NCBI RefSeq assembly: GCF_018397995.1 | Contig: NZ_BBQH01000017.1 | Location: 73,948 to 137,947, forward strand | Direction of reading: 5' to 3' | From: Rhizomonospora bruguierae | Lineage (GTDB): Bacteria; Actinomycetota; Actinomycetes; Mycobacteriales; Micromonosporaceae | Length of the DNA: 64,000 nucleotides | In this document: positions 1-64,000 of the stretch, in pieces | Layout of the letters: every line of letters begins with the position of its first letter | Numbering within the stretch: position 1 is the first letter of the stretch | Program-made: the position numbers and the translations under genes | The notes under the pieces: model-generated | Told to the model about the DNA's origin: nothing | The model's database searches: none | The model's input: the letters and a program-made list of their open reading frames with translations, nothing else

Positions 1-1001
1 GCGCCGGCCAGCCGCCACAGCGCGGCCGGCTCGCCGTACCGGTGGGACTCGGCCCCGGCCAGCCGGAAGTACCGGTGCAGGCCGAGTTCCGCCGTCATCG
101 CCCGCACTCCGCAGCTCTGCATGCACACCCGCACCACATCGCGCGCCGTCTCCGCGGCCATCGCCAGCGCCACCACCGGTGCGGTGTCGGCCTTCTCCTG
201 CCCGGAGTCGACCAGCCAGGCCCCCCGATACACGGCCGCCCTGGTCGCTCGCAACGCCACCACGGCCCGCGCCAACGGGAAGGCCACCGCGGGCAGATCA
301 CGCAGCCTGGTGTCGAACTGCCGCCGGACACCGGCATAGCGCACCGCGATCTGGTGCGCGCCGTCGGCGATGCCCAACAGGTAGGCGGCCTGCCGGAGCC
401 GCGCTCGGGCCAGCGGGCCGGTGAGCGAGTCGTCCAGCGCCCCGACCACGGCCGCGCCAGCGACCGGCGTCGCCGCGAACCGGACGACCGGCGGCCAGCA
501 CCGGGTCTCCACGCTGCCGCCGGGCGCGCCGCGTGGCACCGCGACGAGTACCGGACCGTCGCCCGTCCTGGTGGCCACCAGAATCGGCCCGGCTCCGGGG
601 TCGTCGACCGTGACCGTGCCCGTCAGCTCCCAGCCACCCGCCCCGGGTGTCGCGGTGACCCCGGTGCCGACCGGCAGCGCCTCGAATCCGGCCAGTGCCG
701 CGCCGGGCGGGCAACCCACGTCGGCCGCCATCGCGTCGGCCCGGTACGGGTTTCCGCATGCCGCCCGGCCCAGTTCCTCGCTGACGAGCACGCCGGCGGT
801 CAGGCCGAGGTCGAGGCCGCCGGCGGCGACGGGTCGCTCGAAGTCGGCCGTGCCCAGGTGGTCGAGCACGGCCCGGGCGGGGCCGGACGCTCCGTCGGCC
901 ACCGGCGCACCGTGCACTTCGGACCGTACGGGGACGCCGGCGAGGGCGGCGCGCACCGCCCTGCGCACCTGGACGATCAGCGGATCGGGGGTCGGGTCCA
1001 C
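1..1001 (-). CDS. Acyl-CoA dehydrogenase-like protein, 3' end outside window
   Basis: The reverse-strand frame opens with GTG at 1001-999 and stays open to the window edge (about 333 residues). Its start lies 1 nt past the stop of the upstream gene (TGA-C-GTG), which implies translational coupling. Visible segments are typical of the acyl-CoA dehydrogenase fold: an N-terminal helical part with VSEELGRAACGNP, a central part with WELTGTVTVDDPGAG, and a C-terminal helical part with GIADGAHQIAVRYAGVRRQF followed by RDLPAVAFPLAR. The conserved FAD-binding loops are weak, so this may be the less active member of a heteromeric ACAD pair with the gene at 1003-2157. The family oxidises acyl-CoA (or carrier-bound acyl) thioesters at the alpha-beta bond using FAD. 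Placed behind an NRPS, it may desaturate a building block or a carrier-bound residue; that is inference. Confidence 0.8.
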   Translation of the reverse strand, partial: MDPTPDPLIVQVRRAVRAALAGVPVRSEVHGAPVADGASGPARAVLDHLGTADFERPVAAGGLDLGLTAGVLVSEELGRAACGNPYRADAMAADVGCPPGAALAGFEALPVGTGVTATPGAGGWELTGTVTVDDPGAGPILVATRTGDGPVLVAVPRGAPGGSVETRCWPPVVRFAATPVAGAAVVGALDDSLTGPLARARLRQAAYLLGIADGAHQIAVRYAGVRRQFDTRLRDLPAVAFPLARAVVALRATRAAVYRGAWLVDSGQEKADTAPVVALAMAAETARDVVRVCMQSCGVRAMTAELGLHRYFRLAGAESHRYGEPAALWRLAG

Positions 1002-1002
1002 G

Positions 1003-2157
1003 TCAGCGCTTCTCCTGTCCGATGGAGTCGAACGCGGCGGCCACGATCTGCAGCATCACCTCGGAGGTGCCCGCCGACAGCGTGAGCCCCGGCGCCTCCC
1101 GGTAGGCGGAGTCCAGGATCACGGCCGCCCGGGTGCGGTTCGCCCGCTGCTCGGGGCCGGGGATGTCAGCGGCCCACGCCGCGATGCTCCGGGCGAGTTC
1201 GCTGCTGTGGTACTTGGCGACCGCGGCCGCGACCGGGTCGACCCGGTCGGCCGCGAGTCCGGTGAGCACCTCCCAGGCCAGGGCGTGGTCGGCCGCGAGC
1301 GCGCCGTCCCAGCGGCCGATCCGCTCCAGGTGGGCGTCGTGCGAGGAGGCCGGCTCGCGGTCGATCAGCGCCTCCAGCGCGGACCCCAGCCAGCGTTCCG
1401 CCTTGAGGTAGTAGTCGAGGCCGGTGCGTTCGATGGCCAGCGCCTGGTTGAGCAGCGGCCACCCCTGGTCGCGCGGTCCGAGCAGGTCGTCGCCGGACAC
1501 CGGCACCGCGTCGAGGTCGACCCGGTGGAACTGCTCGTCGCTGACCCCGGGTATCAGCGACACCGTCACACCGGGGGCGCCCATGTCGACCAGGAACAGG
1601 CTGATCCCCTGGTATTTCCCGGCCCCCGGCGTCGTACGGGCCGCACACAGTCCAATGTCGACGAATCGGGTCTTGAGGCTGAACACCTTCGTGCCGGTGA
1701 TCCGGTAGCCGTCGCCGTCCGGCTCGGCCACGGCCCGCAGTGCGCCGAGATCCGATGCCGCGTCCGGTTCGGTGTAGAGCACCGACGCGAAACTCGCGCC
1801 GCGGGCCATCGCGGGCAGGTACCGCCGCTTCTGCGCGGTGCTGCCCGCCATCAGCAGGAACTGGCCGACGATCTGGATGGTGTTCACGTGCAACGTGTCC
1901 GGCACACCCGCGTGCACCAGTTCCTCGGCGACGATCGCGGCATCGGTGAGCGGACGGTCCGCTCCGCCGAATTCGGCGGGCCAGTGCACGGCGAGCAGCC
2001 CGAGCCCGCCGAGCAGCCGGTACAGCGACCCCATGTCCGGCTCGACGCCGTGGGCGGGGGTGGCGTCCGCGACCGCCGCACGCACCTCGGCGGAGCGCAG
2101 CGCCCGCCGCACGTCCGCGCGGAAGCGTTGTTGTTCCTCGGTGAATCCGAACCGCAT
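1003..2157 (-). CDS. Acyl-CoA dehydrogenase
   Basis: 384 residues, the usual length for FAD-dependent acyl-CoA dehydrogenases. It opens with MRFGFTEEQQRFRADVRR, the classic N-terminal helix, and carries the central-domain signature LYTEPDAASDLGALRA, the ITGTKVFSLK strand, and a C-terminal domain ending in LTLSAGTSEVMLQIVAA, where family members carry the conserved G-T-E segment. The ATG at 2157 is preceded by GAGGAG seven bases upstream, overlapping the stop of the NRPS at 2170, so it is co-transcribed with the NRPS. It is followed by a second ACAD-like gene, suggesting a two-subunit enzyme. Likely role: alpha-beta oxidation of an acyl-CoA or acyl-S-carrier intermediate in the pathway of region 1. 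The substrate cannot be read from the sequence. Confidence 0.92.
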   Translation of the reverse strand: MRFGFTEEQQRFRADVRRALRSAEVRAAVADATPAHGVEPDMGSLYRLLGGLGLLAVHWPAEFGGADRPLTDAAIVAEELVHAGVPDTLHVNTIQIVGQFLLMAGSTAQKRRYLPAMARGASFASVLYTEPDAASDLGALRAVAEPDGDGYRITGTKVFSLKTRFVDIGLCAARTTPGAGKYQGISLFLVDMGAPGVTVSLIPGVSDEQFHRVDLDAVPVSGDDLLGPRDQGWPLLNQALAIERTGLDYYLKAERWLGSALEALIDREPASSHDAHLERIGRWDGALAADHALAWEVLTGLAADRVDPVAAAVAKYHSSELARSIAAWAADIPGPEQRANRTRAAVILDSAYREAPGLTLSAGTSEVMLQIVAAAFDSIGQEKR

Positions 2158-2169
2158 GTGCGCGTCTCC

Positions 2170-5100
2170 TCAGGGGGCGAGCGTCCGCTCGATCTCGGCG
2201 ACGATCCGGCTCAACGCCGGTTCCGTGAACAGCGTGTAGTGGTCGCCGGGCAGGCCGGTGCTCTGGAACCGGCCCGTGCACACCGCCCGCCACTGCTCCC
2301 GCGCGGTGGCGTGGGGCGTGGCCGCCAGCAGCGTGACCGGTCCGCCGTACGGGCCCGGCGGGCGATACGACCGCAACGCCAGCGCGCAGGCCCGGAAGAC
2401 GGCGTAGCGGCCGGTCAGCTCGTCGTCGCTCAGCTCCAGCTCGACCTCGAGCGATGCCAGCGTCGTCCTGATGTCGGCCAGTCCGGCGGCCGGATCGTCC
2501 AGCACCGCGCGCACGGCCGGGCCGTCCCGGCCGGCCAGCCTGGCCACGTCGTGCACGAACCGCCGCCGCACCGTCGGCTCGTCCAGCGGGGCGGCGTCCT
2601 CGTCGTAGAAGGCGTCCAGCAGCAGCACCGGCGGCCGTTCCCCGAGATCCCGCTCCAGCTGCCGGGCGACCTCGAAGGCGAGGACGCCCCCGTAGGACCA
2701 GCCGGCCAGGCAGGACGACTCCGGTAGGCCGGTCGCCTTCAGCGCCCGCGCGATCCTGGTGGCCGCCGCCGTCATCGCGTCTCGGGGAGGCACGTCGGCA
2801 TCCCGTGGATCGGCGGCGAACCCGGCCACCCCGATGCCCTCGGGCAGCGCCCTGACCAGCGGGACGTAGCAGAACAGCTCGCCGCCGGACGGGTGCACCA
2901 GGAACACGCGCGCCGGGTCGGGTGCGCGCATCAGCACCGGTGCCCGACCGCCATCCGGCGCGACGGCCGAACGGCGCTCCACCGCGGCGTCGGACAGGTT
3001 CGCCAGCGCGTCGAGCAGGTCGTCGTCGCGCCCTCGCCCGGCGCGGACGGTGTCGATGATGGTGGCCAGGTGCGCGGCGGTGGGGGAGACGAAGAAGTCG
3101 GCGAGCGCGATCTCCACCTCGAACCGGCGGCTGATCGCCGACATCAGCTGGGCGGCCTGCAGACTGTTGCCGCCGGCCTGGAAGAAGTCGTCGTGCACGC
3201 CGAGCCGGTCGGTGCGCAGCAGCGGGCTGAGCACCTCGCCCAGCAGCACCCGTTCGGTCGCGGTGCGCGGCTGGTCGCCCGACCCGTCGCCGGCCGGGTT
3301 CGGCCGCGGCGCGGGCAGCCTGCGCCAGTCGACCTTGCCGCTACTGGTGAGCGGAAGCTCGTCGAGGACGACGAAGTACGACGGGACCATGTACGAGGGC
3401 AGGACCGTGCCGAGGTGCTCGCGCACCGCCGGCACCTGCTGCTTGAGCACACCCGTCAGGTAGCCGACGAGGTGCTTGGCGCCGGCGTCGTCGGTCCACG
3501 GCCGCACGCTGACCGGGCCGATCCCGGCGACACCGGCCAACGCCGACTCCACCTCGCCCAGTTCGATCCGCAGGCCACGGATCTTGACCTGCTGGTCGAT
3601 CCGGCCGAGGAAGACCAGCCGCCCGTCCGGCAGCCGCTTCACCAGGTCCCCGGTCCGGTACAACCGGCCGCCCGGCGCGGTGCCCAACGGGTCGGTGACG
3701 AACTTCTCCGCGGTCAGCTCGGCCCGGTCGAGGTAGCCCCGGGCCAGCCCGGCGCCGCCGATTACCAGTTCGCCCGGCACCCCGATCGGCACCTGGCGCA
3801 GGTCGCGGTCCAGCACGTGCGCGACGTGGTTGGCCATGGGCCGGCCGATCGGGGGCGAGGCGTCCCAGGTGCCCGGGCACTCCTCGACGATCATCGTCAC
3901 CGTGCACTCGGTCGGCCCGTAGCCGTTGAACAGCCGCCGGCCCGGATTCCACCGGTTGACCAGTTCGCCGCTGAACGCCTCGCCGCCGACGAACGCGATC
4001 CGCAGATCGGTGAACTTCTCCGGTGCCAGCAACGGCATCACGGTCGGCGGCAGGTCGATGACGGTGACGCCGGCCCGTTCCATCAGCGACTGGAGCCGGT
4101 CGATGGACAGCCGTTCGTCGTCGGTCGCCAGGCACAGGCGTGCCCCGGTCAGCAACGCGGAAAACGTCTCGAACACCGAGACGTCGAAGGTCATCGACGC
4201 GAACCCGAGCACCCGGTCGGCCGGGGTCAGGTCGAACAGGTCCCGGGTGGAATCGATGAAGTTGACCACGCCGCGATGTTCGAGCAGCACCCCCTTCGGC
4301 CTGCCGGTGCTGCCGGAGGTGTAGATGACGTAGGCGACGTCGCCGGGTTTCGGGGCGAGCGGGGGGTTCTGGGCGGGCATCGCCGCCAGGTCCGCGCGGA
4401 CCTCGTCCAGCGCCACGACGGGCGCGGCGACGGCGCTCACGGCCCGGGCGACATCGACGTGCGTGATCACCGCGGCCACCCCCGCGTCGGCGGCGATGTC
4501 CGCCACCCGACCGGGGGGATGGGTCGGGTCGAGCGGCACGTAGGCCGCGCCGGTCTTGAGCACCGCGAGCACCGCCGCCGGCAGGTCCACATTCCGGCGC
4601 AGGCAAAGGCCGATCGTCGTACCCGGCACGGCGCCGCGCTCGCTCAGCAGGGCCGCGAGCCGGTTCGCGCGGGCGTTGAGATCGGCGTAGCTGGTCGCGA
4701 CGCCCTCGACGACCACCGCCACGCCGTCCGGCGTCTCCGCGACGCGCGCCTCGAACTGTTCCACGACGGTGGTTTCGCGCACCGGCCGCACCGGGCCGCT
4801 ACTGACCGCCGTGAGGAACTCCCTCTCCGCCGGGCTCAGCATGTCCGCTGTGGACAGCGAGGCGTCCGGGGTGGCGGTCAGGGTGCGCAGCAGTTCGTCG
4901 TAGTGCCGGGCGAACCTGGCGATGCTATCGCCGTCGAACAGGTCGGCGTTGAACTCGATGCGCAGGAGCGCGTCGGCGCCGGGAACCGTTGGCTCCACCA
5001 GGTTCCAGCTCATGTCGAACCGGGAGGTGGCGACCCGGACAGCCTCCCGCGAGGTCACGAGGCCGGGCAGACCGGCGGCGGTGGGATCCGCCTTCCCCGC

Positions 5101-6279
5101 GGCGAACACGATCTGGAAGATCGGTGAGCGGGCCGGGTCGCTGGTCGGGTTCACGGCGTCGACCAGCCTGGTGAACGGCAGGTCACCGTGTGCGCGCGCC
5201 GCCAGAACGACGCGTTTGACCCGCCGGACCACCTCGCGGAAGGTCGGGTTGCCGGAGACGTCCGCGCGCAACACCGTCATGGTGACGAAGGATCCGATCA
5301 CCGGGGATACGGCGGTGTGCCGCCGGTTCGCGTCCGGCGAGCCGATCACCAGGTCGTCCAGCCCGCAGTAGCGGTGCAGCAGGGCGAAGAAGGCGGCGAC
5401 CAGAACGTCGAACGGGGTCGCGTCCTCCGCTCGGGCCAGGTCCCTCGCCCGCTCCAGGCCCTCGTGCCCGACGCGGAAACCGCGGGCGTCACCGGCGAAC
5501 GTCAGCGTGTCGCCCCGCGGCCGGTCGGTCGGGAACTCCAGCACCTCGGCGCCCGCCAGCCTGTCCCGCCAGTACGTGGTCAGCCGGTCCAGCTCGCCGT
5601 CGTCGAGCCGGTCGCGTTGCCACACCGCGTAGTCCGGGTACTGCACCGGAAGGTCGGGCAGCCGCGGGTCGTCGCCGTCGCGCAGCGACCGGTAGACCTC
5701 GGCCAGTTCGCCGCTCAGCACGCCGAGCGACCCGCCGTCGACCACGATGTGGTGCGCGGCGAACAGGAACAGGTGATCGTCCGGCGCCACCCTGATCAAC
5801 ACCGCGCGCCACAGCGGCGTCCGGGCCGGGTCGAACGGTGCCCCGATCCGCTCCTCGACGAGCGCCCGCGCGGCGGCGAGCCGCTGTTCGTGGTCGTCAC
5901 CCGCGGCCTCGATCAGCGGCAGCTCGACCGGGACGCCGGGGGTGACCACCTGCATCGGGCCGCCGTCGCGTTCCACGATCGCGGTCCGCAGCGCCTCGTG
6001 CCTGGCCACGACCGCCGCCAGCGCCGAACGCAACGCGGTCACGTCCAGGTCGCCCTGTAGCCGGATGCACAGCGGCGCGTTGCCGGTCGGACTCCCCGGC
6101 GCCAAGCGGCCGAGGAACCACAGGGTCTCCTGCGCGTGCGACAGCGGTGCCGGACCGGTGTTCCCGCGCGGCGTCGGGCCCTGCCGGACCGCGCCCTCCG
6201 TCAGGGCCCTCAGCCGCGCGAGGAACTGCGCACGGCGCTGCGCGGGCAGCGCGGCGAGGCGCTGGGTCATGGTGGTCAC
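2170..6279 (-). CDS. Non-ribosomal peptide synthetase, one module C-A-T-TE
   Basis: 1369 residues. The condensation domain (about 45-470) carries HHIVVDG at residues 176-182. The adenylation domain (about 490-990) has [18 protein letters not shown] and SSGKVDW. The carrier domain has FFQAGGNSLQ with the phosphopantetheine Ser at 1039. The type I thioesterase (about 1120-1369) has HPSGG, GWSYGG with Ser1195, and GDHY with His1347. Reading the ten specificity positions by alignment to GrsA gives D-V-F-D-F-G-G-V-T-K, which I do not recognise. The single module with its own C and TE must receive an upstream acyl or aminoacyl partner in trans. Start GTG at 6279 overlaps the stop of the M20 gene (GTGA); an ATG three codons in is an alternative. 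No MbtH-like gene is visible. The N-terminal segment LAALPAQRRAQFLARLRA resembles the tail of the glycosyltransferase at 48903-50321. Confidence 0.95.
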   Translation of the reverse strand: MTTMTQRLAALPAQRRAQFLARLRALTEGAVRQGPTPRGNTGPAPLSHAQETLWFLGRLAPGSPTGNAPLCIRLQGDLDVTALRSALAAVVARHEALRTAIVERDGGPMQVVTPGVPVELPLIEAAGDDHEQRLAAARALVEERIGAPFDPARTPLWRAVLIRVAPDDHLFLFAAHHIVVDGGSLGVLSGELAEVYRSLRDGDDPRLPDLPVQYPDYAVWQRDRLDDGELDRLTTYWRDRLAGAEVLEFPTDRPRGDTLTFAGDARGFRVGHEGLERARDLARAEDATPFDVLVAAFFALLHRYCGLDDLVIGSPDANRRHTAVSPVIGSFVTMTVLRADVSGNPTFREVVRRVKRVVLAARAHGDLPFTRLVDAVNPTSDPARSPIFQIVFAAGKADPTAAGLPGLVTSREAVRVATSRFDMSWNLVEPTVPGADALLRIEFNADLFDGDSIARFARHYDELLRTLTATPDASLSTADMLSPAEREFLTAVSSGPVRPVRETTVVEQFEARVAETPDGVAVVVEGVATSYADLNARANRLAALLSERGAVPGTTIGLCLRRNVDLPAAVLAVLKTGAAYVPLDPTHPPGRVADIAADAGVAAVITHVDVARAVSAVAAPVVALDEVRADLAAMPAQNPPLAPKPGDVAYVIYTSGSTGRPKGVLLEHRGVVNFIDSTRDLFDLTPADRVLGFASMTFDVSVFETFSALLTGARLCLATDDERLSIDRLQSLMERAGVTVIDLPPTVMPLLAPEKFTDLRIAFVGGEAFSGELVNRWNPGRRLFNGYGPTECTVTMIVEECPGTWDASPPIGRPMANHVAHVLDRDLRQVPIGVPGELVIGGAGLARGYLDRAELTAEKFVTDPLGTAPGGRLYRTGDLVKRLPDGRLVFLGRIDQQVKIRGLRIELGEVESALAGVAGIGPVSVRPWTDDAGAKHLVGYLTGVLKQQVPAVREHLGTVLPSYMVPSYFVVLDELPLTSSGKVDWRRLPAPRPNPAGDGSGDQPRTATERVLLGEVLSPLLRTDRLGVHDDFFQAGGNSLQAAQLMSAISRRFEVEIALADFFVSPTAAHLATIIDTVRAGRGRDDDLLDALANLSDAAVERRSAVAPDGGRAPVLMRAPDPARVFLVHPSGGELFCYVPLVRALPEGIGVAGFAADPRDADVPPRDAMTAAATRIARALKATGLPESSCLAGWSYGGVLAFEVARQLERDLGERPPVLLLDAFYDEDAAPLDEPTVRRRFVHDVARLAGRDGPAVRAVLDDPAAGLADIRTTLASLEVELELSDDELTGRYAVFRACALALRSYRPPGPYGGPVTLLAATPHATAREQWRAVCTGRFQSTGLPGDHYTLFTEPALSRIVAEIERTLAP

Positions 6280-7400
6280 CGGAGGCTCCCTTCGGGAAGC
6301 TGCGCACCGTTCACCCGGTCGTCCGTTCGGACGGGCAGGTGCGCCAGCTCCGCGATGGCGTTCGACAGCACGTCGATGCCGCGCAGGTAGTCCGACAGCA
6401 CGATGTGCTCGGTGTCGGCGTGATCGAGCCTGCTGTCGCCCGGGCCGTAGGTCGCCATCGGAATGTCCCAGACCTCGGCGAGGGTGTTCATGTCCGAGGT
6501 GGCCGTCTTCACCACCAGCCGGGGCTGGGCGTGCTGCCGCCGGATACCGGACACCAGCGCGCGGACCGCCGGGTTGGCCCGGTCCACCCGGCAGGCCGCC
6601 ACCGAGTTCACCACCTCGAGGGTGCCGACCGGCAGGCGGTCACGCAGCCCGCGCACCAGCGCGTCGACGTCGAATCCCGGCGGGGTGCGGACGCTGAGCT
6701 CCGCCGTCGCCGCGGTCAGATCGGCGTTGAGCTGGCAGAGCGTCGCGCCCGGCCGGGCGAACGCGTCGTGGCCCGCGTCCGGCCCGAGCAGGTCGACCAG
6801 CGCGGTCCAGCAGGCGACGGCCAGTTCGGACGCCTTCGGCGCCGGGTTGCTCGGGTGGGTGGCGGGACACTCGACGGTGTAGCGCAGGTCGAGCTTGCCC
6901 TTGTAACCGAGCACCACACTCGACCAGCCGCTCGGTTCGCCGACGATCAGCGCGTCCGGCCGGTCGTGGGTGGCCCGGATCGCCATCGCCCCACGGGAGC
7001 GCGGGGTCTCCTCCTCCACGACGCCGATCACCACGATTCGGCCGGGGAAGTCCACCGCGCTGGCCGCGGCGCAGATCATCGCTGCGAGCGGTCCCTTCGC
7101 GTCCACCGCGCCCCGGCCGTAGAGCCTGCCGTCCTCGGCTCGGACCGGGAGCTGGCCCGGGACGGTATCCAGGTGCCCCAGCAGCATCAGCGTCGGGCCG
7201 TCGCCGCGTTCGAGTACGCCGATGACGTTGCCCACCGCGTCGATGCGCGCCCGGAAACCCAGGTCCGCCATCGCTTCGGCCAGGAAGTCGGCCAGTGCAC
7301 GTTCCTGATAGGACGGAGAGGGGATCGCCAGCATCCCGCGCAGCAGCCCGGTGGCGTAGGCTTCGGTGACCTCGCCGGCCGACGTGAAGGCCCGGGTCAT
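6276..7400 (-). CDS. M20 metallohydrolase, LysK-type ([LysW]-lysine/ornithine hydrolase-like)
   Basis: 374 residues with the full M20 layout: GHLDTVPG (metal ligands His76 and Asp78), GAVDAKGPLAA (Asp100), the acidic VVEEETP (Glu129-131), GEPSGWSSVVLGYKGKL and, near the C-terminus, TSDMN and YGPGDSRLDH. The combination of RGAVDAKGPLAA, EPSGW and KTATSDMN is that of LysK, which cleaves a glutamyl isopeptide-type bond to release lysine or ornithine from the LysW carrier. It is translationally coupled to the LysX-like ligase upstream (ATGA overlap at 7397-7400) and to the NRPS downstream (GTGA overlap). This suggests the ligase adds a protecting or carrier group and this enzyme removes it before the NRPS uses the product. 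The actual substrate is inferred from family and context only. Confidence 0.88.
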   Translation of the reverse strand: MTRAFTSAGEVTEAYATGLLRGMLAIPSPSYQERALADFLAEAMADLGFRARIDAVGNVIGVLERGDGPTLMLLGHLDTVPGQLPVRAEDGRLYGRGAVDAKGPLAAMICAAASAVDFPGRIVVIGVVEEETPRSRGAMAIRATHDRPDALIVGEPSGWSSVVLGYKGKLDLRYTVECPATHPSNPAPKASELAVACWTALVDLLGPDAGHDAFARPGATLCQLNADLTAATAELSVRTPPGFDVDALVRGLRDRLPVGTLEVVNSVAACRVDRANPAVRALVSGIRRQHAQPRLVVKTATSDMNTLAEVWDIPMATYGPGDSRLDHADTEHIVLSDYLRGIDVLSNAIAELAHLPVRTDDRVNGAQLPEGSLR

Positions 7401-8275
7401 CGGTGTGCTCGTTCCAGCAGGTGTTCGACGATGCGGTCCGCGACATCGACCCGGCCGGCGAGCGCGGACTGAAAGCCGGTGAACTCGACCCGGTGGTTGA
7501 CCTCCAACACCAGCAGCCGGCCGTCGCGGTCCTCGATCAGGTCGACGCCGGCGATGTCGGCGCCGACGGCGGCGGCCGCGTCGATCGACAGCTTGGTGAT
7601 CTCCGGTGTCCCATCACACGGCCGGGTCTGCGCGCCGAGCGCCACGTTGGTGCGCCACAACTCGCCGGTCCGGTAGACGGCACCCAGCAGGTCACCGCCG
7701 ACCACGATCGCCCTGATGTCCCGGCCGGGCTTGTCGATCAGCTCCTGCACGTACCCGAGGTGCGACTGCGGGCCGGGCAGCGCGGCGACGTACTCGAACA
7801 GGCTTTCCGCACTGGCCCGGTCGGGCAGCCGGGCCACCAGCCGGCCCCAGGAACCGACCAGCGGTTTGATCAGCGCCGGATAGCCGATGGAGTCCAGCGC
7901 GGCCAGCGCAGCCTTCGGGGTCAGGCCGAGCGCGGTGCGCGGTATCGGCAACCCGGCGGCCCGCAACGCCATCGTGGTGCGCCACTTGTCCCCGCACACC
8001 TCGGTCGCGTCCGCGCTGTTGACCACCTCGACCCCCGCCGCGGCGAGGCAGCGGGCCGCGTACGCCGCGCGGACCTGGCCGATCTCCCGGTTCAGCACGA
8101 GACTCCAGGCCAGGTCGCGCTGCCCGGCCAGGAACCACTGGCCGCGCGCGTCGACGTGGTCGAAGGGAACACCTCGCCGGTCGAGTGCGTCGAACAGCCG
8201 TTTCTCGTCCGCGCCGACCCTGCTGGCGAGCACGGCGATCCGGCCATCACCCGGGTGCGCTCGTGTCGTTGACAC
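7397..8275 (-). CDS. LysX/RimK-type ATP-grasp ligase
   Basis: 292 residues from the GTG at 8275, which has GGAGGT just upstream; a frame extension to 8407 lacks a ribosome site and looks non-coding. Family marks: EVCGDKWRTTMALRAAGLP, PALIKPLVGSWGRL, KPGRDIRAIVVG and LLVLEVNHRVEFTGFQ. These match LysX/ArgX, which use ATP to join 2-aminoadipate or glutamate through its amino group to the C-terminal glutamate of the LysW carrier. The metal-binding N/E pair of the ATP-grasp fold is visible in EVNHRVEF. In Thermus and in some Streptomyces specialised pathways LysX works with a small carrier protein ending in EDWGE. I searched the window for a short ORF with two CxxC pairs and that tail and found none, so the carrier is elsewhere or the ligase acts on a free amino acid. 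Confidence 0.88.
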   Translation of the reverse strand: MSTTRAHPGDGRIAVLASRVGADEKRLFDALDRRGVPFDHVDARGQWFLAGQRDLAWSLVLNREIGQVRAAYAARCLAAAGVEVVNSADATEVCGDKWRTTMALRAAGLPIPRTALGLTPKAALAALDSIGYPALIKPLVGSWGRLVARLPDRASAESLFEYVAALPGPQSHLGYVQELIDKPGRDIRAIVVGGDLLGAVYRTGELWRTNVALGAQTRPCDGTPEITKLSIDAAAAVGADIAGVDLIEDRDGRLLVLEVNHRVEFTGFQSALAGRVDVADRIVEHLLERAHR

Positions 8276-9593
8276 GTGACCTCCGTCGTAGGACCACTGG
8301 TTGACCGGACGGCGCAACCGGTCCGCCGCACCCGGTCTGCCGCGTCGCATGGCTACGGGCGCGCCGATACCGGGCGCGTCCGCGACACGTTCATCCACGG
8401 GGCGCATTGCGTTTACCGCCTGCCCCGCGACTACGCCTTTTGTTTACCCGGCCCGGGGCCCCGCCCGGGCCACTCGCGGCTGGATTTCACATATGTTCCG
8501 CGGTAGTTCATCGCGCCCGCGGGCGGGCTCTCTTGCGGCCAAGGATATTTCGCGCCGGGGGCGCGTACGGCCGCGGTCCCCTCGCCGACTCCGCGGGTCG
8601 GATGCGGGCCGGAAATGGTCCGGGTCGGATCGGTGAACGATCATGACAGTTGGACTCGATGAGGCATGGCCGGAAGCCCCGCTGGGCGGGCGGCGACGCT
8701 CGGACCGTTCGACAGTGATGTTATTCACGTTGTCGCCTCCGGTGCGGGTCGCGAGGCTGGTCCGCCCGCCGACTCGCGCGGCCAGCGGCATCAACGCCCT
8801 GGTCAGGGCGGCACCGACGCCGTTGACCGCGCCCGTGCCGGCCGGCCCGCCGAGCGCCGGCCCGAACTCCGTGGGCCGGCCGCCGGCCCGGGCCGCCGAT
8901 TTCGCCAAAACGTATCTGGCCAGCGTCTTGCGCGGGTCGGGCAATCCGTGGACCGTCCTGTCGGGTTTGGCGTTTGCGCGCGGATAGTCGTCGTTGCCCG
9001 ACCGCTTCCGCCCCGTCAGCGCGACCGCTTTTTCCGCAAGGTCGACGTCCTCGGTGGACTGCCGACCCTCGGGCTCATCGCCATCGGCCGCTTCCTCCAC
9101 ACCATCACGCCCCTTGATCAGCCTTCACCCGCCGTGATGTTCGGCGGAAAAGCCCTCTGTTGATCAGGTCGACGCTGCAAGACTAACAGCACGGATAATC
9201 CCAGTAAAGCGATCACCATCATTGTTATTTGATCAATAAGCGCGCTGGCGGCGGGGGGACGCGGCTGGCCTCGTCGGCGCGGCCAGCGCCCCGACCGGCG
9301 GGCCGGTGATCCCGAGGACGCGGTCGGGAGGTTGCCTGACCAGGCCGGCCCGGGCGAGTCACCGCCGCCCTCACCCACTCCACAGTAGAACTGACGACCG
9401 ACGACATGCGCTCGTTGCTGACGGCGGTTCGGCCGCTCGGCCCGCCGGCCCAACACGGACCTGTCCGTTAAGCGACTGCTCCATTGCGGCGCAACCGCGG
9501 CAGATGTATCGGGCCGCAGTCGACCGCCGCGAGCATCCTCGCCGGACCGGGAGAACATTCCGTTCGGGCGCCGACAGAGTTTAACCTGTCGAT
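8276..9593. other. 1.3 kb gene-free divergent region
   Basis: It separates the leftward lysX-like operon from the rightward aminotransferase operon and should hold both promoters. No ORF here shows family features or convincing coding character. A short AT-richer island lies near 9180-9240. Inside it, on the reverse strand, a frame at 9118-9222 could encode a 34-residue hydrophobic peptide (MMVIALLGLSVLLVLQRR and on) with two TTA codons, but it has no clear ribosome site. No amino-group carrier protein gene was found here, although this is where one would be expected. Confidence 0.6.
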
Positions 9594-10796
<1,203 letters not shown>

Positions 10797-10913
10797 CGCA
10801 CGCCGCGGCGTCCGCCGTCCCGGCGGGGTCGTCGTGGTACTGTCGTCGTCGGTGATCCCGCGCCGAAGTCCGACCGCATCGATCGCATGTAGACGGACGT
10901 GAGGCCGCTGAGC

Positions 10914-10949
10914 CCCCGCGAGTCCCGTGAGTCCCCGTGAATCTCCGTG
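10914..10949. repeat. Three imperfect 9-10 bp tandem repeats
   Basis: Successive units CCCGCGAGT, CCCGTGAGT and CCCCGTGAAT follow each other from 10915 to 10942, trailed by CTCCGTG, in the 230-bp gap upstream of the ATP-grasp gene. Could be a regulator-binding array or chance; the gap is otherwise unremarkable. Confidence 0.4.
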
Positions 10950-11026
10950 CGGCGCATCGCGCGGAGGTGCCGGAAGTGATCCGCCCCAGCCGTGACGCCA
11001 TTCCCGGCGAGCCGCCGGGAGGAAAC

Positions 11027-12331
11027 GTGAGAGAGGGAACCACGTTGTCCGACGATGTCGCACCCACCGGCCAACGGTCCCCGGCGGTCGCCACCGGACG
11101 GCCACGCGTCCTGGTCATCGGCGGCAAGCTCCAGCATGTGCGCAAGGCCCGGGACCTCGGTCTGGACGTGGTCCTCGCCCAGTTCCCGGACGAGTACGAC
11201 CGCGGCCACTGGCCCCATGTCGATCAGGCGCTGCTGCTCGACTACGGCGACCTCGACCGGCTCCTGCCGCTGGCCCGGGCGCTGCACGAGGGGTACCCGT
11301 TCCAGACGGCCGTGTCGCTGTTCGAGCTCGGGCTGCTGCCCGCGGCGCGGATCAACGAGGCGCTCGGCCTCGCCGGCGAGTCGGTCGCCACCGTGGAACT
11401 GCTGCTGGACAAGTGGCGCATGCGCCGGCACCTGGCCGCGCGGGGCATCAGCCCGGTGGCCTCCGCGGTGGGCCGTTCCGGGCAGGACGTCCGGGAGTTC
11501 GTCAAGCAGAACGGGCTCCCGATCATCGTCAAGCCGATCCGTGAATCGGGCAGCCTGGGGGTGTTCCGCATCCACGACCGGGCCGACGTGGACGCCGTCG
11601 CCGAACGGTTCCGATCGCTGGACGGGCAGTTCGACGTCCGGGACCTGACCTCCGCCGAATCCTTCCACGAGTTCCTCATGGAGGAGTTCCTGGACGGCCC
11701 CGAGATCAGCGTGGAGACCCTGACCTTCGACGGCCGGCACGTGGTCGTCGCGGTGACCGACAAGGAGTGCGGCGGTCCCGGCTTCGTCGAGATCGGACAC
11801 TCGCAGCCCAGCGGCTGCCCGCCCGAGACGCTGCGCGAGGTCACCCGGTTGGTGACGGACTTCCTCGACGCGGTCGGGCTGCGCAACGGCCCGGGGCACA
11901 CCGAGGTCAAGCTGACCTCGCGCGGCCCGCGGATCATCGAGTCGCACAACCGGGTCGGCGGCGACCGGATCAACGACCTGGCCGAGATCGCCTACGGCGT
12001 CGACATGGAGCGCTACGCGCTGGCCGCCGGGTTCGGCGTGGTGGAGCCACTGGCCGCATCGCCCGAACCTCGCGCCGGAGCGGCCATCCGGTTCCTCACG
12101 CCGGAGCCCGGACGGGTCGTGGCGGTGACCGGTGTCGACGCCGTGCGCGCCGACCCGGCCTTCGTCGACCTCCAGGTGGCGGTGGAACCGGGCGCCGTGG
12201 TACCGCCGCTGACCTGGAACGAGGACAAGGTCGGTCACGTCATCGCCCGCGGCGCCACCGCCGCCGAGGCGATCGCCCACGGCAGGCGGCTGGCCGCGAC
12301 GATCCAGGTGCGCACCGAGCCCGTCGCGTGA
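11027..12331 (+). CDS. ATP-grasp carboxylate-amine ligase (L-amino acid ligase-like)
   Basis: 434 residues from the GTG at 11027, which has GGAGG five bases upstream; an earlier in-frame start at 10937 would run through the tandem repeats and has no ribosome site. The N-terminal domain starts VLVIGGKLQHVRKARDLGL. The ATP-grasp domain has LLLDKWRMRRHLAARG, PIIVKPIRESGSLGVFRI, EFLMEEFLDGPEISVETL and the metal-binding IIESHNRVGGDRINDL. This is the pattern of BacD-like dipeptide ligases and related carboxylate-amine ligases, which form an acyl-phosphate and then an amide bond. It lies between an aminotransferase and an SDR in one direction. Together with the second ATP-grasp at 15719-16951 it suggests ligase-built amide bonds in addition to the NRPS step. 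Confidence 0.88.
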   Translation: MREGTTLSDDVAPTGQRSPAVATGRPRVLVIGGKLQHVRKARDLGLDVVLAQFPDEYDRGHWPHVDQALLLDYGDLDRLLPLARALHEGYPFQTAVSLFELGLLPAARINEALGLAGESVATVELLLDKWRMRRHLAARGISPVASAVGRSGQDVREFVKQNGLPIIVKPIRESGSLGVFRIHDRADVDAVAERFRSLDGQFDVRDLTSAESFHEFLMEEFLDGPEISVETLTFDGRHVVVAVTDKECGGPGFVEIGHSQPSGCPPETLREVTRLVTDFLDAVGLRNGPGHTEVKLTSRGPRIIESHNRVGGDRINDLAEIAYGVDMERYALAAGFGVVEPLAASPEPRAGAAIRFLTPEPGRVVAVTGVDAVRADPAFVDLQVAVEPGAVVPPLTWNEDKVGHVIARGATAAEAIAHGRRLAATIQVRTEPVA

Positions 12332-12384
12332 GTTCCGCACCACCGCACGTTTCCTGATGCTCCTCAGTAGACAGGAGAGAACTC

Positions 12385-13155
12385 GTGAGTGACTTCGCAG
12401 GACTGGTCGCGATCGTTACCGGCGGTGCGTCGGGAATCGGCCTGGCGACGGCGAAAATGCTGCTCGGCAGGGGAGCCAAGGTTGCCGCGTTCGATCTCAA
12501 GCCGGACGGGCTCCCCGACGACATCCTGGGCATCGAGGTCGACGTCACCGACGACGCCCAGGTGAAGTCCGCTGTGGACGCCGTGGTCGAGCGGTTCGGC
12601 CGGCTGGACGTGGTGGTGAACAACGCCGGGATCGGCGCGGTCGGGGACGTCACCGGGAACTCCGACGAGGAGTGGCTGCGGGTCCTGGACGTCAACGTGG
12701 TCGGGATGGTCAGGGTGGCCCGGCACGCGGTACCGCACCTGCGGCGCTCACCCGCCGCGGCGATCGTCAACACCTGCTCGATCGTCGCGTGGGCCGGGCT
12801 GGAGAAGCGGGTGCTGTACTCGGCCAGCAAGGGCGCGGTGTACGCGCTGACGCTGGCCATGGCGGCGGACCACCTCCGCGAGGGCATCCGGGTCAACTGC
12901 GTCGCCCCCGGGACGGCGGACACCCCGTGGGTGGACCGGCTGCTCGACCGGACGGCGGATCCGGCGGCCGAACGGGCCGCGCTCAACGCGCGCCAGCCGA
13001 TGGGCCGGCTGGTGATGGCCGACGAGGTGGCCTACGCGATCGCCTACCTGGCGAGCCCGTTGTCGGGTGCCTCGGTGGGGACGGTGCTTGCCGTGGACGG
13101 CGGCACGCACGGCCTGCGGCTGCGGCCGGCGGACCAGCGGGAGAGCAAGTACTGA
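12385..13155 (+). CDS. SDR-family NAD(P)-dependent oxidoreductase
   Basis: 256 residues, classical short-chain dehydrogenase. The nucleotide site TGGASGIG is at residues 12-19, NNAG near 81, and the catalytic Ser-Tyr-Lys is in NTCSIV and YSASKG. The sequence after the active site (NCVAPGTADTPWVDRLL) resembles sugar/polyol and L-fucose-type dehydrogenases. The GTG at 12385 is preceded by GGAGAG seven bases upstream and lies 53 bp after the ATP-grasp gene, so a shared transcript is likely. The substrate is unknown; in this locus it may reduce or oxidise a hydroxyl on the amino-acid building block. Confidence 0.93.
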   Translation: MSDFAGLVAIVTGGASGIGLATAKMLLGRGAKVAAFDLKPDGLPDDILGIEVDVTDDAQVKSAVDAVVERFGRLDVVVNNAGIGAVGDVTGNSDEEWLRVLDVNVVGMVRVARHAVPHLRRSPAAAIVNTCSIVAWAGLEKRVLYSASKGAVYALTLAMAADHLREGIRVNCVAPGTADTPWVDRLLDRTADPAAERAALNARQPMGRLVMADEVAYAIAYLASPLSGASVGTVLAVDGGTHGLRLRPADQRESKY

Positions 13156-13261
13156 ACGGTCCTGTCGCGCAGGCCGACGCGTTCGGTCCGACCGGGCCGC
13201 GGGACATCGCGGCGGAGCATCACCGCCACCTGGATGGCGACATCGTTCGACCCGGAGCAGC

Positions 13262-14545
13262 ATGACGAGCCAGCAATCCGCCGTACGGCCGCGGCAGCGC
13301 AGTCTGTGGCGGCATCGCCCGTTCCTCCTGCTCTGGTCGGGGGAGACGATTTCCCAGACCGGGGCGCAGATTTCGCTGGTGGCGGTGCCGCTGACGGCGA
13401 TCAGTGTGCTGCACGCCGGGGCGACCGAGGTCGCCCTGCTGACCGCGCTCCAGTACGCACCGGTCGTCCTGATCACGCTGTTTGCCGGGGTGTGGCTGGA
13501 CCGGCACCGGCGCCGGCCGGTGCTCATCGCGACCAACCTGGCTCGGTTCCTGCTGCTCCTGCTGATTCCGGTGAGCTACGCGACCGGTCTGCTCTCGCTG
13601 GGCCTGCTGTACCTGGTGACCTTCTCGGTCGGGCTGCTGACGGCGGTGTCGGACGTGGCGTACCTGGTCTACCTGTCGTCCGTGGTGTCTCGCGGGCAGC
13701 TGGTCGAGGCGAACGCGAAACTCGAGGGGGCGTACTCGATCGCCGAAATCGGCGGGCCGGGTGTGGGCGGCGTGCTCGTGCAGGTGGTGACCGCTCCCGT
13801 GGCGCTCGTTGCCAACGCCGGAACCTGCCTGCTCGCCGCCCTGGCCTTCCTCGGCATCCGCAAACCTGAGACGGTCGAGAGTCCGCAGCGCAGGCGCCGA
13901 CCGGTACGCGCCGAAATCGCGGACGGGTTGCGGGCCATCCTCGGTCACCGGGTGCTGCGGCTGCTGGTTGTCCAGGGCGCGGTCTTCAACCTGTTCGAGC
14001 GGATCGTGCTCACGCTGTATCTGCTGTTCGGTATTCGCGAGCTTTCGCTCGGGGCGGGTGAACTCGGCGTCATCCTCACCACGGCCAGCGTCGGGGCCCT
14101 GATCGGCGCGTTGACGGCCAGCCGGGCGGCGGCGGTGATCGGTATCGGCCGGTGCATCGTCGCTTCGATGGTGGTCAGCGCCGCCGGGCTGGTGATGATT
14201 CCGTTCGCCCCGGCGGCGCCGGTGCTCACGGTCGTCGTGCTGATCGTCGGCTTCGTGGTGCACGGGTTCGGGCTGGGCATCTTCCACGTGCACTCGTTGA
14301 GCGTGCGTCTCGCGCTGGCCCCGGCCGGGCTGCTGGGCAGGATCCAGGCGACCTTTCGCCTGATCCTTTACGGCGTGGTTCCGATCGGCGCGCTGCTGGC
14401 CGGCGTGCTCGGGAATCTGGTCGGTATTCGCGCGGCGATCGCGCTGGGCGCGGTACCACTGTTTGTGCTGTCCACGCTGTTCTGGTTCAGCGCGGTGCGC
14501 CACGCCGACATCCCGGCGGCCGAGGTGGACGGTGACCCGAACTGA
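13262..14545 (+). CDS. MFS exporter
   Basis: 427 residues from the ATG at 13262 (GGAG at 13254-13257); upstream in-frame codons back to 13067 overlap the SDR gene and are not used. About 12 hydrophobic segments, with the motif-A loop GVWLDRHRRRPVL between helices 2 and 3. The arrangement fits the DHA3-type drug/macrolide exporters. As the last gene of the rightward operon it is the likely exporter of the product of region 1 or its self-resistance determinant. Confidence 0.92.
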   Translation: MTSQQSAVRPRQRSLWRHRPFLLLWSGETISQTGAQISLVAVPLTAISVLHAGATEVALLTALQYAPVVLITLFAGVWLDRHRRRPVLIATNLARFLLLLLIPVSYATGLLSLGLLYLVTFSVGLLTAVSDVAYLVYLSSVVSRGQLVEANAKLEGAYSIAEIGGPGVGGVLVQVVTAPVALVANAGTCLLAALAFLGIRKPETVESPQRRRRPVRAEIADGLRAILGHRVLRLLVVQGAVFNLFERIVLTLYLLFGIRELSLGAGELGVILTTASVGALIGALTASRAAAVIGIGRCIVASMVVSAAGLVMIPFAPAAPVLTVVVLIVGFVVHGFGLGIFHVHSLSVRLALAPAGLLGRIQATFRLILYGVVPIGALLAGVLGNLVGIRAAIALGAVPLFVLSTLFWFSAVRHADIPAAEVDGDPN

Positions 14546-14575
14546 GCCGAGAACCGCTCCGCGTTCAGGGGCCGG

Positions 14576-15691
14576 CTATGCCCATTCCTCGCGGTCAGCG
14601 ATGCCGCTGGCGAGCGCGCTGTCCGCCAGTAGTTTGTCGAGGAACGCCGCATTGTGATCGTGCACCGCCTGCGCCGCGCCGCGCAGCGGACTGGTCGCCG
14701 TGAGGTCAAGCAGCCAGAGCGGGCGAATGATGGCGCCGCGCAGCACCTTGGCCTTCATGGCCTTGATCCCGGCGTGTATCCACCGGATGTTCCGCTCGGC
14801 CGCCCAGCGAAGCTGCTCGTAATACAACAGGTTGAAGTACTCATAGGCGTTGCGCAGGCGTGAGTAGTCGAAGCCGGCCCAGCGCAGGAAGACCGTGTCC
14901 CCCCACACGTAGTACAGGCAGAAGCCGACCGGGCTGTCGTCCAGCGTGCACAGGGCGACCATCGCGGCGTCGCCGAGACAGTGTTCGTGGTTACGAAACG
15001 AGGCCAGATCCTCCGCCGTCTCCGCCTCGTAGCCGTATTTGGCTTCCGTGCGTACCGCAAGCGGCGCGATGAGCGTGCTGCATTCCCGCAGCGGCAGGTG
15101 GTGGATCCGGTAGCCCGCCGCGGTGAACGCGGCCATCTCCTTCCGGACGGAACCCCGCCGTTTCTGGCTGAGCGCGGCGAACCAGGTGTCGAACCCGCCG
15201 GCGGGGACCGGCAGCCAGGCGTCGCATTCCAGCAGCACGGCGGGCGCCGGTACGCCGGCCGCGTGGAACAGCCGAACATCCTCGGTGTTCAGGAACATCG
15301 CCACGCAGGGCGCTTGGCCCGCCCGGGCCCGAAGGTCGGTGAGCAGATTGGTGACCGCCCCGGGTGCCGGCCGTGGAGTGGCCCGCAGCAGGTGCGTCTG
15401 GTAGCCCTCGCGCGGGCCGGCAAGAAGGCCGCCGGCCGGGAGCGTCGGCAGGTTCCTGCTGGCCAGTTGGGCGTTCCAGTCGTACGGCGAACCGGCCAGG
15501 TCGGCCCCGCGGAACAGCGGAATCGCGACCTCGGCCGCCGTGCCGTCGCCGGCGGCGACCACCGCGTCGACCGCCGCCCCGTGTTCGACGGCACAGAAAT
15601 CGAGCCAGTTCGCGCTGGAGTAAAAGTTGGGACCGGTCAGCGCGTCCCATTCGGTTCGCGCGACGGCGCCGAGTTCAAAACGGACGGACAT
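14576..15691 (-). CDS. FemAB/GNAT-like acyl- or aminoacyl-transferase
   Basis: 371 residues. The C-terminal half has the GNAT/FemAB pattern: a basic segment LSQKRRGSVRKEMAAFTAAGY, then AMVALCTLDDSPVGFCLYYVWGDTVFLRWAGFD and HAGIKAMKAKVLRGAIIRP, as in the peptidogalycan-biosynthesis-protein (FemAB-like) group. FemAB enzymes move amino acids from aminoacyl-tRNA onto an amine; related GNAT proteins use acyl-CoA. The ATG at 15691 has GGGGAG seven bases upstream and follows the ATP-grasp gene by 27 bp on the same strand. Its 3' end converges with the MFS gene, 30 bp away. It may acylate or aminoacylate the peptide; the donor cannot be read. Confidence 0.75.
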   Translation of the reverse strand: MSVRFELGAVARTEWDALTGPNFYSSANWLDFCAVEHGAAVDAVVAAGDGTAAEVAIPLFRGADLAGSPYDWNAQLASRNLPTLPAGGLLAGPREGYQTHLLRATPRPAPGAVTNLLTDLRARAGQAPCVAMFLNTEDVRLFHAAGVPAPAVLLECDAWLPVPAGGFDTWFAALSQKRRGSVRKEMAAFTAAGYRIHHLPLRECSTLIAPLAVRTEAKYGYEAETAEDLASFRNHEHCLGDAAMVALCTLDDSPVGFCLYYVWGDTVFLRWAGFDYSRLRNAYEYFNLLYYEQLRWAAERNIRWIHAGIKAMKAKVLRGAIIRPLWLLDLTATSPLRGAAQAVHDHNAAFLDKLLADSALASGIADREEWA

Positions 15692-15718
15692 GCCCCGGCT
15701 CCCCGATGACCCATGGCC

Positions 15719-16951
15719 TCATGCGGGAACTTCCCCCGCCAGCGTGGCGTCGAACTCATCCGACGGCGCCGGAAACAAACGCCGGCGGTTATCGACCAGA
15801 GCCTCGTGGTCGGCCGCCACGTGCACCAGGGCGCCGCCGCGCGACAGGCTGTCGGTCCACCCGGTCGCCTCCGACGCGGTGGTCACGGTCGAGAGGAGAA
15901 CGCCGGAGGCCCACGGCTGGTGCGGGTCGGCGATCCGGGATCCGGCGATCTCGTCGGCGTCGGGAAAGACGACCTCGGCCGCGGCCGCCGGCCTGGCGGG
16001 CTGCTCGACGCTCCGCCCGCAGGCCACCCGGATCACCTGCTCGAACAGGTCGACACCCCAGGCCGCACCGACCATCTCCATGATGTAGTCGCCGGGAGTG
16101 CGCACCGCCACCTCCATGACGACCGGCCCGGCGTCGGTCTGCCGCAGCTCGACGTGCGCGATGCCACTACCCATGCCCAACGCGTCGACGACCGCTACGG
16201 CTGCCGACCGCATCCGCGCCTCGTCGCCCTCGGCGAGCCGGGCCGGCGCGACGTGGCCGACCTCCACGAAATGCGGCGGACCCGTCGTCCGCTTGCCGGT
16301 CACATTGACGAAGACCGGTGCTCCGGCCCGCACCAGCAGCTCGACCGAATACTCCGGCCCCGCGACGTACTCCTCCAGCAGAAACGTCTCGGGTTGCTCG
16401 GTGCCGTACCACGTCCGTAGCTCTTCGAGGCTGGCCACCAACCGCACGCCCTCGCTGCCGCCACGGTCGGTCGGCTTGGTCACCGCCCGGCCGAAGGCGG
16501 ACAGCCACCGGGCGCCCTCGTCGAGGTCGTGCACGTGGTGCCACCGCGGCTGGGCGATACCGTGCCGCTCGAAGATCGCCCGTTGCAGCGTCTTGTCCCG
16601 GGATGTCAACGCCGCCCGCAGGCCCGGCCCGGGGCGGCGGAACTCATCCGCGATCATGGCTGCCGCGACGACGTGCTCCTCGCTGAAGGCGACGATCCCC
16701 TCGGGCGGCTGGTCTCCGACGGCCTCGCGGGCCGCCGCGTACCAGTCCGACGTCACCAGGGTGGTGTCCGCCAGCGGGACCGTCCGTACGTCCGGACCCA
16801 GCAACCGCTGTGTTTCCGGTGAGGCGAGCGCCTGGGCGCGGTCGACCACCGTCACGGGCAGACCCAGCCGGCGGCCCGCAACGAGGTACGGCCGTCCCTG
16901 ACTGCCCAGACCGACCATCAGCAGTCCCCGTGGCGCGCGGGACGGTGTCAC
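15719..16951 (-). CDS. ATP-grasp carboxylate-amine ligase
   Basis: 410 residues from the GTG at 16951 (GGGGGG about nine bases upstream); the longer frame begins with TTG at 16990 and lacks a better site. The N-terminal Rossmann-like domain starts GLLMVGLGSQGRPYLVAGRR. The ATP-grasp core shows LTSRDKTLQRAIFERHG, AVTKPTDRGGSEGVRLV, FLLEEYVAGPEYSVELLV and VVMEVAVRTPGDYIMEMVG. It is related to, but clearly different from, the ATP-grasp at 11027-12331, so these are not a recent duplication. Expected chemistry is ATP-dependent amide formation between a carboxylate and an amine. Confidence 0.85.
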   Translation of the reverse strand: MTPSRAPRGLLMVGLGSQGRPYLVAGRRLGLPVTVVDRAQALASPETQRLLGPDVRTVPLADTTLVTSDWYAAAREAVGDQPPEGIVAFSEEHVVAAAMIADEFRRPGPGLRAALTSRDKTLQRAIFERHGIAQPRWHHVHDLDEGARWLSAFGRAVTKPTDRGGSEGVRLVASLEELRTWYGTEQPETFLLEEYVAGPEYSVELLVRAGAPVFVNVTGKRTTGPPHFVEVGHVAPARLAEGDEARMRSAAVAVVDALGMGSGIAHVELRQTDAGPVVMEVAVRTPGDYIMEMVGAAWGVDLFEQVIRVACGRSVEQPARPAAAAEVVFPDADEIAGSRIADPHQPWASGVLLSTVTTASEATGWTDSLSRGGALVHVAADHEALVDNRRRLFPAPSDEFDATLAGEVPA

Positions 16952-17244
16952 TGTTGGACCCCCCAACGATCGACGAACAACTCGGCGCAACCGCGGAACT
17001 CAGCACGGCCGCAGAAGGCGGAACCGCCGGCCGGGCGGGACAAGGCCCGCGATGATCTCGCTTGCCGGGCCAGGCACCGTATCGCCATCGCGGCATACTC
17101 CCCGCCGGGATTTCCGTCAATGTGGACCGTTCACCATTGGTGCTTGGCGCGCGCCGGACAGAGCGTCGCACAATTCCTTTCGGGCCGCAAGAAAGCACAG
17201 TCGACCGCCCGGGCGAGGCAGATCTTCTGCGCCGGTTCAGGCGC

Positions 17245-18642
17245 TCAGGAAAGGGCGCCCTTGTCCGGCTTCCCGCTCGGCGCTAACGGCACACCGGCGA
17301 TGACCCGGATGACCTTCGGCACCGAGGCGTCGCCCAGCGCGGCGGCCACCACCGCGCGCAGCTGCGGAATGTCCGGCGCACGCCCCGTCGCCGGCACCAC
17401 GAACGCGTGCACGGCCTCGCCGGTGTCATCGTCAGGGCGGCCGATCACGTACGCCTCGGCGACCGCCGGGTCGGCGCCCAGAACGCGCTCGATCGGGCCG
17501 GCGTAGACCAGGTTGGCGTCGACGATGACCACGTCGCGGACCCGCCCGTCGAGGTGCAGGTACCCGCGCTCGTCGAAGCGGGCGAGGTCGCGGGTGCGGA
17601 CCCAACCGTCGCGGAACACGTCCGCCGTCTCGTCCGGGTCCCCCCAGTAGGCGCTGGCCTGGGCGGGCGTGCGGACGTACAGTTCCCCGTCGCGGATCGA
17701 CAGGTCGTGCACCGCCGGGGGGCGCCCGACCGAGGCGAGCACGGCCGGGTCGGCCAGCATCTCGCCCGGGGTGACCATGGCGATCATGCCGGTCTCGGTC
17801 TGGCCGTACCCGTGGAAGACCACGGGTCCGAGCACCTCCAGCGCCTCGGCGAGCCGGGCCGGCGCCAGCGGGGAACCCGACACCATCAGCGCCCGCAGGC
17901 TGCTCAGGTCGGCCGGGTTCGCCCGCTGCTCGCGGACGAGGTGATGCAGCTTGCCGACGGTGATGACGCTGGCGGTCGCGCGGTGCCGCTCGATCATGCC
18001 GGGGAAGCCGGGCGGCCGGGCGGCGACGAGGGTGCCCCCGGCGGCGAGGGCCAGGATGCCGTACTCCAGCATCACCTGGCTCGCCAGCGACCCGAACACG
18101 AGGTGACGCCGCAGCCGCCCGGCCAGTTCCGCGACCGCGGGCGGCCAGCGGTCCGGGTACGGCGCCCAGGCCGCGCTCATCGCCGCGTACGTCTGCGCGC
18201 ACCCCTTCGGCTCGCCGGTGCTGCCGCTGGTCCAGATGATCCGGGCGACGTCGCCCGGCCGCCCGGCGGCGACGAGGGGCGCGCCGTCGTCGGGGAAGGC
18301 CGCGAGGCCGGCGAGCCGGGCGTCGTCGACCAGCACCGCGTCCAGGCGCCGCAGCAGCCGGTCGCGCTGGGCCGGCGGCAGCCCGGGCCGCAGGCCGGAG
18401 ACGCGGGCGCCGGCGGCGAACGCGGCGATGGTCGCGGCGAACGCCTCCGCCGTGACGCCCAGGTCGAGCGCCACGCCGCGGCCGGGTCCGATCCCGGCGG
18501 CGCGCAGCCCGGCGCCGATCCGCCGGATCATCGCGGCCATCCCGGTCGCCGTGACGACCCGGTCGCCGTCCTCGAACACCGGCCGGTCGTCGCCGGTGGC
18601 GAGCAGGTCGAGGACCGGCTGCGGCCAGGTCTCAGCCGGCAT
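17245..18642 (-). CDS. AMP-dependent acyl/aryl ligase
   Basis: 465 residues, ANL superfamily. The phosphate loop WTSGSTGEPKG, FHGYGQTE (A5-like), YVRTPAQAS, DGWVRTRDLARFDERG (A7/A8 region) and PLAPSGKPDKGAL with the terminal catalytic Lys are all present. It activates a carboxylic acid as acyl-AMP and probably transfers it to CoA or a carrier; no carrier protein is encoded nearby. It starts inside the end of the FAD oxidoreductase (11-bp overlap), so the two are co-translated. Next to an aromatic ammonia-lyase, an aryl acid such as a cinnamate is a reasonable guess for the substrate. Confidence 0.9.
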   Translation of the reverse strand: MPAETWPQPVLDLLATGDDRPVFEDGDRVVTATGMAAMIRRIGAGLRAAGIGPGRGVALDLGVTAEAFAATIAAFAAGARVSGLRPGLPPAQRDRLLRRLDAVLVDDARLAGLAAFPDDGAPLVAAGRPGDVARIIWTSGSTGEPKGCAQTYAAMSAAWAPYPDRWPPAVAELAGRLRRHLVFGSLASQVMLEYGILALAAGGTLVAARPPGFPGMIERHRATASVITVGKLHHLVREQRANPADLSSLRALMVSGSPLAPARLAEALEVLGPVVFHGYGQTETGMIAMVTPGEMLADPAVLASVGRPPAVHDLSIRDGELYVRTPAQASAYWGDPDETADVFRDGWVRTRDLARFDERGYLHLDGRVRDVVIVDANLVYAGPIERVLGADPAVAEAYVIGRPDDDTGEAVHAFVVPATGRAPDIPQLRAVVAAALGDASVPKVIRVIAGVPLAPSGKPDKGALS

Positions 18643-20185
18643 CGGCCAGGACGCCCTTGAGGAACAGCGCCAGCGGCTGCTGGTGTACCGCGGGCAGGTC
18701 CCAGTGGTTCTCGAGGTTCTCGGCGAGGTGGTGCTCGGCGACGACCTCGCCGCCGCGGTACACCCGCACGATGGGGTGCAGGTAGCTCGCGTCGTGCGCG
18801 GCCGAGGCGTCGTTCTCCGCGATGCGGGGCACCCTGATGTCGAACGGGTCGACGGTGTCGTGGTCGGGGCCGTACTCCAGGGTCGTGACGAGCGCCAGCG
18901 GCACGGTGCCCAGCCCGCCGTCGCGCAGGTAGGCGACCGGCACCTCCGTCAGGTACGAGGCGGTGTCGCCGTCCACGGTGACCACGTCACCGAGGACCGC
19001 GAACTGCTGCCAGAGCGCGGAGGTGCGGTTGATCCGGGCGATGATCGCGTCCGCGATCGCGTCGGGGGTCGCCTCGACCGGGGCGGCCGGCCACGGCGTG
19101 TCGTGGTGGCGGGCGCCGAGGATGCGGTGCAGGGCGCGTACCCCGTAGCGGAAGCCGTGGATGAAGCCGCTGGTCGCCTTCCGGAAGTCGCGCTGCTGGG
19201 TGAGGGTGCCGGCGAAGTACAGCCCGGGCACGTTCACCGACTCGTACGCGGCCGTCTGCTCCGGGAAGCGGTCGTTGATGACCAGCCGCGGCCGGGCCGA
19301 GGCGTCGAAGATCGAGGCGTCGAAGCGGAACCCGGTGGCCAGGATGACCCGGTCGTACTCCAGTTGCCGCAGCTTCTCCACGGTGCGCGCGTAGCGGAAG
19401 TCGATCCGGTAGCCGCCGCCGTCGCGGCGCTCGATGCGCTCGATCGTGCCGTCCAGCACCGCGTTCTGGCTCTTGAGCTGGTACGTGTCGAGGAAGTTGT
19501 TGTTGACGGCGCGCAGGTGCCCGACGTAGTGCGTCTGCCAGGCCAGCCGGATCGAGTCCGGGCCGGCGACGTGGATGACCGCGGCCGTGGCCACCAGCGC
19601 GTCGGCGGTCTCGAAGCCGGAGTTGCCCTTGCCGATGATGAGCACCCGCTGGTTGGTGAAGTCCTCCGGGTCGACGCTCACGGTGTCGTACCGCTCCGCC
19701 AGCTCCACGCCCTCGATCGGCGGCACGTAGAGCTGGGAGACGCCGGTGGCCACCACCACCCGCCGGGCGGCGAACGTCTGCCCGCCGGCCGCAACGGTGA
19801 AGCCGTCACCGTCGCGGGCCACGCGGGTGACCCTGGTGTCGTAGCGGACCCGGGCGCCGGTCCGGGCCGCGAAGTCGGCCAGGTACCGCACGAAGTCGTC
19901 GGCCGCCGGGAAGTATCGCCGGCTGTAGTGCTTGAAGAGCAGTTCCGGGTCGTCGCTCAGCAGCGAGTTCCAGTCCGCCCGCAGGTTGAACTCCGGATCC
20001 TCGGAGCCGGTCCAGATCTTGTTGATCGAGATTAGCTGCCGGTGCCGCGGGTAGCGAGTGAAGAACGCCCCCGGCCGGTCCGCTGCCTCGAGCACCAGGT
20101 AGTCGCGGCGGCCGTCGGCCTCCAGCAGGGCCGCCAGCTGCAGCCCGGCCGGCCCGGCCCCGATGATGAGGTAGTCCAGCGTCAT
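18632..20185 (-). CDS. FAD-dependent NAD(P)-binding oxidoreductase (flavin monooxygenase-like), copy 1
   Basis: 517 residues from the ATG at 20185; the frame extends three codons to a TTG without a ribosome site, and the paralogue at 21733 starts at the equivalent MTLDYLIIGAG. Marks: GAGPAGLQLAALLE (FAD) at the N-terminus, VVVATGVS, and a second dinucleotide motif LIIGKGNSGFETADAL for NAD(P)H. This two-motif layout is that of FMO/BVMO-like and FOXRED2-like enzymes. It shares long stretches with the protein at 21733-23295 (for example HFVGHLRAVNNNFLDTYQLK there against HYVGHLRAVNNNFLDTYQLK here), so the pair arose by duplication and now sits on opposite strands of a divergent promoter. Likely role: hydroxylation or oxidation of the product of the ammonia-lyase pathway. 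Confidence 0.88.
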   Translation of the reverse strand: MTLDYLIIGAGPAGLQLAALLEADGRRDYLVLEAADRPGAFFTRYPRHRQLISINKIWTGSEDPEFNLRADWNSLLSDDPELLFKHYSRRYFPAADDFVRYLADFAARTGARVRYDTRVTRVARDGDGFTVAAGGQTFAARRVVVATGVSQLYVPPIEGVELAERYDTVSVDPEDFTNQRVLIIGKGNSGFETADALVATAAVIHVAGPDSIRLAWQTHYVGHLRAVNNNFLDTYQLKSQNAVLDGTIERIERRDGGGYRIDFRYARTVEKLRQLEYDRVILATGFRFDASIFDASARPRLVINDRFPEQTAAYESVNVPGLYFAGTLTQQRDFRKATSGFIHGFRYGVRALHRILGARHHDTPWPAAPVEATPDAIADAIIARINRTSALWQQFAVLGDVVTVDGDTASYLTEVPVAYLRDGGLGTVPLALVTTLEYGPDHDTVDPFDIRVPRIAENDASAAHDASYLHPIVRVYRGGEVVAEHHLAENLENHWDLPAVHQQPLALFLKGVLADAG

Positions 20186-20203
20186 GCGGCGCAACGTAAC
20201 GAG

Positions 20204-20230
20204 CCGATTTCAGAACCCTCTGAGAATCGG
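20204..20230. promoter_or_regulatory. Candidate OmpR-type operator in the divergent promoter
   Basis: The 63-bp gap between the two divergent operons holds TCAGAA at 20210-20215 and TGAGAA at 20221-20226, direct repeats exactly 11 bp apart, the spacing favoured by OmpR/PhoB-family regulators. The same stretch also forms an imperfect palindrome (CCGATT at 20204 against AATCGG at 20225). An OmpR-family response regulator is encoded at 26947-27618 at the end of the rightward operon, so autoregulation of the locus is plausible. Confidence 0.5.
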
Positions 20231-20248
20231 TCTCTAGCGTCGCGTGCC

Positions 20249-21727
20249 ATGACGGCAGAGGTCGACCTTTCGGCGCCACTGCGGATCGCGGACCTGATCG
20301 CCGCCCGCGACCCGATCCGGGTCATGGTCGGCGACCGGGTCCGCGACCGGGTCGCGGCGGCGCGCATCTTCCTGTCCAAAGTGCTCGGTGACGACCGGGC
20401 GGTGTACGGCAGCACCACCGGCTTCGGCGCCCTCGTCGGCTACGCGGGCCGGGCCGACCTGCGCGACCAGGCCGACAACACCCTCGCCCACCTCGGTGCC
20501 GGGCACGGGCCCGACATCGACCCGCACGTCGGGCGGGCCACCATGCTGGTGCGGGCCTGGTCGCTGGCGCGCGGCGCGTCCGGGGTGTCCCCGCACGTGA
20601 TCGAGGCGCTGGCGGCGATGCTGGCCAGCACGTTCGTCCCGGCGATGCCCCGGCTCGGCTCGGTCGGCGCCAGCGGCGACCTGATCCCGCTCGGCGCCGC
20701 CGCCCAGGCGCTGCGTGGCCGCGGCCACGCCTACGTCGACGGGGAGCGGCTTCCGGCGGCCGAGGCGCTGCGCGCGGCCGGGCTGGAACCGCTGCCGCTG
20801 GACGGCCGGGACGCCCTGGCACTGGTCAACGGCACCTCGCTGACCACCGCCGCGACCGCCCTGGCCCTGGCCCGGACCCGCGCCGCGCACCGGGCCGTGC
20901 AGCGGCTCACCTGCCTGCTCGCCGACCTGCTCGGCAGCGATCCGCAGTTCCTCGACGAGCGGCTGATCGCCGTGTACGCCCACCCGGGCGCGATCGCCGT
21001 CGGCGCCGCCATGCGCGCGACCGCCGTGGGGCTGACCCCGTCCGGGAAGCGCCCGCTGCAGGAGCCCTACAGCCTGCGGTGCGCCCCGCAACTGCTCGGC
21101 GCGGCCGAGGACGCGCTGCGCTACGTCGACGGTGTCGTCGCCGCCGACCTCGCCGGGGTCAGCGACAATCCGCTGTTCTTCCCCGGCGACGACGCCGTCG
21201 TGCACGGCGGCAACTTCTTCGGCCAGCCGGCCGCGTTCGCCGCCGACGTGCTGTCGATGGTCGTCGCCCAGGTCGGCAACCTGGCCGAGCGCCAGCTCGA
21301 CCTGCTCGTGGACCCGGCCCGCAACACCGGCCTGCCGCCGATGCTCGCCGCTGGCCCCGGTCAGCAGCACGGCCTGCAGGGCGTGCAGCTCGCCTCGACC
21401 GCGCTGATCGCCGAGATCCGCCGGGACGCCATGCCGGCCAGCATGCAGAGTCTGCCGACGAACCTGCACAACCAGGACGTCGTACCGCTCGGCACCCAGG
21501 CCGCGCTGCGGGCACTGGACCAGGCACGGCTGCTGCGCCTGATCGTCGGGTCCCTGGCGGTGGGGCTGCGGCAGGCGGCGTACGTCGGCGCCCGCACCCC
21601 GACCGCGCCCGGCTGCGCCGAGGTGCTCGACGCCCTGGTCGCGGCGGTGCCCCCGATCGACCCGGACCGGCCGTTGGAGGACGACGTGCGGCGCGCCGCC
21701 GACGCCGTCGAGGAACTCGAAAGGTGA
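20249..21727 (+). CDS. MIO aromatic amino acid ammonia-lyase, TAL-like
   Basis: 492 residues. It carries VYGSTTGFG, the self-cyclising triad Ala141-Ser142-Gly143 in GSVGASGDLIPLG that forms the MIO electrophile, the SDNPLFF segment and QQHGLQGVQLAS. At the selectivity position the sequence is AHL (His81-Leu82), as in tyrosine ammonia-lyases, whereas PAL has a Phe-Leu-type pair and HAL a Ser-His pair. The expected reaction is loss of ammonia from tyrosine to give p-coumarate; a 2,3-aminomutase remains possible because these share the fold. It opens the rightward operon, and its stop overlaps the start region of the second FAD oxidoreductase. No strong ribosome site precedes the ATG at 20249. 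Confidence 0.93.
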   Translation: MTAEVDLSAPLRIADLIAARDPIRVMVGDRVRDRVAAARIFLSKVLGDDRAVYGSTTGFGALVGYAGRADLRDQADNTLAHLGAGHGPDIDPHVGRATMLVRAWSLARGASGVSPHVIEALAAMLASTFVPAMPRLGSVGASGDLIPLGAAAQALRGRGHAYVDGERLPAAEALRAAGLEPLPLDGRDALALVNGTSLTTAATALALARTRAAHRAVQRLTCLLADLLGSDPQFLDERLIAVYAHPGAIAVGAAMRATAVGLTPSGKRPLQEPYSLRCAPQLLGAAEDALRYVDGVVAADLAGVSDNPLFFPGDDAVVHGGNFFGQPAAFAADVLSMVVAQVGNLAERQLDLLVDPARNTGLPPMLAAGPGQQHGLQGVQLASTALIAEIRRDAMPASMQSLPTNLHNQDVVPLGTQAALRALDQARLLRLIVGSLAVGLRQAAYVGARTPTAPGCAEVLDALVAAVPPIDPDRPLEDDVRRAADAVEELER

Positions 21728-21732
21728 CCGTC

Positions 21733-23295
21733 GTGACGCTCGACTACCTGATCATCGGGGCCGGCCCGGCCGGGCTGCAACTGGCGGCCCTGCTGGAGGC
21801 CGAGGGCCGCCGCGACTACCTGGTCCTGGAGGCGGCGGACCGGCCGGGGGCGTTCTTCGCCCGCTTCCCGCGGCACCGGCAGCTGATTTCCATCAACAAG
21901 CCGCACACCGGCGGTCAGGACCCGGAACTGAACCTGCGGCTGGACTGGAACTCGCTGCTCAGCGACGACCCGGAGCTGCTGTTCACCCGCTACACCGAGC
22001 GGTACTTCCCGCCGGCCGACCTCATGCTGCGCTACCTGGGCGACTTCGCCGAGCGCACCCGGGTCAAGGTCCGCTACCACGCGCGGGTCGAGCGGGTCAG
22101 CCGCGACGGGGGCGGCTTCACCGTGCGTACCACCGCCGGCGAGACCTTCACCGCCCGCCGGGTCGTCGTCGCGACCGGCGTCCCGCGCCCCTACGAGCCG
22201 GCCATCGAGGGCTTCGAGCTCGCCGAGAACTACGCCGACATGCCCGTCGACCCGAGGGACTTTCTCGACCAGCGGGTGCTCATCATCGGCAAGGGCAACT
22301 CCGCCTTCGAGACCGCCGACGCGCTGATGGAGACCACCACCGTCATCCACGTTGCCGGCCCCAGTTCGGTGCACATGGCCTGGCGTACGCACTTCGTCGG
22401 GCACCTGCGCGCGGTCAACAACAACTTCCTCGACACGTACCAGCTCAAGTCCGCCAACGCGATCCTCGACGGCACCGTGCGCCGCATCGAGCGCGACGGC
22501 GCGGGCTTCACGGTGACGTTCAGCTTCTCCCGTGCCGACGAGGTGGTGAAGCGGCTGCGCTACGACCGGGTGCTGGCGTGCACCGGCTTCCGCTTCGACG
22601 CCTCGATCTTCGACGAGACCTGCCGGCCCGACCTCGTCATCGCGGACCGGTTCCCGGCCCAGACCGACGAGTGGGAGTCGACCAACGTGCCCGGTCTGTA
22701 CTTCGCCGGCACCATCTCGCAGGTCCGCGACTTCAAGCGGTCGACCAGCGGGTTCATCCACGGCTTCCGGTACGCCGTCCGCGCCCTGCACCGGGTCCTG
22801 GAGCGCCGCCACCATGACGAGCCGTGGCCGGCGGCGAAGCTCGACGCCACCGCCGAGTCCATCACCGGCGCCGTCATCGCCCGGGTGAACCGTACGTCGG
22901 CGCTGTGGCAGCAGTTCGGCTTCCTGGCCGACGTGGTCACCGTCGCCGGGGCGGACGCCCGCTACCACGAGGAGGTGCCGGTCGACTACTTCGCCCGGGC
23001 GGGCCTGGCGGCCGACGGTCACGAGCCGGACCGGGCGTTCGTGGTCACCCTCGAGTACGGCCCCGACCACGACAAGGTCGACCCGTTCGACATCAGCGTG
23101 GGCCGCATCGCGCAGGACGCGGTCGGCCAGGCGCACGACGCCGCCTACCTGCACCCGGTCGTGCGGTTCCACCGCGGCGGCGCGGTCGCGGCGGTCCACC
23201 ACCTGGCGGAGAACCTGGAGAACCAGTGGGACCGGCCCGAGGTGCACGTCCGGCCCCTCGCCGACTTCGTCGGGCGCTGCCTCGATGTTCGCTGA
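21733..23295 (+). CDS. FAD-dependent NAD(P)-binding oxidoreductase (flavin monooxygenase-like), copy 2
   Basis: 520 residues from the GTG at 21733, with AAAGG eight bases upstream; this aligns with the start of the paralogue at 18632-20185. The GTG at 21724, overlapping the lyase stop, is the alternative. Motifs: GAGPAGLQLAALLE, VVVATGVPRPYEP and LIIGKGNSAFETADAL, followed by FRFDASIFDE and FAGTISQVRDF. The two paralogues keep both nucleotide motifs, so both should be active and may form a heterodimer or act in sequence. The last 11 bp overlap the FMN oxidase gene. Confidence 0.9.
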   Translation: MTLDYLIIGAGPAGLQLAALLEAEGRRDYLVLEAADRPGAFFARFPRHRQLISINKPHTGGQDPELNLRLDWNSLLSDDPELLFTRYTERYFPPADLMLRYLGDFAERTRVKVRYHARVERVSRDGGGFTVRTTAGETFTARRVVVATGVPRPYEPAIEGFELAENYADMPVDPRDFLDQRVLIIGKGNSAFETADALMETTTVIHVAGPSSVHMAWRTHFVGHLRAVNNNFLDTYQLKSANAILDGTVRRIERDGAGFTVTFSFSRADEVVKRLRYDRVLACTGFRFDASIFDETCRPDLVIADRFPAQTDEWESTNVPGLYFAGTISQVRDFKRSTSGFIHGFRYAVRALHRVLERRHHDEPWPAAKLDATAESITGAVIARVNRTSALWQQFGFLADVVTVAGADARYHEEVPVDYFARAGLAADGHEPDRAFVVTLEYGPDHDKVDPFDISVGRIAQDAVGQAHDAAYLHPVVRFHRGGAVAAVHHLAENLENQWDRPEVHVRPLADFVGRCLDVR

Positions 23296-24310
23296 CCTGC
23301 GGGCCCGGGCCCGGGAGCGGCTCGACCCCGCGCACTGGGACTTCTTCGCGGGCGGCGCCGGCGACGAACGGACGGTGCGCGCCAACGAGGAGGCGTTCGG
23401 GCGCGTCAGGCTCGTCCCGCGGGTGCTGCGCGCCACCGGGCCGCGGGACCTGCGCACCACCCTGTTCGGCACCGAACTGGCCGCGCCGATCCTCGTCGCG
23501 CCGACCGCGTTCCACCGCCTCGCCCACCCCGACGGCGAACTCGCCACGGCCCGCGGCGCCGCCGCGGCCGGCGCCGTCCTGGTCGTCAGCATGGCCGCGA
23601 CCACGCCCGTGGAGGCGATCGCGGCGGCCGGCGGTCCACTGTGGTTCCAGCTCTACCCGCAGCCGGACCGCGAGTTCACCGCGGCGGTGGTGCGCCGGGC
23701 CGAGGCGGCCGGCTGCCGGGCCCTGGTGGTGACCGTCGACTCGCCGGTCTTCGGCCGCCGCGAGCGCGACCACCGCCACGGCTTCCATGACCTGCCTGCC
23801 GGGCTGGCCTGCGAGAACATGCGCGACGCCGGCGGCGTGGTGCGCGCCATCGCGATGGACGCGGACCTCGGCTGGGACGGCGTCGACTGGCTGCGCGGCA
23901 TCACCGGGCTGCCGATCCTGCTCAAGGGGGTGCTGCACCCGGCCGACGCGGACCTCGCGGTCGAGCACGGCGTCTCCGGGCTGCTGGTGTCCAACCACGG
24001 CGGCCGCCAGCTCGACGGCGCGATCGCGACCGCCGACGCGCTGCCCGCGGTCGCGAAGGCGGTCGGCGGTCGGCTGCCGGTGCTGGTTGACGGCGGGGTC
24101 CGGCGCGGCACCGACGTGCTGGCCGCGCTCGCGCTCGGTGCCGACGCCGTCCTCGTTGGACGGCCGGTGCTGTGGGGGCTCGCGGCCGGCGGGGCGGACG
24201 GGGTGCGGCGGGTGCTCGACCTGCTCCGCGAGGACCTCGACCGGGCCCTGGCCCTGGCCGGCGCCCGGTGCCCGGCCGAGGTCACGGCCGATCTGGTGGT
24301 GACCCGATGA
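23285..24310 (+). CDS. FMN-dependent alpha-hydroxyacid oxidase (mandelate/lactate oxidase-like)
   Basis: 341 residues, TIM-barrel FMN enzyme. Visible: HWDFFAGGAGDERTVRANE, ILVAPTAFHRLAHPDGE, WFQLYPQPDRE, LPILLKGVLHPADA with the FMN Lys, VSNHGGRQLD with the catalytic His and Arg, and VLVDGGVRRGTDVLAALALGA. The sequence around the active site resembles 4-hydroxymandelate oxidases of glycopeptide-type pathways. The residue where lactate oxidase has its N-terminal active-site Tyr is Phe here (DFF). Expected reaction: a 2-hydroxy acid to a 2-keto acid with formation of hydrogen peroxide. It overlaps both neighbours (11 bp and ATGA), so stoichiometric co-expression is likely. Confidence 0.9.
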   Translation: MFADLRARARERLDPAHWDFFAGGAGDERTVRANEEAFGRVRLVPRVLRATGPRDLRTTLFGTELAAPILVAPTAFHRLAHPDGELATARGAAAAGAVLVVSMAATTPVEAIAAAGGPLWFQLYPQPDREFTAAVVRRAEAAGCRALVVTVDSPVFGRRERDHRHGFHDLPAGLACENMRDAGGVVRAIAMDADLGWDGVDWLRGITGLPILLKGVLHPADADLAVEHGVSGLLVSNHGGRQLDGAIATADALPAVAKAVGGRLPVLVDGGVRRGTDVLAALALGADAVLVGRPVLWGLAAGGADGVRRVLDLLREDLDRALALAGARCPAEVTADLVVTR

Positions 24311-25644
24311 TCTGGTTCGTCGTGCTGCTGGCGGCCGGTGCGGTCGCGGTGTGGACCGTGCCGGGCTGGCTGCCCGCCGCCGTGGTCCGGCTCCGGGAAT
24401 GGATCTTCGCCCGGGTCAACGGGGTCGAGGGCATCCCGGTGCCCGGCCCGCTGGTCGGTGCCGAGCACTTCGAGCGCGTCTACGCCGACCCGGCCGCCGA
24501 CGGGCGCAGCCGCGGCGCCGGGCTCTCCGACCTGTTCTGGTACTGGCTGGCACCGGGGCCGCAGATGCACCAGGAGCATCTGGAGCCGGGGGAGCGGTAC
24601 CGGCTGGTCGCCCGCACCACCCGCCAGGTTCTCGCCGTGCCGCACGCCCGCTCGGACGAGTTGGCCACCGCGGCCACCCGGCGCCGCCTCGACGCGCTGC
24701 CGCCCGGCCGCACCGCCCACGTGCGGCTGCGCGACCTCATGCTGCCGGTCTGGGCCGAGGTGTACTACGAACTGGTCTTCGGCGAGCCCTGCCCGGCCGC
24801 GGCGCGCGAACTCATCGTGGCCAACGCCAACGACGTGGTGAGCGCGCTCAAGGGCACCTCGCTGCGGCACCTGGACCGCCGCGACCGGCTCACCCGCTAC
24901 CTGCTCGGCCGCATCGAGGACGGCACCTGCCCGGTGGTGCTGCCGGCGGAGTTCACCGCCCAGGAGACGGCCTGGTACCTGCAGGGCGCGTTCTTCAACA
25001 CCGCCGTCGTGCAGATGTCCGAGGCGATGGCGCACGTGCTGCTCGGCATCGCCGGGCACCCGGACCGGGCGCCGGACCCCGACGACGACGCCGCGCTGGA
25101 CCGGGCCATCGACGAGACCCTGCGCGTGCACCCGCTGTTCGGCATCGCCCACCGGATCACCTCGGCCCCGATCGTGGTCGACGAGCGGGTCACCCTGCCC
25201 GCCGGCTCCGTGCTGCTGTTCAACTACCTCGCGTACCAGCGCACCGGGCCGGCCGCCGACGACGCGTTCGACCCGGACCGCTGGCTCACCGTCAAGCGGC
25301 GGGAGGCGCACTACATCCCGTACGGGGTCGTGGCCAACCGCGCCTGTCCCGCCCGCGGTGTCGCCCCCGTCATGCTGCGCGCGGCCACCCGGGAGGTGCT
25401 GCGGCGGTACACGCTCGCGTCGGCCGCGGCCCACACCCGCTCGCTGCCGAGCCGGGGGCCCGCATACCTCACGCCGGTCGGCGCCCGGGCACCCGGCCGG
25501 GTTCGGCTCGTCGGCCACGGGTTGCGGGACCGGTGGGCCGGGGTGGGGCGCTCCCTGGCACAGCTCGCGTTCGGCACGTGGATGGTCCTCGACGCCCGCC
25601 GCCAGCGGCTGTGCACCACGTACTTCGAGGAGGTTCGACCGTGA
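24307..25644 (+). CDS. Atypical membrane-anchored cytochrome P450
   Basis: 445 residues. The K-helix ETLRVHPLF supplies the ExxR pair and the heme loop is read as PYGVVANRACPARGVAP, with Cys in RACPARG; this departs from the usual FxxGxRxCxG. The I-helix region (LQGAFFNTAVVQMSEA) lacks the usual acid-Thr oxygen-activation pair. Residues 1-20 are strongly hydrophobic (MIWFVVLLAAGAVAVW), a membrane anchor rare in bacterial P450s. About 60 extra residues follow the heme domain. It may act near the membrane with the antiporter that follows, or perform a non-monooxygenase reaction. It overlaps both neighbours by 4 bp. Confidence 0.75.
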   Translation: MIWFVVLLAAGAVAVWTVPGWLPAAVVRLREWIFARVNGVEGIPVPGPLVGAEHFERVYADPAADGRSRGAGLSDLFWYWLAPGPQMHQEHLEPGERYRLVARTTRQVLAVPHARSDELATAATRRRLDALPPGRTAHVRLRDLMLPVWAEVYYELVFGEPCPAAARELIVANANDVVSALKGTSLRHLDRRDRLTRYLLGRIEDGTCPVVLPAEFTAQETAWYLQGAFFNTAVVQMSEAMAHVLLGIAGHPDRAPDPDDDAALDRAIDETLRVHPLFGIAHRITSAPIVVDERVTLPAGSVLLFNYLAYQRTGPAADDAFDPDRWLTVKRREAHYIPYGVVANRACPARGVAPVMLRAATREVLRRYTLASAAAHTRSLPSRGPAYLTPVGARAPGRVRLVGHGLRDRWAGVGRSLAQLAFGTWMVLDARRQRLCTTYFEEVRP

Positions 25645-26927
25645 CCCCGCCGCAGCTGGCGCCCGCCTTCTTCATCGCCGTCGTCGTGATCCTGGTCTTC
25701 TGCAAGGCCGTCGCCTGGCTGCTGGGCAAGGCGGGGCAGCCGGCCGTGGTCAGCGAGATGCTCGCCGGGGTCCTGCTCGGCCCATCGCTGCTGGGGCTGC
25801 TCCTCCCCGGCGTGCAGCACGCGCTATTCCCGGCACCGCTGCTGCCGCTGCTGTACGTCGTGGGCCAGGTCGGCCTGGTGCTGTACATGTTCCAGGCCGG
25901 GTACGCGTTCACCGGGCACCGCATCGACCGGATCGCGGGAACCGCCGGTGCGGTGTCGCTGGCCGGGGTCAGCGCGCCGCTCGTGCTCGGCGCGCTGCTG
26001 GTGTGGGCCGCCGACGGCCTCGCCCCGGTGCGCAAGGCGGGCACGTCGGTGGGCGTCACCGCCGCCTTCGTCGGCGTGGCGCTGGCCATCACCGCGTTCC
26101 CGATGCTCGCCCGGATCATCACCGAGCGCGGCCTGCAGCGCACCCGGCACGGCTCGCTCTCGCTGGCCAGTGGCGCCCTGGACGACATGGCCGCCTGGAT
26201 CATGCTCGCCGTCGTGCTGGCCTTCGCCTCCGGCCGGCCCGGCCCGGTGATCATCACCGGTGGCGGTGCCGTCCTCTTCGGACTGGTGCTGTGGATCGGC
26301 GGGCGGCGCGCCGCCGGGGCGCTCATGGGCAGCGGCCGGTCAGGCGATCAGGGCCGGCTGCTGGGCACGGTCGTGCTGCTGTTCCTCGTCGCCTGGTACA
26401 CCGACCGGATCGGCCTGTACGCGGTGTTCGGCGCCTTCGCGGTCGGCGTGGTCATGCCGCACACCGCGCGCACCGACCGGGTCGTCGAGACGCTCACCCC
26501 GATCGCGGCCACCGTGTTCCTGCCGCTGTTCTTCACGTACTCGGGTCTGCGCACCGAGTTCGGCCTGCTGGGCGACCCGGCGGTGCTGCTGTTCGCGATC
26601 GCGTGCGTGGTGCTGGCCATCGCCGGCAAGTTCGGCGCCTGCTGGGCCGCGGCCCGGGCACGCGGCGAGTCCAACGCCGTGGCGCTGCGCGTCGGCGCGC
26701 TGATGAACGCCCGCGGGCTGATGCAGCTCATCGCGCTCAACGTGGGCCTGGAGGCCGGCATCGTCGGCCCGGCGCTGTTCACCATCCTGGTGCTCGTCGC
26801 GCTGGTCACCACCGTCATGACCACGCCGCTGCTGTACTGGCTCGACCGTCGCGACGCGCGGGGCGCCGAGCCGATTTCCGCAACCCGCCGAGAAAGAGAC
26901 ATCCATCACTCGACTGTGGCTCCCTGA
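25641..26927 (+). CDS. CPA2-type cation/proton antiporter
   Basis: 428 residues, about 12 hydrophobic segments. Hallmarks: LAGVLLGPSLLG in helix 2, VGQVGLVLYMFQAGYAF, AFVGVALAITAFPMLARIITERGL and the ion-binding LASGALDDMAAWIMLA, then LGTVVLLFLVAW and LMNARGLMQLIALNVG. These are features of KefB/NhaS3-like antiporters. The GTG at 25641 overlaps the P450 stop. Antiporters of this family are recurrent in specialised-metabolite operons, where they may export a charged product or provide resistance; that role here is inferred. Confidence 0.9.
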   Translation: MTPPQLAPAFFIAVVVILVFCKAVAWLLGKAGQPAVVSEMLAGVLLGPSLLGLLLPGVQHALFPAPLLPLLYVVGQVGLVLYMFQAGYAFTGHRIDRIAGTAGAVSLAGVSAPLVLGALLVWAADGLAPVRKAGTSVGVTAAFVGVALAITAFPMLARIITERGLQRTRHGSLSLASGALDDMAAWIMLAVVLAFASGRPGPVIITGGGAVLFGLVLWIGGRRAAGALMGSGRSGDQGRLLGTVVLLFLVAWYTDRIGLYAVFGAFAVGVVMPHTARTDRVVETLTPIAATVFLPLFFTYSGLRTEFGLLGDPAVLLFAIACVVLAIAGKFGACWAAARARGESNAVALRVGALMNARGLMQLIALNVGLEAGIVGPALFTILVLVALVTTVMTTPLLYWLDRRDARGAEPISATRRERDIHHSTVAP

Positions 26928-26946
26928 CGGTGCCATTCTCCTTCGA

Positions 26947-27618
26947 GTGCTTGCCGTGGGATCCCCGCGGCTCCTGGTCGTCGAGGACGACGAGGAGCTC
27001 AGCGCGATGGTAACCGAGACGCTCGTCGACGAGGGCTACATCGTCGACCGGGCACACGACGGTCAGTGCGGGCTGCACCTGGGCCTGACCCGGCCGTACG
27101 ACGTGATGGTCATCGACCGGTTGCTGCCGGCCCTCGACGGCCTCGACCTCGTCGCCCGGTTACGCTCCCGCGCGGTGCCGGCCCGCGCGCTCATGCTCAC
27201 CGCGCTCGGCGCCGTCGGCGACCGCATCGCCGGGCTCGACGCGGGCGCCGACGACTACCTGGTCAAGCCGTTCGACCTGGACGAGTTGAGCGCCCGCATC
27301 CGCGCCCTGTGCCGGCGCACCTCCGCGCCGGCCGGGATGGTCCGGATCGGCGACGGCCACCTCGACCCGGTCGCCCGGGACGCGGTGCTGCCCGACGGCA
27401 CCCGGGTCGCGCTCTCGGCGCGGGAGTTCGAGCTGCTGCGCGTGCTGGCCGCCCGTCCGAGCGTCGTGCACTCCCGTTCGCAGCTGCGCCGGCGGGTCTT
27501 CGGCGAGGCGGCGGCGGCGTCCATTGTGGATACGTACGTGTACTACCTGCGCCGCAAGCTCGGCCGCCCGGTGGTCGGTACCGTCCACGGCCTCGGCTAC
27601 CGGATGGGCAGGCTGTGA
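26947..27618 (+). CDS. OmpR-family response regulator
   Basis: 223 residues. Receiver domain: acidic VVEDDEE near the N-terminus, phospho-Asp in [13 protein letters not shown], Thr in LMLTALG and Lys in [11 protein letters not shown]. The winged-helix effector has [29 protein letters not shown] and [10 protein letters not shown]. Two GTG starts are possible (26947 or 26956); neither has a good ribosome site, and the gene follows the antiporter by 19 bp. It overlaps the histidine kinase by 4 bp and probably controls the divergent promoter at 20186-20248. Confidence 0.93.
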
Positions 27619-28913
27619 TCCGCGTCGAGGAGACGATGGTCCGCCGGACCCGGCTGCGGCTCGGCCTCGGCGTCGGGCTGACCATCACCGCCCTGCTGGC
27701 CCTGGTCGGCGGCATCTCCTACGCCGTCCTGGTGCACAGCCAGGAGGCACAGATCCAGCGCGAGATCGCCTGGGGTGCCGTCAACGGCACCATTCCCGGC
27801 CCGCCGAGCTGTACCTGGGTCTTCCGGTACGAGCGGGACGCCTTCGTCGGCTCGAACACCCCGCCCCCGCCGGGCCTGCCGGTGCGCGCCGACGCGGAGC
27901 GGGTGGCCGCCACGGGCCGGCCCTACGACTCCCGCCTGTCCCGGGACGGCACCGTGTATCACGTGCATACCGAGCGGCGCGGCGACGCGGTCGTCCAGGT
28001 CGCCTTCGACTCCCGCTTCCAGCTCGCCGACCGCCGGCACCTGCTCTGGGCGTTCGCCCTGGCCGCCCTGGTCGGCCTGCTCGCCGCGGTGCTGACCGGC
28101 GTGCTCGTCGGCCGGCACGCGGTGGCCCCGCTGATCGAGGCGCTGGCCCGCCAGCGTCGCTTCGTCGCCGACGCCAGCCACGAGCTGCGTACCCCGATCG
28201 CCCAGGTGCACACCCGCGCCCAGTTGCTGGCCCGCCGCGGCCCCGCGTCCCGCGACCTGACGCGGCTGGTCGACACCACCCGCCGGCTCGGCGAGATCGT
28301 GGACGAGCTGCTGCTCTCGGCCCGCCTGGCCGCCGACCCGGACGGCCTGCCCGCGGTCGAGCCGGTCGACCTGGCCGCGCTGGCCACGGACGCGGTCGCC
28401 GCCGAGTCCGACCTGGCCGCCGCGCGCGACCAGATCATCACCCTGGCCACGCCGGGCGAGCCCGTTCTGGTCCTCGGCATCGAGTCGGCCCTGCGCCGGG
28501 TCTTCAGCGAGCTGCTCGCCAACGCCCTGACCCACCTGCCGGTGGGCGGGCGCATCACCGTGACCGTCCGCCGCGACGACGGCCGCCCGACCGCCGCGGA
28601 GATCGTCGTGCGGGACACCGGGGCGGGATTCGACCCGGCCGACGCCGAACGCATCTTCGACCGCTTCCACCGCGGCGCGGGCGCGGGCGAACGCCGCCAC
28701 GGTCTGGGGCTGGCCCTGCTCCGCGAGGTGGTGACCGGCCACGGTGGCACCATCACCGCCGAGGGGCCGCCCGGCGCCGGTGCGACCTTCACCGTTCGCC
28801 TCCCCCTGGGCCAGACCGGCCGCCCCGGGCTCGCCCGGCTCGCCGCCTCCCCGGTGGCGCCGCCGGGCGCCCGGCCGCCGCTGGCGCGCGTGATGAGCAG
28901 GCGCTGCCGGTAG
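27615..28913 (+). CDS. Sensor histidine kinase
   Basis: 432 residues from the GTG at 27615 that overlaps the regulator stop; the ATG at 27636, three bases after GAGGAG, is the alternative. Two membrane helices ([17 protein letters not shown] and [20 protein letters not shown]) flank an extracytoplasmic loop of about 90 residues. The H box is [15 protein letters not shown], the N box [10 protein letters not shown], and G boxes DTGAGFDP and HGLGLALL. The external loop has no recognised sensor domain. It forms a two-component system with the preceding gene. Confidence 0.93.
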
Positions 28914-28962
28914 GCGGGGCGGGCGAGCACGTTGGTTCTCACCGTCCGTTGTGGACCGGGCC

Positions 28963-29598
28963 TTACGGGATCCCTTTCCGGGCCACCGCTATCGACGCCT
29001 CGGCCTGCTGGGGCGTGTCGCCGGCGCCGACCGCGAGGTTCCGTAGGTACGCGCGGAACTCGTCGTCGGACCGGTCGGTCGCGGTGAGGTAGCCGGTGAG
29101 TTCGAGGCTGACGAGGCCGTGCAACTGGCACCACAGGTGCCGGGTGACGGACCAGGGATCGGCGGGCCGGAACCGGCCTGCCTCGATGCATCGGCTGACG
29201 GCGTCCCGGGCCACGCGCAGCGTGTAGAGGCCGATGCGGCGGTCCTCCTCCGACAGCTGGAAACCGGCGATGCTCGAGCCGCCGAACATCACCGCGTACA
29301 GGTGCGGCGCCAGGTGCGCGGACCGCCGGTACGCGGCGGCCAATCGGAAACTGTCGGCGACCGGGTCGTCGCTGTCCCGTACCGTCGCCAACCGCTCGGC
29401 GAGCCGGGCGAAGCCTTCCCGGATGACGGCCCGCACCAGTCCCGGCATGCCGCCGAAGTACGTGTAGACGGCCATGGTGGAGGTGCCCGTCTCGCGGGCC
29501 AGTGCCCGCGCGGACAGCGACCGGGGTCCCTGCTCGGTCAGCAGCCGGGCAGCGGCTTCGACGAGTTCCTGCCGTGGATCGCCGCTCATCCTTGACAC
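28963..29598 (-). CDS. TetR-family repressor
   Basis: 211 residues. The helix-turn-helix is at the N-terminus (LVEAAARLLTEQGPRSLSAR, then ALARETGTSTMAVYTYFGG). The C-terminal ligand domain matches the TetR_C type common in actinomycetes (HLWCQLHGLVSLELTGYL). Start GTG 29598 or ATG 29589. Divergent from the SGNH hydrolase, with twin palindromes between the two genes, so it most likely represses both promoters. Confidence 0.92.
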   Translation of the reverse strand: MSRMSGDPRQELVEAAARLLTEQGPRSLSARALARETGTSTMAVYTYFGGMPGLVRAVIREGFARLAERLATVRDSDDPVADSFRLAAAYRRSAHLAPHLYAVMFGGSSIAGFQLSEEDRRIGLYTLRVARDAVSRCIEAGRFRPADPWSVTRHLWCQLHGLVSLELTGYLTATDRSDDEFRAYLRNLAVGAGDTPQQAEASIAVARKGIP

Positions 29599-29606
29599 CG
29601 GGCCAT

Positions 29607-29638
29607 CATAACGGTGTTATGGGCATAACACTGTTATG
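29607..29638. promoter_or_regulatory. Twin palindromic operators for the TetR repressor
   Basis: Two 15-bp sites of form CATAAC-N3-GTTATG occur at 29607-29621 and 29624-29638, with centres 17 bp apart. Both arms are perfect in each. They fill the gap between the divergent TetR and SGNH-hydrolase genes, so both genes should be repressed together. Confidence 0.8.
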
Positions 29639-29655
29639 ACGGGGGAGGCGGTCCG

Positions 29656-30369
29656 ATGTTGGGGGCAGCACGGATCCGGGCACGGATCCCGCGACTCACC
29701 GAAGCGCACGGGGCCGACCGGGGAACGGTCGCCGGCGACGGAGAGCCGCTGCGGCTGGCCGTGCTCGGCGACTCCGCGGCGGCCGGGGTCGGCGCCCCCG
29801 ACCACCAGGCGGCGCTGGCCGGTCAGACCGCGGTCGCGCTCGCCGCGTTGACCGGCCGGCACCTGTCCTGGCGGGTCGTGGCCCGCTCCGGAGCCACGGC
29901 CAGAGCGATCCGGCGGGACCTGGTGGACGGCATCACGGATCCACACACGCGGTGGAGCCCGCACCTGGTCCTGCTGGTCGTGGGGGTCAACGACGCGGTC
30001 CGGTTGCGGCGACCCGGCCGGTTCCGGCGCGACGTCGAGCATCTGGTGGCGGCGATCCGGCGCCGGCTCGGCGCCCCGGTCCCGGTTCTGCTGGCCGGGC
30101 TGCCTCCCGTGCACCGCTTTCCCGCCCTGCCCGCGCCGGTACGGCTGCTGCTCGGAGCGCACGCGCGCCGGCTGGACCGGCAACTCATGCGCCTGGCTCG
30201 CCGCGACACGGACGTGTTCCACCTACCGGTCGGGCACTTACCCATCGAACGGGCGGACTTCTTCGCCGCGGATCGCTTCCATCCCGGCCCGGCGGGTTAC
30301 CGGGTGTGGGGTCGCGCGCTGGGTGCACAGACGGCCACGATCCTCGATGTGGCGCTCGGCACCGAGTGA
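29656..30369 (+). CDS. SGNH/GDSL-family hydrolase
   Basis: 237 residues from the ATG at 29656 (GGGGGAGG seven bases upstream). The four blocks are visible: AVLGDSAAAGVGA (Ser of block I), ARSGATARAIRRDL (block II Gly), VGVNDAVR (block III Asn) and ADFFAADRFHPGPAGYRVWG (block V Asp and His). The family hydrolyses esters, including acyl and acetyl groups on lipids or polysaccharides. There is no clear signal peptide, so it is likely cytoplasmic. TetR control suggests induction by a lipid-like or toxic ligand. Confidence 0.92.
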   Translation: MLGAARIRARIPRLTEAHGADRGTVAGDGEPLRLAVLGDSAAAGVGAPDHQAALAGQTAVALAALTGRHLSWRVVARSGATARAIRRDLVDGITDPHTRWSPHLVLLVVGVNDAVRLRRPGRFRRDVEHLVAAIRRRLGAPVPVLLAGLPPVHRFPALPAPVRLLLGAHARRLDRQLMRLARRDTDVFHLPVGHLPIERADFFAADRFHPGPAGYRVWGRALGAQTATILDVALGTE

Positions 30370-30394
30370 GGCACCGTGCCGGGTGGGTCGCCGG

Positions 30395-30538
30395 CTAACC
30401 CCGGCCGGCCAGCGCGTCCAGCGCTCGCCGGTCCACCTTCCCGTTCGGCTGGGTGGGCAGCCGGTCCACGATCACCCGCCGCGCACGCGGGCACCCGTAC
30501 TCCCGCGCGGTCCCATCCGCCTCACCCCGGGCACGAAC
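30395..30538 (-). pseudogene. Remnant of an ANL (AMP-ligase/adenylation) enzyme, C-terminus only
   Basis: The reverse strand ends with REYGCPRARRVIVDRLPT then QPNGKVDRRALDALAGRG and a TAG stop. This is the C-terminal subdomain end of adenylate-forming enzymes, with the A10 motif PNGKVDRRAL. Upstream of about 30540 the frame loses any resemblance and runs antisense to the dehydrogenase gene. The rest of the domain is missing, so this is a decayed fragment left by a deletion or rearrangement. Confidence 0.65.
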
Positions 30539-30643
30539 CAGCGACGGCTGACCGGCCGGGGCGTGCATATCGGGTGGGGAGCGGGGTAACCGGCGGGGGC
30601 CTCGCGAGCCGTCGCCGGCTCGCCCAGCCGATCGAGGTGAACC

Positions 30644-33600
30644 ATGAGAGGGATCGAGGATCGCGCGCGCTCGGGACCGCCGCCCGCCTACGCGGCCGAA
30701 CTCGGGCGTGAACTGCGCCGCGTGGTGCGGGGCGAGGTCCGGTTCGGTCCGGGCGACCGGGCACTCTACGGCTTCGACGCCTCGATCTACCGCCAGTTGC
30801 CGATCGGGGTGGTGCTGCCCCGGCACGCCGACGACGTCGAGGCGGCGCTCGCGGTCTGCCGGCAGTACGCGGCGCCGGTGTTCGGCCGCGGCTGCGGCAC
30901 CGCCCTGGCCGGGCAGGCGGTGAACGCCGCGGTCTGCTTCGACTTCTCCAAGTACCTCAACCGGCTCGTCGAGCTGGACCCGCGGGCCCGGCGGGCCCGG
31001 GTGCAACCGGGCCTGATCTGCTCCCACCTGCGCCGCGCGGCGCAGCCGCATCGCCTCACGTTCGCCCCCGACCCGGCGACGCAGGACCACGCCACGCTGG
31101 GCGGGATGATCGGCAACAATTCCTGCGGCCCGCACTCGGTCATGGGCGGCAAGACCGTGGACAACGTTCACGAGCTGGACATCGTCACCTACGACGGCGC
31201 CCGGATGCGGGTCGGAGCCACCGGCGAGGACGAACTCGAGCGCATCATCGGCCTGGGCGGGCGCCGGGGCGCGATCTACGCCGGGCTGCGGCACATCCGG
31301 GACACCTACGCCGACGTCATCCGGTCCGGGATGCCGGACATCCCGCGCCGGGTGTCCGGATACAACCTGGACCAGTTGCTGCCGGAGAACGGCTTCCACG
31401 TCGCCCGCGCGCTCGTCGGCTCCGAATCGACGCTCGCGCTCACCCTGGCGGCCGACTGCCGGCTGGTACCGATGCCGCCGGCCCGGGCCCTGGTCGTCCT
31501 CGGCTACCCCGACATCCCCAGCTCCGGGGACGACGCCGCGTGGCTCATGGACTTCGGGCCGATCGCGGTCGAGTTCACCAGCCGGCACGTCGTGCGCAAC
31601 CTCCAGGCGAAGAAGATGGCGTACGGCGATCCGCGGCTGCTGCCGGCGGGCGAGGCGTGGGTCCTCGTCGAGTTCGGCGGGGACACCCAGGCGGAAGCCA
31701 ACGGGCGGGCGGAGCGGTTGACCGCCGCCCTGCGACGGCGCCCGGGCGCGCCCGACCACCGGGTGTACGAGGAGCCGCGGCGGCAGGCGGCGGTGGCGGA
31801 GATCCGCAAGCACTCGGCCGCCACCTCCCGGATGCCGGTCGGGCTCGGCGGCCACGGCGGCTGGCCGAACTGGGAGGACGCCGCCGTCCCGCCCGAACGG
31901 CTGGGCGACTACCTGCGCGCGTTCACCGGGCTGCTGGACCGGTACGGCTACGACGGCGTGTTCTTCGGCCACTGGGGGCAGGGGTGCGTGCACTGCCGGC
32001 TGGACTTCGACCTGCGCACCGCCGGCGGCGTGCGCGCGTTTCGCGGGTTCATGGAAGAGGCCGCCGACCTGGTGGTGTCGTTCGGCGGCTCGCTGTCCGG
32101 CGAGCACGGCGACGGGCACGGCCGCGCCGAGCTGTGGCCGAAGATGTTCCCGGCCCGGCTGATGGCGGCGTTCACCGAGTTCAAGCGGGTGTGGGATCCG
32201 GACGGGCGGATGAACCCGCACCAGCTCATCGACCCGTACCCGCTGGACTCGCACCTGCGGGAGGGCACCGACTTCCGGCCACGGCGGCTGGCGACGGCGT
32301 TCCGGTATCCGCGGGACGGCGGCAGCTTCGCCGAGGCGGCCGGCCGGTGCTTCGGCGTCGGGGTCTGCCGCCACACCGAGGGCGGCGTCATGTGTCCCAG
32401 CTTCATGGTCACCAGGGAGGAGAAGCACACCACCCGCGGCCGGGCCAGGCTGCTGCAGGAGATGGTCGACGGCGCGGGCGCCATCACCACCGGGTGGCGC
32501 AGCCCGGAGGTCAAGGAGGCGCTCGACCTGTGCCTGGCGTGCAAGGGGTGCAAGGGCGACTGCCCGGTCCGGGTCGACCTGGCCACGTACAAGGCGGAGT
32601 TCCTGCACCACCACTACGCCGGCCGGCTCCGACCCCGGCCGGCATACGCCCTCGGTCTGATCAACGTGTGGGCGGCGGTCGCCGCGCGCGTGCCGCGGCT
32701 GGCCAATCTCGCCACCCACGCGCCGCTCCTCGGTGCTGCCGTCAAGGCCGCCGGCGGGATCGCCCGGGATCGGGAAACGCCCTTGTTCGCCGCCCGGACG
32801 TTCCGGTCCTGGTTCGCCGACCACCGCCCGCGGCACCCCGACGGGCCACCGGTGCTGCTGTGGCCCGACACGTTCACGAACTTCTTCGAACCCCGGATCG
32901 CGGTGGCCGCGGTCGAGGTGCTCGAGTCGGCGGGGTTCCGGGTCACGGTGCCGCGGCAGGGGCTGTGCTGCGGCCGGCCCCTCTACGACTACGGCATGCT
33001 GAACCTGGCTCGCCGGTACCTGCGCCGGATCCTCGACACGCTCGGCGACGGCATCGACGGTGGGGTCCCGCTCGTCGGGCTGGAGCCCAGTTGCCTGGCC
33101 GTGTTCCGCGACGAGTTGACCAACATGTTCCCGGACGACGTGCGGGCGCAGCGGCTGCGGGCGCAGGCGTTCACCCTCGCCGAGTTCCTCGACCGGCACG
33201 CGCCCGGCTGGACGCCACCGCGGCTGGGCGGGGACGCCTTCGTGCAGACCCACTGCCACCAGCACGCGGTCGTCGGCTTCGAGCCGGACCGCCGGCTGCT
33301 CGCGGCCATGGGCCTGACGGTCGAGATGGCGGAGCCCGGCTGCTGCGGCATGGCCGGCAGCTTCGGCTACGAGGCCGGCGAGAAGTTCGACGTGTCGGTG
33401 GCCGCCGGGGAACGCGCGCTGCTGCCGGCCGTCCGCTCCCGCCCCGACACCACCCTCATCGTGGCCGACGGGTTCAGTTGCCGCGGCCAGATCCGCTCCG
33501 GCACCCGCCGGCGGGGCATGCATCTGGCGGAGGTCATCGCCATGGCCGCCCGCACCGGCACGCGTGGACCGGGGGACGGCAGGCCGGAGGAGCACGGCGT

Positions 33601-33712
33601 GGGCGATCCGGCCCGCCGCGCCACGGCGCGGCTCCCCGTCGCCGCGACCGCGGCGCTGCTCGCCGTCGCCGCCGCCACCTACCGGCAGGCGCGCCGCCGC
33701 AGAACACCGTGA
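30644..33712 (+). CDS. FAD/Fe-S D-lactate dehydrogenase-type oxidase
   Basis: 1022 residues, a fusion of FAD-linked oxidase and Fe-S/CCG domains. The FAD domain shows VFGRGCGTALAGQAV, TLGGMIGNNSCGPHS and HGDGHGRAELWPKMF. The Fe-S part has RCFGVGVCRHTEGGVMCPSF and CLACKGCKGDCPVRVD. Two CCG-type motifs follow (GLCCGRPLYDYG and GCCGMAGSFGYE). The family oxidises D-lactate or similar 2-hydroxy acids and passes electrons to the membrane quinone pool. A hydrophobic segment near the C-terminus (PVAATAALLAVAAATY) may anchor it. The ATG has GAGGTG upstream. The following gene handles pyruvate, so the pair likely converts lactate through pyruvate to acetate. Confidence 0.92.
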   Translation: MRGIEDRARSGPPPAYAAELGRELRRVVRGEVRFGPGDRALYGFDASIYRQLPIGVVLPRHADDVEAALAVCRQYAAPVFGRGCGTALAGQAVNAAVCFDFSKYLNRLVELDPRARRARVQPGLICSHLRRAAQPHRLTFAPDPATQDHATLGGMIGNNSCGPHSVMGGKTVDNVHELDIVTYDGARMRVGATGEDELERIIGLGGRRGAIYAGLRHIRDTYADVIRSGMPDIPRRVSGYNLDQLLPENGFHVARALVGSESTLALTLAADCRLVPMPPARALVVLGYPDIPSSGDDAAWLMDFGPIAVEFTSRHVVRNLQAKKMAYGDPRLLPAGEAWVLVEFGGDTQAEANGRAERLTAALRRRPGAPDHRVYEEPRRQAAVAEIRKHSAATSRMPVGLGGHGGWPNWEDAAVPPERLGDYLRAFTGLLDRYGYDGVFFGHWGQGCVHCRLDFDLRTAGGVRAFRGFMEEAADLVVSFGGSLSGEHGDGHGRAELWPKMFPARLMAAFTEFKRVWDPDGRMNPHQLIDPYPLDSHLREGTDFRPRRLATAFRYPRDGGSFAEAAGRCFGVGVCRHTEGGVMCPSFMVTREEKHTTRGRARLLQEMVDGAGAITTGWRSPEVKEALDLCLACKGCKGDCPVRVDLATYKAEFLHHHYAGRLRPRPAYALGLINVWAAVAARVPRLANLATHAPLLGAAVKAAGGIARDRETPLFAARTFRSWFADHRPRHPDGPPVLLWPDTFTNFFEPRIAVAAVEVLESAGFRVTVPRQGLCCGRPLYDYGMLNLARRYLRRILDTLGDGIDGGVPLVGLEPSCLAVFRDELTNMFPDDVRAQRLRAQAFTLAEFLDRHAPGWTPPRLGGDAFVQTHCHQHAVVGFEPDRRLLAAMGLTVEMAEPGCCGMAGSFGYEAGEKFDVSVAAGERALLPAVRSRPDTTLIVADGFSCRGQIRSGTRRRGMHLAEVIAMAARTGTRGPGDGRPEEHGVGDPARRATARLPVAATAALLAVAAATYRQARRRRTP

Positions 33713-33727
33713 GGAGAAGGAAGCGAC

Positions 33728-35587
33728 ATGGCTGACGAACGCACCGCCTCCGACGCGCTCGTGGAACGGCTCATCGCCTGGGGCGTCGATACCATCTTCG
33801 GGCTGCCGGGCGACGGCATCAACGGGTTCGTCGACGCGCTGCGCAAGAAGCGGGACCGGATCCGCTACGTCCACGTGCGCCACGAAGAGGTCGCGGCCAT
33901 GGCCGCCGTCGGCTACGCCAAGTTCACCGGCCGCCTCGGGGTCTGCTTCTCCACCTCCGGCCCGGGCGCCGCCCACCTGCTCAACGGGCTCCTCGACGCC
34001 CGCGTGGAACAGGCCCCGCTGCTGGCCATCACCGGCATGTCGTACCACGACCTGATCGGCACCAGCTACCTGCAGGACGTCAACACCGACTACCTGTTCA
34101 ACGACGTCACCGTCTACAACCAGCGCATCATGGGGCCCGCCCACGTCGTCAACGTCGTCGACTACGCGGTACGCAGCGCCCTGGGCGAACGCGGCCCCGC
34201 GCACCTGGCCTTCCCGATCGACTACCAGGCGGCGCCCGCCGGATCGGGCACCCGGTACCTGCGTAACGTGCCCGGCCACACCTCGACGACCTGGCGGCCG
34301 CCCGTGCGGGTGCCGCAGCGGGAGGATCTGGAGGCCGCCGCCAAGCTGCTGGCGGGGCGCGCGAAGGTGGCGATCCTCGCCGGGGCCGGTGCCCGCGGCG
34401 CGGGCGACGAGCTGGAAGCCGTCGCCGACACGCTCGGCGCCCCCATCATCAAGGCGCAACTCGGCAAGGACTGCGTACCCGACGACAGTCCATACACGAC
34501 CGGCCCGATCGGCCTGGTCGGCAGCCTGCCCTCCGAGCTGGCCCTGGAACAGTGCGACGCCCTGCTCATCGTCGGCTCCACCATGCCCTACATCGAGTAC
34601 TACCCGACCCCCGGCCGGGCCGTCTGCGTGCAGATCGACGACCGGCCCGAGCGCATCGGCCTGCGTCACCCGGTCGACGTCCCGCTGGCCGGCGACGCCC
34701 GCGCCACCCTCGCCGCCCTGCGGCCGCTGCTGACCCGTAACGACAACCGGGACTTCCTCGGTCGGGCGCAGGCCGGGATGCGCGACTGGTGGGCCCTGAT
34801 GGCCGAACGCGGATCCTCTTCGGACACTCCGATGAAGCCGCAGGTGCCGGCGTGGTCGCTCAACGAGGCGCTCGCGCCGGACGCGATCGTCTGCGGCGAC
34901 TCCGGCACCGTGACCACCTGGGTCGCCCGGCAGGTCAAGGTGCGGCGCGGGCAGGCGTTCAGCTTCTCCGGCACGAACTGTTCGATGGCCGCCGGGCTGC
35001 CGTACGCCATCGGTGCCCAGGCCGCCTACCCGGACCGCCAGGTCGTCGTCTTCACCGGGGACGGGTCGTTGACGATGCAGCTCGGCGACGTGCTCACCGC
35101 GGTGCAGCACCGGCTACCCATCAAGATCATCGTGATCCGCAACGACACCCTCGGCCTCATCAAATGGGAGCAGATGGTGTTCCTCGGCAACCCTGAGTAC
35201 GGGGTCAACTTCGCCCCGATGGACTTCGTCAAGTTCGCCGGGGCCTGCGGCGCCACCGGCGTGCGCATCGACGACCCCACCCGCTGTCCGGAGCAGCTGA
35301 AACGGGCCCTTGCCACCGACGGCCCGGTGATCGTCGAGTGCGTCGTCGACCCGCACGAGCCCCCGATGCCGGCGCGCGTCAAGAAGGAGCAGGTCGAGAA
35401 GCTGGCGGCCGCGCTTCGCGAGGGCACCCCGAACCGCAACCGGATCGCGTTGCAGATGGTCAAGGATCTGCTCGACGAAGCCAGCTTCGAGGCGAGCCCC
35501 GGCCGTGCTATCCCCGACCGGGTCGGCCAGACGCTGTCCGGCATCGCACGTCGTATCCGTGACCTCACCGACGGCGACCGCGCCTGA
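33728..35587 (+). CDS. Thiamine-diphosphate pyruvate oxidase/dehydrogenase (PoxB-like)
   Basis: 619 residues. N-terminal PYR domain FGLPGDGINGFVDAL with catalytic Glu in VRHEEVAAMAAVGYAK; central FAD/UQ-type domain; C-terminal PP domain with VFTGDGSLTMQLGDVLTA and IVIRND, the ThDP/Mg site. Length and the C-terminal extension resemble PoxB-type pyruvate:quinone oxidoreductases more than acetolactate synthases. Expected: pyruvate to acetate and CO2. It starts 15 bp after the D-lactate dehydrogenase with AGGAGAAGG upstream, so they form one operon. Confidence 0.9.
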   Translation: MADERTASDALVERLIAWGVDTIFGLPGDGINGFVDALRKKRDRIRYVHVRHEEVAAMAAVGYAKFTGRLGVCFSTSGPGAAHLLNGLLDARVEQAPLLAITGMSYHDLIGTSYLQDVNTDYLFNDVTVYNQRIMGPAHVVNVVDYAVRSALGERGPAHLAFPIDYQAAPAGSGTRYLRNVPGHTSTTWRPPVRVPQREDLEAAAKLLAGRAKVAILAGAGARGAGDELEAVADTLGAPIIKAQLGKDCVPDDSPYTTGPIGLVGSLPSELALEQCDALLIVGSTMPYIEYYPTPGRAVCVQIDDRPERIGLRHPVDVPLAGDARATLAALRPLLTRNDNRDFLGRAQAGMRDWWALMAERGSSSDTPMKPQVPAWSLNEALAPDAIVCGDSGTVTTWVARQVKVRRGQAFSFSGTNCSMAAGLPYAIGAQAAYPDRQVVVFTGDGSLTMQLGDVLTAVQHRLPIKIIVIRNDTLGLIKWEQMVFLGNPEYGVNFAPMDFVKFAGACGATGVRIDDPTRCPEQLKRALATDGPVIVECVVDPHEPPMPARVKKEQVEKLAAALREGTPNRNRIALQMVKDLLDEASFEASPGRAIPDRVGQTLSGIARRIRDLTDGDRA

Positions 35588-35620
35588 CCGCAAGCCCCTC
35601 GCGGTGCCCGCCGGGGGTAC

Positions 35621-35646
35621 TTACTGGGCAACTAGTTACTTGGTAA
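35621..35646. promoter_or_regulatory. 26-bp interrupted palindrome, candidate PadR operator
   Basis: The site reads TTAC-N5-AACTAGTT-N5-GTAA with perfect outer and inner arms. It ends 2 bp before the first GTG of the padR gene and overlaps its ribosome site, so binding would block its own transcription or translation. PadR proteins usually bind such AT-rich dyads and control the ABC exporter downstream. Confidence 0.7.
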
Positions 35647-35647
35647 G

Positions 35648-36253
35648 GTGCTCGCCGTGCAGAGAAACGCGGTGCGCTGGGGCCTGTTGGCGCTGTTCGT
35701 CGACGGCCCGAAGTACGGCTACCAGTTGCGGACCGAGTTCGACGCGCGGACCGGGGGGACGTGGGCCCTCAACGTGGGGCAGGTCTACACCACGCTGGAG
35801 CGACTCGCCCGGGACGGTTACGTGGCGTCGATCGGTGGTAACGACGACGGGCGTGCGGTCTACGCGATCACGCCGCAGGGGCGGGAGGCGCTGGCCGGCT
35901 GGTTCACCACACCGGTCACGGACACGGACCGACCGCGCAGCGAACTGGCGATCAAGCTCGCGATGGCGGCGGCCGATCCCGATGTGGACGCCTCCGCCGT
36001 CGTGCAGGCGCAGCGGACGGAGTCGATGCGCCAGCTGCACGACTACACGCGGTTGCGGCGCCGGGCCGATCCGGACGGCGATGTCGGTTGGCTGCTCCTC
36101 CTCGATCATTTGATCTTCAACCTGGAGGGTGAGATGCGCTGGCTGGACCACGCGGAGGCGACCGTCCTGCGGCGGCGCACCCGCCGCGCCGGGACCCCGC
36201 TTCCCGCCTCGTCCGGTCAGGACAGCGAGCCGGCCGAGACGGCCGCCCAGTGA
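35648..36253 (+). CDS. PadR-family regulator
   Basis: 201 residues from GTG 35648, or 198 from GTG 35657. The winged helix is RWGLLALFVDGPKYGYQLR, then GQVYTTLERLARDGYVAS and DDGRAVYAITPQGREAL; the C-terminal half is helical with LLLLDHLIFNLEGEMRWLD. It overlaps the ABC ATPase by 4 bp and probably represses the operon until the transported or sensed ligand binds. Confidence 0.93.
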   Translation: MLAVQRNAVRWGLLALFVDGPKYGYQLRTEFDARTGGTWALNVGQVYTTLERLARDGYVASIGGNDDGRAVYAITPQGREALAGWFTTPVTDTDRPRSELAIKLAMAAADPDVDASAVVQAQRTESMRQLHDYTRLRRRADPDGDVGWLLLLDHLIFNLEGEMRWLDHAEATVLRRRTRRAGTPLPASSGQDSEPAETAAQ

Positions 36254-36969
36254 GCCGGGCGGTGTTGCGCTTCACCGGGGTCAGCCGGGTCTACCCCGCG
36301 GCGGAGAGTGTGGTCCGCGCCCTCGACGAGGTCAGCTTCGCGGTGAACCGGGGCGAACTCGTCGCCGTGATGGGCCCGTCCGGTTCCGGTAAGTCCACCC
36401 TACTGGCCCTCGCCGGCGGGCTCGACGCGCCGACCTCCGGGTCGGTGCAGGTGGAGGGAGTCGAGCTTGGCGGCCTCGACGCGACCGCGCTGGCGCGGTG
36501 GCGGCGGGACCGGATCGGCTACGTCTTCCAGGACTACAACCTGGTCACGGACCTCACCGCGGCGGAGAACGTGGCGCTGCCCCGCGAGTTGGCGGGCGTC
36601 GGCACCGGCCGGGCACGGCGGGAGGCTGTCGCGGCACTGGCCGAGGTGGGCCTGAGCGATGTGGCGGACCGCTTCCCGGACCAACTGTCCGGCGGGCAGC
36701 AGCAGCGGATCGCGATCGCCCGCGCGTTGGTGGGTGAGCGGGGGCTGGTGCTGGCCGACGAGCCGACCGGCGCGTTGGACTCGCGGACCGGCCTGGCGGT
36801 GCTCGAAGTGCTGCGGGCCAGGATCGACGCGGGAGCGGCCGGGGTACTGGTCACGCACGAGCCGCGATACGCCGGCTGGGTCGACCGGACGATCTTCCTG
36901 CGCGACGGCCGGCTGGTTGACGCCACCACCCGGGAAACCCCGGAGCAGTTGCTCGGACATTCCTCGTGA
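36250..36969 (+). CDS. ABC transporter ATPase (MacB/LolD-type)
   Basis: 239 residues. Walker A GPSGSGKST, Q-loop FQDYN, signature LSGGQQQRIAIARAL, Walker B LVLADEPTGALD and H-loop VLVTHE are all intact. The DEPTGALD ending is typical of ATPases that pair with FtsX-domain permeases. GTG start overlaps the PadR stop and its own stop overlaps the permease start. Confidence 0.95.
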   Translation: MSRAVLRFTGVSRVYPAAESVVRALDEVSFAVNRGELVAVMGPSGSGKSTLLALAGGLDAPTSGSVQVEGVELGGLDATALARWRRDRIGYVFQDYNLVTDLTAAENVALPRELAGVGTGRARREAVAALAEVGLSDVADRFPDQLSGGQQQRIAIARALVGERGLVLADEPTGALDSRTGLAVLEVLRARIDAGAAGVLVTHEPRYAGWVDRTIFLRDGRLVDATTRETPEQLLGHSS

Positions 36970-39422
36970 GCCCGGCCGCCAGCGAGTTCGTTGGTTCCTG
37001 GCGCACCGCGCTGCGGATCGCCCGCCGGGCGTCGTGGCGGCACCGTCGGCGCAGCGGGCTGGTCCTGCTCATGCTCTTCCTACCCGCCTTCGCCGCCACC
37101 GTGCTCGTGGTGAGCTGGGCCAATCTGAGCGGCACCTCGGCTCAGGAGATCACCTTCGGGATGGGCCGGGCGGACCTGATCGTCGAGGCCGACGACCTGG
37201 CGGCGGTGCGAGCCACGCTGCCCGCGGGCAGCCGGACCGCGCCCCTGGTACAGGGGCACACGGTGGTCCACGGCCCGGCCGGGTTGCGGGCCCGCGAGTA
37301 CGAGGCGACCGACCTCACCGACCCGATCAACCGGGGCCGCTATGTGCTGCGGGCCGGCCGCGCTCCGGATGGGACGGCGGAGGCGGCGGTGACCCGGTTC
37401 CTGGCTGCGGAACTCGGCGTCGGTCTGGGCAGCCAGATCGAGGCCGGGATGCCGCAGCGCCGGCTCACCGTGGTCGCGGTGGTGGACTGGAGCCGGTCAC
37501 TGCGGCAGGCCGGGCTGCTCGTGCCGGCCGAGGCGCCGTTGTCGGGTGCGCGGCCCCAGCTGATGGTTGAGTTTCCCGCCGGGCAGAGCTGGTCACCGCC
37601 CGACCCGGGCACCGTCGCGGGCCTGGGCTGGCGGGACCGCCGGGGGATGGAACTGACCGCCGCCGAACGGGCGGTCGAGGTCGCTGCGGCCCTGCTGGTG
37701 GCCAGCTTCGCCGGGGCGCAGGTGGTGCTCCTGTCCGGGGCGGCGTTCATGGTGGGTGCCCGTCGCCAGCGGCGGGAACTGGCCCTGGTCGCCGCGGCGG
37801 GGGCCACCGCCCGGCAGCTACGCCGGATCGTCCTCGCCGGAGGGTTGCTCCTGGGTGGCGTCGCGGCGGCCGCCGGAGCGGTCCTGGGACTGGTGACCTT
37901 CGCGTCAGCCAGGCCGGTGATCGAACTGATCGCCAACCATCCGCTGATTGACGTGTCGGTACCGGTCTGGTCGGTGGTGGCGGTCGCGGCCGTGACGGCC
38001 ATGGCCGGCATGCTGGCGGCCTGGTTACCCGCGCGTACGGCCGGACGCCGCCCCGTCCGCGCCGATCTCGGCGGCCAACGCAGCCGCTCCCGGGCCGACC
38101 TTCTCAGCCTGGGTGGCGGCCTGGTCCTCCTTGCCGCCGGCACCGGGTTACTCCTGTGGTCCGGAAACCCCGAAGGTCGACCGGAGGCGCTGGCGCTCGG
38201 CGGGGTCGCCGAACTGCTCGGTGTGGTGGCCTGCGCGCCAGCGCTCGTCCGGGCCGCCGGGCGGCTCGCCGCCGCGCTGCCGCTGTCCGGCCGGCTGGCG
38301 TTGCGGCACGCGGCGCGGTACCGCCTGCGCACCGCGGCGGCGATGGCCGCCGTCGCGGCGGCGATCGCCGGCAGTGCCGCACTGGCCGTGGTCGCGGCAG
38401 CCCGCGGCGACACCGCTCCGGCCCGGCTCGCCGCCCGTCCCGGCCAGGTGCTGCTGCCGGCCGAAGCCGCCGACCTGCTCGGCCAGGACGGCCTGCGCCG
38501 CCTGGCCGCAACCCTCCCGGCACGCGACATCGTCGTGCTGGCCAACGCCACCAACGTCGCAGTGCCGATCGAAAACCCGTCCGATGAGCGGGTTGATCCC
38601 GCAACGCTCGCCAGCCTCGAACAGCGCGGCGTTGCCATCGGTGGTGCCGAGACGATCCGGCTGATCACCGGGCGGGCCGCCACCACCGCGGAGTTGGCCA
38701 CCCTCGCCAACGCGGGTGCGGTCGTCTTCAACGACACCCTGATCGCGGGCGACCACGTCACGCTGGCGGTCAACACACACCCCGCGGCACCGCTGCCCGC
38801 CGTGCTGGCAGCCCGCGGGGAGTACTTTGTCGACCTACCCGGACTGGTCGTCACGGCGGCAACGGCGCAGCGGCTCGGGCTTACCGTCGCGCGCGGGACG
38901 GCCATCGTCGACACCCATCGCCCGCCGACCGCGGCGGAACTCGCCGCCGCCAACGACGTGCTCCTCCGTTCCCAGGTGAACGCCGCTCACCCGCCGGCCG
39001 AGCCGATCACCGTCGCGGCCGTGCCGGCCGGTGCGGACAGCGGCCGGACCACCACCATGTTCTACCTGCTTGCCGCGGTCAGCGCGATGGTGACCCTGGT
39101 CGCCAGCACCGTCGCGGCCGGGCTGAGCGCCACCGAACTTCACGGCGATCTCGCCACGATGGCCGCGGTCGGTGCCACCCCCCGGATCCGGCGAAAGATC
39201 ATCAAGGCCCAAGCCCTGCTCATCGTCGGACCCGGCGCGCTCCTCGGCGTGCTCGCCGGGCTCGGAACCGCAGCCGGCTTCATCGGCTACAGCACCGAGA
39301 CCCACTGGCAAACCCCGTGGTCCGCGCTACTGCTCATCACCACCGCTCCGCCGGCGCTCGCGGCGCTCATCGCCGGCTTCCCCACCCGCAGCGGCCTCCC
39401 ACTCACCCGCCGCACCACCTGA
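36966..39422 (+). CDS. FtsX-domain ABC permease
   Basis: 818 residues with an N-terminal membrane helix (GLVLLMLFLPAFAATVLVV), a first FtsX helix bundle near 240-360, further helices near 385-480, and a C-terminal FtsX bundle (FYLLAAVSAMVTLVASTVAA and the GPGALLGVLAGLGTAAGFI segment). Two extracytoplasmic domains lie between. This layout belongs to macrolide/peptide-type exporters that work mechanically rather than by substrate translocation through a pore. Its last 95 bp overlap the 3' end of the oppositely oriented sigma factor gene. Confidence 0.9.
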   Translation: MSPAASEFVGSWRTALRIARRASWRHRRRSGLVLLMLFLPAFAATVLVVSWANLSGTSAQEITFGMGRADLIVEADDLAAVRATLPAGSRTAPLVQGHTVVHGPAGLRAREYEATDLTDPINRGRYVLRAGRAPDGTAEAAVTRFLAAELGVGLGSQIEAGMPQRRLTVVAVVDWSRSLRQAGLLVPAEAPLSGARPQLMVEFPAGQSWSPPDPGTVAGLGWRDRRGMELTAAERAVEVAAALLVASFAGAQVVLLSGAAFMVGARRQRRELALVAAAGATARQLRRIVLAGGLLLGGVAAAAGAVLGLVTFASARPVIELIANHPLIDVSVPVWSVVAVAAVTAMAGMLAAWLPARTAGRRPVRADLGGQRSRSRADLLSLGGGLVLLAAGTGLLLWSGNPEGRPEALALGGVAELLGVVACAPALVRAAGRLAAALPLSGRLALRHAARYRLRTAAAMAAVAAAIAGSAALAVVAAARGDTAPARLAARPGQVLLPAEAADLLGQDGLRRLAATLPARDIVVLANATNVAVPIENPSDERVDPATLASLEQRGVAIGGAETIRLITGRAATTAELATLANAGAVVFNDTLIAGDHVTLAVNTHPAAPLPAVLAARGEYFVDLPGLVVTAATAQRLGLTVARGTAIVDTHRPPTAAELAAANDVLLRSQVNAAHPPAEPITVAAVPAGADSGRTTTMFYLLAAVSAMVTLVASTVAAGLSATELHGDLATMAAVGATPRIRRKIIKAQALLIVGPGALLGVLAGLGTAAGFIGYSTETHWQTPWSALLLITTAPPALAALIAGFPTRSGLPLTRRTT

Positions 39423-40307
39423 AGAGTGTTGGGGGAGGCTCACGGCGAGTTCGGCGAGCCGGCCCGGTTCGCCGATCACCTCGATCTCAACGATCCGGTC
39501 GTTCTCGATGCGCATCGTCAGCGCGATGCGCAGCTGGTTCTGGGGGGCGACGACAAGGCCCGGAGCACCGTCTATCAGCGCGAGCCGGCCGAAGCGCGTC
39601 GCGGTCCGGGCGTACCGCAGTGTTCCTTCCGCGACGGTGCGGGCGCCGCGAATCTCGGCCGGTTCGGTGGCCGTGATCACCCAGCGATCCGCGCGCCGGA
39701 CCACCTCGGGGTCGAGCAGTGCCAGCAGCGCCCGCAGGTCACCGTCGCGGATGGCGGCCAGGAACGCCTCGACCAACTCCCAGCGCCGGATCAGGTCCGC
39801 GTGGTCGGCGGTCCCGCCGCGTACCCGGATCCGGGCCCGGCTCGCCAGCTTCTTGGCGGCGACGGGGGTGCGCCCGACGATGGCGGCGATCTCGGCGAAC
39901 GGCACGTCGAACATGTCGTGCAGCACGAACGCGATCCGCTCGGCCGGCGTGAGCCGGTCCAGCACGACGAGCAGGGCCAGGCCCACCGCGTCCGCGGTGA
40001 GCGCCTCCTGTTCGGGGTCCACACCACGGCCGGGGTCCGGCAGTACCGACGCGGGTACCGATTCCAGCGGGTTCTCCTTGCGTGCGGCCCGGGCCCGCAG
40101 CATGTCCAGGCAGACGCGGGCGGTCACCGTCGTCAACCAGCCGGCGAGGTTCTCCACCTCCCCGGGGCGGACTCGGCTGAGCCGTAGCCAGGTTTCCTGA
40201 ACGGCATCCTCCGCCTCGGCGGTCGAGCCCAGCATGCGCAGGGCCACGGCCCGCAGCCGCGCCCGGTGCGCCTCGAAGCGCTCGGCCAGCCAGTTCGGCT
40301 CCTCCAC
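39327..40307 (-). CDS. ECF sigma factor, SigJ/ECF41-like with C-terminal SnoaL-type domain
   Basis: 326 residues from the GTG at 40307 (AAAGG upstream); GTG 40316 is an alternative. Region 2 is LRMLGSTAEAEDAVQETWLRL, region 4 LTPAERIAFVLHDMFDVPF, then EIAAIVGRTPVAAKKLASRA. The C-terminal half (ELVEAFLAAIRDGDLRALLALL and LTMRIENDRIVEIEVIGEP) is the SnoaL-like domain that modulates ECF41-type factors in place of an anti-sigma protein. A promoter resembling the ECF41 target lies just upstream, implying autoregulation. The divergent neighbour is a DoxX-like membrane protein, a common partner. The Gly/Arg-rich C-terminal tail is antisense to the permease gene. Confidence 0.9.
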   Translation of the reverse strand: MEEPNWLAERFEAHRARLRAVALRMLGSTAEAEDAVQETWLRLSRVRPGEVENLAGWLTTVTARVCLDMLRARAARKENPLESVPASVLPDPGRGVDPEQEALTADAVGLALLVVLDRLTPAERIAFVLHDMFDVPFAEIAAIVGRTPVAAKKLASRARIRVRGGTADHADLIRRWELVEAFLAAIRDGDLRALLALLDPEVVRRADRWVITATEPAEIRGARTVAEGTLRYARTATRFGRLALIDGAPGLVVAPQNQLRIALTMRIENDRIVEIEVIGEPGRLAELAVSLPQHSSGGAAGEWEAAAGGEAGDERRERRRSGGDEQ

Positions 40308-40333
40308 CGTGGTCACCTTTCGGCTCGCGGGCC

Positions 40334-40372
40334 CGTCATCCCCATGACGAGCCAACCGCGTAACAGGTGACC
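40334..40372 (-). promoter_or_regulatory. Candidate ECF41-type promoter with CGTCAT palindrome
   Basis: On the reverse strand GGTCACC (40372-40366) is followed after exactly 16 bp by CGTC (40349-40346), close to the TGTCACA-N16-CGTC pattern I recall for ECF41 factors. The CGTC lies within a perfect dyad, CGTCAT-CCCC-ATGACG at 40334-40349. It reads into the sigma gene. Confidence 0.55.
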
Positions 40373-40451
40373 AGATGCTCGCAGGTGCGCGGCCGTCGCG
40401 CGCGTTGACGGCCGCGCGCCTGGTCAGAGCCGGGATGGGGGAGAGGTCTCG

Positions 40452-40811
40452 ATGTTCATCGGGTATGTGGCCGTGGCGGCCGTCGCCGCCGTGGCGAACG
40501 GGTGGGCGGCCTCGGTGGACTTCCGCCGGGCGGAGATGGCGGTGGCCAACGCGGCCAGGGCCGAGGTCCCGCCGTCGTGGCTGTTGCCGCTCGGAGTGCT
40601 CAAGGCCGCCGGTGCCCTCGGGCTGGTCGCCGGCGTCGCCGTGCCGCTCATCGGGGTGGCCGCCGCGATCGGGCTGGTGCTGTTCTTCGTCTGCGCCGTC
40701 TTCGCCCACCTGCGCGTCGGCTGGTACTCGACCCTGCCGTTCCCGATGGCGTTTCTCGGGCTCGCCGTCGCCGCCCTGGTCCTGCGCCTGGCCACGGCCG
40801 GCAACCTCTGA
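40452..40811 (+). CDS. DoxX-like small membrane protein
   Basis: 119 residues with four hydrophobic segments (FIGYVAVAAVAAVANGWAA, LGVLKAAGALGLVAGVAV, GVAAAIGLVLFFVCAVFAHL, MAFLGLAVAALVLRL), the DoxX/DUF4267 pattern. GGGGAGAGG precedes the ATG. Divergent from the ECF sigma gene and probably part of its regulon. Its function in this family is poorly defined, with redox stress often proposed. Confidence 0.85.
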   Translation: MFIGYVAVAAVAAVANGWAASVDFRRAEMAVANAARAEVPPSWLLPLGVLKAAGALGLVAGVAVPLIGVAAAIGLVLFFVCAVFAHLRVGWYSTLPFPMAFLGLAVAALVLRLATAGNL

Positions 40812-41249
40812 CTAGCGCTGCTCGCGGGCCCGGGCGGTCGCGCGCGCGTTGGCCTTCTCGATCCGATTCACCAGGTCACCCTTGGTGAGATCCTCCGGAT
40901 GGTCGATGCCGAGCCGGCGCGCGACGTCGTCGAGATGGTTCTTCGAGGCGTTCACGTCGACGCCCTGCGCCGTCGGGCGGGTCCGCTGCGGAGACTGGGG
41001 CGTGCCGAGTTCGGCCTGGGGATCGGAGGGGCCCTTGTGTTCCTTGGGCTCCCAGTGGTCACCCACCTTCTCATGCGTGTGCTTCAGCGCGGAGTACGCC
41101 GTGCGGTGGGCGCGTTCACCCTCGCCGTACGACTCCTCCGCCGACTCCAGCGTCTTCTTGTACGTCCGGACGGCCTTGTCGTCCGATCGCGCGATCGTGG
41201 ACGGCACGTCGTCGCGCATCTCCTCGGCTTGCTCATGCTTGTCGACCAT
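40812..41249 (-). CDS. ChaB-domain protein with Rho-N/SAP-like C-terminus
   Basis: 145 residues from the ATG at 41249, with AGGAGG six bases upstream; a GTG two codons earlier is disfavoured because it lies in the ribosome site. N-terminal ChaB-like segment (DVPSTIARSDDKAVRTYKK, then ESYGEGERAHRTAYSALKHT) and a C-terminal helical motif (RRLGIDHPEDLTKGDLVNRI) like Rho-N/SAP nucleic-acid-binding folds. Highly charged and soluble. Its stop abuts the DoxX stop (convergent). Usually a stress-associated protein of unknown action. Confidence 0.85.
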   Translation of the reverse strand: MVDKHEQAEEMRDDVPSTIARSDDKAVRTYKKTLESAEESYGEGERAHRTAYSALKHTHEKVGDHWEPKEHKGPSDPQAELGTPQSPQRTRPTAQGVDVNASKNHLDDVARRLGIDHPEDLTKGDLVNRIEKANARATARAREQR

Positions 41250-41255
41250 GTCCAC

Positions 41256-41524
41256 CCTCCTGCCTTGGTCGGACGGTGCTGTCGCTGGCTGTAGTACCCC
41301 GTGGAGCCGCGCTCATCCCGCCGTGGCCGCCCGGCCGAGTTCCTGCCGCACCGGGAACGGTTGACGGCCGACCAGCGAACGACCCGAAGTGCGCGCGGAG
41401 CCGCCGCTGCCATGCTGGCGCGATGGTGCTCTGGGCGGAGCGTGGCGGTCGGCTTCAGGTAGGGGCAGGAGACGTCATCCACCTCACGACCTCGCCCCCC
41501 GACGCTGTCGACCGTCCAGAGTGG
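41256..41524. other. Gene-free spacer
   Basis: Holds the promoter side of the ChaB-like gene and the downstream end of the 4-hydroxybenzoate monooxygenase gene. I see no gene or strong hairpin in it. Confidence 0.5.
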
Positions 41525-42694
41525 TCAGCCGGGCGGCCCAACGTAGTTCTCGGCGAGGCTGGTCGCGTACGCCCGCGACGTCGTGACGTAGCGCAGTTGC
41601 GCGGATTGCAGCTTCGCCTCATACGGGTCGTCGGTGTTGAGGCGGTGCAGCAGGGAGGTCATCCACCAGGAAAAGTGCTGGGCGCGCCAGACCCGCTCCA
41701 GGGCCGTACGGGAGTAGGCGTCGAGCAGGTCGGTGCGGCCGCCGGCGTACCAGGCGGCGAACGCGTCGCCGAGCAGCGCGACGTCGGACAGCGCCAGGTT
41801 CATGCCCTTCGCGCCGGTCGGCGGCACGATGTGCACGGCGTCGCCGGCGAGGAACAGCCGTTGCCACCGCATGGGTTCCACGACGAAGCTGCGCATCGGG
41901 GTGATGCCCTTCGCTAGGATCGGCCCCTCGTTGAGCGACCAGCCCGGCACCGTCTCCAGCCGGGTCCGCAGTTCCGACCAGATCCGCTCGTCCGGCCAGT
42001 CGGCGATGTCCTCGTCCGGGGCGACCTGTAGGTAGAGCCGCGACACCTGCGGGGAGCGCAGGCTGTAGAGCGCGAAGCCGCGTTCGTGGTAGGCGTAGAT
42101 GAGCTCGTCGACGGCCGGGGGAGCGGCGGCGAGGACGCCCAGCCACGCGAAGGGGTAGGTGCGCTCGTACGTGCTCAGCACCCCGGCCGGCACGGCCGCC
42201 CGGCTCACCCCGTGGAAACCGTCGCAGCCGGCGACGAAGTCGCAGTGCAGTTCCGCCGCCCGCCCGCCGTGGCGGAAACGGATGACCGGGGCGTCGGTGT
42301 CGAGCCCGCCCGGGCGTACGTCGTCGACCTCGAAGAGGATCCGGCCGCCGGTGGCCAGCCGGGCGGCGATCAGATCCTTCACCACCTCCTGCTGCCCGTA
42401 CACCGTGATCGCGCGGCCGGTCAGTTCGGTCATCGGCACGCGGTGCGACTCGCCGTCGAAGCGCAGTTCGATGCCCTCGTGGCGTAGCCCTTCGCGGAGC
42501 AGGCGCTCACCCACGCCGGTGCGCACCAGGAGGTCGACCGAGCCCTGTTCGAGCACGCCGGCGCGGACCCGCCGCTCCACGTGGTCGCGGCTGCGGCATT
42601 CGAGCACCACCGTGTCGATGCCCCGCAAGTGCAGCAGGTGCGACAACATCAGACCGGCCGGTCCGGCTCCGACGATCCCGACCTGGGTACGCAT
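41525..42694 (-). CDS. pobA: 4-hydroxybenzoate 3-monooxygenase
   Basis: 389 residues, normal for PobA. N-terminal FAD site GIVGAGPAGLMLSHLLHLRG, the ECRSRDHVERRVRAGVLEQG segment characteristic of the family, CDFVAGCDGFHGVSR (DG motif), and GDAVHIVPPTGAKGMNLALSD (GD motif). It uses FAD, NADPH and oxygen to hydroxylate 4-hydroxybenzoate to protocatechuate. It is last in the run IclR-MFS-pobA, separated from the transporter by 125 bp. No ring-cleavage genes are in the window, so protocatechuate must be handled elsewhere. Confidence 0.93.
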   Translation of the reverse strand: MRTQVGIVGAGPAGLMLSHLLHLRGIDTVVLECRSRDHVERRVRAGVLEQGSVDLLVRTGVGERLLREGLRHEGIELRFDGESHRVPMTELTGRAITVYGQQEVVKDLIAARLATGGRILFEVDDVRPGGLDTDAPVIRFRHGGRAAELHCDFVAGCDGFHGVSRAAVPAGVLSTYERTYPFAWLGVLAAAPPAVDELIYAYHERGFALYSLRSPQVSRLYLQVAPDEDIADWPDERIWSELRTRLETVPGWSLNEGPILAKGITPMRSFVVEPMRWQRLFLAGDAVHIVPPTGAKGMNLALSDVALLGDAFAAWYAGGRTDLLDAYSRTALERVWRAQHFSWWMTSLLHRLNTDDPYEAKLQSAQLRYVTTSRAYATSLAENYVGPPG

Positions 42695-42819
42695 CGTGTT
42701 CCTTCCGCTCTGCCGTTGACCCGCCGCGAAGGCGTTCCTGGTGGTGCCAGCCTGCCGGATCCGATCGCGGTGGACCCGCTCCGGCTTCCGTCCAGTGAAA
42801 GCGGTCCCGGCGGTTGCGG

Positions 42820-44034
42820 TCACACCGGGCGGTTGCGTGCCGCCCCGTACGACGATAGGGCCATCACCGCGGTCGCACCGCAGAGGGCGAGCAGCGGTAG
42901 GTTCCACCCGCCCGACCCGTCGAGCAGCACTCCGACGATCAGCGGCCCGGTCGAGCCGAGGAGGTAGCCGATCGCCTGCACGGCGCCGGACAGGTCGCGG
43001 GCGGATTCGGGCGACGCGGCGCGCAGCACGATCAGGGCCAGCGCCAGACCGATGCCGGCGCCCTGCGCGAGTCCGGCGACCAGCGACCAGAGCAGGTAGA
43101 GCGACGGTACGGCCAGCAGGCCGACCAGCCCGACCGCCCAGGCGCCACTGGTCAGCAGCGCCAGGACGCGCTGGTCGGGCCGGCGGGCGGCGAGCACCGG
43201 CACCAGCACGGCGGTGGCGATGCCGAGCAGGTTGAACAGCGCCAGCGCCCAGCCGGCCCGGGCGGCGGATATCCCCCGGTCGACCAGCAGCGCGGGCAGC
43301 CACGCCAGCACCGCGTAGTAGGTGACTGACTGCATTGCCATGAAGACGGCCAGCTGCCAGGTGACGGGGTTGCGCAGTACGGAGGCGCCGCCCGTCCGGA
43401 GCGGCGGGGTGGTGCGGCGGGCGCGCAGTTGGGGCAGCCAGACGAGCGCCGTGAGGCCGGCGAAGGCGCCGATCACGAGCAGCGAGCCGCGCCAGCCGAG
43501 CCCGGCCGAGTGTGCCAGCGGCGCGCTCACCGCCGCCGCGATGGCGGCTCCGCCCGTCAGAGCCGAGGTGCTCAGCCCGGTCACCAGCCCTTGGTGCGCG
43601 GGGAAGTCCTGTTTGACGATGCTCGGCATCATCACGTTGCCCACGGCGATCCCGGCGCCGATGACGGCCGTGCCGGCCAGCATCCAGCCGGCGGTGGGTA
43701 GCGTGCGCAGCAGGCTGCCCGCGAGTACCCCGAGCATCGCCAGCAGGAGGGCGACTTCGATTCCGACCCGGCGGCCGAGCAGCGCGGCGGCCGAGGACAG
43801 CAGCGCGAAGCACAGCACCGGCAGCGTCGTGAGCAGCCCCGCCATGCCGCGGGAGAGGCCTAGGTCGGCCTGGACGTCCGGGAGCAGCGGGGAGAGCGCG
43901 GCGATCGCCGCCCGCAGGTTCAGCCCCAGCAGCAGTACACCGAGCAGCGTCAGCCAGCCCGGCACCGGGTGGACGGTCGGGCGCGAGTCGGGCGCCGTGG
44001 AGTGGACGCCGACCTCGGCCGCGTCCCGCCGCAT
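42820..44034 (-). CDS. MFS transporter, CynX/NimT-like
   Basis: 404 residues with 12 predicted helices and the motif pattern of the cyanate-permease group (LLGLNLRAAIAALSPLLPD at helix 1, MMPSIVKQDFPAHQGLVTGL near helix 4-5). It starts directly after the IclR stop (TGA-ATG). Located with pobA, uptake of 4-hydroxybenzoate or a related aromatic acid is likely, although members of this family have varied substrates. Confidence 0.88.
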   Translation of the reverse strand: MRRDAAEVGVHSTAPDSRPTVHPVPGWLTLLGVLLLGLNLRAAIAALSPLLPDVQADLGLSRGMAGLLTTLPVLCFALLSSAAALLGRRVGIEVALLLAMLGVLAGSLLRTLPTAGWMLAGTAVIGAGIAVGNVMMPSIVKQDFPAHQGLVTGLSTSALTGGAAIAAAVSAPLAHSAGLGWRGSLLVIGAFAGLTALVWLPQLRARRTTPPLRTGGASVLRNPVTWQLAVFMAMQSVTYYAVLAWLPALLVDRGISAARAGWALALFNLLGIATAVLVPVLAARRPDQRVLALLTSGAWAVGLVGLLAVPSLYLLWSLVAGLAQGAGIGLALALIVLRAASPESARDLSGAVQAIGYLLGSTGPLIVGVLLDGSGGWNLPLLALCGATAVMALSSYGAARNRPV

Positions 44035-44865
44035 TCAGGCGCTCTCCTTCCGCATCGACGGCCGCCGGGGGGTGAACTGGTGACGCAGGCCGGGGTACGG
44101 GTCGCCCGCGGTATCGGCGAGGCGGCCGGCCACATCGCGGGCGGCGCCGCGTAGCGCCGGCACGAGCCGTTCGAGGTTCGCCCGGAGGCTGTGCACGACG
44201 ATGCCGAGGGAAGCCGTCACCGTCCCGTCGGGGTCGAGGACGGGTACCGCGACGGAGCACGACCCGAGCGTCATCTCCTCACGGGTCTGCGCCCAGCCGC
44301 GCCGGCGGACCAGGGCGAGTTCGCCGGCGAGCCGGCCGGGCTCGGTGATGGTGTACGGGGTGCAGCGGGGCAGCGGGTCATGCAGGTAGGACGCGACGAA
44401 CGCCGGCCCGGAGAAGGCGAGCAGGGCCTTGCCCACCCCGGTGGCGTGCAGCGGCAACCTCCCCCCGACCCGGGAGATGATCGGCACCGCCCGGTGCCCG
44501 GTGAACTTCTCTATGTAGAGCGCCTCGGTGCCGTTGCGGACCGCGAGGTGAATGTTCTCCCGGGTCGTCTCGTACAGGTCGTGCAGAAACGGGACCGCGA
44601 TCTCGCGCAGCCGGGTGTGCAACGGCGAGAGCAGGGCCACCTCCCACAGCCGGACACCGATGCGGTATCCGCCGTCCGGGCCGCGGGTCAGGGCACCCCA
44701 GGCGGCAAGTTCGCCGACCAGCCGGTGCACCGTCGGCAGCGGCAGGTCGGTCCGCCGGGCGATGTCGGTGAGCGTCAGAACCGGGCGCTCGATGTCGAAC
44801 GCGGCGAGGATCGCGAGCGCCCGGGAGGTGACGCTCGACCCCGCGGTTCGGACACCAGGGGCCAC
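44035..44865 (-). CDS. IclR-family regulator of the aromatic acid operon
   Basis: 276 residues. Winged helix: LTLTDIARRTDLPLPTVHRL, then VGELAAWGAL. Ligand domain: YIEKFTGHRAVPIISRVGGR, LPLHATGVGKALLAF and GWAQTREEMTLGSCSVAVPV, as in PobR/PcaR-type IclR proteins. The GTG at 44865 has GGAGG five bases upstream. The first gene of the run; a perfect palindrome lies 52 bp upstream. Confidence 0.93.
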   Translation of the reverse strand: MAPGVRTAGSSVTSRALAILAAFDIERPVLTLTDIARRTDLPLPTVHRLVGELAAWGALTRGPDGGYRIGVRLWEVALLSPLHTRLREIAVPFLHDLYETTRENIHLAVRNGTEALYIEKFTGHRAVPIISRVGGRLPLHATGVGKALLAFSGPAFVASYLHDPLPRCTPYTITEPGRLAGELALVRRRGWAQTREEMTLGSCSVAVPVLDPDGTVTASLGIVVHSLRANLERLVPALRGAARDVAGRLADTAGDPYPGLRHQFTPRRPSMRKESA

Positions 44866-44916
44866 GGTTGCCTCCTTCCTGACCGGGCATCAGGTCGGCC
44901 ATGGCCCGGACCGCCT

Positions 44917-44951
44917 GTTCGCAAAGCGAACGGTCGTTCTTATCCCGGAAC
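44917..44951. promoter_or_regulatory. Candidate IclR operator
   Basis: Perfect 15-bp dyad GTTCGCAAAGCGAAC at 44917-44931, followed by a further GTTC half-site at 44936-44939 and GAAC at 44948-44951. PcaU/PobR-type IclR operators have similar GTTCG-type arms with an extra half-site. It sits upstream of the IclR gene on the side expected for autoregulation. Confidence 0.6.
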
Positions 44952-45324
44952 AGTTGCATGGGGCGGGCCACACGTCAACGGGTGCTCATGACATTTCTGC
45001 GCCGGCTGCCCCGCCGCCGACCCGCACCGGATCGACGTGCGTTGACGTGTACGACCGGCCGGACAGCGTCCACACAAGAGCGTCCGGGTCGGCGGCCGGC
45101 ATCCTGGCCCGCGGCGCCAGCCGAACGAGGTCCCCGCGCGTACGCGGGGCGGCGGTCGGCGCGCTGGCCCGCATTTCATCCAACGGAAGCGATTCCTTGC
45201 CGCGGCCGAGCGGCCATTCGTATCGTCCGCCCAGCCTGTTGCTCAGCGTTGCCTCGATCAACCCAGTCCTCGACCTCCCGATGGGAACGACGGCTGAGGC
45301 GACCCAGGAATGAGGAGGAGTGCC
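44952..45324. other. Gene-free region between IclR and esterase genes
   Basis: No ORF here shows family features. It must hold the promoter of the esterase gene; no clear -35/-10 pair stands out. AGGAGGAG at 45313-45320 is the ribosome site of the esterase. Confidence 0.5.
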
Positions 45325-47035
45325 ATGCAACGACGGAGGGTGGCCGCGGCGGCCACGGTATTGGCAGTCGCGGTCCCGTGTCTGGTCGCGATGGGGACGT
45401 CGGCCGCGGCGGCGCAGGGCCTTCCGACCTGCGCGGATCTGGCGGTCGACCCGGCCCGGGGTCTGGTGGGGAACCCCGCGGTGGTGAGCGTCGCCTCGTC
45501 GGAGCAGGAGACGTCGGGCATGGCGTACTGCCAGGTGGACGTCAACTGGTCCACCCCGGGCGTGTCCGGGCCCGCCGCCGGCTACGCCGACGGTGAGTCA
45601 CAGTCCATCACCATGCGATTCGCGCTGCCGGCCCGGGGATGACTGGACCGGACGAATGATCATGACCGCCGGCGGCGGATCCCAGGGCAGCGTCCCGGAC
45701 CTCCGGAGCATGATCACGATGGGGGCGATCGGCGGGGGCACCGACTCCGGCCACGGCCCGGGCTCGGACTTCGGTGTCATCCAGGAGACGAACACCCTGG
45801 ACACCGGGAAGATCACGGACTGGATCGGCCGGTCCAACGGCCTCGCGGTACGGCTGGCCAAGGAGATCGCCAGGACCTACTACGGCAGTCCGGTCAGCTA
45901 CACCTACTGGCAGGGCTTCTCCGGCGGTGGACACATGGGCTGGACCCAGGTGACCCAGTACCCGGAGGAGTACGACGGCGCGCTGATCGGGGCGCCGGCC
46001 GCCGACTGGCAGCAGTTCCGGCTCGCCGACTCCTGGGATGAGATCGTCCGCAAGAAGGTCGCCCAGCAGACCGATCCGATCACGCAGGGGCAGATGACCG
46101 CGGCCACCGCGGCCGCCGTCGCGGCCTGCGACGGCGACGACGGGGTGCGCGACGGCCTCCTCGGCGACCCCCGTTCCTGCACCTGGAGCGCCACCAACAA
46201 CATCTGCGGCGCCGCCGGCGCTCCCGCGGCACCGAACTGCGTGAACAGGATCCAGGCCAACGGCATCGACACGATGTGGGACGGCCCGCGCAACAGCCAC
46301 GGGCTGCGGATCTGGTACCCGTACGACCGCGGCATCAACCTCGGCACGAGCACCACCACGCAGGCCAGCACCGTCCAGGTCATGCGGTGGAACCGCGCGG
46401 ACCTGACCTTCGACGGGAACAACCTGTACCAGGACCGGGAGTCGATCGCCCTCGCGGCCGCGGCCGGGGTGGACGTGACGAACGCCGTCACCTACGAACA
46501 GGAGGCGGTACTGACCGCGGCCACGACGGCCCGGCTCACCTCCGGCTGGCAGCGCGACATCACCAGGGCCCGCGACCTCGGCCTGAAAATCATGGTCTAC
46601 CACGGCACCGCGGACTCGGCGATCCAGTACCGCAACGATGTCGACCGCTACCGGCAGGCCGCCCGGTACTACGGCACGGGCCAGGCGAACTTCGCGGCCA
46701 TCCAGGACTGGTACCGCCTGTTCCTCGTGCCCGGTATGGGCCACTCCGCCCAGCCGTTCCTGCCCGAGTTGATGGCCTGGGTCGAGGACGGCGTAGCCCC
46801 CGACCGGATCGCCCGCACGAGCGGCTTCCCGGTCGTCTGTTCCTTCCCGCAGAAGGCCATCTACCGCGGAAGCGGCAGCACCAGCGACGCGAACAACTAC
46901 ACCTGTGGCGGCAACCTGGACGCCGACCCGGTCGCGCTCTGCCAGATGCCCAGCACCAAGTTCGGCCTCGAGGACAAGGCGGCGCTCAACACCAGTGAGA
47001 CCGGTATCCCGCCGGGCCAGTGCAAGAAGTCCTAG
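45325..47035 (+). pseudogene. Secreted tannase/feruloyl-esterase-family hydrolase, frameshifted
   Basis: Two overlapping frames make one protein of about 569 residues. The first (ATG 45325, GAGGAGGAG upstream) encodes a signal peptide (MQRRRVAAAATVLAVAVPCL, cleavage near AAAAQG) and the N-terminal part ending ITMRFALPARG at a TGA at 45640. The second resumes at once with DDWTGRMIMTAGGGSQG and runs to 47035. Removing one G from the GGGG at 45635-45638 restores the frame. The rest is intact: nucleophile YWQGFSGGGHMG, acid HGTADSAI, base PGMGHSAQ, and paired cysteines. Tannase-family enzymes cleave gallate or ferulate esters outside the cell. The shift may be a recent mutation or a sequencing error in the G run. 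Confidence 0.85.
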
Positions 47036-47047
47036 CCGCCTCGGTAC

Positions 47048-47083
47048 GGTGCCCTCGCTTGCGTCCGCACGAGCGAGGGCACC
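47048..47083 (+). terminator. Strong hairpin after the esterase gene
   Basis: Perfect 12-bp stem GGTGCCCTCGCT (47048-47059) with AGCGAGGGCACC (47072-47083) and a 12-nt loop, 13 bp after the esterase stop. There is no U-tract, as often in actinomycetes. Confidence 0.75.
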
Positions 47084-47288
47084 CTACTGCGACCACTATG
47101 GACTGTGGTGCCCCCGGGCGGGATGGCCAGGCGCACCGCCGGGAGCGGGCAGCGCCGGCGCCATGAGAGTCCATGAAGGACGGTTCGCGACGACCGCGGA
47201 GCGCCGGCGCGGGAACGCTCCCATTGACATCGGGCAACTTATCGATCACGCTGCCTATCAAGCGTCACCTCACGGGAGGAACTCAGCC

Positions 47289-47486
47289 ATGGTCCAGACC
47301 CTGAATCGGTTAGCCGACCGCGTCCTCGCACGTCTCGTCCCCACCGCGCAGGCGGACGCCGCCTGCGCCTACGTATGGGAAAGCTGTGGCTGCACGCTTG
47401 GCTTGCGCTACCGCCGCAAGTGCATGAACGGCTGCCCGCAAGTTCCCAACCACTGCTACCCCTGCGAGGCATGGGGCACCTGCTGA
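47289..47486 (+). CDS. Cysteine-rich secreted peptide precursor, 65 residues
   Basis: The ATG at 47289 has GGGAGGA nine bases upstream. Residues 1-24 form a leader (MVQTLNRLADRVLARLVP, then TAQADA) that is amphipathic rather than strongly hydrophobic but ends in A-D-A before A25-C26, a signal-peptidase-I type site. The 41-residue mature part has eight cysteines at 26, 33, 35, 45, 49, 56, 59 and 65, enough for four disulfides, plus two tryptophans (30 and 62) and a basic LRYRRK patch. The two downstream genes encode a membrane-anchored redoxin and a signal peptidase I, which fit disulfide formation and leader removal. A perfect TTGACA lies at 47224 but its -10 partner is poor. I do not recognise the family; it recalls the cysteine-dense MauA/MauD relation only in logic. 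Possible roles: antimicrobial peptide, enzyme subunit or surface protein. Confidence 0.8.
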   Translation: MVQTLNRLADRVLARLVPTAQADAACAYVWESCGCTLGLRYRRKCMNGCPQVPNHCYPCEAWGTC

Positions 47487-47683
47487 ATCGTGTCAGCGTC
47501 CACCGCGCCGCGGCCGGTCGCCGACACCGGTGACCGCCGTGGCCGGTGTTCCGGCCGCCCCGTTCGCCAAGGCGGTCGGCCGTCAGCCGCGGTCGCGGTC
47601 GTTCGCCCGGCTCCGCCGGTTCGGAACGCCCGCGGTACCAGGAAGGAGCCACCGTTGCCGGTGCAGGAACGAACGGGCGAGCG
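47487..47683. other. Spacer between peptide and redoxin genes
   Basis: 197 bp rich in GC dyads (for example GGTC at 47518 with GACC at 47531) that could attenuate transcription after the peptide gene. Frames through it look non-coding. Confidence 0.4.
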
Positions 47684-48199
47684 ATGACCGACGCACTGTT
47701 CGTCGCGGTGCTGTTCCTCGCCGCGCTCACGCTGTTCAATCTCATCGTCGTGCTCGGCGTGGTGCGCCGCCTACGCTCCTACGAGACGCGCCTGGGCGCC
47801 GTGGCGGAGCCGCCATTGGTGTCCACTATGGCGGCGGGTGAACAGGTGGGCGACTTCACCGCCTCCACCGTGGATGACCGAGTGGTGAGCCGCGCGTCCC
47901 TTGGCGGCCCGACGCTCGTCGGCTTCTTCTCGCCCAACTGCCCGGCCTGCCATGAGCGGCTCGGCGACTTCCGCGCCGCCGCGGACGGCCACCCCGGCGA
48001 CGTGCTGGCGGTCGTGGTCCGCGACGGTGGCGACGTCGCCCCGGTGCTCTCCGCGCTCGCCGGGACGGACGTGGTCATCGAGGAGCCGGAAGGGCCGCTG
48101 GCGCGGGCGTTCGGCGTCCGCGGCTTTCCGGCGTTCATCGCCGTCCGGGAGGAAGGCGTGGTCGAGTCGGTCGGCTTCCAGGTGCCTGTGCCGGCGTGA
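47684..48199 (+). CDS. Membrane-anchored thioredoxin-like redoxin (TlpA/MauD-like)
   Basis: 171 residues from the ATG at 47684; the frame extends upstream without coding character. One N-terminal membrane helix (ALFVAVLFLAALTLFNLIVVL) precedes a thioredoxin fold with the active site FFSPNCPACHERLGDF (CPAC) and the cis-proline loop VRGFPAFIAV. MauD proteins, which help oxidise the cysteine-rich MauA subunit, have a similar anchor and CPxC motif. Likely faces outside the membrane and oxidises or isomerises the disulfides of the peptide encoded upstream. No MauE-type electron partner is present. Overlaps the signal peptidase by 4 bp. Confidence 0.9.
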   Translation: MTDALFVAVLFLAALTLFNLIVVLGVVRRLRSYETRLGAVAEPPLVSTMAAGEQVGDFTASTVDDRVVSRASLGGPTLVGFFSPNCPACHERLGDFRAAADGHPGDVLAVVVRDGGDVAPVLSALAGTDVVIEEPEGPLARAFGVRGFPAFIAVREEGVVESVGFQVPVPA

Positions 48200-48795
48200 C
48201 CGGTGCTACCGGCCGCGCGGGCGCCGCGCTCGACCTCGCCTCACGGGCGTGGTCGGTGCCGCTGGCGGGCTACGCCGCGCTGGCGCTGCTTGCGGTCGCC
48301 CCGCTCGTGGCGGTGCTGTTGGTGCGGCGGCGATGGATGGTGGTCCGGGTGCGGGGCGGCAGCATGGCACCGGCCCTCCATGACGGTGACGTGGTCCTGG
48401 CGCGGCGGTGGACGGGCCGATCTAAGCGCCACGGCGAGGTGTCGTCGCCGGGCCGCGGCGATGTCGTGGTGTTGCACCGCCCCAGCGGTGCGGCGATACC
48501 CGCCGGAGCGGTCGCGGCGCCGCCGCTCAGGATGACGGCACCGCCGCCGAGCGCGACGGCTTCGGGCCGGTGGCTCATCAAGCGGGTGGTGGCGGTGGCA
48601 GGAGATCTTTTGCCGCCCGGCATACCGCCCGGTCGGGCACCGGCCGGTGTCGTCCCGCCCGGCATGGTCGTGGTCCTGGGGGACAGCGCGGGCTTCGACT
48701 CCCGGCTGTTCGGACCGGTCCCGCTCGACTCGATCCAAGCGACGGTCGTCAGGAGCCTGAGCCCGGGGTCGGTTCCCGCGTCGCGGCCCACCTGA
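48196..48795 (+). CDS. S26-family signal peptidase I
   Basis: 199 residues. Membrane helix LAGYAALALLAVAPLVAVLL near the N-terminus. Box B: MVVRVRGGSMAPALHDGD with the catalytic Ser. Box D: WLIKRVVAVAGD with the catalytic Lys. Box E: VVVLGDSAGFDSRLFGPV. A proline/alanine-rich insertion separates the Ser and Lys boxes. It overlaps the redoxin gene (GTGA), so it is a dedicated enzyme of this operon, fitting cleavage of the peptide leader after A-D-A, rather than the housekeeping peptidase. Confidence 0.92.
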   Translation: MTGATGRAGAALDLASRAWSVPLAGYAALALLAVAPLVAVLLVRRRWMVVRVRGGSMAPALHDGDVVLARRWTGRSKRHGEVSSPGRGDVVVLHRPSGAAIPAGAVAAPPLRMTAPPPSATASGRWLIKRVVAVAGDLLPPGIPPGRAPAGVVPPGMVVVLGDSAGFDSRLFGPVPLDSIQATVVRSLSPGSVPASRPT

Positions 48796-48802
48796 TGCTC
48801 GG

Positions 48803-48819
48803 CCCGCCCGCTGGGCGGG
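48803..48819 (+). terminator. GC hairpin after the signal peptidase
   Basis: CCCGCCC-GCT-GGGCGGG, 7-bp stem with 3-nt loop, 7 bp after the signal peptidase stop and ahead of the convergent glycosyltransferase gene. Confidence 0.5.
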
Positions 48820-48902
48820 GCCGGCGAGCGCGATCCGCTCGTGGCCCCGCCCGCTGACCGCGGCTGCGCGGCACCGCCCTCAGATCGATGGGGAGCCGGG
48901 GA

Positions 48903-50321
48903 TCAGGCCCCACGGAGGCGACGCAACAGCAGGGCACGCTGCTGCGGCGACAGCTGGCGTAGCCGGCGCGGCAGCTCGCCACCCGCGTTGGCCTCGGTGG
49001 GGCCTCCGCTTGCGGCGCCCGCACCGGCCGATCCGTCCACAAGCGACGCTATGAGCCGCGTGGCTCGAAGGGGCGCCGCGTGCTCCGGTTCGCCGGTGTA
49101 GCGCGTGGCGCGGTCCCGATAGCCCCGGTCGGCGAGGGCACCGTCGAGCTGCGCGGCGACCGCCGGGGCGGACCACTCGTGTTCGGCCGTCCAGCGGGCG
49201 AGACCGTGCGCCGCCAGTCGCTCGGCGTTGTCCGGCCGGTCGGCCCCGTACGCCATGATGACCTGCGGGGTCGCGCTGCGCAGCGCGCGTACGGCGGTGC
49301 CGATTCCGCCGTGGTGCAGCACCGCCGCCACCCGCGGAAATATCGCGGGAAAGGGCAGGCGGGGGTACCAGTGCAGCCCGGCGGGCAGCCGGTCGGGCAG
49401 GACGGCGCGGTCGGGCGTGACGACGAGACCGGCGCGGCCGGTACGGGCGACCGCGTCCAGTGCGACCGGATAGAACCGCTCGTGCAGCAGTTGCCCGGTG
49501 CCCCCGGTGACCAGCACCGGGGGTTGGTCGCCGGCGAGCAGCGCGGCAACCTCCGCCGGCACCTCCGGCTCGCTTCCGGTGGGCTCGGTTCCGGCCGGTT
49601 CGGTTGCGGTGGGCTCGGTTGCGCCGGGTTCGGTTCCGGCCGGCTTGGCTCCGGTGGGCTCGGTTCCGGTGGGTTCGGCGAACCCGGCCAGCTCGTCGCC
49701 GGTGACGAACCCGGCCAGCTCGGCCCGGGTCGGGGTGCCCGCCTCCTCGAACCACCGGGGCCACAACCCGATCGTGTGGGCCGGGCGCAGCCACCCGCTC
49801 CAGTCGCCGACCGGCGCGAGCCCGACCTCCGCGCGTACCTCGTCGATGCCGCCGGCGAGTCCGCGCGCCGCGTGCGCGGCGGCGACCGGCGCGACGACCA
49901 GTTGGACCGGTGCCACCGCCACCCAGGCCGCGGGCGCCCCGAGCAGGTCGGCGGCGATCCGTACGGACAGGGCCGAGGTGTGCCGGCCAACCAGGACGGT
50001 CCGATCCGGACGGTGCCGCTCGGCGAGCAGGTCGACCTCGCGGCGCATCTGCGCGAACAGGCCGGACCGCTGGTAGAACCGCCGCAGGTCGGCCGGGTGG
50101 CGTACCGCCAGCAGCTCCGCCGAGCCGGCCAGCATGTCCACATAGGACTCCCCGGTGTCGACGGCGGCGAAGTCAAGGCCCGCGCGGCGGGCGGTCCGTT
50201 CGTACGGCGCGTGCGTGCACAGCGTGACCTCGTGCCCCTGCCGCGCGAGGGCGCTGCCGATGCGGGCGAACGGTAACACGTCGCCGGCCGTGCCGTGAGT
50301 GACCATGAGAACTGTTGCCAT
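48903..50321 (-). CDS. GT1-type glycosyltransferase with low-complexity insert and NRPS-like tail
   Basis: 472 residues from the ATG at 50321 (AAGGAG four bases upstream). N-terminal VLMVTHGTAGDVLPFARIGSA is the MGT/UGT glycine loop; C-terminal donor half has VLVTGGTGQLL, GLHWYPRLPFPAIFPRVAAV and HHGGIGTAVRALRSATPQVI with FGADRP-like AYGADRPDNAERL. This is the macrolide/glycopeptide type of glycosyltransferase. Between the two halves lie about eight TEPTG-like pentads. The last 25 residues (GGELPRRLRQLSPQQRALLL and RRLRGA) resemble the segment found at the start of NRPS condensation modules. Divergent from the giant NRPS gene, so it probably glycosylates that peptide. Confidence 0.9.
   Translation of the reverse strand: MATVLMVTHGTAGDVLPFARIGSALARQGHEVTLCTHAPYERTARRAGLDFAAVDTGESYVDMLAGSAELLAVRHPADLRRFYQRSGLFAQMRREVDLLAERHRPDRTVLVGRHTSALSVRIAADLLGAPAAWVAVAPVQLVVAPVAAAHAARGLAGGIDEVRAEVGLAPVGDWSGWLRPAHTIGLWPRWFEEAGTPTRAELAGFVTGDELAGFAEPTGTEPTGAKPAGTEPGATEPTATEPAGTEPTGSEPEVPAEVAALLAGDQPPVLVTGGTGQLLHERFYPVALDAVARTGRAGLVVTPDRAVLPDRLPAGLHWYPRLPFPAIFPRVAAVLHHGGIGTAVRALRSATPQVIMAYGADRPDNAERLAAHGLARWTAEHEWSAPAVAAQLDGALADRGYRDRATRYTGEPEHAAPLRATRLIASLVDGSAGAGAASGGPTEANAGGELPRRLRQLSPQQRALLLRRLRGA
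49562..49680 (-). repeat. 15-bp coding tandem repeat in the glycosyltransferase
   Basis: Pentapeptide units of type T-E-P-[TA]-[GT] (TEPTG, TEPTG, AKPAG, TEPGA, TEPTA, TEPAG, TEPTG, SEPEV) encoded by 15-bp DNA repeats. It lies in the linker between the acceptor and donor domains, so length changes are likely tolerated. Confidence 0.85.
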
Positions 50322-50350
50322 GGCGCTCCTTCCGGGCACCCTGCCAGACA

Positions 50351-50372
50351 AATACGGGCATAGACCGGTATT
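50351..50372. promoter_or_regulatory. Imperfect dyad in the divergent glycosyltransferase/NRPS promoter
   Basis: AATACGGG (50351) faces CCGGTATT (50365-50372); 7 of 8 arm positions pair. Located 30 bp upstream of the glycosyltransferase start and 25 bp from the NRPS promoter, suitable as an operator for either. Confidence 0.35.
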
Positions 50373-50396
50373 GGGTCGGGGCGGGTGGCCATCTGC

Positions 50397-50425
50397 TTGA
50401 CGATCACTATTTCTGTTTGTAACGT
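50397..50425 (+). promoter_or_regulatory. Sigma70-type promoter of the giant NRPS gene
   Basis: TTGACG (50397-50402), 17-bp spacer, TAACGT (50420-50425). The spacer is AT-rich compared with its surroundings. Expected start near 50432 gives a leader of about 98 nt before the ATG at 50530. Confidence 0.6.
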
Positions 50426-50529
50426 ACGCCGCATGGAAGCGCTCCCATGGGGTGCGACCTGCTCTTTTGGACGCGGCACCAGGCAATTCGTGTGGTGGCC
50501 GACGGTGACGCTACGGGGGTACGTTCACC

Positions 50530-64000
<13,471 letters not shown>

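What the first reader, a model, noticed from the sequence alone, without database searches (positions are those of the whole stretch)
47289..48795. Operon of an eight-cysteine peptide, a dedicated redoxin and a dedicated signal peptidase
A 65-residue precursor with eight cysteines and two tryptophans, a leader ending in A-D-A, a CPAC redoxin on a membrane anchor and an S26 peptidase form one compact unit. Peptide, folding catalyst and leader peptidase together are the minimum of a secreted disulfide-rich peptide pathway. I recognise no named family. The arrangement suggests a bacteriocin-like product or a small protein needing guided oxidation, as MauD does for MauA.
Basis: partly seen in the sequence, partly recalled or inferred. 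Interest (0 to 1): 0.85.

Follow-up and report, generated by a model that had tools for sequence, protein, structure and literature searches.

The report
Reduced disulfide-peptide export gene cluster
A small eight-cysteine peptide gene next to a disulfide-forming enzyme and a leader-cutting protease turns out to be a trimmed-down copy of a widespread, uncharacterised actinobacterial five-part system for making and exporting disulfide-rich peptides, in which single genomes can carry dozens of different peptides that seem to share one export machine.

Summary
In detail: 47289-48795 holds a 65-residue peptide (8 Cys), an anchored CPAC redoxin and an S26 peptidase. The peptide belongs to a large actinobacterial family: a conserved leader without a hydrophobic core (..L.DR.L..LVP...A.A) and a variable core whose cysteine number is even in 80 of 89 sequence clusters. 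The usual locus has five parts: peptide, MauE, MauD-like redoxin, ABC exporter and S26 (all together in 54 of 77 loci; 0 of 20 control regions). The window is a deletion derivative of that module. Compared with Dactylosporangium aurantiacum, MauE survives only as a ~40-codon remnant, and the exporter as an N-terminal stub fused in frame to S26. The exporter must then come from elsewhere: the genome has two other family exporters. In three other genomes one or two close exporters coexist with 21, 36 or 60 peptide matches, mostly scattered. Best reading: leader-addressed export through a shared transporter, S26 cleavage after A-x-A, oxidation by MauD/MauE. The product's activity is unknown; antagonism is plausible, not shown. 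In print I found only decRiPPter's mention of MauE/MauD candidate RiPP families in Streptomyces. No Pfam or NCBIfam family matches the peptide.

The parts
47274..47279 (+). GGGAGG, plausible ribosome-binding site of the peptide gene
   Evidence: sequence; by eye, not tested
47289..47360 (+). leader, residues 1-24, MVQTLNRLADRVLARLVPTAQADA, ending A-D-A
   Evidence: D10, A22, A24 invariant in 26 of 26 aligned peptides, rows that I had picked as peptide-like among search hits; A24 invariant and D10, A22 at 90% or more in 65 aligned peptides; longest uncharged run 7 residues
47361..47483 (+). predicted mature core, 41 residues, 8 Cys (cleavage site inferred)
   Evidence: AlphaFold2 best model gives strands 27-36, 39-47, 60-64, block pLDDT 81-88 from residue 31 on; the five models' mean pLDDT ranges from 41 to 70
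47484..47486 (+). stop codon of the peptide gene
47521..47643 (+). remnant of a MauE gene (aligned to residues 3-44), first membrane segment degraded
   Evidence: tblastn without composition correction 52% identity, E 1.8e-6 (next hit 0.003), and colinear blastn block 47211-47618 against L160 187-597; translation
47684..48199 (+). MauD-like redoxin, N-terminal membrane anchor, CPAC motif
   Evidence: C-x-x-C in 80 of 80 family redoxins over 100 residues examined
48208..48378 (+). part of the S26 ORF that aligns to residues 8-64 of the ABC exporter (tail of the hit overlaps S26 sequence): exporter N-terminal stub fused in frame to S26
   Evidence: tblastn without composition correction 50% identity, E 3.4e-5 (next hit 0.004); blastn 48193-48274 to L160 1690-1769, 74%, E 4e-9; alignment
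48196..48795 (+). S26 signal-peptidase-type ORF with GGSMAP (Ser) and LIKR (Lys)
   Evidence: blastn block 48320-48749 to L160 3557-3944

Best explanation
The window holds a secondarily reduced locus of an actinobacterial disulfide-peptide maturation and export system. The conserved amphipathic leader is an address. An ABC exporter of the same family, here supplied in trans from the loci on contig C16 or C53, recognises it and moves the unfolded peptide out. The membrane-anchored S26 peptidase cuts after A-x-A on the outer face. The anchored CxxC redoxin, with MauE as its membrane partner where present, pairs the cysteines (four disulfides here). Shown: gene content, conservation, even cysteine number, deletion scars, two other family exporters in the genome, and dN/dS below 1 for the three retained genes. 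Inferred: leader-exporter recognition, action in trans, order and side of the steps, disulfides. The product's job is unknown; antagonism or signalling towards other cells is my guess.
For: Peptide, MauD, MauE, ABC and S26 all within 5 kb in 54 of 77 loci, plus ABC, MauD and S26 in 8 of 77; 20 control regions from the same genomes gave no S26, ABC or MauE, one weak MauD (29 bits) and one genuine-looking peptide in G004. All five parts in Microbispora corallina (L162) and in 18 of 20 regions fetched from a second genus, the other two lying at contig ends. Even cysteine number in 80 of 89 clusters (binomial P about 1e-15 against one half), in 115 of all 125 peptides, and in 17 of 17 clusters of the later set. 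A-x-A in the expected place in 117 of 125 peptides and V-x-A in 7 of the other 8, by my reading of the list. C-x-x-C in 80 of 80 redoxins, C-x-C-F in 58 of 59 MauE, S26 Ser and Lys motifs in 68 of 71. MauE and exporter remnants in the window. The genome's two family exporters. Loci with machinery and no local peptide (L140) and peptides with no local machinery support action in trans.
Against: No expression, cleavage or disulfide data exist. The window locus could be decaying: MauE is degraded and the exporter lost, and the dN/dS values average over time before the deletions; the peptide's value against D. vinaceum is 0.53. PF00664 (exporter membrane domain) was not reported for the exporter; its class rests on the ATPase domain and PDB sequence matches. 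In G004, G007 and G025 most of the peptide loci that I read have no local redoxin, and nearly all no exporter. The parity test treats clusters at 55% identity as independent, and the profile that found the peptides already contains the leader and cysteine columns.
Confidence: 0.72

Rival explanations
1. The window locus is a dying remnant: with exporter and MauE gone, peptide, redoxin and S26 are on the way to loss and make nothing.
For: Two deletions, a degraded MauE and a fused exporter stub; the related locus in D. vinaceum shows only peptide and redoxin.
Against: Three intact reading frames, catalytic motifs kept, S26 fused in frame rather than broken, dN/dS about 0.25 for all three against D. 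aurantiacum; peptides without a local exporter are common in some relatives.
Confidence: 0.2
2. The peptides are bacteriocins or other antagonists, diversified by an arms race.
For: A BTAD/SARP-type regulator (linked with antibiotic clusters, recalled) in 42 of 80 fetched regions and 0 of 20 controls (Pfam on one representative); in nine orthologues pN/pS is 0.08 in the leader, 0.36 and 0.53 in the two core halves and 0.77 in a loop that I chose after seeing the sequences; tandem paralogues; FtsX-type permease at 6 of 100 loci (one representative in Pfam); weak fold resemblance to laterosporulins, Z 2.6-2.7, 43 residues.
Against: No neighbour shared by more than 3 of 22 loci with isolated peptides, so no immunity candidate; no ratio exceeds 1; Z under 3 is not evidence of a shared fold, and unrelated folds score higher; no activity known.
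Confidence: 0.45
3. The peptide is a signal, coat or surface component for the producer itself, such as a developmental or cell-wall peptide.
For: Many paralogues per genome without an evident immunity gene; the named hosts are filamentous actinomycetes (lifestyle recalled).
Against: Core sequences differ between close relatives; presence is patchy, 40 of 397 genomes of the order at E 1e-5 (a lower bound).
Confidence: 0.25
4. The peptide is a cytosolic metal-binding, metallothionein-like protein, and the neighbours are unrelated.
For: Cysteine-rich and short.
Against: Even cysteine number, A-x-A site, and frequent company of an oxidoreductase pair, exporter and signal peptidase; no family of any kind in the Pfam or NCBIfam scans.
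Confidence: 0.03

Closest known systems
decRiPPter candidate RiPP families with MauE (and one with MauD), Streptomyces (PMC7794033, passages seen)
   Same: MauE and MauD homologues beside a predicted precursor with at least 8 cysteines; proposed as RiPP modification
Methylamine dehydrogenase maturation, MauE and MauD for MauA (recalled; summarised in a passage of PMC7794033)
   Same: MauE plus a MauD-like redoxin serving a small cysteine-rich substrate
   Different: MauD equivalog score 17.8 against 188.6; no MauA family matched the peptide; exporter and S26 added
Prochlorosins (recalled)
   Same: One machine, many scattered precursors with a common leader and variable cores
   Different: Disulfides and S26 cleavage proposed here, instead of lanthionine formation
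TMcin pathway (PMC13252029; abstract, first of five text parts and the disulfide section read)
   Same: Membrane-side leader cleavage and dedicated disulfide catalyst
   Different: One disulfide, a transmembrane precursor, S2P-type protease, DsbA-type enzyme
Laterosporulin-type bacteriocins
   Same: Small peptide with a weak fold match to the model
   Different: Called leaderless in the PDB title; no sequence match in the PDB

Membership tests
Type I signal peptidase (S26) | PF10502 / TIGR02227 above curated cut-off | tested here: met
   63.5 against 22.9 bits; 59.9 against 47
Type I signal peptidase (S26) | Ser/Lys catalytic motifs | tested here: met
   GGSMAP and LIKR in window S26; 68 of 71 family members
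MauD (TIGR02661) | score above equivalog cut-off | tested here: not met
   17.8 against 188.6 bits
TlpA/AhpC-TSA type redoxin | PF00578 or PF08534 above gathering score | tested here: not met
   23.6 against 26 and 20.4 against 26.6
TlpA/AhpC-TSA type redoxin | CxxC active site | tested here: met
   CPAC; 80 of 80 relatives
MauE (PF07291), partner gene in relatives | score above cut-off | tested here: met
   L160 protein 58.3 against 27 bits; only a remnant in the window
Sec-secreted protein | hydrophobic signal-peptide core | tested here: not met
   window leader longest uncharged run 7, best 10-residue Kyte-Doolittle mean 1.09; family median 1.21, but maximum 2.73; a simple measure, no signal-peptide predictor was available
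decRiPPter MauE/MauD candidate RiPPs | MauE/MauD beside a precursor of at least 8 Cys in Streptomyces | tested here: inconclusive
   full modules in a genus (295 genomes searched) that is probably Streptomyces; their own sequences not available
RiPP | leader removed from a modified core | not testable with these tools
   needs mass spectrometry
Laterosporulin-like bacteriocin | fold | tested here: inconclusive
   Z 2.6-2.7 over 43 residues; Foldseek no match at E 0.001

The most novel reading that the evidence does not exclude
A leader-addressed, shared secretion and oxidation machine for large repertoires of hypervariable disulfide peptides: one ABC exporter family with MauE, MauD-like redoxin and S26 serves dozens of scattered peptide genes in one cell (60 profile matches beside one family exporter in G007), comparable in logic to prochlorosins or to venom peptide families, and the window shows how loci shed their own exporter and come to depend on the shared one.
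Probability: 0.5. Interest if true: 0.86.

Novelty: new variant of a known kind. Interest (0 to 1): 0.74.

Why it matters
If right, actinomycetes, a main source of antibiotics, hold a large unexplored stock of disulfide-stabilised peptides that the two general annotation libraries tried here (Pfam, NCBIfam) do not recognise, with a simple search key (leader plus even cysteines) and a portable machine that might be used to make such peptides. It also gives a clear natural case of a biosynthetic locus losing its exporter while keeping its product gene.

Tried and rejected
Pfam and NCBIfam scans of the peptide: nothing at E 1. PDB sequence search with the peptide: two noise hits; with profile A3: none. 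Fold search: no match at E 0.001; best Z 3.4 to a phytocystatin, laterosporulins at 2.6-2.7, a lead only. Whether the fold is new cannot be said.

Promoter scan found none; repeats around the locus unremarkable. Own-genome hits on contigs C14 (L003, L049) and C13 (L004) looked like chance ORFs and were dropped before counting. Some one search hits are chance too. ABC hits of 162-244 bits are other transporters; counts quoted use more than 400 bits (without that cut gives ABC 65 of 77, against 63). L033 and L159 are duplicates of L160 and of L034/L161.

Cysteine parity: one of 125 peptides (three Cys, score 17) was dropped before the clustering; with it 115 of 125 are even. The automatic A-x-A count (121 of 124) also accepted an A-K-A a few residues early in one group, and the re-anchored count (100 of 124) often anchored on the wrong acidic residue; I therefore quote my reading of the listing, 117 of 125. 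The positional Asp/Glu figures come from 85 of 89 cluster representatives that fit a pattern which itself demands Asp or Glu.

Peptide matches per genome (4, 21, 60, 36, 25, 2 in G000, G004, G007, G025, G074, G114) are at E 0.01 with at most 150 candidates scored. In G007, 50 of the 60 are at 1e-5 or better and 12 of the 60 have a stop inside the matched stretch, by my count; I read 21 of its peptides as ORFs. Phylum-wide, 2 of 396 genomes, the window's own included, matched at 1e-5, but only 15 candidates per genome were scored, so this is a lower bound. The genus holds only this genome, so the deletion could not be followed in sister species.

Fulvocin C was recalled as a possible analogue; two papers mention it (listing only). 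Ten library searches gave only the decRiPPter paper as directly relevant; the library lacks most subscription papers. The TMcin preprint proved to be another pathway.

Full report
WHAT IS THERE. Window 47289-47486 encodes MVQTLNRLADRVLARLVPTAQADA followed by a 41-residue core with eight cysteines. It is followed by a redoxin with a membrane anchor and CPAC (47684-48199) and, overlapping its stop codon, an S26 ORF (48196-48795). Pfam and NCBIfam confirm S26 above curated cut-offs and place the redoxin near AhpC-TSA and Redoxin but below their thresholds, and far below the MauD threshold; the peptide matches no family.

A FAMILY. A search with the peptide found matches at E 0.01 in 23 of 200 genomes of the same family (some of them chance). 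A 26-sequence profile found matches at 1e-5 in 40 of 397 genomes of the order. Named relatives are Dactylosporangium aurantiacum, D. vinaceum, Microbispora corallina and two Virgisporangium. The leader is better conserved than the core: in 65 aligned peptides the leader Ala at -1 is invariant and Asp10 and Ala at -3 reach 90%; A-x-A stands in the expected place in 117 of 125 peptides and V-x-A in 7 of the other 8 (my reading). The profile that found the later peptides contains these columns, so this is partly built in. The cores vary in length, spacing and sequence, but the cysteine number is even in 115 of 125 peptides and 80 of 89 clusters at 55% identity, and in 17 of 17 clusters of a later set not used to build the profile. 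Complete pairing into disulfides predicts this, and the search did not select for it. The leader lacks a clear hydrophobic core, so it is unlikely to be a Sec signal.

THE USUAL LOCUS HAS FIVE PARTS. I fetched 77 loci: the window, 16 regions hits (17 fetched, one chance match dropped) and 60 regions from hits. They were annotated with profiles built from the first loci. Within 5 kb of the best peptide, 66 have the redoxin, 64 S26, 63 the exporter and 54 MauE; 54 have all four, 8 lack only MauE, and 10 have none. By genus, 16 of 20 have the redoxin, 17 S26, 16 the exporter and 14 MauE; 26 of the 77 loci come from one genus, and 8 of the 10 without partners from genus g5. Twenty control regions from the same genomes gave no S26, exporter or MauE, one weak redoxin and one real-looking peptide. 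Pfam confirms MauE (58.3 bits, cut-off 27) and an ABC ATPase in the D. aurantiacum locus; by sequence the exporter is closest to ABCB-type exporters, and no peptidase domain was reported. Motifs are kept: C-x-x-C in 80 of 80 redoxins, C-x-C-F in 58 of 59 MauE, Ser and Lys in 68 of 71 S26. A BTAD/SARP-type regulator lies in 42 of 80 fetched regions and 0 of 20 controls. Of 20 regions fetched from the second genus, chosen mostly among the best of 51 listed matches, 18 hold all five parts; the other two, L191 and L203, lie at contig ends.

THE WINDOW IS A DELETION DERIVATIVE. Against D. aurantiacum (peptide 71% identical, order peptide-MauE-MauD-ABC-S26) the window aligns in colinear blocks, 47211-47618 to 187-597, 47692-48285 to 1083-1682, 48193-48274 to 1690-1769 and 48320-48749 to 3557-3944. 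Two pieces are missing: most of MauE and nearly all of the exporter. A MauE remnant lies at 47521-47643 with its first membrane segment degraded, and the first part of the S26 ORF is the exporter's N-terminus joined in frame. Thus the compact trio is not the minimum of the pathway but what deletion left. D. vinaceum shows only peptide and redoxin in this locus. The three retained genes show dN/dS of about 0.25 against D. aurantiacum; against D. vinaceum the peptide gives 0.53 and the redoxin 0.31. Part of that divergence predates the deletions.

SUPPLY IN TRANS. The genome has four family peptides, four redoxins of this type and two family exporters: C16, with the complete module, and C53, with redoxin, exporter, peptide and S26. 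Elsewhere the separation is extreme. G004 has 21 peptide matches; its one redoxin sits in a MauE-MauD-ABC-S26 locus in which no peptide was found (L140), and only that exporter is close to the family, three weaker matches (208-277 bits) being of uncertain relation. G007 has 60 peptide matches, several in tandem, two redoxins away from the exporter, and one exporter, beside S26. G025 has 36 peptide matches and two close exporters plus one weaker. The simplest reading is a shared machine that recognises the leader; no experiment shows it.

FUNCTION. Not established. For antagonism: the regulators, core variability (pN/pS 0.08 in the leader, 0.36 and 0.53 in the core halves, 0.77 in a loop chosen after seeing the alignment; nine orthologues), FtsX-type permeases at six of 100 loci and a weak resemblance to laterosporulins. 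Against: no immunity candidate at 22 loci with isolated peptides, and no ratio above 1.

WHAT IS KNOWN. decRiPPter (PMC7794033, passages seen) reports three Streptomyces candidate RiPP families with MauE, one also with MauD, whose precursors have at least eight cysteines. Those may be members of this system. I found no paper describing the leader, the S26 partner, the spread beyond Streptomyces, the shared-exporter arrangement or a product (searches, open-licence library only).

VERDICT. Class: new variant of a known kind, a disulfide-peptide secretion system of RiPP type, with an unusual combination of parts.

Noticed in passing
window 50530-55998 onwards: Non-ribosomal peptide synthetase with condensation, adenylation and carrier domains starts 1.7 kb downstream; no link to the peptide locus is evident.
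   Followed up: partly
window 48906-50486 (-): Glycosyltransferase with EryCIII-like C-terminal domain, on the opposite strand beside the peptide locus, possibly part of the NRPS cluster.
   Followed up: no
window 45593-47032 (+): Tannase/feruloyl esterase family protein just upstream of the peptide.
   Followed up: no
window 26561-26650 (+): tRNA-Ala with anticodon CGC.
   Followed up: no
genome G074: 17 MauD-like redoxins and 25 family peptide matches in one 14-Mb genome listed with 10% contamination: possibly many parallel modules.
   Followed up: no
L039, L048, L078, L080, L082, L088: FtsX-type permease beside peptide loci, perhaps self-protection (the L088 protein in Pfam).
   Followed up: partly
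L060, L062, L067, L068, L069, L074, L075, L076, L089: Nine orthologous peptides keep leader and cysteines while a loop between two cysteines changes strongly.
   Followed up: partly
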